This document shows positions 1 to 64,000 of a stretch of 64,000 nucleotides of DNA, one piece after another. Every line of letters starts with the position of its first letter. Within the stretch, counting starts at the first letter, position 1. The position numbers were made by a program, and so were the translations under genes. Source of the stretch: Cristatella mucedo (lineage: Eukaryota; Bryozoa; Phylactolaemata; Cristatellidae); NCBI GenBank assembly GCA_009760855.2, contig WPIO01000135.1, forward strand, positions 969,501 through 1,033,500, read 5' to 3'. The notes below the pieces were generated by a model. It made no database searches, was not told the origin of the DNA, and saw only the letters and a program-made list of their open reading frames with translations.

Positions 1-105
1 CGAATGCGTACCGAAAGCCGCTTAGGCTGTGAGTGGGCTATACAAAACTCTCCTGTGCAGCACCCACATAGCCTCTGTGGCTTTGTGGAGTTACAGACGG
101 AGGTG
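1..105 (+). mobile_element. Rep-X module (probable LINE-C 3' end)
   Basis: Key strings: TACCGAAAGCCGCTTAGGC, CTATACAAAACTCTCCTG, CACCCACATAGCC, TTTGTGGAGTTACAGACGG. A CA repeat follows at the 3' side. An inverted partner lies at 735-915. The element may start before the window. Confidence 0.7.
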
Positions 106-734
106 CGCCCAAACACAACACACACACACACACGAGCGCACACACAGAAACACGCACAAGCTGATTTACATATATAGAGCTTCAGAGGAGCTTTAGCTAG
201 CGCTTTCACCCTACTTGCATCTGGGCAATCGAAAATGCATGCTGTAGGAATTGAGCCAATGCCTCGGTTCGTGAAGTGTGTGCACTTCAAGTAGATTTAC
301 TGAATTGTGACGTTTGAAAACACGGTTTAGTATTTGGAGTAAATTCAAGAATAAAAAATACCACTAACAAGTCATGTAATAGCACCCGAAGAGAAATTAA
401 CCCGGTGCTTTACACTGCTAGAGCAGCAATAAACAAGAGCTAATCTCAAGCAAGATTTACGAATTCGTAACTGTAGGTAGCTTTTCGTGACACGTGAGCT
501 CGTATCAATGTGCCTACGCCGAGGCGTCTTGCATCCCAGAAAGGATAAATGGCTGCATAACACCTAGGGTATTTAACTAAAAAATTCTTTAAAGGCCTGC
601 ATTTTCACTTATGTGCCCAGGTAAGTAATTATAGACGAGCTGCCAAACTCTCTGTGTCATCGCAGGGCGGCAATGTGGGAATTTCCGTTAGCAAACTCTG
701 TCAAGCAACTCTTAGCTTATGTAATGTAATGTTT

Positions 735-915
735 CTCCGTCTGTAACTCCACAAAGCTATAAAGGCTATGTGGGTGTTACGCAGGAGAGTTTTGTATAGA
801 GCACTCACTGCCTAAGCGGCTTTCGGTATGCATTTGGTAGCCAACAGACTTCGTCTCAAGCAACAAAGAGAAAGTGGGAAGCATAGCAGAGTCAGGAGAG
901 CAGTTGAGGCAGTGA
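735..915 (-). mobile_element. Rep-X module, inverted partner of the one at 1-105
   Basis: The reverse complement of Rep-X (CCGTCTGTAACTCCACAAAG, GGAGAGTTTTGTATAGAG, CCTAAGCGGCTTTCGGTA) is followed by an extension (AGCCAACAGACTTCGTCTCA through CAGTTGAGGCAGTGAGTAG) also present at 32036-32110 and 58530-58615. An imperfect ATTAC tail lies on the left. Confidence 0.7.
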
Positions 916-923
916 GTAGAAGC

Positions 924-951
924 TTTGCTTAGCAGTTAACTGCTAAGCAAA
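924..951. repeat. Perfect 28-bp palindrome
   Basis: The 14-base left arm is TTTGCTTAGCAGTT and the right arm is its exact complement, centred on GTTAAC. It lies at the end of a Rep-X copy. Confidence 0.95.
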
Positions 952-1589
952 ATTACAGGGCCGACCAGAAAGTAGTAGATTCGTCGTGTGGGCAAACTTC
1001 CCGGTGGGGTCGTATTTGCACTTTCAGTGCTCGAAGTGATTGATAAAATAGTGCAATTGAGTTACATTTCTAGGCATGTGTTTGTCACCGCTGCAACTAA
1101 ACGCACGTTCACGCATCCTCTTCATTCAGAGCTGCACGCCGAAATGGTATGTGAAATAATCCTGCGCGAATATTATTAAAGACAGATTGTCTGGAAAAAA
1201 ACATGTTGAATGCACATGTCCCAGAGTCATAAGGAAAGTTATGTATTCAAACTTACCTTATGTAGCCTGGTCAGCCTATGTGCACTTTTTATTGTTGTCG
1301 AGGAGATTTGCTCGTAAGGAATCTAGTTATGCCATTATCAAGTGGCCACTTCGGAATTGTTGTACCATGTTATCAATTCAATGACGTCTTAGTTTCTGCG
1401 TCTGGTGAAATTTTGAAGTGAAACCAACTGCTCAGGGCATATAGTCCTCAAGACTCGGTGCCCGAGATCAGGAAACCATTAGACGGTTTCTCTCACGAAG
1501 CTTCTTGTCTCTGATAGACAGGCCCTGCTTCACATAGCAACCGCAAGGTGTCACAGATGCATACTTATGCTGATCTTGACACAGTCTTT

Positions 1590-1700
1590 CATAGGCTGCA
1601 ATTCTTGCACTTCATGACCCAGGTCGTTGGTTCGAGTCCTGCAGCTTGCGATCGTTTATTTCTCATCGCAAGAGGGTATAGTAGTGCTTGTCTGCCCTAT
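1590..1700 (+). mobile_element. SINE-1-like fragment
   Basis: TTGCACTTCATGACCCAGGT, GTTGGTTCGAGTCCTGCAGC: the B-box half of SINE-1. The rest is decayed. Confidence 0.45.
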
Positions 1701-2427
1701 TTAAGTGAGAATAATCGAATCAGTCGACCTTTGCTTGCTTACATTTTTTCTGCCAGTAATCTGTTTTGTGTGCTGCATTATACTACTGAATTCGTGACTG
1801 AGCAGATAGGCTGCATTTAGGAGTCAGTGATTATCTAGTTTTCTTTTAGGTACCGGATGTTCATGAGGTGTTTAAAGTTGCTTATCTGTCTTTATTAGCT
1901 CATAGCTCCAGCACTGCTGCAACTGGACCACAAATCATGCACGCTGTGGAGTTCGAACATCTTATGAACAATTAGATAGATTCAGGTCTTAAAGAAAAAA
2001 GCTATAAGTCTTAGATGAAGTCGAACCCTAGCTTCAGTAGAGGTCGTGGCATCGAATACTTGGCTTTTTAATGGCTGCAGCACGAATCTTTCAACGGTGG
2101 TTCTGCATCCCGCCTTGGTCCTGTCCCTATTTTCGATGCTGTGGTGCAAAACCTAAAACCACCTCTGTCCATCTACGCTTTCATCTTTTCATTTTCCTAA
2201 TATCTTTATATATGGCTAAAATAGGCATGCTGACCTGTAATCCATGTAGAGCTGAGATGAACAGTGTTGGCTACCCGGTGTGCACCTGCAGAAAAGCCAC
2301 TTGGACTTTCACCGTGCTGTGGAAAACTCCCAGGTGAAAATAGTCCTAATGATACTGTACATGCATATATAGAATATATATGCAAGCATGCACAATACAT
2401 ATGCATACACATTTATACTTTGTGTGA

Positions 2428-2428
<1 letters not shown>

Positions 2429-2481
<53 letters not shown>
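2429..2481 (+). repeat. (TG)n microsatellite
   Basis: About 26 uninterrupted TG units, upstream of the first visible CCDC15 exon. Confidence 0.97.
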
Positions 2482-2484
<3 letters not shown>

Positions 2485-3097
2485 CACTGGCATTTCATGC
2501 CCTTCAAGAATGATATGATGGAAAAGAACCTAATAGAAGATCTTCATCCCCTCTACTACCACTGCCATTTCACCTTATAGTAGAATAAAAGTATCTCCCC
2601 TACCCATTGGCACTTCTTCTATCCTGGCATATGTGCACCGATTGAACATATTCTTGTTAAAATTTTAAAGATTGTAATCTCAATTGTAGCTTGAGCAGAC
2701 TCATATAAACACTTCCACCTGGTATCCCGATTGTAATATTTTAATGGTCTTTTGAAGACCTTTTCTGTTTCAAGGTACCATACATCATAATCATCATCAA
2801 GAATGAGCACCCTTTACGTGATCGTCCTCGTCCGACTCTTTGAGTGAATTTAATGTGATCCTTGCTGTGACATGCTAGCTCAGTCTAAGCAGCTGCGGGA
2901 AGATGAGGACCTTGCTGGTACTGCTTGGGGCTGTGATGACTGTTGCACTGGTGCTGTACAACAACAAGCTGTGTTCATTGTTAGGTGTATCCACCGATTT
3001 AGTGTATGGTTTTGTAAGCAGACCAATATCTTGGTTTCGAGTTTCTACAGTTGCAATTATTCTGTCTTCTGCATGATACCTTTGAAAATGTTAATAG

Positions 3098-6000
3098 GAC
3101 AGCTGGTCAGCAGCAGATGCTGTCAGGCAGCAGAGCGAGCACGTGTCAGTTATCAAGGCCGAGCGTCTGAGGCAGTTTAACGAAGAGGTTCGACGACGGG
3201 TTCACCTACTCGAACAGATGAAGAAGAGGCAGCTTTTAGAGCAATCGTTCAAGGCTGTAAGTCCCTGAGTGTTGCTGCATTGTTTTGAGGTTAGGTGGCT
3301 GCCATTATCTGAATGGTTTGTCACCAGCTTGCTTGCTGTCGGTGCTCAGTTTATAAAAACTGGTCGACTCGTTCTAGTGCAAGTGAAGAACAAGTTTGCC
3401 GTGGAGGGCCTTTACCATTAACAGTATTAATAGTAATAATGCATTTGTTATAGGGCCCCCAGGGAATCCAATCTCTTTCTAGGCACCTCACATCTTTTGC
3501 CTAGGATCGAATGGTTAGGGAAAGCATGCTCAATGACATTAGGCGTATTATGATTAGAGGTGACATGCATAGTGTCAGCATGCAAATATGGTTAGTGGCA
3601 GCATGCACAGTGTCAGCAAGTATAAGCACACAAAGGACGAATCGCGTGGACCTACTAAATGCTGTCAGAAATAGCTGCATTTTTAGTTTCTTTTTAAATG
3701 TGATCAAGTCAAAGGGTGTCGTGACGGCAGTCGGAAGTGAGGTCCAGGCTTTGGGAGCATACGAACTAAAGGCACGGTCTCCCAAGAATTTGAGGTTCGT
3801 ACGAGGTATAGTTAAACGATTAGATTACGAAAGCGAGTGGTACGATGCTTAGCCCAGTGGGCAGTAGATCTGACCGGTAGGCTGGAGCCAAAGAATGAAG
3901 GGACCTAAAAGTGAGTGACAAAACCTTGAAGTCGATCCGTTGCTTGACTGGCAGCCAGTGCAGGTCGGTGAGAAGTGGTGTGATGTGGCAACTGCACTGC
4001 TCACGACAGGCAAGCCTAGCTGCAGAGTTTTGCACCAACTGCAAACGCCTGATTGAACAGACCGGTAGACCAGCAAGCAGTGAGTTACAGAAGTCGAGAC
4101 AGGATGTCACAAATGCATGGACCAATTTAGATGTAGTGTCCCTGTCTAAGCTAGCCCGAGTTTTAGCAATGTTATGTAGCTGAAAGTTGGCAGACTTGAC
4201 TGTGGAGCTGATGTGGTCGTCTAATGAAAAGTCACTTTGGATCATGACACCTTGATTTCGTGCAGATTTAACAGGAGTCGAGCTGGCAAGCCGATTTTAA
4301 GCCTTGGGTTTTCCAGTTTCTGAATCACACAGGGTTTGCCCATTACTAGTAAGTTGGTTTTCTCATCGTTAAATTTAAGAAAGTTTTTTGCTGCCACCCT
4401 TATGCATATGTCATCGATATATGCAGCAAGGGAGTTGAGAGAATTCGACGTGCTGGAGGGCTGGGAGGGATCAAAGAAAAGGTACAAAAGAGTTTCATCT
4501 GCATAGAAGGGCAAGCCTAGGTTGTGCAATCACATCAGCAAGAGGGAGAGTATAAAGCACGAAAAGAATGGGACCAAGCACAGAGCGCTGAGGTACCCCA
4601 TACTTCAGTGGGTCCTCAGACGATCGTTTTCCATTCACATCAATATCCCGGAGTCTCCCGATGAAATAAGACTTAAACCATTGCAGTGCAATCCCTGTGA
4701 TGCCCAGGCGAGACGAGAGGCGCTCGAGAAGTGATTGCCATTTGCATCATATAGATGAAGAGGGGTGACAGATTTTTTAGAGCAACTGCTCCCAGAGAGA
4801 AATTGTGAACGATTCCTGTTTCAAAGTGAATCTTCAATAGTACTTCTCGTTTATTGATGAGATCATTATCACACAATTTAATGTTTAGTTATTTCCCAAG
4901 CCAATTTTTTATTGGAGCACCAGTTTTCTTCATGACACCTTTACTTAGCATTCACTACTTTTCTGCTTCTTAGGGACACTCAATTCAGTCTCATGCTATT
5001 CTGCTTGACTATCAGCAAAGCAAAGTACCTTAGTAATCGATAAGCATCTGCTCTCTTGTTGACAAACTGGGACAGGAGTTAGCACAAGTGCCAGCAAGCT
5101 GAATTCCCAGGCATTCCTGTATGCAGCAGTACACAGCACATTTCATTTACTTTTGTGTCGTTTGATCGTTGATCAGATAGGCAAGAGAGGCAGAAGCTGC
5201 CAGTCCTGGTCAACCTGTCACTGACTGGTGTGGCAGAGAAGTGAGGGTGTTCTTGCACTGCTGAGCAGGGCAGTGCTAGTCCTATGCTAATCTACATGTC
5301 GCCTCCTGTAGTAAGCCAGTAGCATGGTGCCGTCGTCTGTGTAATGGGGGTGTTCTTTTGTTTAGTAAGCTAAACGGGTATATGACCCTGGCTGATACTC
5401 CCTGGCTGATCCGATGGTACTTGCTGATCACTGATTGGCAGCAGCAGTGGTTCCATTAACGGCTGCTTAGAACAGCTGCTGTGTGGAAGTGGTCTAACTA
5501 AGATAAGATGGTCCTCGGCCGTTAAGGGAATCCTGTGAGCCACGGCTGGTTTTGGTGCATAGCTGCCGATAAGGAATTAGCAAAGCCGTCCTCCATGCAC
5601 TTGTTGCCACGGGAAACTGTCTTCCTCTTCAGTCCCATCGTTTGTAACCAGGGCTCGAGGACTTGATTGGGAAGCATTTAGCCTCTGTCAGCTGGTGCTA
5701 CAAATAGGTTATTCTTGACCTAACGTTGACCCTGAAATTGACCTAATTTTGATACCTCTAACAGCTATTAAATCATTTGAGTCGTGGTATTAAGCTTATT
5801 ATTAAGTGGTGGCTGTAGGTTGGCAATTTGCTTGGTAGGGTGGCCTGACGTGCTATTTCCCTGGTTCTTGCTGTCGCTTGAGAGTCGAGTATATTGAGCC
5901 CTGGCACCAATTTGCAGCTGGAGTTAGAGCGAAGCATTGTGAGGAAAACGGCATTTGCAGCCGAGACAGCTGTTCCGCGAGCAGCTGGCTGCATCATGCA

Positions 6001-9000
6001 AGACAATCTCGACCTCGTCATTGGTAGAACGACGCGGCCGCCATCTAGAAAAAGTGGTGGTAGGGACCTGCGGCACTGCTGTCACGTGCCGGCTGCGTGT
6101 TTGCTTTCTTGCTGTTGGCAGCATCGGCATTTTTTGAGCGAGTGTTGTGCGCTGTGGCTGCAGGCAGTGGCTCGTCCAACAAATGCTCACCGGGGGAAAC
6201 GAAAAGGTCGGAGTGTCGCAACGCCCTAAGCCAGGTGAGTTTCTCCACTGACACGTAGTCTAGCGCGCGCAGTCTGGTCAGAGTTGATACCCTCAATAAG
6301 CGCTGCGTACACGTATCGCGCTGTCATGGTGAGATGCCCCGCTCGAGGCTGTCGTGGCTGAGAGACAGTAAGTGCAGGCTTTCGCGCGCTGCGCTGCTGA
6401 CTGCCCTGGTGGCGATCTTCTCACCTCCGGCTGAAGTGCTTTGCCTGGTAGTACCATGGCAGCCGCTGCTCGTCCTTGATTTTTCGTGCCTCGTCGGCTC
6501 GTGCTCGGCGGTCCTCTTCCCACAAGCCAGCAGTTATCCTTTAGGGATAATCGCTTTGCGTGATGCGAAGCTGAGACCTCGCTCTCACTGACGAACCGAA
6601 TTAGAGTTGCGGCGGCAGACGGGGGGGGGGGGGGGCTGGGGCCCGGTGGAGGCACTGCTTTTTTCGTCGAATCACTGTCTAGCCGTTTATCAGTATCCAT
6701 CATTTTTATAGAGACCAGCCGTTGGCCTCATGCTACTGGCTGCTGCTGCTACTGGCTGCTGCTGTGCTCTTCAAGTTTTTCGGTTGGACTCCTGGTTTTG
6801 TGGCTGCATTGATTTAGATTTGCTTATATTAATTCGACCTCGCAGAGCCACGGTGGCTCTGACCCGAAGCTGCTGCACCGGCACACACGGGCTGGTCAGC
6901 TGCTGACCTGGCAACGAACTGAGAGCCGTGTGTTGCGACAGTCTAGAATGCAGCTGCTGCGTCGATTACTTGCCACTGCTATCCGTGGAATGGCCTGCTG
7001 TTGGCGTTTGCGAAACCGTTTGGCAGTTTTGTGGGAGTCGTTGCTGGCAGTGCAGTCGAATGAGCTGTTCGATAGGTTCAGCACATTCCTGCAGCCACAG
7101 CTCCTGATCAGCTGTCTCACAGGGTCGCAAAGTTGGGACAGCAGCCGGCAGCGGTATCCGATGACAGCGTGTCCATACCGGTCTGCTGAAATTACCGGCT
7201 GATGGAAGGCTGCCTTAGCTTGCAGTTTTCTTGGAGTCGGGAGTATCCGACAGTGCCGTATGCCGGGCTGCTGGGGTTCGGCGTACTGGCCTTGCAGCAA
7301 GAACCCCGTGCAGAGGAATGTGCATGTCCGAGCATGCTTTTGTCTCGGTTTTTTCGGATATAAAGTGAAAGTCACGCAGCAAAGCCAATGCCTGCGTGCA
7401 CACGATCAGCGATTCCTTTCTTTAGTAGTGGCTAAGGAGGGTAGTGGAACCCAGCTTCGGCGAGTGGCTTACATAAAATAAATAAATCCTAGCTGATTAA
7501 ACAGCCTTTTTTGTATAGCGACAGAAGAGCCTTTATGGTTATCACCACCGCTTGCAGTGGCGATTAAGAATTGCCCACCGCAGGAATCGAACCCACGACC
7601 TCGGGACCGAGGTCGTGAAAGCAACCGCCTTACCTAGTGAGCCATTACGGCTCACCGCGCTCGGAGCGCCGAGTGGCGGCGCGTCTCAAGCTCCTAGGAC
7701 CACCGGTGGCAGTGGCGCCATTGCCATTTCTGGATTGCACGAGAAATGACAGGCCGAAGAAGCTGTGCCCTAAAGCTTCACACCAAACTTGGTACCTGAT
7801 GGGGTAGTTTTGCAAAGCACTGCTGCCCAGCAGCACGATACCTTGATTGTTACCTGTCCTCTCGTGTTTTTTTTACTGTTTACAGAAGCCAAATGCCAAG
7901 CTATGCTTAAAATAGTGGCTACCTTGCAATAATGTCACTGTGGTTGTCGTCAATGGTGTTAGTCATCTTAGATTTAAGGCATGGGTTCTGCATGAAAACA
8001 ATGCTTCTACTATGTGTCTTCTGATGGTGAATCCTTGACCTTGCAGGAACATAGGCTCCGGTTGAATGCCCGAAAGAGGCTGGCATCAATGAAATTCACT
8101 GCAAATACAGGCCATAGTTCACCATGGGAAACAAATGGAAATGAACAGCTAGCTTCGCAGGTTCGAAGATTACACGCACATTGCTTTCTGTTAATGCTGT
8201 GCTGATGCTCTGCCTGTGCTGTGTGATGATGTAGTGGTTTGGTTCAGTGGTTAAGGTGCTCACCTCGAACCAAAGTCAAGGGGGATGTATTGGATGAGCA
8301 AGGTCGTGAGCTCGAGCCCAGTGACATATGTGAAGCACCTGAATAGAGATTAAGTTCTCTTAAGGTGCTATATACATGAATTATGTTTATATTTATTTAA
8401 GGTTTCCCAAAAAAGCCTGGCTTACTGCAGCTGCATGTGTGGCCTCTAGTCCCCACATTCCCTTTAATTTGGTTTACCCTGCTCTCCTTGCTACTCTTAC
8501 TACTTCTCGAAGCTTCTCTCTTCTTCTATTTCTTCTCTTCCCCTCCCATCTTCACTCCTCTCCCCTCTTCTGTTCCTTCTCCTCTCTCTCTCTCTCTCTT
8601 CTCCTCTCTCTCTCTCTCTCCTCTCCTCTCTCTCTCTTCTCTCTCTCTGATTGGATTGCTTAGTGAATTTTTCTTTGAAGATGACGGTATCGCACTGGGA
8701 GCATGCTTTGCATTAGCATTTGGTTCAATATCTTTAGGTTCAATATCTTCTTTTTATTTGGTTCAATATCAATAGCATATCAATATCAATAGCTATAATT
8801 GGATCGAACAGTGTGACTGATAGTATGAATACTAATATGTTAGAGTATCGATACATGGCTAAGATGTTTGCATCAGATTTGTGCGGTTCTTGTTTTCAAT
8901 CATTGGTGAGTGATATGCTTTTCTTCCTCTGCGATAGTTTGGAAAACTGGTAACTTAATGCAAGTTCGTCTTTCATTTCAGCTTGATTTACACCGCTTTG

Positions 9001-10382
9001 CTGCTGCCGTCAAATTTTGCTGTAGTGGACACCGGCTGCTAGTACTTAGAGGCTGCCGACTCTTAAAAAGGAAGACTAGGAGAGCCCTCTTCATAAGCTC
9101 TAGTTGATATGATTCTGTATTGAGCAGATCTGCATGTATTTCTCACAGTGATGGATGTTTATGCTCCGTATACTAGTGTGGTGCTTTAATGCATGCATTG
9201 AGCACTGCATTAAAGCATTTGCAATGGTTATATGCACCACGATCCCTCCTTAAGTTGCTTCTACTGCTGAACCACACACCCTGACTCGGATATGGGCACG
9301 GTGCTTGGATACAGGAATAAGATACCTGAGTTATTTGAACAGCTGATGAGAACCTTTCGAACGTTCATGTTTTGTATCTGTGTTAGACCCTGCAAATATA
9401 GACCTGGACTAATCCATTTCAAGAAGTTGATCTGTATTGATTCTTAAATTAAGACCTGCCTCTGTTAGGTCAGAGCTCTGTTAGGTCAGAGCATATTGCT
9501 ACCAACGTGGGGCAATGTCAACAGCCGAAGCTTCTTTGTCTAATGTTGCTAGAAAGAAATCGACTATTTTATGTGCATCCTATGAAAAGAACAGTTTTCT
9601 GATTTGAAAGAAATCTACTAAAATTGTATAGCCTAATTCTAATGAGTAGATTGAGTATTATGAGATATTTGTATTTTTTTTATTAGATATTAGATATTAT
9701 TTTTTAGATATGTGTATTGACGTGTATTATGAGACATATCCAGCATGCTATTTGACAGTTTGCTATTAGACAGTTAATTTGCTATATACCCTCCAGTTTT
9801 AGTAGCCCACATAATTTGCAACCTAAGACTGCCAGTTTTTTTATATCTTATAGATATAGTTTATTGGTATCTTTGGTAGATTGAGTACCGAGCCTCTGTC
9901 ACGTTTACATGATATTACTCACCATTCAATCGCATTTCCCTTTGCAGCAAATGTAAAGCGCCTAGAAAGAGATTGAGTTCTCTGAGGACACTTTATCAAG
10001 TGCATTATTATTATTATTATCATTATTATTATTTACTAGGAGAAGTTGGGGTCCAAACACTTAGCCGTGCAAGAATTGGACCCCCTTTGCATGGCTCTGA
10101 ATGTCATTGCTGACTTCTGTTTTCGGGACCTCCTTTCACTTTCTTTTGGCGGTGCCTGAACTTTGCTTAAGTGATTCGATTAAGTTCCATGATGCTGAAA
10201 AAAGGACAAACTTCCTTGCCGAGCTGAGCTAACTTATGTAAATCCTACTTTTTCTGTATTGCCGAAGTGATCGAAGAGAATGCAGGTTGAAGCAGGCAGG
10301 GGTGAGCTTTTTCCCTGATGGAGAACTATGGGGGATGTTACCCCCTCACACCCTCTACCCCCTCAACCAGCTCTGCCAGGGA

Positions 10383-10452
<70 letters not shown>

Positions 10453-13400
10453 TGTGTGTGTGTGTAGTCTCTCCTTGTACTGGAACACGTATTATCTGCC
10501 TCCAACGTTCATGCCAAAAGCTACTGAGCCAAGGAAAACTTTCAATCTACAATGAGTACCAGTTTCTGGTAGCCACGTCATATCCTGTTTTGAAAGTAAG
10601 ACCATTTGTAGATCATTCCACTGTCCAAGAAGTGTGTGCCTATGTGTTTCTGGTATTTTACGAGACCAACTCATTCATATACAATGAATACGATTTAAAG
10701 TGAATCTTGGTCAGCATTTAGAGCAGTGGTTCTCAACCTTCCTAATGCTGCGACCCTTTAATACAGTTTTTCATGTTGTGGCGACCCCCAACCATAAAAT
10801 TACTGCATGCAAAGTGTAGAAGTGCGTGTTTTCCTATGATCTTGGGCAACCCCTGTGAAAGGGTCGTTCGACTCCCAAAGGGGTTGCTACCCACAGGTTG
10901 AGAACTGCTGTTTTAGAGCCTCTTAGCCCGTGGGGATTGTGAGCCTACATTAGGAAGAAAATGTAAGAGCAGTTGTTGATCCTCGGTTGTTTATCAGACC
11001 ACGTGACCCCATAGCCATATACCTCATCATTTATTGGCTACTATTCATCCGTAACATAGCACTTGTAGGATGCGATATTGTCTTTGTAGTCTATTGAATG
11101 CCGCGGTAGCATACACTCTTACTACTTTCATAGCCTTGCGAGGTCTAACAATTTAACTGCATGTCAACAATGTTCTGTATTGTATTGTACTCAGCCACTT
11201 CCTCGGTTGTGGTACAAAGAACTGCCACTTTGGGAAGTGGGATAGATGGCAGAAACATATGGGTCTTAGCCTAAGAGTAGGGTGCTCACACTTCATGATC
11301 CTGGTCGTGGGTTCGACTCCTATAGCAGACAATGCCTTATTGGCTACTGCCAGCACGAGTTATAACTGTTAAGGCTCTTCCGCTACTGTTTAAATGAAGC
11401 TTTGAATCAGCTTACTTTAACTTCTTTACTTTATTATGCCACAGCTGTTGTATAGCATACGTCATTCTATGCACAGTGATATTTCCATGTAGCAGTCAGA
11501 TTTGTATGATCACACCTCTAATCGCCATCTGTGACCCGAGGACATCCATAACATCCAAACTCACATTAGGAACGATAAGCTCGGAGGCCGCTGTCTGCCT
11601 GCAATCAATTCCTGTCCTGTGGTTAGCTCACACTTAGCAGCCTCCTCATTTGTATAGCAGACGACAGAAGAGCCAAAATGACCATCACCACCGGTTGTAG
11701 TGGGCAATCAAGGATAGTTCACTGCAGGACTTGAACCCACGACCTGGGTCGTGAAGAGCAAGCACCTTACCTCCTGAGCTGAGATCCAGATTAATAGAAA
11801 GGTCCTTTGTTGTTGTCCTAACAGCAGACAGAGAGCAATAGGTTTTTGGCGCTTTTGCAGGCATGTGCTTGTCTTATATTTGGATATGATTTGAGACATT
11901 GCCTATGTATCAATAGAGCCTATGTACCTATGCTTCGACATGATATCACTGCTATCATCTTTCATCACCGTCTTGCCAGATAAACCAAAATTGATTCCAA
12001 GCACTGTTTTTACTGTCTTGACCGTCTGTCCAGCTGAGTTCTAGGAAAGTATTTTTCTTTATAGTCGACTTCCTAAACAGTCCTTTACATTTAGTTCTCG
12101 TGGGCTGGTTTGTTTGAGCTTCTCTATGTGAGCAGCAGGCAATTAAGGATTGCCGCTGCAGCTAGACTTGAACCCACCCACGAGCAGGATTGTGAATTGC
12201 GAGCGCCTTAGACCCCTGAGACTAAGGTTCAGGACTTACCTTTATAATGCAGCCACGTTTTCTGCCCATGCATTTGATTGCTGTGACTAGCAACAAGCAG
12301 GTATGCTTTCAGCATTCGCTAGCTTGAGTGCCGAATTGTGTACACTGGCAGATTCATTTTCTCTTTGGCTCATGTGCAGAGCCCCACTCACGTCCTCTTC
12401 GGTATCCAGAATCATTTTCAAATTGGAAAATCGTAAGACCCTTAACATTGATGCTGTCCAAACGAAGATATCTTTCCTTGCTCATGTAGCTCAATCCTTC
12501 ATTTGGCCTGTTCTTAATAATGTCATGTTACAAAACGACACTCACTAGCCAACATTCGGGACGAGTTTGCTTCTCTGACTAAACACATCGTATGCTGTTG
12601 TCCATATGGCCAGTGGCTTGTAGCTTGAAATAGTAAGCGAAAGCTTGAGAGAGCACGCAGAAGATCAGGACTAGCTGCCCATCTGCTGGCATACAAGGAA
12701 CATTATGGATCCTACCAATCTCTTCTAGCCAGGCCATGTCCAGCTTCCATAAAAGCATAGTTGAACCACAAGTGCACAATCCAAAAATGCTGATGTCGCC
12801 TGTCTGCCATCTCCTTAACTGCTTGTACGTCAACACCTTATCTAGTGATCCTTGTTGTGGTCTAGTAGATCACCTCTCTAGGTCCGTTGTAAGCAAAGTG
12901 GAGAAGGTTTGAGAGTCCATCCCCAATGTAGCATCATCACTACTCTCCACCAATTCCTGGCAGTACCACAATGTCTACCATCAAGCCTGCCACTAGTTAC
13001 TTCTTCTCGAAAATTATCTACCAGTCTTCTTTAAGATGACTACTAGCCCTCTAAACCCTATGCTCTATGCTTTCCCTCTGATATGTATGGATTTGCTGCT
13101 ACCCTTCATATCTAACCTAATAAATTTGTCCTTCGCCACAGGTCTTGTCCCTGCACCTTTCAAAAAGGCTGTCGTTTGGCCATTCATTAAGAGGGCTACA
13201 GGGAACTTTAGCAAGACCAGGAGAACTTAAGGCAACTTATATCTAGTCCCAACTGCCACTCCTATCACAGACCCTGGAGCGAGTGAAGGTAGACGAGCTA
13301 AAATCTCATCAAAGTCTCAAACCTAGCAAGTGAGTTTCATTCTAGTCTTAAAGCGTTTCACTCCACAGAATCAGAACTGCTGCTAGTATATACATCGACC

Positions 13401-16400
13401 TTCTCCAGATTGCAACCTTAGATAGAGTCTCTGCAGTTCCGCTGGATCTCTTAGAAGCGTTTGGTACTATTGATTACAAATTCCTTGAGCGCCTCTCGTC
13501 TTGCCTGGGCACCACTTGCCCCGAACTGCAGTGGTTAAGGATCTATCTCGGTGGGAGAGTCCAGAGCCAACATATGTCATCACGGGCAGTAATCATCAGA
13601 GGAAAGCAATCATTCGAGGAGCCACTAAAGTATGTGGTACCCCAGGGCTCTGTGCTTGGTTCAAATCTATTTTCAATTCATACTTTCTCACTTGCCCATT
13701 AATCGCCAAACACAATATAGGCTTTCACATCAAAGCCGTTGACATATAGCTGTGCCTACACTTTAGGGGGAAAAGTCCTCGAAGCATGGCCATCTCTGCT
13801 ATGCCTTAAATTAGTTCGGGTAATAAGAGAGTTTTCTACGATACTAGGTTATACTAAAGTTATACAAAGAATATGAAAATATTTATTGACAACCCGAAAA
13901 CAAACTCGTATGCTTTTTGAGTGTGTGCACTTAGTGTGACGTCGGCTCACCACACTACTGCATGCCCTCTCTTGTCTAGAAAGGAATAGAGGCCTCCAGC
14001 TTCTGCATTATTTCTTCTGCTGTAGCACATTCTGCTGAGCCAGAGTTTTACTGAAAGGATCGGCTCTGAGCCAAACACTTGGTCTCAGCTGCTTGTCGCT
14101 ATTGCTGCAGTCGTTTTATAGGGTTCAGATTGGGGCAACGGCTGCTGGAGCGGGGCTGCACCAGCACCAGACAAGGATTCGTCAAATAAGCCTGGCTTGT
14201 GTGATAGGGCGCTTACAGTTGTTACAAAACTCTGCAGCTGGGCATGTCTATAGTTAACGTTGCAGTTGCCACATCGTTGCACAACTTCTCACTGACCTGC
14301 ACTGGCTACTCATCGAGCGTCGTATCGACTTCAAGATTTTGTCTCTTACTTGTAGTTCCCTTCTTTCTCTTGCTCCAGCCTACCAATCTGACCTACTTTG
14401 CAATCAGGCCAGGCATCGTACCACCTGATCTTCTGATTCAGGTCGTTCAGCTGCGCCTCTAACCAACCTCAAATCTTTGATATTGTGCATTCATTTCGTG
14501 TGCTCGCTTAATTAGCCTGGAAGGCACTACTGCCTGTCATTTATTTAGCTACTCCCTTATTTGACGAAATTAAAAAAGAAGCTACGCAGAGTTTATTTGG
14601 CGTTTGCTGTGTCCATGTGAATTGTCTCCGTATGAATTGTGAGTGCTTACGCTAGCTGACTTTGTGCGTGTTATCACTAACCAATTGACCTGATTCTTTT
14701 AGAGCACATGCAAAGATCTTAGAAATAGATTTAGTTCTCCGAGGTTGCTATACGAATGTCTTATTATTATTTGCCATTTTTCACAGTTGTCACCAAATAC
14801 CTCTAGCACTGATTTCACAGTTTGAGTCGTAGTATGGTTTATATGGAGTATTACAATATTTTTTGCATTTTTAGGGGCATTGTGTGTCTGTTGACCTATC
14901 TGATGATGCAGACGAAGAAGCTGAACCCCGTGCTGGTAAGCTGCTCCTACAGCTAGACAGTGTGAGCTAGTATGACACGTTCATTCTGTATCGAAAAGGC
15001 TTCTGTTCGTCAGTAGAGCCTGTCATTAAATTTAATGTGCCGATTAAGCATTCGGTAGTACATAATCGTGAGGTGAGTAATCGAATGCAGCCTTTCTTAT
15101 TGACTAGACTGTGCTCTATTCTGGACGAAACATCTCTTTTGATGCTATTTCTTTACCTTGGCAATAGTGTGGTCATATTAATGAACTTTGCTTTGATCCC
15201 TCCCAGCCTTCGAGCACCTCGAATTCTCTCAACTCACTTGCAGCATGTATTGATGACATCCGCACATGGATGACAGCAAATTTTCTAAAACTAAACGATG
15301 ATAAAACTAACTTACTAGTTATGGGCAAACCCAGTGTGATCCAGAGATTGGAAAGGCTGACTCTCAAAATTGGCTCTGCCAGCATATCTCTTGTTGAATC
15401 AGCTCGAAATCTAGGTGTCATGTTCCAAAGTGACCTCTCGTTAGACGACCACATGAACTCCACAGTCAAGTCTACCTTCTTTCAGCTACATAGCATTGCT
15501 AAAATTCGGGCTTGTTTAGATAAGGATACCACGTCTAAGTTGGTCCATGCATTTGTGACATCCCGTCTTGACTTCTGTAACTTACTGCTTGCTGGCCTAC
15601 CAGCATGTGCAATCAGGTGATTACAGCTGGTGCAAAACTCTGCAGCTAGGCTTGTCTGTCTTGAGCATAGCAGTTGCCACATTACACCACTTCTCGCCGA
15701 CCTGCACTGGCTACCAGTCAAGCAGTGGATCGACTTCAAAGTTTTGTCGCTCACTTTTAGGTCCCTTCATTCTATGGCTCCAGCCTATCTCTCAGATCTA
15801 CTCCCCCACCAGGCCAAGCATCATACCACCTGCTTTTCGGAATCCAACAGTTTACCAATACCTCGTACAAACCTCGAATCCTTTGGAGACCGTGCAATTA
15901 GTTCCTATGCTCCCAAAGCCTGGAACTTCCTCCTGACTTGCGTCAGAACATCCCCTGACTTGACCACATTAAAAAAGAACCTAAAAACACGCCTATTTAG
16001 GACAGCATTTAGTGGGTCCCTATGATTCGTCCTTCATGTGCTTATGCATGCTGACACTGCATGCTGCCACTAACCACATTTACATGCTGACCCTGTGCAT
16101 GTCACCCCTAACCATTTTATTCATATCAAGCATGATATTACTCACGATTCAATCGCATTTCCCTTCGCAGCAAATGTAAAGCGCCTAGAAAGAGATTGAG
16201 TTCTCTGAGGGCACTTTATCAAGTGCATTTTTATTATTAATATTAATATTATTAACTGTCCAGCAGTAGTCCTCGTGTCTAGACTAGTCACGTACTAGCC
16301 AAACTGTCTATAATCAGAAATAGATCTTATGTCAGTTTGCTGTCTTACTTTCACCCTTCTGCATGAATCTTGAGGTGTAAACTCACCCGTATAATTATCT

Positions 16401-19400
16401 GTATTTAATACTTTTGTGTACTATCATGAGCTTTGTAATGCCGGAGACCAAGTCTGCAAAAGCCGGTTCAGGATCTTACGATTCTAATAGACTCGTACAT
16501 CTTACGTATTCCTCCTTCTGTACCTCATTCTCGATCGTGGTGAGGACAAGTGTTGAAGCTTGCCTGTTTTCGTCTAGTTTTCATTTTGGATGTGATTCCG
16601 AAATACGTGAAAATTATGGTATGCAAAATTACTTTTCATGACTGGTATGCAAATGGCTTTGTTTAAAAAACTGTGAATATAACATAATATAATCTTATTT
16701 GTGCCTTTACTGTTGATAGCCAACCTACTTGGACACCCTGAAGCCCCACTGCCATTCATATGCCAGTTCGTGTGTACAAGTTGGCAACCAATGACTTTGT
16801 CTATCATTGATGCCTGGCTATCTCAATATTGGGCACTAGGTACCAGAAAACAATCCTTTATCGATAAACATTGAATCAGCAAGCTGAGAGCTGCTGCCAA
16901 TTACAAGCTGCTCCATTGTTTTAACCTCTCCATGTTGGCTGCATTAAGATTCCAAGAGTACTGACACCCAGCACAAAAACAAGGTCACTCGCATGCCTGC
17001 TAGTAGGCAAGGTAACCTGAATTAATGTTGCTGTACAGTACAAGCCCAGACTCTTTAAGCTGTGCAATGGAATTACATTATTTACCAGTTGCTCTTATGA
17101 TGAATGCATCTAGCATATAGTATGATGTCTTAGTTTTGTGTTTGTGCATATAGGATCTTGATCGATCATTCACCAATCGTACTTTAAGTTGGCACCACTT
17201 TGCACTGGCTCATCAATTTGCTGTGTTGCGAGTCAGCTCAGGAGGCCTGGGTGTTTGCAACAGGCTTTGGGAGTCCTGAGAGACACAGCTGAGCCAGATT
17301 GTCTGAGCTTGCTTATGTGGGAGATGTGACCCAACGGGAGCCTTCTAGAAAGGAACAGGGAGCATGGCGATATCGGAAGCTAGAGCAAGTTGTCAAACCT
17401 AATATGTGATTGTTGTTTGGCATGCTTATACCACTGACCTTATTCTTTCGATGGTGGCTGCTGTTCAGAAGTTTCGACAGAGCAGGCTTGCAGTCTTTGC
17501 TCATTGACCCGGCTCCAGTATGAGTGTTGACGTCTTGAAGCCAGTTGCAGATCGAGGCTGGCGCCTCACTCTGGATCACGCTTTGAGAAATCCCACCGGG
17601 CATCCGGATCTGAAGCAGCCTGTTTGGGTGGCGAAGGAAGACTTGGAGGCTGACATTAGCCGGTTTCCAACTGCCAAGCTGCATTATGCCCCGGCCTCTA
17701 GCCATGTGTGCTGTCCTAGTTATAGGGGAGTAATGCCTGACCATGGAAGTTGGAATGGACAAGTCTTAGAGGCATGGTTCAGCAAGGCAAGTTGTTAGTC
17801 CCACCTCTCTGTGGGCATCTCCACAGCAAAGGCTATTATTGAATTTTTTCTCTATCCACTGTAATCACGTCGTCCTGTTTTACTCCACGGAGCGGCAGCA
17901 CCTGGACTGCCACTAAAAGCTTGCTGCTGTACAAGATCGGTTTGTCGATTGGTTACATGTATTCTTTTTTTGGGAAAGGCAAATGGCCGTGGTTTGCTGC
18001 CCGATGAGGATCCTGTTTTCTTGTCAAAAATACTTGTAATTTAGTTAGACCAAGCTCACTGCAAAACGTGTTGCAAGACACAGAGTAGTCTAATAATGTA
18101 CTATTTATCTGAAAATTGACCGGTTTGAGCTTTTGATAATCACTTGGTCATCACCGTATAATTACAGAATAAATGTTGGTACACAACGTTTTGTAACATC
18201 TTTAACTTGCCTCCGGTGGGTGTAATAAGCTGTTGCAAGGGCAGCATTGCCAACAATTAGTGCATGCTTACAAAGTGTAAGAAGGCCTATTAAAAATTAA
18301 AATTAGTTTGCATGTTTGTGAATTATGATGTCACATCTAAGCTACTGCAATTCTCATTATTCAGGACTGCCCGCCTGTGCCCTTAATCAGCTGTAACTAG
18401 AGCAAAACTCAGCAGCTAGTCTGGTCGGTCGTCAGCAGCATATCTTATCACACCAGTTCTGACTGAGATTCACATGTAGCATCGCATCGGCTTTATCAAG
18501 CATTGAGTCGGCTTTGTTCGGAACCTGGTTCTCTGGCCTATAGGCCGCTTCATTCGCTTTCACCAGCTAACTGTTCAACATACTTGCTCCTCCAGTCACG
18601 TGCTGTCACACCTCATGCCCCTCGGATTCCTATCGGATCATTGTTCCTCTCGCTAAATTAAAATCTGTGATTGTATCATCAGTTCACATGCACCGAAAGT
18701 TTGGTTCTCACTTCCGGCTTCCCCCACCGCCTGTATCAACTTTCCATCATTCAAGACAGCGCTAAAGATCTGTTTCCTTTAGCTTTACTTGCTTCCCCAA
18801 TGCACTTGTCTTTTTCCTATGCGCTTTTTATGCATACCTTTGCATGAATTAGTGCATGTTACAAGCCAGTGTCCTACTAACCAGTTATTGTTTCTCTTAT
18901 AGGGATCCGGAAAGAGCCAGAATCAAGCTTTGATTCCCTATCATGCTATTCAAAAGACTAAATATTGTTAATTATAATTACTTTTGCTGTAGAATCATAG
19001 CAGTGGCTAGTGTGGGTGGAAGCAGAGGTTGGTCCTGGTGGAGGCAGTGGCCATAAGTGTGCGTTCTTTTATGCCACTTAGTTTTTTCGACTTAGCAAGC
19101 AAACCTGATTGGGATGAAACTGTGATCCAGAGCAAATCAGCTCTTGCAGATTATACTAATTTCAATGCGAAACAGCTTTCACGCTCGTGCACAGCCTGCA
19201 GAGAGTGCTACAAATAATGGCATCCAACTGTGTTAAAGCACGAAACACGGAATGTAGATAATAATAATAATATTGCACTTGATAAAGCGCCCTCAGAGAA
19301 CTTAATCTCTTTCTAGGCGCTTTACATTTGCTGCAAAGTGATACGCAATAGAATATAAGCACGAGCTTTTCGATTTTTTTAAGCAGCTGATAGAATGCCA

Positions 19401-22400
19401 AACTGAAGGACACGACGGTATCAATTTTAGCAAATGCAGATTGCGAATCACTAGGCGAGGCAAACAAGGTTCACCGAAAAGACAGCAGTCTTTTAGTAGC
19501 TTGTGAGGCAAACAAGGTTCACTGAAAGACAGCAGTCTTTCAGTAGCTTGTCACGAACATGCAGGTGTGAACAGTGGTAGCTCTTATTTTTTGCTTTGCA
19601 GTGCTGCTGGGCTTGAGCGCGAGAACCTGCAGACGAAAGCCTCCAACACAAAGAGAGGGGCAAGAGTCAGATTTAAAAGCCGGCGCTGTAAGGTGACATA
19701 GCTGTAAATGTAAAGGATGAAAATCAATTCATGTTCATTCTGATTCAAGTCTATTGGAGCATGTTGATCCGTTGTTGTCACCTCTCTAGTAGCCCAAAGA
19801 TCTGTCGCCCGATCGGGAATGGAACTGCTAGAGTTCCTTGATTAGCATATGATGGCAGCTTCGCTGTAATGCTAGTGCACGTCGGTAAATGGCTTGGTCC
19901 AGCGGTTAAGATGCTCGCCCCGACCAAGGTCTGGCTGAGTTCGTGGGCTCGAGCCCCGAGGCATATGTGAAGCACATGAACAGAGATTAAGTTTTCTTGG
20001 GTTGCTATAGAAATGAGTTATATATATTATATATGGTCTTCGGTTAAAGCCCAGGGGTAAGATGCTTGCACCTCACGACCCAGGACGTGGGTTCGATTCC
20101 TGAAGCAGGCAATCCTGTATTTCCATCTGCATGCGACGATGGCCTGTAAGGCTTTTCTGCTGTTATATAAATTTGGCTGTGCGATTAGCATCTTTTACTT
20201 TCTTGATTTTGAAGAAACTAACAGGTAAACATCTCAATACTGTGGCTCACTTCTGTTGCCTTGGTGTCTTCACTACAGATATTGAAATAGATGCAAAATG
20301 GGAAGAGTTCTCAAGTTTAACATCCTTGTCACTGCATTCTTAGATCATGCATGGCAATACTTGCCAATATGTTCAGTTTTGGAAGATTATATGTCCATGT
20401 TTTTCATAGTCGTCAAGAAAGAAGTCTCATTTGAGGGTGAAGATTCTGCAAGTGGGTCATCTGATGACTCTCCGAAGGCATGTGCTTTGCCTAGTAGCAG
20501 TGCTGATGATGCAGTCAGCTGCAGACCTCTCGTCTATGGTATGTAACCTGTACCTCATCCCACTTGCCGGTATAATTATTAAGTAGTATCTACCTCCTTC
20601 TACTTGCAGGTATGAACGTGAATAATTTGAATCTGCAGTCAAGCAGATGCTGTTTTCAAAATTTTAATGTAAATCTGCTAATACCTAGAATTTTCTGTTA
20701 GTGAGCACTTTTTGATGTTTACCCGGACCTGTTGTGATGAACTCGACATTGAACCGACTGCTGCTCACCTTCATGCCAGCTTTGTCTTGCTGTTGCTTCC
20801 AACTTGCTTGTTGAGGTGCAGCCCATCTTGGGTCTACATGGCAGTAGATGTTACTCCTCCTTGACGAAAGTCCTCTGGCTTGCAATAAATTGCCAGTTTC
20901 TGATTCAGCGCTTGCATTCGCAAGGCTGATGTAGTGCATTTATTTGTCTAGCCGATACATCTTCCTGTAACTAAATAGCTATGCGCTCTGCTTCGATAGC
21001 AGGACAGTAGCCGACTTCCGATGTTTTAATATTGGTTATTGTTTATTTTTATGTCAGCCGAGGATGCAGCAGCATGCCTGCAGGCCGTTAAGCAACAGAG
21101 AGTCGTCCTGCCTAACATTTACTCCACTCGTGACCAAGAAGAGGTTCGGAAACAGGATATGAAACAGCGAGCCACCTTTCGTCGACTCTTTATGGACATC
21201 GAGCGGCAGCAAGTAAAGGAGTTTTCTCGACAGCGGGAGCATCAAGAACGCATTGAAAGGTAGTTTTTTTGTTCGCGTCGTGTGATTAGCAGCAGTTTGT
21301 GGATTAGCTGCTGCTTTTGGTCTCTGACCGATAATGTATAAAATTTTATTAGATGCTGGCCAAGACTTGGAAGTAAATGCATGGCCACATCAGTTGCAGA
21401 GTGCTGCTGATAGAGACTTACTGATTAACAGCCGTCGCTTAGAGAGTGACTGTCATGTTAGGTTTATTATCGCTATTCTTGCTTGCACTTAGCAGGGTAT
21501 TTTAAATGCAATACATCGTATCTTGCAGCACCTCAGACCTTGCAGCTTACACATAACGATTGCCTTAGGGTCGGCATGTATAAGACTTTTGATTAGCTGT
21601 TGGAAACTCATTGATCATGGCTTATAAGCAAAGTAACTGATGCAATGACTAATAACTGGAAATCTGTGCAATAAATGAGACCCTGCCGACTAGTGTAATT
21701 GATCAATAGCATGCTGATTCGCTGTTTGGATTCATATGTGATTCATATATTCTTAGCCTCGATTGTGTCATTCTTAATTAGCCAGAAGCCCGAGCTCTTA
21801 TGGTGCTAAAGATTCATGCCACTATGCGATTGACAATCCAGTCATTTATTAGCCAAGTTAGTAAGAGAAGACATGGGAGACCGTTGTCGTGGCACGTGGC
21901 GATCGATGACTCTGCCGTGGCCACTGCACCGCACATCCTGATCCTCCCACCCCACCGATGCTTTTCTAGCATACGACGCAGCAAAGAGGAAGAGAGGCAG
22001 CGCCAGGAGAAGCTGGCCATGTCCGAGTGGCTGAGAGGATCTGGCGGTGGCAGTAGCGAGCATGGCCGGTCAGCAGGACATAGTCGGTCTCCGGCCTTGC
22101 TGGAGGCACAGCTACAGCAGGCGCAGGAGCAGGCCAGGCGTGCTCGCAAGGCACTCGAAAGCAAGCGGTGAGTGAAGCTCTCACTTGCGGCTTTCAACGT
22201 CGACTTTTAGCTCGGCCAGCGATGTGATAGCAGTCAGCTCTTCTACCCCGAGAATGTCAGGGGTGGGATGAGATTGCCAGAAACGGCTTTTGAAACTGAC
22301 GTTCAACCAACGAGACATTGCGTGTAAGAGCAGTGATTACCATTTCGACTGCCCGATGCTATTTTCCTTGGTGGCTGCCCGGTTAGTGGCAATGCCGACC

Positions 22401-23455
22401 TGAGAATTTTCGGCTCGACTTTTTTTCTGTCTCCTCGGCTTGCAGATATCTAGCTGCTCTGAGGGAGACTCTGCACGAGAAGGCTGATCGTCTGGGTCTG
22501 GAGCTGCCGCCGCTGTGCTTATGCAGCCCCAGCCCGTGGGACACTCATCCCGATGCCTGTGCCAACAACTGCGTTTTCTACAAGAACCCGCGAGGTAAGA
22601 AGCGATTGCTGCTACAGCTTGACTCTTCTGTGTGTTAGCTTCGGCAGTAGCTTCCCTACTATTAGGAATGAGACTGTTGGTGTTGTTTTGTCGTCCATTT
22701 TTATTGGCTGTGATTTCATTTCTCATCTAGCGCTACCCAGCACCTGAGCATCCAACTCTTATTTGCAACCTCGTGTTTGCTTACAATTTCAAGGTCGACC
22801 TCACCTGCATTTATGTGGTTGGCATATCATGAACTATTTTGTATGGGTTTATTTTATTAACCTTAGTGTGAGATACACAGTTGAGATTGTTGTATACTGC
22901 CATAAATAAATGTAAATACAATTTATGTGTATAGCATGCTAGGAAAACTTATGTGAAGCTGCAGGGCTCGAGCCCACAGTATTGATCGTCAAAGGTGAGT
23001 ACATTACATATGGGTCAAATCAGACTCGTATGATTACTTTTGCATGTTAGGACATTTGCGCACCAGTCCTATATGATGCAGAACATCAGCCCTTACATGA
23101 TTGTGATTGCAAGCCTCGTCTGCTCGGTAGCAGTTTCCGAAGAGCCTCCCTCTACTGCTCATCAATTCCGTCGTCTTCTTTGCATGCTTTTCGGGATTGC
23201 AATGTGTAAGTTAAATGTTATACTGTACATCATGTGTATATAAGTGGCACAATACACAATCTGTAACGTTTAGTAGCATTTTATGTTCATCGTCATTTCA
23301 TCTGTGTACTTGGTCCTCGATGTGGCAGCTGAATCCGTATTTTAGCCACTGCTTTTCAAGGACTGAGGTGTTGCTTGTGCATTAGAGCATTAGCACCTGC
23401 ATCTTTGGACGACTCGGAAAGGTGTTCTAATACGATCTACTCTCTCTCTCACACA

Positions 23456-23525
<70 letters not shown>

Positions 23526-26500
23526 TCCATCCATCCCTCTCTCTCTCTCTCTTCTCTCTCTTTGGTATACTGTAATTAAAATTGCTGCCACAGTGTAAGC
23601 ATGGTTTTTTGCTCATTGATCAAAGCACCTAGAAAGAGATTGAGTTTTCTGAGGGTGCTTTATCAAGTGTATTATTATTATTGATTCCCGATGGTAAAAG
23701 GCCATGCTAAATCACTTACTTTCACTGGTCTCCTTTCTTTTATTGCCCATGGGCACGTATATGAGCCCAAACTGGAGTTGCTCATGAAGTAGTAACAAAA
23801 GATCGGAGAAGGCGGCTGCACCTGTTGGATCAGCAGCAAATAGTTGGGCAGTCACTCATTATTATTCATATAAAGTTGGACTTTGCAAATTGGACTTTGC
23901 TTGTTTTGTTTCAGTGTATGCAGCTGCTCTACAAAATCTGGTTTCGTCGTCGTGTGAGGCAACCTAACTGTAGTCAACCTGCTGCATTCGTGACTTCCCT
24001 ATTTGTCGACTGCTGTTACTTCATGTGCATGGCCACACCTACTCAGGCGAATGCCGTGTATTACTCAGCTCTTCCGGTTCTTAACTGAAAAGACAGCAGC
24101 ATACTATCGTGTAGCATTACCTCCTACACTGCAACAACTTGGAATCAAGACCTGAGTGGAGCAGCCTTGGACAAAAAGATTGGCTTCACCAGCCATGTTG
24201 TTTACCCCCCCCCCTTTTTTTCTGGCCTCACTCATCCGATGGGCAGGTTGATTTCGATCAATTTTTGATCAGTTTCTACAGGTTCACGTCAACTACTGGT
24301 TGCCTTGCCAATATTTTGCTGCTCTACATCCGTCTCTGAGTAGCAAGCGTGCTGAATTTTGTTACTAGGAGCATGTTGTTTGTGTCAGGCTGTTTCTAAT
24401 TTGTAAGAGTCATAGGTTAAGTGTGATCTGGTAGTTACACAGTTGGACAAGATTATTGGCAGTGTCTCGTGTCTTGTATCTATATTTGGGGATGCCTAAG
24501 CAGTTGTGATTTCTATTAAAACAGACCAAACCAGCCGGAAGTTGTCTGTAATTGCAAACGCCAGTACTGAGCCCAATTTTTTGATTTTCTGCTGGCAAAG
24601 GTGTGCCAATTCAATAATGCCTCGTGGCCTGAATGCTTGCCGTGCTACGTCGGTCCATGGACACTTTAAAGTAAGTAGCCGATTTTAGGGACCGAAATAA
24701 GCCGCAGTGCACTTTTGTAAAGTTCGGGAAATAATGTTGCCCTTCATTAACATTTATAGAGCAGCCGCTATCTTTCTCCATGACTTCTTGATTAAGCTAT
24801 GACTTATCGAGAGGTGTTTTCAGAAAACTACTCAGTCCTATGCAATAGTTTAATTTAGCCAGCAAGTTACTATGAAAGTTACAACCAAATACTCTTGATT
24901 TAGGTAATGTGATCTCAAAACCATTATGTGATATTTTAGGGATTGGAATTCCATAATTAAGAATACATAGTAGATAGCAGCACAACGCTGTTCCCTTTAC
25001 TATTTTGTTTCAGTTGATCTCTAAAGAATAAGTGTATTGACCATTTAAATATATGTGAAAAGTAAAGTATCATTTGGCCAGTTGGTGTACTTTGTTCTAC
25101 CTTACCGAATGAGTGTACCTTTGAAATTTCAAGTGACTGACAGTATAATTCGTTAGCCTTCATTTAACATTAAACAAGATTTTAATTTTGATTCTCTAGT
25201 CTGCACAGGCGCTACAACTTAGACCAGCCACAAGACAGGTGTAATGGCTTCTCTGGATAAGGAAGTTACAAAGTCTTCAAATCGGCTATCTTTCGACCAA
25301 TCCTTAGAAAATCTGGATTGGATTGAGAGGTCCTAGCAAACAAGCTATCGCCCAGGTCTTCCTTCGTCTTTTTTATCCAAGATTTTCCGAGAGATTGTCG
25401 CTAAGCAGCTTTTAGAAAGCATTGAAAAAGAATGAATTGTAAGAAAATTTCAGTAGGGATTTAAGCGACGTCGCTCCACCGACACTACTCACCTAGATAT
25501 GACCAGCTACGTCCTAAAAAGCAGCGATGATGGTAATTTTACTGTCCTTGTCCTGCTCGATCAATAAATTTCGTTATTCTCTCGATCACGATATCCATTT
25601 CAATGATTGAGCACAAAGATCGATCTAGAAGACGAGTTACTGGCATCATTCAATATGTACTTGTACGATGGATTCAATCCGGGTCGCGTGGTCACGTCTA
25701 TTCCAGCAGACTACTCACATGTAGAGCTTCACAAGGGTCCGATCTCTCTCCTTCGATGTTCCCCATTTATACTGAGCCTCTGGGAAAAGTGATTCGGACC
25801 CAAGAGATTGGTTATCATCTCACTGCTGACGATGCCTAGCTGTATATGTCATCTAAACCATCGGAATCTGCTGGGGTGACTGATAAACTGAATGCTTGCC
25901 TTGCAAACATTCAATATAGGACGTCTGCCACTTTCTCTTTGCCAGATCTCATTATCGAGCTTCTTGTTGTGTGCTATGCAAAGCTCTTTGGCTCTCCTCT
26001 TTTTTTTTTACTGTGCCCATGAATAAGTTGTTGCATATATTGTTGCTGTCAACACATGTATTGTACATATGATGGTGTATACGTTTACTCAGTGAAAAAT
26101 TCACGTGGTTTCAGACAGCGGCTTGCCAAAATCCCGAGCGCAATTGCATTCTTCCTTCGAATCCCTCAAATACAGATAACTACAGCTACCTGTATGTGAG
26201 CCTGTATGCGCACACCTAAGCGAGGCTGGCATGAGCTGCGTTTACACGGCAGACTTTTCTCCGGACAGACGCAGACTTTCCTCCTAGTTAGGACGTTACA
26301 AACAGTTTAGTCCTGCCAACGACAGATTGTACGGCTGTGAGGGTGTATAGTCCTAAGAAATGCTCCCAGTTACGGGTTTGTCGGTGGATTTGATAAGCAG
26401 ACACACGGAGTATGCTATGTAGAGAAGGCTGAAGCATTGGCTACAATGCGTAAACATTCTATATTCCAGGACTTGCTCTGAACGCCTCAATATAACTCGA

Positions 26501-27044
26501 GCCTAAGAACGTCAACCATGTTATTTTGGCCATGATGTGGACTTGATGAGCCCCGGGGTTTTGATTGGTCGACTGGACCAGAAAGTTGAGACCGATTTCC
26601 CTTCTGATGAGTCTTTAACTTGGCTCGGCTGGTTTGGTCCAGCAGCTAAGGTGTCCGTCCCGACCAATGTCTGGCTGAGGTCGATGGGTCGAGCCCCGTG
26701 GCATATGTGAAGCGCCTGAATAGAGGTAAAGTTCTCTTGGGGCGCTATACAAATTATTTATATATTGTTACTATTTTTGGCTCATACCCCAGGACGTTGT
26801 GCCGTATGATGACGTAGTAGCCCAAATCTGCGGGAAAGTCTGTCGTGTAAACGCAGCCTTTTTATTGAGGCTCGGGCACGCGATAGCAGAGCGACGAAGA
26901 GCGAAGTCCCAACAAGCGAGTGTTGACGGTTATATTGTGTCGTATGCAGGCAACACAAGTGAGCGAGCGTACATATGGATGTAGCAGTAGAAGCCGTCGC
27001 GTAAGCAGCCCCGGAGCGCCAGTAGAAAAGAGTAAGAGAAAAGG

Positions 27045-27120
<76 letters not shown>

Positions 27121-27975
27121 GGATATCGTGCGTACAGGCCGAAGCACAGACAGAAAGTTGGTCGCAGGACTCGCTGGTCACGCGACCGCAGCTGACTTGT
27201 TGCAATTAAATCCCGCTTAGACAGCCGATACAGTCTAATTGCAGCGCCTAATGAGGCGGTACTCAGTGCGCCCGTTGGCCGGGCGGAGTGTTGTGAGTCG
27301 GGCTGAGGCGGAACAGCATTGAGTACGGCCACGCCCATACTTTAACCAACAGGTATGTAATGGTAATTGTAGCAATAATGTAATAATACCTCTATCATAA
27401 AGCGCCCTCAGATAACTCAATCTCTTTTTGGGGCCTTCACATTTGTTGCAAAGGAAACAAGATCGAATGGTGAGTGGTGTCGTGCTTGATAAACAACAAG
27501 AATAACATGGTTAGGGGTGGCACGCACCGGGCCAGCATGCAAGCGTGGTTAGGATAGCATGCAACAGTGTCCACACGCATGAGCACATAAAGGACGAATA
27601 ACAGAGAACCACTAAATGCTGTTATAAATACGTGCGTTTTTAATTTCTTTTTGAATGTGGTCAAGTCAGGGGATGTCGTGACGGAAGTCGGGAGTAAGTT
27701 CTAGGCTTTGGGAGCATAGTATGTACAAGGGTGTATTTTGAAGCTGCCCCAGGTGTGATCATCAAGTGGCTGGGAAATAAAATAATTATGAATAGAAAAA
27801 AATTGAACTGATTTTTGTTCTGTTATTGGCTTCAGATGCGCGTTTGTCGGACTCAGCAAAGTCCGCAGCCAAGCACGAAGTTGTGCGTCTGTTTGGAGGC
27901 AACGGAGTCTGCATAGATATACAAATACGGTACGCCTTTTGCAGTATGACTGGTCAGATTTTCATGGAGGACTAA
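3098..27975 (+). CDS. CCDC15: CCDC15-like centriolar coiled-coil protein (N-terminal exon not found)
   Basis: Exons joined by phase: 3098-3256, 8047-8160, 14875-14935, 20410-20538, 21058-21259, 21970-22167, 22446-22594, 27836-27975 (stop TAA). All internal junctions are GT-AG and the reading frame is kept, giving about 383 residues. The first exon encodes a charged helix (KAERLRQFNEEVRRRVHLL); the second has ARKRLASMKF; exons 5 and 6 are strongly coiled-coil (RRLFMDIERQQVKEF, KEEERQRQEKLAMSEW). The seventh holds the conserved C-terminal Cys-rich block (LPPLCLCSP, then DTHPDACANNCVFYKN), which is the best match to vertebrate CCDC15. Family knowledge: CCDC15 is a centriole inner-scaffold protein that affects centriole length. 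The human N-terminal GAWVEP-type segment was not found upstream, so the 5' end is missing or outside the window. The last exon is assigned on phase and length only. The sixth exon could instead start at 21982. Confidence 0.84.
3435..4735 (-). mobile_element. LINE-A copy, decayed, in CCDC15 intron
   Basis: Minus-strand frames at 3820-4245 and 4242-4529 give the LINE-A C-terminal block and thumb, interrupted by stops and frameshifts. The 5' end stops in the RT (LGITGIALQWFKSY). The 3' hairpin region lies at about 3455-3500. The (ATT) tail is degraded. Confidence 0.85.
4740..7485. other. CCDC15 intron sequence, nothing recognised
   Basis: From about 5,850 to 7,450 it is relatively GC-rich with several medium open frames on both strands, none with known domains. 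A decent donor (CCAGGTGAGT) sits at about 6231, but there is no matching coding signal. Confidence 0.5.
6617..6635 (+). repeat. Poly-G run
   Basis: About 17 consecutive G bases after GCGGCAGAC, followed by GGGGCCCGG. Length may be unreliable in sequencing. Confidence 0.85.
7488..7662 (-). mobile_element. SINE-1 (tRNA-derived)
   Basis: The reverse complement of the copy at 58645. It has AGGAATCGAACCCACGACCT (B box), an arm palindrome CACGACCTCGG/CCGAGGTCGTG at about 7593-7617, ACCTAGTGAGCCATTACGGC (A-box side) and AGCCTTTTTTGTATAGCGAC (3' end). Confidence 0.83.
8231..8390 (+). mobile_element. SINE-2 (tRNA-derived)
   Basis: A-box-like GGTTCAGTGGTTAAGGTGCT, B-box-like GTGAGCTCGAGCCC, then the LINE-A-like 3' end AAGCACCTGAATAGAGATTA and TTCTCTTAAGGTGCTATATA. 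Confidence 0.8.
8519..8648 (+). repeat. CT-rich tract with (CT)n
   Basis: A polypyrimidine stretch with pure CT runs from about 8583. Predicted proteins across it are repeat artefacts. Confidence 0.95.
9920..10035 (+). mobile_element. LINE-A 3' tail
   Basis: 3' UTR end with AAGCGCCTAGAAAGAGATTG and TTATCAAGTGCATTATTATT, ending in (ATT)n. Only the last about 115 bases were inserted or survive. Confidence 0.8.
10385..10466 (+). repeat. (TG)n microsatellite
   Basis: About 40 units with one TC interruption, in CCDC15 intron 2. Confidence 0.97.
10724..10910. mobile_element. SPIN-like hAT (Buster/Charlie group) miniature transposon
   Basis: A 187-bp non-coding element. The left end starts CAGTGGTTCTCAACCT; the right end, reversed, starts CAGCAGTTCTCAACCT (14 of 16 match). 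The flanking 8-mers are ATTTAGAG (10716-10723) and TTTTAGAG (10911-10918), 7 of 8 identical with a central TA, as expected for this hAT group. Both halves closely match from memory the ends of the SPIN/URR1-type elements of tetrapods: the left half has the TTCCTAATG / GCGACCCTTTAATACAG / CCAACCATAAAATTA series, the right half the CTGTGAAAGGGTCGTTCGA / GGTTGAGAAC series. It has no transposase and lies in a CCDC15 intron. Confidence 0.88.
11258..11412 (+). mobile_element. SINE-1, diverged
   Basis: AGCCTAAGAGTAGGGTGCTC, GTCGTGGGTTCGACTCCTAT, AAGGCTCTTCCGCTACTGTT, AATGAAGCTTTGAATCAGC. Confidence 0.7.
11637..11792 (-). mobile_element. SINE-1
   Basis: AGCCTCCTCATTTGTATAGC, GCAGGACTTGAACCCACGAC, CAAGCACCTTACCTCCTGAG. 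Confidence 0.78.
12110..12232 (-). mobile_element. SINE-1, diverged
   Basis: GCAATTAAGGATTGCCGCTG, AGACTTGAACCCACCCACGA, GCGAGCGCCTTAGACCCCTG. Confidence 0.6.
12300..14770 (+). mobile_element. LINE-A copy, long but heavily decayed
   Basis: Fragments in order: a block downstream of the endonuclease (near 12345-12500), a linker (12640-12830), the RT start (TGLVPAPFKKAVVWPF at about 13140), RT core (FGTIDYKFLERLSS, VPQGSVLGS, 13460-13690) and the C-terminal block plus 3' tail (14210-14770). Frames are broken many times. About 13,790-14,100 matches nothing recognised and may be an insertion. Confidence 0.8.
15187..16257 (+). mobile_element. LINE-A copy, 3' part
   Basis: The frame 15270-15620 starts TANFLKLNDDKTNLLVMGKP and ends at a TGA. 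Homology continues in two further frames (15568-16025) to SYAPKAW and TAFSGSL, then the 3' UTR with the hairpin and (ATT)n at 16225-16257. Sense orientation in CCDC15 intron 3. Confidence 0.88.
16258..18359. other. CCDC15 intron sequence, nothing recognised
   Basis: Open frames overlap on both strands at 17313-17798 (149 and 92 codons) without recognisable domains or splice context. Probably an old repeat. Confidence 0.5.
18360..18900 (+). mobile_element. Old LINE-A-related fragment
   Basis: The nucleotide order matches the LINE-A C-terminal block (region equivalent to LVQNSAARL near 18395, HWL..KQ near 18470, SLSP/PAN near 18560), with no usable frame. The tail is not preserved. Confidence 0.55.
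19255..19350 (-). mobile_element. LINE-A 3' tail
   Basis: Minus-strand tail (AAT)n, TTGATAAAGCGCCCTCAGAG, TCTCTTTCTAGGCGCTTTAC: the conserved hairpin region and little else. Confidence 0.78.
19457..19551 (+). repeat. Tandem duplication of a 47-48 bp unit
   Basis: Units at 19457-19504 and 19505-19551 both start GAGGCAAACAAGGTTCAC and end AGTAGCTTGT. Each contains a short hairpin (in unit 2 GAAAGAC AGCA GTCTTTC-like). Confidence 0.9.
19885..20035 (+). mobile_element. SINE-2 (tRNA-derived), well preserved
   Basis: GGTCCAGCGGTTAAGATGCT, GACCAAGGTCTGGC, GTGGGCTCGAGCCCCG, AAGCACATGAACAGAGATTA, TTGCTATAGAAATGAGT, ending in a TATAT tail. Confidence 0.85.
20036..20195 (+). mobile_element. SINE-1, directly after a SINE-2
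   Basis: TTAAAGCCCAGGGGTAAGAT, GACGTGGGTTCGATTCCTGA, AAGGCTTTTCTGCTGTTATA, AATTTGGCTGTGCG. It begins at the TA tail of the preceding SINE-2. Confidence 0.75.
20539..21057. other. CCDC15 intron, nothing recognised
   Basis: An 84-codon minus-strand frame (20685-20939) has no recognisable features. Confidence 0.5.
21260..21969. other. CCDC15 intron, nothing recognised
   Basis: AT-rich; ends in the polypyrimidine tract and acceptor GCTTTTCTAG of the next exon. Confidence 0.6.
23443..23561 (+). repeat. (CT)n microsatellite
   Basis: A short CA run, then about 35 pure CT units, then an impure CT stretch. Confidence 0.97.
23618..23684 (+). mobile_element. LINE-A 3' tail
   Basis: AAGCACCTAGAAAGAGATTG through TATCAAGTGTATTATTATT. 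Only about 65 bases remain. Confidence 0.75.
23690..25195. other. CCDC15 intron, nothing recognised
   Basis: AT-rich with a short C-run at about 24206. No repeat family or gene recognised. Confidence 0.5.
25200..25960 (+). mobile_element. LINE-B: second reverse-transcriptase lineage, decayed
   Basis: Broken frames give RT landmarks that differ from LINE-A: SYRPGLPSSFLSKIFREIV and AKQLLESIEKE (fingers), FTVLVLLDQ (motif A, damaged), then SQGSDLSPSMFPIYTEPLGK (motif B) and YHLTADDA.LYMSS (motif C, YADD changed to TADD and followed by a stop). The order is that of a non-LTR RT, probably CR1 superfamily. No 3' tail recognised. Confidence 0.7.
26239..26856. mobile_element. Short terminal-inverted-repeat DNA element
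   Basis: The left end has GCTGCGTTTACACGGCAGAC from about 26235; the right end (to about 26856) has the same sequence inverted with one change (GTCTGTCGTGTAAACGCAGC). The 0.6-kb interior codes for nothing recognisable and holds a SINE-2 copy (26632-26770). No clear target duplication was seen, so the superfamily is open. Ends are good to a few bases. Confidence 0.6.
26632..26770 (+). mobile_element. SINE-2 nested in the TIR element
   Basis: TTTGGTCCAGCAGCTAAGGT, GGGTCGAGCCCCGTGGCATA, GAAGCGCCTGAATAGAGGTA, TTGGGGCGCTATACAAATTA. The 3' hairpin arms GCGCC and GGCGC are both intact. Confidence 0.85.
27046..27117 (+). repeat. (GA)n microsatellite
   Basis: About 35 pure GA units in the last CCDC15 intron. 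Confidence 0.97.
27370..27725 (-). mobile_element. LINE-A 3' end fragment
   Basis: Minus-strand tail with the hairpin (AAAGCGCC..) at 27390-27440, 3' UTR, then MTTFKKKLKTHVFITAFSGS, the LINE-A C terminus. Truncated at about 27725. Lies just upstream of the last CCDC15 exon. Confidence 0.82.
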
Positions 27976-28417
27976 TTCTCCACGGAAAACACTGCTTGAA
28001 GTGTTGTGTGTCTTTAGGCTGACTTCTGTCTGACTTCATATCTATTGGTAGTACGGTAACAAGAGCGGTAGCTTGTGGCTGTGGACTCGCCGCTTCAAGC
28101 TTAAACCCTGTATACATTTATAATTGCATCGCCACAGTAGGCAGCGCCGCGAACAATCGGTTGACTGGTGGGCAGCTGGTGAGTCTTACGCATACGTTTG
28201 CACCTATTTCATGTCATTCGTCCGCTTTTCAATTATCATCTCTTTCTAAGGTTTCTAGTTAGCTGTACTTTTATTTTCACATGCATTGAGCTGGCGATTT
28301 CACCTCATTAACCATCCCCCTGAACGCATTCGTATTCAGTTGCCACCGCCGACTTGTGCTTGTCAGCGCGAGTTTCAGCTGCGCGGACAAACACGTAATC
28401 TAGATATGCAATGCACA

Positions 28418-28505
28418 AACACACAAATACACACCCACGCACACATACACACGCACACACGCGCGCGCACATACACGTGTATATGTATATATATATATAT
28501 ATATT
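28418..28505 (+). repeat. (CA)n / (TA)n composite
   Basis: An imperfect CA tract to about 28470, then a TA tract that forms the tail of the adjacent SINE-2. Confidence 0.9.
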
Positions 28506-28605
28506 TGTACAGCGCCCTACGAGAACCTAATCACTATCCAGGGACTGCACTTATGCCGCAGAGCTCGAGCCCACGACCGCGGGGATCAAAATTGAGCGCT
28601 TAGAT
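28495..28605 (-). mobile_element. SINE-2, with TA tail
   Basis: On the minus strand: a TA run, TTGTACAGCGCCCTACGAGA, ATCACTATCCAGGGACTGC, AGCTCGAGCCCACGACCG. 5'-truncated after the B box. Confidence 0.7.
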
Positions 28606-29159
28606 ATTTCCGGCGTATCTGAGTGTGCGTTAGGACTGGGGCACGATTACGAAGCTGCCTTAGAAGTAGACGAGGACGTCGTAACTTCACTTAATCAGGC
28701 CAGTCGGCGTGCTCACGTGAGTTAATGGCAGCATCTCTTGCAGAATTCAAAGCGAGAAAGTGCTCTTTCAATAGATCGCTTATTTGCTGTTTTCGAGCTT
28801 TGTTTTTGGCTACTTGCTTACTGCGATATGAAATTACCAGCCGACTTTGTTTGCGTGTGTAGCCCGACATTTGATGAGCTGTCAAGATTAAAACCTGAAA
28901 AGCCATTAATGCCCCGATATTATAGACCTCTTTAAAGGCATCCATCTGCATTGTTATCTGGGCTTGCTAAAATCTCGAGGTACGGCCTTGGTCCATTTTA
29001 ACCAGTCACAACTGTTGTCGTATTGCCATACAGAGGTCTCGTACTAACCGATGGCCACGAGTGTCTTCCTTGTTTGCTTTAGCATGCTCGCCTAAGCGTA
29101 AAACCCGTTTGCTTTTGCGTCCTAGATGCCGTGCATGAAGCAGTGGTTCTCATTCTCTT

Positions 29160-29222
29160 CAGCGAGCTGTGAAGTGCCTGGATAGATACAACTTAAGTTC
29201 TCTAAGGGCACTGTACTAACGA
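29160..29222 (+). mobile_element. SINE-2 3' end fragment
   Basis: GTGAAGTGCCTGGATAGATA, AAGTTCTCTAAGGGCACTGT. It ends about 55 bases before the ANAPC13 coding exon. Confidence 0.5.
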
Positions 29223-29279
29223 CCTATGGACCTATTTTCCTTTTATGATTACCTGTTTATAATCTGTTCTCTTGCAGAA

Positions 29280-29507
29280 ATGTCAGATAGCATAGTGAAA
29301 AAGGAGGGTCGGCTTATTGATCTTGTGGATGAAGCTTGGACTAAAGAGACTTTACCGTATGAGGATATTGCTGTACCACAGCACGAGCTTCCGGATCTGG
29401 AGCCTGACCTTAGCACCCAAGGCAGCGAGAGTCTGAAAGAGCAGGAGCAGAAATGGCTTGATTTGGCACTAACACTGCTCCAGCAGCATGCATTGACAGA
29501 AGGCTAG
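29280..29507 (+). CDS. ANAPC13: Anaphase-promoting complex subunit 13 (APC13)
   Basis: A complete 75-residue protein lies in one exon whose acceptor (ctcttgcag) ends at 29277, two bases before the ATG, so the 5' UTR must be spliced. Human ANAPC13 has 74 residues. Conserved blocks are GRLIDLVDEAW, LPYEDIAVPQHELP and SLKEQEQKWLDLAL, in the same order as in human APC13. Family knowledge: APC13/Swm1 is a small intrinsically extended subunit that stabilises the TPR scaffold of the APC/C ubiquitin ligase, which drives mitotic exit. It lies 1.3 kb downstream of the CCDC15-like gene on the same strand. The open stretch with a good donor at 28593-28712 is a candidate upstream non-coding exon, but this is inference. 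Confidence 0.95.
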   Translation: MSDSIVKKEGRLIDLVDEAWTKETLPYEDIAVPQHELPDLEPDLSTQGSESLKEQEQKWLDLALTLLQQHALTEG

Positions 29508-30004
29508 AGGCATGTTGCATGATATCCACATTACATAGACCATCATCCCCCTTGTCATAAGCCGCTCTTCATATTTGATGCAATTGGCTGCATGCCGACT
29601 AGCAGAAACACCGTGATCGTCCTCTAAGTTCACTGCAGTGCCTTGAGCATTGTCAGTGAGTGTAAGAGAAGATGGCCAAGTCTATCTGCCTGCAGACATT
29701 ACAACAAAGCATCTTTTTCGAGGATGTGCTTGACTATAGAATGCCGAGCTGTTAAGTGAGTTTTTGTCATTCCATCTAGTCCTGATTGAATTGACCTGAA
29801 TTACGAAGTATGTTCATCATTTATCTATGCATTGGTTGAATGTCGGAAATTGTGGTTTTTTGAAGTTTGTCATTAGTTCTGTTAATTAAATAACATGTTC
29901 GTATTATTAATTGTTTATCATTCGTAGATGAGATCGAGGCTCTTATAAGCTTCAATATGCTAGAGCTTGTGTCCGTGATAGCAGGACTAAGTAAAGCTGC
30001 AGCA

Positions 30005-30835
30005 GACAAAGCTCATTAGACGACCACATCAGCTCCACAGTCAAGTGTACCTGCATTCAGTTACATAACATTGCTAAAATTCGGGCTTGTTTGAACAGGG
30101 ATACCATCTAAATTGGACCCTGCGTTTGTGACATCCCGTCTCGACTGTTGTAACTCACTGCTTGCTGTTCTACCGACCTGTACGATCAGGTGCTTACAGC
30201 TGGTGCAAAACTCTGCAGCTAGACTTGTCAGTCATGGCCGACTCAATTGCCACATCACACCACTTCTTGCCGACCTGCCCTGGCTCCCAGTCAAGCAATG
30301 CATCAAGAAGCTTCAAGGTTTTGTCACTCACTTCTAGGTCCCTTCATTCTATGGCTCCAGCCTACCTATCAGATCTACTGCCCCACCAGGCTACGAATCG
30401 TACCACATGCTTTTCTGAATCTCATCGTTCAGCCACACCTTGGACATACCTCAAATCCTGTAAAGACCACACCCTTAGTTCCTATGCACCCACACCCTGG
30501 AGCTCAATTCCGACTGGCATCACGACATTCTCTGACTCGAATAAATTTAAAAAGAAGCTAAAAAAAATGCATCTAATTAATAAGCACAGCATTTAGTAGA
30601 TCCATGTGATTCATCCTTTGTGTGCTTATGTTAACACCGTGTGTGCTGCCAGTAATCATCTTTGCATGCTGACCTGGGGCATGTTACATCTAAACATGTT
30701 ATACTTTCTTTAATTGAGCATGCTACCACTAATCACTCAATCATGCTTCCTTTGTAGCATATGTTAAGTGCCTAGAAAGCGATTTAATTTCTCTGAGGGC
30801 ACTATACAATGTATTATTATTATTATCATTAAGGA
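30005..30835 (+). mobile_element. LINE-A copy, 3' part, between ANAPC13 and U2AF1
   Basis: Begins at the LDDHISSTVK region. Overlapping short frames (30113-30337, 30162-30596) give LVQNSAARL, APAYLSDLLPHQA and SSYAPTPWSS. The 3' hairpin and (ATT)n lie at 30770-30830. Confidence 0.83.
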
Positions 30836-30954
30836 TTTCATGCAGGCGTCACAACATACAAGTGAACCACTAAAATGAACCACTAAACCACTTAAGAGGT
30901 CTGGCGAATAGGTGTGGTGCACTATTCGTCTTGAAGTTCTTTAATGGTAATAGT

Positions 30955-31068
30955 AAAATTTGTATAGATGTATATTATATATTATATATAATATATTATA
31001 TATTTGTATAGTACCCTAAGATGACTGTATCCCTTTCCAAGCTAGTTATACGTGCCGCGAAGGAATTT
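30955..31068 (-). mobile_element. SINE-2 3' end with AT-rich tail
   Basis: An AT-rich tract (30965-31005), then TTTGTATAGTACCCTAAGAT and TCCCTTTCCAAGCTAGTTAT, which is the SINE-2 3' end reversed. Confidence 0.55.
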
Positions 31069-31282
31069 ACTAGTTTAATAGTTTCATATGCAGCTGGCTT
31101 TCGTTTATTTGCTGCAACCCCTGTGCAGCCATACTGTGTTCTGCATCCTCCATAAAGCTGGCTTGGGCAATTTTAAGCTTCCTTCCATTACAATCAACAT
31201 TTCTTTGCCGATGTTGTCCGTTCTCTTGCAGATATGTCCAATAGCAGTGAAAATGGTATTGGCTTATAAGCATCGCGGATAA

Positions 31283-31920
31283 AAATACTAGCTGATTTAA
31301 CAGCCTCATTTGTATCTCTTACTAATTAAAATGAGAAAGACCACCCTTCCCTTGTCACGCAGAAAGATTTGTGCCCTTGCGTCACGTGGCAAGATGGCGC
31401 TGCAAAATTGTCTTCTGTGACCAATACGTCCGGGAGCGACATGTAATAGATATGTAATGTATGTCTACTATGACGTAGCGAAGCGAGTCCACAAGCAGTG
31501 TGCTGCTCGTAGCTGCAGAAGAATCTTAGCAGCTACCACCACCACTGTTTGCAATTGGAAATAAAGGATCGCCCACTGCGGGATTCGAACCTGCGGCCGT
31601 AATAATAATAATAATAATTCACTTGATAAAGCGCCCTCAGATAACTTAATCTCTCTCTAGGTGCTTTACATTTGCTGTAAAGTGAAATGCAATTGAATGG
31701 TAAGTAAAATCATGCTTGAAAAAACAAACGAAATGAATAACATGGTTAAGGGTGACATGCACAGGGTCAGCATGCAAATGTGGTTAGTGGCAGCATGCAC
31801 GGTGTCAGCACGCATAAGCAAATCAAGGACGAATCACAGGGACCCACTAAATGCTGTCCTAAATAGGTGTTTTTAGGTTCCTTTTAAATGTGACCGTGAA
31901 GCGAGCACCTTACGTCCTGG
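31283..31920 (-). mobile_element. SINE-1 interrupted by insertions
   Basis: 3' end ATACTAGCTGATTTAACAGC and CTCATTTGTAT at 31287-31316; B-box part CCCACTGCGGGATTCGAACC at 31572-31591; A-box side GCGAGCACCTTACGTCCTGG at 31902-31921. Between them lie about 180 bases of unidentified sequence and a LINE-A 3' end. Confidence 0.65.
31601..31897 (-). mobile_element. LINE-A 3' end inserted in a SINE-1
   Basis: A tail (TAA)n at 31601-31617, hairpin region and 3' UTR ending in the last C-terminal codons. SINE-1 sequence lies on both sides (31530-31600 and 31898-31920). Confidence 0.8.
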
Positions 31921-32109
31921 TCTATATTGGCCGTTGTATCTCCAACTCCACAAAGACTAAGTGGGTGTTACGCAGGCCAGTTTTTTTTATAGCCTACTAA
32001 TAAAAGCCTAAATGGTTGTCGATATGCATTCGGTAGCCAACAGACTTCATCTCAAGGAACAAACAGAAGTGAGAAGCATAGCTGAGTCAGCAGCGCAGTT
32101 GAGGTAGTG
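31920..32109 (-). mobile_element. Rep-X module joined to LINE-C
   Basis: AACTCCACAAAGACTAAGTG, GTGTTACGCAGGCCAGTTTT, TCGGTAGCCAACAGACTTCA, then CAGTTGAGGTAGTGATAG. It runs without a visible break into LINE-C (32110-32640), which is why Rep-X is read as its 3' end. Confidence 0.65.
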
Positions 32110-32640
32110 ATAGTAGCATGCAAGTAGCAGGTCAGGATCGCTGAAGATGTGCCATAATCAGCAGCAGGAAAGTAGAAGTTGGGTAGGAATTGTTCAAGTC
32201 GAGTTCCACAGTCTAGGACCTGCAGAGAAAATCTGCTGCCCACGTCTTTTATGAGTAGAAACAGTTGATTTATCGTCCATAATGGATCCGAGGAAGCTGA
32301 AGCTGAGCAATAATGAGTTCAGCTAGGCATGAAGAAGCCAAGCCGTAGCTTTCGGAGTTCCACAGTCTAGGACCTGCAGAGCTAAGGCTTCTGTCGCCGA
32401 CGGTCTTTAAGGGAAGGAGTGGAACAGTTAATTTATTGTCCATACCGGACCTGAGGAGGCTGAAACAGGTGTAGCAGTTCAGCTAGGTATGGATGAGCCA
32501 AGCCGTGGCAGGCCTTGTGGGTCAGTGTCAGAACTCTACTCAGTATCCGTTGATCAACCTGTATGGACCGAGAGCCCTTGAAGCAGCCTTCTGATAATAC
32601 CGGTGGCTGTCGCAGTGTGCCACCAAAGTGGGCGAGTTTA
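32110..32640 (-). mobile_element. LINE-C: L2-like C-terminal RT region with internal duplication
   Basis: The minus strand reads RVLTLTHKACHGLAHPYL then AELLHLFQPPQVRYG, the LTYKALHGLAPxYL..LL block typical of L2/CR1 elements, then FSLQVLDCGTRLEQFLP, equivalent to the final APKLWNSLP block. A segment of about 165 bases is present twice in tandem (about 32190-32350 and 32351-32520). Rep-X continues directly on the 3' side. Confidence 0.65.
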
Positions 32641-32751
32641 TGCTCACACGCTTTGAATGCAGTATGTCGAAGCGTACAATGTCAAAGTGTACAAGTCGAG
32701 ATCTAGCTTATAAGTTAGCCAGTGGTGCCAGCTGGCATTACTGGTGCTAGA

Positions 32752-32905
32752 TTGGGCCGTGATAGCCCAGGAGGTAATGTGCTTGGTCTCACGACCTAGG
32801 TTGTGGGTTCAAATCATAGCAGTGGGCTATCCTTTATTTCCAACTGCAAGTGGTTGTGACAGCCGTAAGGCTCTTCGGCTTCTATACAAACGAGGCTGTC
32901 AAACA
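32752..32905 (+). mobile_element. SINE-1
   Basis: GGGCCGTGATAGCCCAGGAG, TTGTGGGTTCAAATCATAGC, AAGGCTCTTCGGCTTCTATA, AACGAGGCTGTCAAAC. Confidence 0.82.
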
Positions 32906-34119
32906 ATTTTTTTTTAACTATCTAAACTAATTATCAACTATTTTTTTTCACAGACGCTGCATCGTCACACGGTGCCTAGTAAGCAGTTACATCTACATGA
33001 GGCAGCAAAATTTCTGTGAATAGCATATCCTATGTCGCTGACCAAAGTTTGAACGGCAAATCATTGCTGGATGTTATAGTCTCGGTTAGAGTGCACAATT
33101 TGGACTTGCTTAGGTCTGCAAGACCTAATGACCGTCCTGGCCGAAAGACAGCAGTCTTGCTTTTAAAATCCATCGGAAAGCATGACCTTTGACGTATGGG
33201 GTCTTACTTCCTAAAACTGTACACACAAGGATTAGCAAAACTGCAGCATTATCTGTAGAACAGTAACCAACTGCCTTTATTAGCTTCTCTTAGCAAGCAG
33301 AATGTGTCTGGCCGGTCTCGTAGCTCCTTCTGCATCTCCTACCTTGGCAAGAACGGCAGCCCTTATCACGTGCCCTAAGCCTGCCGTTGCATGAATTGTA
33401 GATATCACCATTGATAGTGACCTCAGCCTTCATCGTCTAGGGTTTTGCCACTCAATATCGCCCTGATATCAAACTAGCACACTTAAAACTGCCACCGACT
33501 CCTGTAACCCAGTCCGTATGTCCACAAGTCTAGACCTTGCATCGATCACCGTCTGCATTACTTACTATTGACATATGCCTGTGTACTTTTGACCTACTTA
33601 AAAGAATTGAGTTCCTCCAGGGAGCTTTGACCTGGTCTCAAAACTTCTCACAATTTGGTTTTGATAGCTTTGCTATGCTATCTTTATGTGAATTTGGACA
33701 AGTTGTGGCAACTGCCATACTTGTTAGGAGACCAGACAATGCTGTGTTTGTAAGCACATACAGACGGACTATTTGGACTTTCAGTGCTATTATGTCATGT
33801 TCATTGATTAAAATTGTGCAGAAACATTTGGATACTCGATCGGTGTCATCCATACAACAGAAATTGTTAAAAAGTTAGCGCTGCTGCACGTGCTTGTCGT
33901 GTGGCAGCTATTGAGATCGCACAACTTCTAAATTGACACAGGTGCACTCACATAACGAGCTTCATTTTCAATAAACATAAATGTGCCGTTTCTATCTCAG
34001 AAAGGGCAAGCATCAGATTGCAAACTGATGTTAAAACGTTCTATACATCAAAAACTTAAAACACTGAGTGCATGGATGATATGTAATATTTACAACACTT
34101 AAGAATCTCTTGATCCGGG
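32906..34119. other. U2AF1 downstream region, nothing recognised
   Basis: AT-rich. The 113-codon frame at 33537-33878 has no recognisable domain. The U2AF1 3' UTR should lie in the right part, but no clear minus-strand polyadenylation hexamer was seen next to the stop. Confidence 0.5.
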
Positions 34120-37099
34120 TCAATATCTGCCCTTTCGTGCTCGATCTCGGCTTCGTGAGCGTCTATGCCGATCGCGAGGGCTTATGCTGCGACGCATTGG
34201 TGGCGATCGGGATCTCGACCTGTGAAATAAAGGAAATATATAATCTCTACCGATATTCAATTCTTCTTTTGTTGCAAGTAGATATCTAAGCAACTACAGT
34301 GTACGTACCTCTTTCTGCTGACGCCACTGGAACCATGCCTACCATATAGTTTCTTCCTCAGCTCCCGCGAGATAGGCTTCAGGTGCATAAAGTTGCAAAA
34401 CCCACCACGTGTACACTCCCTACAGCAAAATGCAATGTTGTTATAGCCTCAAGGATAATATGCAAGGAATGAATAATTTAGCAATCCCAAGAGAAATTAT
34501 CCATTGTAAAATATCACCCATTGGATAGTTTCATTTTGAAATTTCATACCCAGTGTAATGCTGCATCAGGTTTAACCTCTTCGTGCCCTCAGATCCTCTA
34601 TAGACAAAAATTAGCCCTTCCATTCCTACGATTAATTAAAAGATCGTTGGCAAAAGAAGGTTTTGCTGCAGGTGCTAGACTCGGGCTCACTTCCACAATT
34701 CTTACGTAACAAAATCTACTCTCCTGCGGCCGGCTGTGGCACATCCTTTCCACAGGTCCTGAGCTGCTGGTGAATCAGCTATGCATCTCACTTTTTGCTT
34801 GCTGTATTGAGATGGAAGTCAGTTGGCTAACGTATTCGTACCAAAAGCTGCTTAGGCTCTGTGGTATAGAAAACTCATGCACCCACCATCCTCCATTAAC
34901 ACCATCTTTGTCCTTGTGGCTTCGTGGAGATAAAATGACAGTTGCAGCATCAATGCAGTTCTAATGATACAGCAGTTTAAGAACTAAGAGAATGAAATCT
35001 CTCGACAGGAAATGCTCATAAGCTCAGAGGAAGCATTTAAACCGACCATTCACAATATGTGCAATTGCAGCATGCACAAGTCCATTAAGGATGAAGCATG
35101 AGGAGTAGGTCGATTTCAAGTCATTTGGTTACTGGGCATAGCTAAACGACAGGAGTTTGCAGAGCCGGTAGTACAGAGGAACAATCGTAAAGGCACTACT
35201 TATACATAAGCCGGGGCAACATAACAAAGGGGCCCCATTGGGGAGTAAGGTCGATGCACAGCTTCATGTTAACAAAATAATGCCAGAAAAAGTGGCGCAA
35301 AGTATAGCACAAGCCGGTCCTCATATAACCCTTGGCAAGCAGTTTACATGACAGTTCACCAACCAAAGAATTTGACTGTTTTTTTATACTAATGACATTA
35401 AACACACTGCAAAAAAGGCCAGCATTTTGCAGCCACTGCACAGGAGCAGCTCACAATAAATTTGGGCACAATGCAACTTTCAGATTGTGTTAAAGCTATT
35501 ATTTGATGCAAAAGGTTAGTTACACATTCTCTATTCAGGCGCTTCGCATATGCCTTGGGGCTCGAGCCCGCGACCTCAGTCAGACCTTGGTCGGGGCGAG
35601 CACAATAACCGCTAGACCACCAACCTAACCCCTTGCTGGCTAGCAGTGCTTTGATGAGCTCCCGTGAAACAAATGATCACAAAACACGTACCCCATTTCG
35701 TATTGCCTGCAGCAGGCCTCCCGAAAGTCAGTGACCGGTGAAAGTTCGCAGTGGACAGGCCTTCCATTGAACCATCGTTGATTCAGCTCGTTTACGGCCT
35801 TCTCGGCTGTCTCCTCACTCCGAAACTGAAAGGATAATCACGCTGAAGAAAATGCACGAGCAAAAGAAACTTCCACTAAACAGTGTGCCCGAGTTCTTTT
35901 AACGTCCTTAGTAGCTTCAACCCATTTGACTCACCTTGACATACACATTACCGACGAGATGATCGCCCAAATTGTCACAGACGTTCATTTCCTCGATCTC
36001 ACCGTACTATAAAAAAACGGGTAAGTGATGCAGATTTACGCTGCGATCCTGTATGCCGAAATTGAGTACACTAGGCACAACAAAAATTATAAATAATGCA
36101 AATCAATACCTTTTCCTCAAGCTCTGTGAAAACCTCTTCAAAGAACTCATCGTAGTGCTGCTGAACTTCTACATCCGAGATGACTACCCCTGGAAATACA
36201 GCAACAAGGCATTAAGTCAAGAGCATACCCAGAGGGAAGCAATAACTGGCGAGTGCCACTTCACACGCTGCAGTGCTACTGCTGTCTTGCTGCATGCGTC
36301 TCTTATGTGTCGGCTAGAACTGCTACTGCACTGCACAGCAAACGCACGCGACGTCGGATAGACCCCGATGATGGGGATTGTAGTTCACACAGCAACTAAC
36401 CCCAAAAATGAACAAAATTACAGCCACCCTCAACACACCTGAAGGTGTTCCGTCCTCATTGGATGGTTGGTTGTGCTGAGGGTTGCTGTATATGTTGGCA
36501 ATGAGAATGGTCTAAAACATATACACTGGTGTCAGCAACCTCCGTGAGCACTGAGATCGATTAGGGCGGTCGACATTGGTGCCGCCTTCAAAAAGCCGAG
36601 CTCACATATACCTGACTGAACGTTGGCTTATTGTGCAGTCGAGAACACTTCTCCCCATGTCGGCATGCACCAATCTTAAAATAGAAGGAGCAGTTGACCC
36701 TGGAAGCACGAAGCGCGTAAGGTTATAAGTACGCCATGATATCGCAGACTATTGGTTCCAGAAGCTTCTCTGCAGACCAGAAGCCCGATATGCGGGCAGT
36801 CAAACTCGATACCTTATTGCTAATTTCGACTAAACTATGCTCTCAGCCTTTGACGAAACAGGTGCTGAGATAAAACGTCCAATCACTTAATAGGTCGTAA
36901 ACTTCTTTTCACTTCCTATGTGAGAACAGCAGTAGCAATGGCGACCGGCTACTTTATGTCGTCATCCAGTCAACGAAACGGTTAACAAGCACAGCTAATA
37001 ACCAACTCCTAACTAAAGAACCCTAGCGAGCTCCAACCCAAAGCTAGAGACTTACTTATCCTTCTCGGTCCCAAATATAGAAGCCAAGTATTCAGCCAT
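34120..37099 (-). CDS. U2AF1: Splicing factor U2AF 35 kDa subunit
   Basis: Eight exons, in transcript order: 37099-37056, 36699-36612, 36511-36439, 36189-36110, 36006-35935, 35825-35692, 34419-34309, 34219-34120 (TGA). Phases are consistent and give 233 residues (human about 240). Zinc finger 1 is C18-x8-C27-x5-C33-x3-H37, with Ser34 (mutated in human leukaemia) conserved. The U2AF homology motif spans about 45-150, with the U2AF65-contacting Arg-Trp-Phe at 136-138. Zinc finger 2 is C158-x7-C166-x5-C172-x3-H176. A short RS tail ([25 protein letters not shown]) ends the protein; the glycine run of human U2AF1 is absent. Function: recognises the 3' splice-site AG with U2AF65 in the nucleus. Only one copy of the third exon is seen, unlike the duplicated alternative exon of vertebrates. 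It is divergent from PSENEN. Confidence 0.97.
34826..34945 (+). mobile_element. Rep-X module, degraded
   Basis: CGTATTCGTACCAAAAGCTG, CTTAGGCTCTGTGGTATAGA, CTTGTGGCTTCGTGGAGAT, in Rep-X order. Lies in the U2AF1 sixth intron. Confidence 0.6.
35525..35632 (-). mobile_element. SINE-2 in a U2AF1 intron
   Basis: CTCTATTCAGGCGCTTCGCA, GGGGCTCGAGCCCGCGACCT, CAGACCTTGGTCGGGGCGAG, AACCGCTAGACCACCAACC. The tail past the hairpin is missing. Confidence 0.8.
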
Positions 37100-37438
37100 G
37101 ACTTAACTGCTCAGAACACTACTATTCGCTGCAATGCACAAGCGCGCAGCGACGCGCATGCGTAGCGCAGTAGCTGTTAAATACAATTTTAGGCATCATG
37201 AACTTATACAATATTTTAATTCCGGGGTTAAACCACAAAAGTGCTCCTCTTTATCTGTATCTTGCAATCAGAGGTCTTACGTCATTCAGCAGACCTTACC
37301 AAATATCCGGTTTCTGTTCTGATTCGAGCCCTCCTATCTATTGAGGCGCGCCCGTATGCTTGTCGCCGACGCTTAGTTGGTACGGGCGTACGAGTTTAGT
37401 GCAGAGGCTGTTACTCCCAGCTAGTATTCGTCTTCGCT
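37100..37438. promoter_or_regulatory. Shared head-to-head promoter region of U2AF1 and PSENEN
   Basis: These 339 bases separate the two start codons. The U2AF1 side is GC-rich and carries an NRF1-like core GCGCATGCG at 37154-37162. A fuller NRF1-type palindrome, TGCGCATGCGCT, lies at 37749-37760, within PSENEN intron 1. No TATA box is obvious near either start. Bidirectional activity is inferred from the layout; the transcription start sites are not visible. Confidence 0.6.
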
Positions 37439-46919
<9,481 letters not shown>

Positions 46920-48461
46920 ATTCATGTGCACCAGGTGCTCATTCTATTGTCATACAGAGCTTAAGCAAACCATCGAATGCTTTCTAGTAATGGGACTACC
47001 GACTAGCTTGCCAATGTCGTCCTTCAAATCTGTTTTGTTTTCTTAGTTTGATCTTGAACCGACATTATGCAAATGTTCATGCCTGCTTTTCTGGAGTGCA
47101 GGTAGACGACCTGCTCGATATTGTAATAAAAACCAACCTTTGCGTTACTGCTGCAAACGAACTTGAGCCAAAGCATCGGGTGCACCATAGTCCACCCAAT
47201 GACATTCGAGGCCCAAGGGCAGTGTGTGGAAATGCACTTCCGGTTAATTGCATAGCGTTGTCCAGTTTTGCTAGTGGTTGTCTGGCATGCTTTAAAAAGC
47301 AAGTAAAAATGTTTGTTCGGTGAGTTCTCCGTACAGGTTATAAGGATCCGTCACGTGCTTCAACTGCACATTTTAGTTGAACAACGAAATAATAACCTTG
47401 ACTTACCTACAGAAGACAATAATAAGGCAATATATATATATATTTATCTTGATATGGCTGACAGCACAGAGCAGAGTGAATCACTCGAATATATATGCAG
47501 TTCTCTTGGGGCGCTATCATAGAGACATTATCATCACTGTTGAGGAACTAATCTATTTTATGGCTCTCAAGTCAAAGGCTCGAATCCTATACGAGATGGG
47601 ACTCTTCATTAGCCATTTGGCCCTGTTCTAATCGGCTGCAGGCGAGATGGCAGCTCGAGGTACTCGACGATGTCGCGTGGTGGTGCTTTGCAACCTTGAG
47701 CTTGGAGCACCCAAAAATTTTCTTAGACATCTTTTGGCGTTCTTCTTGGTTTGATTCAACAAGGGAACTGGAGAAATCTATTTAATCTCTTGCGTCTTCT
47801 CTTTTTTGCTAGACGTAAAGGAAGAGCTGTGTTAAGCAAATAAGAGCTGTTTCAGTTTTACAATATTTAGCACTTGCTCTTTTGCAGATTTGCATGTTAA
47901 TAAATTAATAATATATTACTTAATTACTGTTGATAGATAAGTTAGCCATGCACAGGGCGCCCAGTGTCTGCTATCCGTAAGTATGCCTAAATCAACTTGC
48001 AAGAATAAAAGATGCACTTTTTAAAAGCATACTAACGGCAGTGGCATAGATTTGGCCCCAAAGCTAACCCAGTTTAAAAAGCACATGCAACGATTTAGCT
48101 TGCACCAATAAACATTAGATTGGCTACTCACTCGAAGATCCCTAGTTCCGTTTATGTGCTACTGCGAAGGGTGCACATCTTTAAATAACCGTTCGTAGAG
48201 ACGGGCTACAATTATTGCCAGCATTGTTTCAACCGTAGTTATTCTTTCTCACAAGTTTCCGACAAAAAGATGCATGGAATTCGCTGAGGTGAGTTCATGG
48301 TTACCCTAAAGAGGGGACCAGACCTTGAACTTGCTATGGTGCTGCTAGTCGTAGGAAGGTTATGGGGACAACGAGCAGCAAGTGGCATATCAAAATATGC
48401 AGCTGGTCTGCCAGTCAGATGTATATAGCTTTCATTTGTGCTAAACGCCCGAAGGGACATT
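46920..48461. other. PSENEN 3' UTR and intergenic DNA
   Basis: After the candidate polyadenylation signal there is a short TA tract (about 47432-47445) and a scrap resembling a SINE-2 3' end near 47485-47520. Nothing else recognised. Confidence 0.5.
47125..47130 (+). promoter_or_regulatory. Candidate PSENEN polyadenylation signal
   Basis: A canonical AATAAA lies about 205 bases after the PSENEN stop codon, a normal 3' UTR distance. It was chosen only because it is the first such hexamer seen downstream. Confidence 0.4.
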
Positions 48462-48785
48462 TGTAAAGCACCTTCAGAGAAACTAATCTCTTTCTTTGCA
48501 TTGCCTCCTTGAATTTAAACATTGAGTTGCTGCACGAAATTGAGCGACATGACTCCAGGGGAATGCTGCCAACCTAGGAATGGACTCCTCGATCTTGTCT
48601 ATCTTGTTGACAAAGAAGCTAGAGACGCGATCAGCTAGACCATCACAAGGGTCACAATGCAAGAAGCTAACCTGTGAGCGGTAAAGGAGACGGTTGATCG
48701 TAGACATCAGCATTTTTGGATTGAATCTTGTGATTCAACAATATTTTTGAAGAAGGTAGACGACCTTTGCTAGGATCGATTAATG
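48462..48785 (-). mobile_element. LINE-A copy with internal deletion
   Basis: On the minus strand, the linker region upstream of the RT (MLMSTINRLLYRSQVS, DPCDGLADRVSSFFV, IDKIEESIP) is fused directly to the LINE-A 3' tail (48462-48500). The whole RT core is missing. The same linker is seen intact at 54890-55030. Confidence 0.75.
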
Positions 48786-48803
48786 TGATCTGCCGCAGTC
48801 CTC

Positions 48804-48850
48804 ATATATATATATATATATATATATACATACATATATATATATATATG

Positions 48851-48924
<74 letters not shown>
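48804..48924 (+). repeat. (TA)n microsatellites
   Basis: Two long TA tracts separated by TATATGTATATG-type interruptions. Confidence 0.95.
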
Positions 48925-48927
<3 letters not shown>

Positions 48928-49050
48928 AAGCCTACACAGATTCGGCAGTTAGTCTTGGCATGAAGGGGCTAAATGATAGCGGGCCTTGCGGAACAGAGTG
49001 AGAAATTTGCTTTGTAGCCGCCGATCAACTGAGAGCTATAGCAATATATT
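48925..49050 (-). mobile_element. LINE-C-like fragment
   Basis: The order TTGGCATGAAGGGGCTAAAT, GCGGGCCTTGCGGAACAGAG, GCCGCCGATCAACTG follows the LINE-C region at 32480-32560 at lower identity. Confidence 0.4.
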
Positions 49051-49449
49051 TAACTAAACTGAGCCGTGGCTGAATTTCTTGGATTTTTTGACCAGCCTAG
49101 CTGCATAGTGATCAGCAAATGACTGCATGTCTGAAGGGCTTTTTTCGTTAGCCATGCTAATGCTGAGTTACAGCCGTCTTGTCCGGAGAAAACCGCAGCC
49201 CGCCCCACGGAGCTAATACGATGTGCAGCTAGCACTACTGGTCTGTTAAGATGCGCACAGCCAGTCCTAAAGTATAGACAGCCTTTGGGAGCTAGAAAAA
49301 TCTGTATGCTGCCCCGGGGGTGTTAAAAAGGTTTGTTGCCCGGACAGGGGAGCTAGTAAAAGATATCCAGCCAGTGCGGGACACACAGGCCCCTAATCAT
49401 GGACAGTGGTCGCACACGGCGGCTAGTTGTGGAGGCTGCTTGTGAATAA

Positions 49450-49760
49450 AAATTCTTAATGTTATGCCGTCTGTCAAGAAAGACGCTTAAATAAACTGGC
49501 ATCACTTGATGAAAGTCGCACTAAGCACACCTTCAATGAGAGAGCAGAAGTCACGTTTTCTAATCGCTATGTTCCCTCTTACAAGTAATTCACTTTTGCC
49601 ATCGTTTAGTATCAGGCTGCTCACCAGCATCCAAGACCTGTCCCCAGCAGTATTTGCGGGCAAGTCCAGTTTTCTTGGGTCATCATAAACATGCCAAGCC
49701 ATTATTATCATTGTTACCATTCTTAAAAAAGAATGTCTTCAAGGCTGCAGTTTTTGAAGA
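49450..49760 (-). mobile_element. Possible LINE RT fragment of another family
   Basis: The minus strand reads SWMLVSSLILNDGKSELLV, resembling the WMxxNxLKLNxDKTExLV block that follows YADD in CR1-type RTs. No other landmarks are clear. Confidence 0.4.
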
Positions 49761-50394
49761 ACGTTAGTTGCATTCCGGATGGAAGTGACGAATCATCGAG
49801 CTCCTATAATTTCGCTCGCTCGCCAGTAATGTATGTCCTGTCCGGCATCTGAAGGCGATGTTCATAAGACTAAAAAAGTTGCATTGTCGCACGAGCTTTG
49901 ACGGACTACTAAAATTAAATATTATAGCATTTGGAATAGGAGTGTTAATTTTTTCTAAGGGTTGCCTCAAAATAAGACCAGGCTTACGATTTTCAGGTCT
50001 TTTACAAAAGATTCTTTAATTGAGCCGTCGGTATGCGGCTCGGTGGCTGCGCAGGTACTCGACGGGAAAGCTTTTATTTTCTAACGAGATGAGTGGCGAG
50101 GGAAGGGGGAAGCAAGTTCCCGCGCAGTCATTCTTGATGGAGGCTAAGTGCTAAGTTCTTCCGTTCTCCCCTTCCTTACGGCAGTGCCGCCGTTGGTGGG
50201 CCGCCAGCTCCCTACCGGCGTGCCTATTTTCCCCAGCCGGGAGTGTTTTTGTTAAGACAACAGCTCCAGACCGTACGTTCAGAGGATGCGTCTAGTGTGT
50301 CTAAATCATCAACCTGTTAATTTTGAATTTGAGTCCGTCCGTCCGAGAGTGCGAAAACACAAGTCGCTGACGGCATACCTGGGCTGTTCCCTTT

Positions 50395-50397
<3 letters not shown>

Positions 50398-50456
<59 letters not shown>

Positions 50457-50474
50457 CACATATATATATATAGT
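50398..50474 (+). repeat. (TA)n microsatellite
   Basis: TA tract interrupted by TATACACACA near 50450. Confidence 0.95.
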
Positions 50475-50712
50475 GTGCTATTGCTATGGTATAGCTACAT
50501 TAACAATATTTCAAAATAGCCGAGAGGATAATTAACTAATTTGTATTTTATCTAGAATTTGCACTTATAGTTGAAATTGAGCATCAAATATTGTGTATCG
50601 GATTATGAAAAAAAAGACGAGTAGGTTTTCGATAAGCACGTTCTGTAGCTATGTCTATAAACGACGTGGAAGTTATCTCTCAGAGAAACAGCTAAAATGA
50701 AAAGCCTGACCG

Positions 50713-50812
50713 TAATAATAATAATAATGCACTTGATAAAGCGCCCTCAGAGAACTCAATCTCTTTCTAGGCGCTTTACATTTGCCACAAAAGGAAGCGC
50801 GATTGAATGGTG
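50713..50812 (-). mobile_element. LINE-A 3' tail
   Basis: (AAT)n, TTGATAAAGCGCCCTCAGAG, TCTTTCTAGGCGCTTTACAT, GATTGAATGGTGA. A well-preserved tail-only copy. Confidence 0.8.
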
Positions 50813-51718
50813 AAGGTACCACTGTTTCCTTACTGCGTCCAGTGGTTTCGCTTTGGCTGAGGTGGCTCTATTTTTCGAGCTGCGAAAGTTGTTGCAGCAT
50901 ATCGGCGGGCTGTTCAGCAGTTAAATTTCTCAGGGGCACGACAACGGACGGGAAGCATTTCACTCTTCAAAAAATTGTTTTGCATCCAGCCCATCTGCAT
51001 GCGGCTTTCAATCAATCTGCTCAAATTACTGATTAAGTATAGATTTAATGCATTTTAAGGTGTAAAGTTCTCAAGTATTGCAGGGGTCGGTGTATGAGTT
51101 GTTATCATAAGTAAGGCATTTCAGTAGACATGAGCTGGCCGTGAATTCAGTAAATATGCTTAACGGTTAGCCACTCCCCCTAATATGGATCGCTCTCGCA
51201 TGTGGAGGCGTACGGTGGGTGCCCTCCTTCCTATTCCGACGTCGTCCTTACACCGCACTGTTTGAGGTAACATGGCATCACATAAATTCAGTTTCTTTTG
51301 ATTATGTGTACCATACTGCAAGATCTTAGTGGATGCGATTTCACAGTTTTGTGTGTGGAATCAACAGTATAGCATTCGCTTTTTGGTGTCAGATACGCCC
51401 TGGCCTACGGTCGAGGCGGGCGGATCTCGGTTTGTGTGTCGGTCCTGCCTCAGCTGCTACTGTGTAGGCCATGCCAGTGACCTTAGTCTCAGCGCAATAC
51501 AAGCGGGTTTGCTTTTGAAGAGCAGCGGTGGCTACGATTTGCCATGTTTGCTGGACAATGTGGCCGCTGGCAAACCGCGGCAAGCCATGTGCGAGTGCAG
51601 GCTGCTTAGATGACTCCTTTTCGTGTTTGGTTGAAGAGACGAAGGAGACGTAGCGAAATCGTGGGGCGTAAACCAGAGAACCTTGGATTTAATATAAGTC
51701 TTTTTTCAATCTGCGTTA
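50813..51718. other. Upstream region of ZDHHC23
   Basis: Should contain the ZDHHC23 promoter and 5' UTR. A 94-codon frame (51329-51613) has no recognisable features. No TATA box or CpG cluster stands out. Confidence 0.45.
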
Positions 51719-54700
51719 ATGAGTAGGGCGACATTCGGCGACGACAGTCAGCTGTGCTGCTGCGAGTATAAGAACCAGGATGGCGAGATAGCTCACATCT
51801 TGTCTTGCTGCTGCGACTGCAGCGCACTCGATGACGCGGCGGATAGGTGAGTAGCTGTCTCACTTATTTCTGTTTTTTTGCATGTGATTTACTGCCGCAT
51901 AACTATGTCGATGGCGCAGGATTCCACCTTCGTCGTTCATGTGTGCCTCTCATTCTACCTTACCGGCAAGTCCATTGACATCGACACTAGACGTAGCGTT
52001 ATTGTGGGCAGAAGCCAGCGAGTAAAGTCCCAAGAACTCTCCCCGGAGTTGCCTTGGCTTACGCCTACTGTGCTGCTAAATGTTGCAGTCGATTCAACTT
52101 ACGCACAATCGGTATTTTCTATCCACAGTTTTATGCCTCCGTTCGTGGTAGATGCATTCCATGCGATAGAGGTGTGCATCGGCCTGCAGCAGGTCTCTTT
52201 GTGCCACTGGTTCTGTTGGCTTCTTAGGCTGCAATAATGTATGCAAGCTGACGGTCACATTGCACCATTCTGTTGCATGTTCCAGGCATAGCTCCCAACA
52301 GCCCTGGTGGCATCATTTGGGAGCTTTAATTAGCAGCCTGTGCCTTGTTGATCCGTCATAGCTTGTCGAGGTTTTTTTCTATCTTATAGGTAATTGCTAG
52401 CAGGCATTGTTGAGTGTGCTATAGAAAACTCTCCTGTATGAGAAGTCTTTGTGGCTTCGTGGAGTTACCGAGGAGATACACATTAAATTCACTATATTCA
52501 ATGAAGCTGCTACTGGCACTGGACATAACGGGTATCCTTCGCTGTGGGTTACTTGCCCCTTATGTTCACGATTCACTGTATGGAGGACCTCCTGGCTCAT
52601 TCTATGCATTCATGAAAATAACCTGTGACTTTTTGAATGCACATGTATGAAATCGCGTAGCAGCGTTTGTGATCTTAGAAGCACAGGGCACTGTTTGTGC
52701 CGAGGTAGCCCAGTCCAGCAACTCCAACCCATGCCTTAGGTAATTAAAAGAGCACAAGTCGCTTTGTGGTGGCCATTTCCCAACATCGCCTGGTTGTCAG
52801 TTTGTGCTTGTGGCTAGCAAAGGACTACAATTCATGCAATCGACTCGTGGAGTAAGGTTTCAGTAGTCGTTCTGAACCGTGAGCTGGTGACTGGTGCTAG
52901 CCCAGAGTCAGCCTTTTATTGAAAATCCTGAAGAAGCCCATCTGTATTACCTCAGAGACGCAATCTGCCGAATCACCATCACCTTACTCCTGCTCCACAG
53001 TGCTGTCAGAAGATCATGGATGGATAGATAAAAACCGATAAAATGAATGGCCGAAACCTCTGACTTGTAGTAGAGTGGGATTACCCAGAAAACTGGCTGG
53101 GTGAATCTTTTCTAAGTGATGTTGATTCACAAGGTTATGTTTAGAGTCATTCCTCCTGTCAGAGCAGTACAGCACATGAGCTATGGCTGCTGCTGCTACT
53201 GCTCACCCCACCGTCGTTTGGCTGGCGACCCGTCAAGGTCAGCAGCTCGGCCCTCCTTGAGTCAAGACAGAGAGAAATGTCTGACTGCTTGATGGCGCCT
53301 CGGTGTGTCAAGCTGCTAACCCAGCTTAAGTAGTTGTTGATCGGCTTTTGTCGTTCGCTGGCTGGCATGGCAGCATAGCCAAGTGATATGAGAGTGAGCC
53401 ATACATGTGGCTGCCTGCTGTTGCTGTATGCAGCAAGGACCTTGAAAGAGGTTCGTGGATGTCTTTTGTATGCTTACATTTCCCAAAGAAACATGTCTGC
53501 GTAGATGTGATCATGAAATGATCATATGGATATGTATGTGTGTCAGCTTGAGTGTGAGCAAGTGTCTTCTTTAATTCTCTCAAATTCAATCTTCAATCAA
53601 TATGTATGTGTGCTTGTGCGTGTGTATGTGTGGATTACTGTCAGCTCACGTTCGTGGGTGTGTATTTATGTTTTACACATTCTTCTGCATAGATGTTCTT
53701 CTTGAGTGCTTTTCATCAGGCCTAGATATCACAGCCATTGCACTATAAAGGTTTTGGTTCCATCTCTGTTGGAGATTTCTGAGTGTTTATGTCAATAGTC
53801 AGCATCATCCAGTGAGCCTTAAAAGTATGTGGTATCCCAGGGATCTGTTTTAAGTCCATTTCTTTTTGCAATTTGTACTTTTTTCCCAGGCTATGTAATT
53901 CGAAGCTCAATCTGGGCTTTCATTTTTGTGCTGATGACACACAGGACTACTTGTGCTTTGATCCTTCCCTGCCTTCCAGCATGTCAAACTCTCAGCTCTT
54001 TTGCATTATGTATGTATGACATTCGCACTTGGATAGCTGTAAACTTTTGAATAACAATAACACCAACTCAACAGCTGTAACAAAACCCAGCGACACTCAG
54101 AAACTAGAGACCCTAATTCTCAAAATGGGCTTGATCAGCATATCTCCTGCATCCTGTGCATATAATTGATCGCCCACTAGGTACTAAATCCTCTTTTATC
54201 TCAGATTTTTCCGATCTCATTTCGATTCTGCGTGCAAGAAATTGATCCTTCCTCGTTATGGGTGATTTCAAGATTCACTTTGATAACTTATCTGACGCCT
54301 TCAGCACTGAATTTCATTTCATGCAATGACTGACTCATTGTCTCTTGTGGCTTATGTGCATGGCCCTACTCACATCAAGGGTTACACACTTGACCACATT
54401 TTCTCATACAACTGCACTTTGTCATCACCAATTATTATCAAATCCTGCTTATCTGACCACATGCAGATCTCATTCAGTCTACAATGTGTCCCCTACTCCT
54501 CTAAAATCACCTGTGAATCGCGAAACCTCAAGACTCTTGACATCGATGCTGTCCGTGCGAGAGTATCTGCCTCACCTCTGCTGCTCAGTCCCCCCTCCGA
54601 TCTGTCATCATTGGTAGATCGCTAGAAAATGACACTAGCTGACACACTCGATAGAGTTTGAACCTCTGACTAAGCGCACTGTGCGCCCTCGCCCAGACGG

Positions 54701-57399
54701 CCTATGGTTTACCACAGACATTAAACTAGCTAGGTCTAGTAAGCGCAAGCTTGAAAAACCATACTAAAGATCTGGACTGACTGTCCAGCGACAGGCATAC
54801 GAGGACTACTGTCAGTCGTACCAATTGATCCTAGCAAAGGTCAAGTCTAGCTTCTATAAAAACATTGTTGAATCACAGATGTACAATCCAAAAATGCTGA
54901 TGTGGATGATCAACGATCTCCTCAACCACTCCCAGATTAGCTCCTTACCGGATGATCCCTGTAATGATCTAGCTGATCGCTTCCCTACCTCCCTTGTCCA
55001 GAAGATAGACAAGATCAGGGAGTCCATCCCTGCGATATCAGCATGCCCCCTAGAATGTTGTCCTTTGATTCACTGCAGCACCTCAATGTCTACATTCAAG
55101 CAGGCCACTAGTGATCTCATCCTGAAGTTCATATCCCAATCAAAGAAGACAAGTCCTTTGGACCCAATTCTCAGTCCTGCTCCTACGTTGCATTGATCTG
55201 CAGCTGCCGTTCATAACTAGTAGAATTATTGTCATTAGCCTCAGATCATGTCCCAGCACCTTCCAGAAAAGCTGTAGTCAGGCCACTTCTCAAGAAAGCG
55301 ACACTAGACCAAGAGAAATTGAGCAATTACCACCTAGTCTCCCTTCTATCATTTCTGTCAAAGACACTGGAACGAGTCGTAACCGACCAGCTAAACTCGT
55401 ATATTGAAACTTCAAGCCTTGCATGTAAGTTCCAGTCTTGCTTTAGAGCTAATTACTCCACGGAGTCAGCATTGCTTCGGGTGTACAATGACCTACTTAG
55501 AAATGCAGACATGGGTAGAGTTTGTCTGCTCGTTTTGCTTGATTTTTCGGCAGCTTTTGATACTATCGGTCACCAAGTCCTTCTTGAGCCGCCTCTCATC
55601 TCGCCTGGGTATCACTGCCACTGCTCTGCAATGGTTCAGGTTCTATCTCAGTGGGAGACTCCAGAGTATTGATGTGAATGGACAGAAATCATCCGAGGAA
55701 CCTCTAAAACATGGGGTACCTCAGGGCTCCGTGCTAGGTCCGGTTCTTTTCACTGTTTATACTCTTCCTCTTGCCGATGTGATTGCCAAGCACAATCTAA
55801 GCTTTCACTTCTATGCGAATGACACCCAGTTGTACCTTTGCTTTGATCCCTTCCAGTTTTCGAGCACCTCGAATTCTCTCATTTACCCTCACTGCATGTA
55901 TTGATGACATCCGCACATGGATGACAGCAAATTTTCTAAAACTAAACGATGATAAAACTAACTTACTAGTTATGGGCAAACCCAGTGTGATTCAGAAATT
56001 GGAAAGGCTGACGCTCAAAATTGGCTCTGCCAGCATATCTCCTGTTGAATCAGCTCGAAATTTAGGTGTCATGTTCCAAAGTGACCTCTCGTTAGACGAT
56101 CACATCAGCTCCACAATCAAGTCTGCCTACTTTCAGATACATAACGTTGCTAAAATTCGGGCTTGTTTAGATAAGGATACCACGTCTAATTTGGTCCATG
56201 CATTTGTGACATCCTGTCTTGCCTTCTGTAACTCACTGTCTGCTGGCCTACCGGCATGTGCATTTAGGCGCCTACAGCTGGTGCAAAACTCTACAGCTAG
56301 GCTTGTCTGTCGTGAGTGTCGCAGCTGCCGCTTATCGCCACTTCTTGCCAGTCGATCGTGTTTCCTTTGCAGCAAATGTAAAACACACAGAAAGAGTTCT
56401 CTTAGGGCACTTTATCAAGTGTATTTTTATTATTATTATTACCATTATTATTATTATCTGGGTGACCTATTCCTAAGTAATAATTCACTAGATGAGTGCA
56501 TCAGCTCTGCAGCCAAGAGTGCCTACTTTCAGCTATGTAACGCTGCAAAAATTCGTGCTTACTTAGATCAGCTTACCTCAGCCAAGCTGGTCCAAGCTTT
56601 TGTAATATCCCATCTAGATGTCTGTTACTCACTACTTGCAGGTGTTCGTACGTGTGCAAGATTTTGCTTGCAGACCGTTCAAAACTCAGAGAGGTTGTTG
56701 ATGTGAACTAGTAACTGCCACATTATGCTACTTCTCTCTGACCTGCCGCAGCTCCCCAGTAGGCTGCAGGTCGAGTCGACTTACTTTCGGAGCTCACTAC
56801 CGACTGACGTTACGACGTCCTCTGACGTCACGACATTTAAAGAGAAACTAGAAATTCACTTATTCCTCAAAGCGTTTGCTCTCTCCGAGTAAATTGTCAT
56901 TTGGGTGCTGAAATTGTGCTGGTTATCACTAACCAATGGCCATGCTTTCTTTCGAGCTGACGTTAAATGCCTAGAAAAAGAGACCTGTTAGGGTGTTCTG
57001 AACATATTATTATCATTACTTTTGCATGCCCTAGATGTGAATGCATGCGCGTGCATTGCTTGCAAATGTCGATTTGTGTGTTCTCATTAAGATTACTGAG
57101 TAGGCTGCCTCACCCCAAGGGTTATTCGTAGGGTAAGGCTAACGCTGCTCATTTTTTATTACTATCGTTTGCAGCTTCTGCATAATGTCCTTGCCAGTTA
57201 GTCCATTTCCACTCAGTGTATTTGTGAGTTTGCCTTGATGCCGCGTGTGAATGGCTGTAGCGGGCTGTGTGCTAGTGGGCTCTCCCCGCCTGTCTCTCTC
57301 TGTCTCTGTCTCTTTCTCTCTGTGTCTCTCTTTCTGTCTCTCTCTCTCTCTATCTCTCTCTGTCTGTCTCTCTGTTTCTGTCCTTCTGTCCTTCTCCCT

Positions 57400-57472
<73 letters not shown>

Positions 57473-59408
57473 AGCAAGCAAGCTCTCTTGGCTCTTCTTG
57501 CTGAACAAGAAGCTGTCTAGGCTTCTAGTGTAATGTAAAGTAATATGTCTTCGTCTGCAACTGTAACCAACTTACTAGTTATGGGCAGACCAAGTGTGAT
57601 TCAGAAATCAGAACGTTTAATGGTCACAATCCGCTCTGCCAGCATATCTCCTGTTGAATCTGCATGAAATCTAGGCGTCCAGTTCCAAAGTGACCTTTCA
57701 TTAGACGACCATATCAGCTCTGCAGTCAAGTCTGCCTACTTTCAGCTACATAACATTGCTAAAATTTGGGCTTACTTAGACAGGGATGCCACATCTGTCC
57801 ATGCATTTGTGACATCCCATCTTGACTTGTGTAACTTACTGCTTGCTGGTCTATTGGCCTGTGCACTCAGGCGCTCACAGCTGGTGCAAAACTCTACAGC
57901 TAGGCTTGTATGTCGTTAGTGTCACAGTTGCCAAATCATACCACTTTTTGCCGACCTGCACTGGCTCTCAGTCAAGCAACACATCGGCTTTAAGGTTTTG
58001 TCACTCACTGTCAGGTTCCTCCATTTTTTGGCTCTAGCCTACCTATCAGATTTACTCTCCCAACAGGCTAAGCATCGTGCCACCCGCTTTTCGGAATGTA
58101 ATCGTTTTACCTATACCTCGTACGAGCCTCAAATCCTTTGGAGACCATGCCTTTACTTCGTATGCTTCTAAAGCCTGGAACTCACTTCCGACTGGCCTCT
58201 GACTTGACCACATTTAAAAAGAAACTCAAAGCGCATCTATTTATCGCATCATTTAATGGGTCCAAGTAATTCGTGCTTAGTGTGCATGTCACCTCTAACC
58301 ACGTTATGCTTGCTGTTCATTGAGCATGCTACTGCTAGCCATTCGATCGTGCTTCCTATACAGCAAATGTGAAGTGCCTAAAAAGAGATTGAATTATCTG
58401 AGGGCTCTATAGAAATTCATTATTATTATTATTATTAACTCCTCAAAGCCGCAATGATATTGGGTGTCTCATGAAGGAGAGTTTTCTATAGCGAACTCAA
58501 TGCCTAAGTGGCTTTTGATACAAATTCGGTATTCAACAGATTTAATCTCACTTAACAAAGAGAAATGGAGAAGAATGGCTTAGTCAGGAGGGTAGTTGAG
58601 GAAGTGAGTAGCATGGCAGTAGCAGCTCAGCACGGCTGTAATGGATGTCGGTGAGCCGTGATGGCACACTAGGTAAGGCGGTTGCTTTCACGACCTCGGT
58701 CCCAAGTACGTGGGTTCGATTCCTGTGGTGGGCGATCCTTTATCGCCACTGCAAGCGGTGGTGATTGCTGTAAAAGCTCTTCTGTCGTTATACAAAAAGA
58801 GGCTGTTTAATCAGCTAGGATTTATTTTTTAATGTGCCACCGCCTGCAGCAGGAGAGTAGATGTCGTTGCATAATCTACTGCAGCCCCCTCTGCGTGCCA
58901 TCTGCTTGGTCCTCCAGTGTCTTTGTGTCGTCACAAAATGGCGCTGTCTGTAGCAGACACACCTGCTCATGGCTCACGGCCTAACAGCCTGGGTATCATA
59001 TACATAATGAAATGGGGCATGGGGCATCCGCCGTGGCACATCCACCTTGACACAAGAGGGATGCCAAAGCAGCTGATTAGCTGCTAACTGCACTACCTTG
59101 GTGGTGTTTGATGGCAGTCAGATAAAAACCTATTGCACTGGATAACCTCTGCCTTCCTTAGTGGAAGCTGGTGGGCAGGAGCCTGAGCGAGTAGAATGAG
59201 TGAGCAGTAGCAGTTCTTCGAGAGAGCTCAGCTTGTTCGCCTTGTGCGAACTTCTTCTGCGAACAGCCTTCTATGTGCAACTGTCCCCTTCTCGGGCCGA
59301 GCGTATTTACCCGTGGCCGGTCATGATTCTATATGCAGAATCTTCCCTGTGGTACTAGCAAGGAGGAATGTGTACATGTTCGCTCAGTGCTTGCAGTAGT
59401 GCATATAG

Positions 59409-59448
<40 letters not shown>

Positions 59449-62400
59449 ACACATGTGTTTGTGCACGCTTCAAGAAATTAGAGAACCTCACTTGGTCGTC
59501 CGCAGTCTGGGCATACTTGTATGAGCACAGCAATAGGCCAAAAAGAATACGACATGTGTGAATAAAGTCAGGCAAAAAAGCATCAGGGTCCATGGCTGAA
59601 CTCTCGAACCGAGCTGTTTCCAGCACTCTACAGTTGCTGAAGTAATGCACAGCCAACTGTAGAAAGGTTTTTCTCCAAAGCCCCATTCTTGACACATGTA
59701 ACAAGTGATTGTGCTCAATGGAGGTATGCTACTCCAGAGAACTATCTTCCAAAGCTGTGACGGTGTCGAAAGCCGCAATTAGCCTCAGACGTTACCAAAG
59801 CAGGGTGGTTTTCGCATTTTCTGGCTCACTGCAAGCTTGCACGATTTCGCCTTGTCTCAAGTTAACTAGGCACTGCGATTTTCACGGTTTGCAGCTCGTC
59901 TCAGGATGCGAGGATTTTTGGCAGTGCATTCGACACGGTGCCGCTGTGTGCCAGCAACTGCTAACAAAGCATTTTATCATTTTCGTTCCGCTGCAGGTGT
60001 GTGCGCTGCGCACCGGTGCCGACAAGCAGCTGCTATGCCGTGATGGCCACGATTGCTGATCGGGCGCGCGTGCCCTGGATCGGCGGCAGCGGAGCAGTGC
60101 AGCTGCAGTGCGATGTCGCCCTGCCGATCCTCATACTGCCGACGCTGTTCGTGCTGGCCACGGCGCACGAGCTGCTCACGATCGCCGTCTGCCTGGCCAC
60201 GCCCATCGCCCTGCTGCTCTACTACTTCCTGTGGCGGCGGAGCGGGCCGCGCCGCTCTCGAACGCGCTTCTTCTATGCCTGGTCCCTCGTGTCGACTTTC
60301 GCCTGCTTCTACGTGTTTGTCGTTGCCGCGGTGCTCTCCCGAGAGGTGCTGCTGTGGGAGATGCTGATCGTGTTCACCCTCTTCGGCGTCATGCTGTACG
60401 CCCTGTACTTGGTCAAGTGCGACCCAGGCACCCTGCGACCCGTTCACTCAGTCAACGCCTCCGCTGGCGGAGAGCAGAGGTCAGCATCGGCAGGCCGCGA
60501 TCCTGCCGGGTCTTCTGCTGCCGCTGCCTCCGCGGACAGGGGCGACGTGGCGGCAAATAGCGGCAGCTGCACGAGCCCCGTGAAGAGGACTCGGGGCGTG
60601 AGCGAGTGCCTCAGCGAGGCCGACGTCACGTGGGTTGACTCGAGGCCACTGAAGGGTGAGCGCGCTGAAGCATCGTCATTACATTAACGTCGGGCGCCTC
60701 GAAGGCTGCAGCCTCGAGTGCTGAGCACCTTGCACACTGCCATGCATCGGTGGGAGGTTTGGGTGGAGGCGTTACGTCTCGGTGGCCTATTGTCTGGGAC
60801 AGAGGGGAGGGAGGGCTAGATATCTGAGTGCTGAGTGCCCAGATGCCATGTTCAAGAGCAGTCTGAATGCCTGCCTTCGCATTCTGTTGGCGCGGCAGCG
60901 TCCAGCCGTCTGGTTTGCTGCCGCCAACCCTCTACCTCTTCAGCAGCTGCTGTAGGAAGGGGTCGGTCGCTGTGAGAGCTCGTAGGCTATTTTTGCTGTG
61001 TATCTGCCTCAAAGGCTAGCAGTTCTTGCTCACTGGACACAGGTAAAGTTGAGTAGAACTGACACACCTTTACCCAAGACTGAAATGATGCCAAGTCAAT
61101 GCAGATGGTGACAGAAGCCGGAAGCATGCTCCAGACTTTTAGTACATGCAAACTGAAGGCTCTGTTGCTAAGAGATTTCAATTTAGTGCGTGGGACTGTG
61201 CGATGCCCAGATTATGAGAAGTGGATGGTTCGAGAGCACGTGACTGGAGGAGCAAGAAGATGGGATAGGTCAAGGCTGGTGCAAGCAAGATCTGTTTAGT
61301 CTAACCGATACTTGGTAGGGAGATAGTGAAGCTGAGACAGAAGTAGTGTGGTATGGCGGCTATGCCATTGACAACAGACCAGGCAAGCTGCAGCTCCAGT
61401 CGACAGTCCTGAATAAAGGGAATTGCAGTGGCCTTGATGTGACTTCTCAAGGCATGAACTAGTTTGGCCGTGGTACTCCTGTCCAAACGGGACCTGATTT
61501 TGTTCCTCAGCTGAATTTTGGCTGACTTGACAGTTGGGGTAATGAGTTCATCCAATGACAATTCGTCTTGGAACAGCATTTCCAGATTACCGACAGATGT
61601 ACTGGGATGATGCTAGATAAACCAATCTTGAGGATGAGGTCTTCCAGCGTAAGGATAATAGTAATAATATATTTGTATAGCACCTCTAGACAACTCAATC
61701 TCTTTCTAAGCACTTTACAGATGATGTAGAGAGAGAGAGAGAGCAGTCTAAGCTGCCCACTAATTTTGGACGGAAGCCATTTTGCTGTGAGGGGTCGCAG
61801 CAGTTGTCATTGGTCGGCTGGCTTATGCTTCAGCTATAAATCAGGAACAAGCCCAATTCATCCTTCAGGGGGAACACTCCCACCGAGCTAAAGCCATTAT
61901 CTGGCTTGATGGCTAAGTCGTGCTGTTGGCATAGACGAGCAAAGGGTGAGGCTCTGCCCAGGCAAAAACCAGCCGGAAGACGTGATTTTTGGTATACTTG
62001 TCAATCTGTGATGATCGTCTTCCATGCCGTCCGTGCTTAGCCTTTTAGCTATTGCCGGTATCTCGATGAACTTGTCATGTTGGGTAGATGTGCTGCTGCT
62101 CACTTGATTTAGCTTGCTTCTAGTGCGAGTAGGAAAAATTGCATGCAAGCAAACCAACTGGTTCTGCAGGCATGCATGCTTGGCTGGCTGAGGTTTCTTC
62201 CCGTGTCTCAGCTAGTATAGGCATACATAGGATATCTTAACTGCTCTCCAATCATAGGTCGAGCGAATCAAAAGACCCCTCCTCGGTTAACAGGGTACTG
62301 GACGATACAGTTTATATGCAAGGGGAAGGCTATATTCTCTGGTTTATGGCATTGCTTGCATGCCCTTGCATGTACCTATTCGATTTGTATTTCATTCACA

Positions 62401-62513
62401 GATGGCTTTTTGAGGACATACTGTGAAAAGTGCCATTTAGTTCAGCCACGCAGAGCCAATCACTGCCAAGTGTGTCAACAATGCATCGAAGAGCGCGACC
62501 ACCACTGTATTTG
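51719..62513 (+). CDS. ZDHHC23: DHHC palmitoyltransferase, ZDHHC23-like (3' end beyond window)
   Basis: Three exons are visible: 51719-51846, 59997-60655 and 62402-62513, in phases 2, 1 and 2, giving 299 complete codons before the gene leaves the window. Exon 1 gives the Cys-rich N terminus (LCCCEYKNQDGEIAH, then SCCCDCSALDDAADR), which matches human ZDHHC23. Exon 2 continues with ATIADRARVPW, then several hydrophobic segments (LPILILPTLFVLATA, IALLLYYFLW, FYAWSLVSTFACFYVFV, IVFTLFGVMLYALYLV) and a low-complexity Ser/Ala linker. Exon 3 is the Cys-rich zinc domain, CxxC-x9-HCxxC, ending in the catalytic DHHC as ERDHHCIW. Family knowledge: the catalytic Cys carries the acyl group that is passed to protein cysteines at Golgi/ER membranes. 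The exon after the DHHC (NSCVG-type) was not found before the window ends. Confidence 0.93.
51847..53699. other. ZDHHC23 intron 1, left part
   Basis: A 119-codon frame (51878-52237) starts just inside the intron, but has no known domain. The only repeat recognised is a short Rep-X piece. Confidence 0.5.
52405..52475 (+). mobile_element. Rep-X module, short
   Basis: GTGTGCTATAGAAAACTCTC, CTGTATGAGAAGTCTTTGTG, GCTTCGTGGAGTTACCGAGG. Lies in ZDHHC23 intron 1. Confidence 0.6.
53700..54149 (+). mobile_element. LINE-A-like RT fragment, decayed
   Basis: Near 53830 the frame reads MVSQGSVLSPFLFAICTF (RT motif B) and near 53930 an ADDTQ-like stretch follows, then the LVM..P and KLETL region. It precedes and may be head-joined to the copy at 54150. 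Confidence 0.65.
54150..56456 (+). mobile_element. LINE-A copy carrying endonuclease end through RT
   Basis: The most 5'-complete LINE-A here. MGDFKIHFDNLSDAF near 54258 is the end of an APE-type endonuclease (GDFN-x-H motif). A linker follows, then RT (VVRPLLKKAT, LLVLLDFSAAFDT, VPQGSVLGP, FHFYANDTQLY). The catalytic YADD reads YAND, so the copy is dead. The C-terminal block breaks off at 56350 (SPLLAS) and jumps directly to the 3' UTR tail, an internal deletion of roughly 0.5 kb relative to the copy at 43395. Confidence 0.87.
56457..57025 (+). mobile_element. Older LINE-A subfamily fragment
   Basis: Begins LFLSNNSLDECISSAAKSAY, clearly related to but diverged from LINE-A, and continues through a decayed C-terminal block to a 3' end at about 57010 with a short ATT run. 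It directly abuts the tail of the preceding copy. Confidence 0.7.
57290..57474 (+). repeat. CT-rich tract ending in (CT)n
   Basis: Impure CTGTCTCT repeats, then about 33 pure CT units (57405-57470), in ZDHHC23 intron 1. Confidence 0.96.
57560..58437 (+). mobile_element. LINE-A copy, 3' part
   Basis: Starts at the NLLVMGRPSVIQKSERL-like region and runs through the C-terminal block to 3' UTR and (ATT)n at 58420-58437. Several stops (for example after LGVQ) break the frame. It follows a long CT repeat. Confidence 0.83.
58440..58625 (-). mobile_element. Rep-X module
   Basis: CTCCTCAAAGCCGCAATG, GGAGAGTTTTCTATAGCGAA, CCTAAGTGGCTTTTGATAC, then ACAGATTTAATCTCACTTAA and TAGTTGAGGAAGTGAGTAGC. It abuts the LINE-A tail on the left and a SINE-1 on the right. 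Confidence 0.65.
58645..58825 (+). mobile_element. SINE-1, well preserved
   Basis: GGTGAGCCGTGATGGCACAC, TAGGTAAGGCGGTTGCTTTC, ACGTGGGTTCGATTCCTGTG, AAAGCTCTTCTGTCGTTATA, AGAGGCTGTTTAATCAGCTA. Same subfamily as the copy at 7488. Confidence 0.85.
58826..59996. other. ZDHHC23 intron 1, right part
   Basis: A GT repeat and otherwise unassigned DNA, ending in the acceptor TTTTCGTTCCGCTGCAG before exon 2. Confidence 0.55.
59410..59448 (+). repeat. (GT)n microsatellite
   Basis: About 19 GT units in ZDHHC23 intron 1. Confidence 0.96.
61010..61645 (-). mobile_element. LINE-A older-subfamily fragment in ZDHHC23 intron 2
   Basis: Minus-strand pieces SLSNRAFSLHVLKVWSMLP (near 61120) and QDELSLDELITPTVKSAKIQL (near 61540) are diverged versions of the LINE-A C-terminal and thumb blocks. 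Confidence 0.65.
61646..61722 (-). mobile_element. LINE-A 3' tail
   Basis: ATAATAGTAATAATAT, then the hairpin region with CAACTCAATCTCTTTCTAAG and GCACTTTACA. It abuts the preceding fragment. Confidence 0.7.
61723..62401. other. ZDHHC23 intron 2, right part, nothing recognised
   Basis: A short GA run at about 61727-61743, then unassigned DNA to the acceptor ATTTCATTCACAG. Confidence 0.5.
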
Positions 62514-63159
62514 GTATGTGTGCAATGATACATGTGCAGTTATGTTAATAGACATGTCCGTTCGTGATATGTAAGATGTCTATTTTGCTATACACATCTC
62601 TTATTATTATTATCATCATACTTGCGGTTACCATAGTGTCAGCAGCGTTTGAAAGAAATCAGCTGAACCCTTGTTAAATGTGTTGTTTCATTTGATCGTC
62701 TAGGAACTCCTTTTTAGTTTGTGCTTGAGAAAAGTGGTATAGCTCAGGGGGCTGTTGCCCCCTAGTCTAGTCTTGCCGCCAGGTGCCACCTTTTGCCAAA
62801 TCTGTCACCCGCTAACACGGGTGGGGGCAGCGTAGATAGAAAAGTCCAACGTTCGTTCGTAAGTTGTGCTGTATCTCTCTGAACGACAGGAACACTGGCC
62901 ACCACCTGCATTTTTCCTGGTCATACAAACGCCAAGCCTTTTTTCATGCTAGTTGCTCTTCCATCGCCTGTTTAATATCTAGTAGCAACCCCAGTGCCCT
63001 CAATGCCTGGCAGTTCAGTAGGGTTTGCCGGAGACAGGCATCTGAATAAGCATCTTCGTCTGACAAAAAGTTGTGGCCTGTCCTCACTAGCTGTCACCAG
63101 CATCCCCAACACAGGTACTAGTGGTACACCAGCATTGTATGACAATGCTCATGCATGTT
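62514..63159. other. ZDHHC23 intron 3 start, nothing recognised
   Basis: Begins with donor GTATGT after the DHHC exon. No NSCVG-type exon is visible here or further right, so the gene continues beyond the window. Confidence 0.6.
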
Positions 63160-63480
63160 ATCGATAATAAAAACAATAATAATACTAAGACATTTGTAGA
63201 GTGCCCTCAGAGAACTTTTTATCTCTTTCCAGGCTCTTTGCATATGCTGTAAGGGAAGCATGTCAAAACGGTGTATGATAACATGAACAGCAGCAGCATG
63301 CATAAGAATTTAAAGGACAATTCACATGGACTCAGCAAATGCCGTGATAAAGAAGTTTGTTTGTAGCTTCTTTTTAAATGAGTGAGTTTCAGGCTTTGAG
63401 AGCTTAGGAGCTAAAATTAGCATCGTTAGGATCTGGCAGATGCTTGCCGTAGGCTAATGGTTCTGATATCTTTGGTCACG
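63160..63480 (-). mobile_element. LINE-A 3' end fragment
   Basis: (AAT)n-like start, hairpin region GAGTGCCCTCAGAGAAC, then 3' UTR and a decayed C terminus (FKKKL-equivalent near 63370). Confidence 0.72.
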
Positions 63481-63513
63481 TCATCCCCTACCAACCATGA
63501 ACCTTTCATCAGG

Positions 63514-63656
63514 TTTGGTCCAGAGGTCAAGGTGCTTGCCTTTAACAACTTAGGTCAAGGTGAATATATTTCATGACTGAGATGATAAGCTTGAGCCCCA
63601 TGGCATATGTGAAGCACCTGTATAGAGATTAATTTCTATTAGGGGCTATACAAATG

Positions 63657-63660
<4 letters not shown>
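63514..63660 (+). mobile_element. SINE-2, with long TA/TG tail
   Basis: GGTTTGGTCCAGAGGTCAAG, GCTTGAGCCCCATGGCATAT, AAGCACCTGTATAGAGATTA, GGGGCTATACAAATGTAATA, then (TA)n and (GT)n at 63661-63705. Confidence 0.8.
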
Positions 63661-63702
<42 letters not shown>

Positions 63703-63705
63703 ATG
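63661..63705 (+). repeat. (TA)n/(GT)n tail repeat
   Basis: About 14 TA units then about 7 GT units, directly at the 3' end of a SINE-2. Confidence 0.93.
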
Positions 63706-63894
63706 TATACAGTCAGTGCTGTATATCAGTCATGTATGCCATCATGTAATCAGTGCCAGCAGTGCTAGTACAGCCACTTAAGAGATCATTTGTGACTGAA
63801 ATTGAGGCTCATGCTATCACACTGGTACTATGCCAGCAGCATCAGCACAGCGAAATGTGGAACCACATTCAGCTTTATAATAATTAAAATAATA

Positions 63895-64000
63895 CTATCT
63901 GATTTAATAGACTCTTTTTGTATAGCGACAGAAGAGCCTTTACGGCTATCGCCACTGCAAGCAGTGGCGATAAAGGATCGCCCACCGCAGGATTCGAACC
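63895..64000 (-). mobile_element. SINE-1, cut by the window edge
   Basis: TGATTTAATAGACTCTTTTT, GTATAGCGACAGAAGAGCCT, CCACCGCAGGATTCGAACC. Confidence 0.8.

Follow-up and report, generated by a model that had tools for sequence, protein, structure and literature searches.

The locus described here raises the question of how a transposon with ends like those of a tetrapod element came to reside in the genome of a bryozoan. Among the familiar examples of horizontal transposon transfer is SPIN, a family best known from its movement between vertebrate lineages, and a short hAT element in Cristatella mucedo (Bryozoa; Phylactolaemata) carries ends that closely resemble it. The window, by which we mean the whole stretch of DNA analysed, comprises 64,000 nucleotides of a single contig (C39:969501-1033500 in the assembly as searched). 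We conclude with good confidence that the element is a fossil SPIN-family MITE (hAT superfamily, Buster group) that was acquired horizontally by this phylactolaemate bryozoan and spread as deletion derivatives, with a provisional rodent sequence as the family reference.

Structure of the element

The non-autonomous, SPIN-like hAT element (MITE) is 187 bp long and occupies positions 10724-10910 of the window on the plus strand. It is flanked by two 8-bp copies of a target site, ATTTAGAG on the left (10716-10723) and TTTTAGAG on the right (10911-10918), which by direct reading agree at 7 of 8 sites and are centred on TA, bearing out the target duplication proposed in the first-pass annotation. 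The element starts CAGTGGTTCTCAACCT and finishes AGGTTGAGAACTGCTG. The CAG...CTG short terminal inverted repeats that are a hallmark of hAT elements are present, the 16-bp repeat at the 5' end (10724-10739, plus strand) pairing at 14 of 16 positions with that at the 3' end (10895-10910, minus strand); the coordinates and the length given at first pass are exact. A repeat finder recovers the same inverted repeat (21 nt, 81%). The element's DNA folds with mild stability (z -2.67), which its inverted ends would lead one to expect, and an Rfam search of 10600-11050 with E values up to 0.1 gave no match.

Three parts can be distinguished within the element, all on the plus strand: a SPIN-type 5' terminal segment of 81 bp (10724-10804), a 21-bp interior typical of the 187-bp family (10805-10825), which replaces the long SPIN-like interior of other copies, and a SPIN-type 3' terminal segment of 85 bp (10826-10910). 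The ends of a consensus of 30 copies agree with rodent URR1/SPIN at 164 of 166 sites (79/81 in the 5' segment and 85/85 in the 3' segment, with 77/81 and 77/85 for the window copy), the reference being a provisional rodent sequence set down after the consensus had been seen. The window copy departs from the consensus at 12 end sites, and at 11 of these the provisional rodent URR1 sides with the consensus. In a full-length gapped comparison, identity between the consensus and the provisional URR1 is only 78.7%, because the interiors differ. Besides ends that are near-identical to the provisional reference, the bryozoan element shares with the SPIN_NA and URR1 elements of tetrapods the 8-bp, TA-centred duplication and a population in which short copies abound and long ones are few. 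It differs from them in its 21-bp interior, as set against the provisional URR1 interior, and in its invertebrate host.

Copy number and divergence

The first-pass annotation had proposed counting copies across the assembly. We searched all 572,011,866 bp (688 contigs); a C. mucedo assembly is described in the accessible part of PMC13326412 as smaller than the 956 Mb of Flustra foliacea. With the element as query, at least 41 matches were obtained, 40 of the 2218 first-look candidates having been scored. A 34-bp core pattern, allowed up to 3 mismatches, matched at 747 places in the assembly (377 + 370; 34 exact), and a 36-bp pattern from the 3' end matched at 821 (391 + 430; 67 exact); the reversed-pattern control for the core and the control for the 3' end both gave 0. 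A single copy at a misassembled junction is ruled out by these three counts, together with the empty sites described below.

When a binomial mismatch model is applied to the ratios of exact to total matches, divergence comes to 0.104 for the core and 0.076 for the 3' end, with modelled totals of ~1,430 and ~1,160 copies, respectively, both of which are rough model figures. The two estimates disagree somewhat, since the 3' end, which is common to all forms, should not be the rarer of the two. We estimate that the 187-bp form is present in 1,100-1,500 copies.

From 38 extracted loci, 30 copies were aligned, leaving aside two duplicates (L022 and L039) and six shorter matches (L012, L015, L017, L020, L021, and L031). 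Of these copies, 22 came from loci found via a pattern that included part of the right flank; one, in L037, neighbours the pattern match. Raw distance to the consensus averages 9.0% over the 30 copies (range 4.8-17.7%), and the window copy, at 9.1%, lies close to this mean. The 22 pattern-found copies, which were chosen with less bias towards resemblance to the window copy, stand at 10.0% raw distance (K2P 0.109; K2P without CpG sites 0.100). With the rate for this lineage taken, by assumption, as 2-5 substitutions per site per billion years, the family would be some 20-50 million years old.

Target site duplications and empty sites

The flanks of the 30 copies agree at 8/8 sites in 14 copies, 7/8 in 7, 6/8 in 5, 5/8 in 2, and 0-1/8 in 2, so that 26 of 30 copies have flanks agreeing at 6 or more of 8 sites. 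When the pairing of left and right flanks was shuffled 2000 times, the number of identical pairs averaged 0.97 and reached a maximum of 6, compared with the 14 observed. Base preferences were taken from the first eight copies only (L001-L008), because the pattern used to find the other 22 fixed part of the right flank. In all eight, TA occupies sites 4-5 of the right flank, and 7 of the 8 flank pairs agree at 6 or more sites. Such a central TA in the target site is characteristic of the Buster group.

For 29 distinct insertion places, we also joined the two flanks (32 queries in all, since three of the places were entered twice) and compared these with the extracted loci and the window. For 6 of the 29 places (L002, L006, L007, L019, L025, and L028), insert-free repeat matches span the junction. 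Three of these six places were inspected at the junction: L007 is ungapped within 12 bases against both window 54674-54387 and L078, and L025 and L006 each have a one-base gap within 12 bases. The presence of insertion-free counterparts in repeats of the same genome shows that these insertions took place in this genome.

Host identity

The mitochondrial contig (C688) is 21,008 bp long, has 55.5% A+T, and uses code 5 (invertebrate). One strand carries nad1-nad6-cob-nad4L-nad4-nad5 together with cox1, atp6, and cox3, and the other carries cox2, nad2, and rrnL; cox1 was named via Pfam and rrnL via Rfam, and the remaining genes by reading their translations. The nad1-nad6-cob-nad4L-nad4-nad5 block also occurs in molluscs and is mollusc/phoronid-like. 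The contig contains long exact repeats of 1.8-2.1 kb. One long stretch is present three times, in direct orientation at 10795-12913 and 12910-15028 and inverted at 2431-4225 (L042-L044), and the contig has a second, partial nad3 frame. Calls for tRNA-Ser and tRNA-Gly, together with part of nad3, fall within one repeated stretch. Kutyumov et al. 2021 reportedly described the C. mucedo mitogenome as the largest among bryozoans, at 21,008 bp, with trnS1, trnG, and nad3 duplicated, and its gene order is said in the same work to resemble that of molluscs and phoronids. The mitogenome of Pectinatella magnifica measures 17,539 bp and has 62.88% A+T (PMC7799736). The first-pass impression of a non-tetrapod genome is supported by this invertebrate-code mitochondrion with its mollusc/phoronid-like gene block, the kinship and most of the gene names being assigned by reading. 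A search for tyrosinase/hemocyanin as a molluscan marker returned no match, and as its controls returned none either, the result carries no weight. Pieces of cox1 are also found outside this contig (C166:4375626-4376390, C83:2826-3735, C549:2641741-2642010, and C299:634220-634540) and are likely nuclear mitochondrial insertions.

Vertebrate contamination, or a chimeric assembly, would be another way for such an element to appear in these data, and SPIN/URR1 is abundant in rodents and other tetrapods. The evidence leaves this explanation with a vanishingly small probability and, where the family in its entirety is concerned, refutes it: eight different contigs of 1.1-12.8 Mb carry the first eight copies, with the listed pattern matches on many more, insert-free counterparts exist in the genome's own repeats, and an interior peculiar to the 187-bp family accounts for 747 core matches.

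Longer relatives and transposase remains

At L012, L015, L017, L031, and L037, the same ends flank longer interiors, which we take to read like SPIN. A 216-bp piece of the L031 interior gave at least 40 matches (all 40 of those scored, from 92 first-look candidates). A 40-bp interior pattern, composed partly from a provisional SPIN sequence after L012, L015, and L031 had been seen, gave 24 matches, none of them exact, and 0 in the control. Three copies have a length of approximately 3 kb (L075, 2956 bp; L076, 3288 bp; L077, 3110 bp) and are 77-85% identical to each other; their flanks agree at 2/8, 7/8, and 8/8 sites, respectively. L078 is a 1123-bp derivative with 8/8 flank agreement. The same ends thus enclose elements of four size classes (about 3 kb, 1.1 kb, 0.3-0.6 kb, and 187 bp), a series that supports the earlier suggestion that the short interior marks a deletion derivative.

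In addition, all three ~3-kb copies contain remains of a transposase, encoded antisense to the element as drawn and with the frames broken in every case. The first-pass annotation had suggested looking for an autonomous copy with a Buster-type transposase, and these broken, Buster-like remains are what the search yielded. Relatives of the N-terminal piece of L077 with 45-80% identity occur at five places (C133, which is L077 itself, C676, C111, C658, and C332) among the 138 candidates scored with this 192-residue query, which copies without that part would escape; those in C658 and C332 are fragments of 61-63 residues. The remaining matches are distant hAT proteins with 27-38% identity. Pfam searches of 8 pieces gave one hAT match, Dimer_Tnp_hAT in L075, which at E 0.043 falls below the cut-off, and neither NCBIfam (5 pieces) nor PDB (1 piece) gave a match to the transposase remains.

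Human ZBED5 is a Buster-derived protein, and a provisional version of its sequence can be aligned in four pieces (frames 3, 1, 2, and 3) over almost the entire L077 remnant, with less complete alignments to L075 and L076. The provisional ZBED5 also aligns to L079, a distantly related hAT protein encoded elsewhere in this genome, in a single 391-column, 152-bit piece, so that the match identifies a hAT protein of a broad kind rather than SPIN as such. Taken together, the remains indicate that a Buster-like autonomous element was once in this genome, with the three long copies examined now broken. L079 (C653:8165100-8167300) is itself a distantly related hAT transposase whose open frames are long (241 and 199 residues); it has a sub-threshold Pfam match to 'Spin-doc zinc-finger' and may represent a younger hAT family.

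These data bear on a rival reading, namely that the family is another Buster-group hAT, indigenous to the lineage, whose likeness to SPIN is confined to the conserved termini. Conserved terminal regions of ~106 bp are indeed shared among Buster elements, according to the accessible part of PMC4298943, and the genome does hold other hAT proteins, both those 27-38% identical to the L077 piece and L079 with its match to the provisional ZBED5. However, agreement of the consensus termini with the provisional URR1 extends to 164 of 166 sites, and the interior of the long copies is, on our reading, SPIN-like. Buster1 and Buster2 share with the bryozoan family, as we read it, the Buster group MITE structure, conserved termini, and horizontal transfer, but the terminal repeats printed for Buster elements in Table 1 of the available portion of PMC4298943 (e.g., CAGGGCTTCTTAAAC; CAGGGGTGGCCAACCT) are clearly unlike CAGYGGTTCTCAACCT. 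We therefore consider a native Buster family improbable. Membership of SPIN, rather than of hAT elements at large, is the reading we prefer, on the strength of the agreement with the provisional URR1 together with the SPIN-like interior of the longer copies and the Buster-like transposase remains.

Known hosts and probable horizontal transfer

Several invertebrates have been described as hosts of SPIN or of related horizontally transferred elements. In the accessible parts of the respective reports, Rhodnius prolixus has SPIN, OC1, hAT1, and ET in common with tetrapods (PMC11614815), and Biomphalaria glabrata has a SPIN-like hAT at about 1,000 copies, with no intact transposases detected (PMC5440852). 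On the tetrapod side, 385 SPIN elements are given for the painted turtle in the available text of PMC4054807. Of the invertebrate hosts named at first pass, the snail and the triatomine bug are borne out by these accounts; for planarians, the available text instead describes OC1, which is present in planaria and the triatomine bug (PMC3621081), and Buster1 (PMC4298943). Hosts listed there for Buster1 and Buster2 are a planarian, a strepsipteran, a triatomine bug, a butterfly, and a bat.

By description, the closest parallels to the bryozoan family are the Biomphalaria SPIN-like hAT, which shares an invertebrate host, a similar copy number, and transposases that are not intact (PMC5440852, in part), and the SPIN_NA_12/13_RP elements of Rhodnius, likewise SPIN in an invertebrate (PMC11614815, in part); both differ in that their hosts belong to a phylum other than that of the bryozoan. 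OposCharlie1 (OC1), compared on the same descriptive basis, is a different family, but it is also a horizontally transferred hAT that is common to tetrapods, a triatomine bug, and planaria, with mean distances from consensus of 2.2-10.5% in the accessible part of PMC3621081.

Among the top-ranked open-access literature, judged by titles and abstracts and with subscription SPIN papers outside its scope, we found no report of SPIN or of transposon transfer in bryozoans, and a word-start search for 'bryozo' returned nothing in the available text of PMC4298943. SPIN is a known kind of element, and the bryozoan is apparently a new host phylum for it.

One could suppose that bryozoans and tetrapods both received SPIN by vertical descent from the ancestor that they share. 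We found no point in favour of this, and we regard it as hardly conceivable given that copies lie only ~10% from the consensus and that the termini are a near-perfect match to the provisional rodent sequence. Neutral DNA would not be expected to stay so alike over more than 500 million years, and the combination of low divergence and near-identical termini is not what vertical descent over that time would be expected to leave.

We also searched for a virus or phage as carrier, and the viral and phage collections yielded no relative. IMG/VR pattern scans for viral carriers of the element gave 0 matches, and in a protein-based scan, 1 stretch fit a pattern and none encoded a relative. No match to the element was found in the phage collection, plasmids, or E. 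coli genomes, and a prokaryote collection scanned for stray vertebrate DNA with the SPIN end yielded none.

Proposed history and implications

A history that joins these observations (the ends with their duplications, the empty sites, the copy numbers, the range of shorter forms, the broken transposase, and the non-vertebrate host) would begin with the entry of an autonomous SPIN of ~3 kb into the bryozoan lineage by horizontal transfer. The SPIN transposase, whose gene runs on the opposite strand in the orientation used here, would have bound the ends and subterminal sequence, excised the element, and reinserted it at 8-bp target sites with a central TA. The shorter forms would then have arisen through internal deletion; of these, the 187-bp form was presumably the most successful, multiplying, as hAT biology suggests, by trans-mobilisation. 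Since this form retains 166 bp of terminal sequence and little else, it would have preserved the sites to which the transposase binds while losing the gene itself. Activity has presumably ceased, as all three long copies examined have broken transposase frames.

We think it probable that SPIN invaded Bryozoa (Phylactolaemata), a host phylum not previously reported, and that it there gave rise to its own 187-bp derivative; freshwater communities would then be a hub for spread between tetrapods and invertebrates. Animals of these communities have snails, waterfowl, and fish-infecting myxozoan parasites in common. A bryozoan is sessile and filter-feeding and takes no blood meal, and its addition to the list of hosts would weaken the case for blood feeding as the main route of transfer; shared fresh water or shared parasites would be favoured instead. 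C. mucedo is a host of myxozoans that can infect fish as well, and waterfowl disperse its statoblasts, which together provide concrete candidate carrier species that are open to sequencing.

Other features of the window

A non-LTR-like family is represented by several copies in the window (43355-44386, 55217-55672, 3820-4296, 40453-41280, and 13352-16025). The frames at 43355-44386 and 55217-55672 match Pfam RVT_1 (1.8e-13 and 1.4e-9, respectively), and that at 40453-41280 has no RVT_1 match in Pfam. A longer frame of similar non-LTR look lies beside the 3-kb SPIN copy of L077 (L077:201-1895; RVT_1, 7.9e-26). Towards the end of the window, an exon-like frame at 62221-62574 matches DHHC palmitoyltransferase (Pfam E 1.1e-9). 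A membrane-protein-like frame at 59965-60687, which has no Pfam match, may be part of the same gene.
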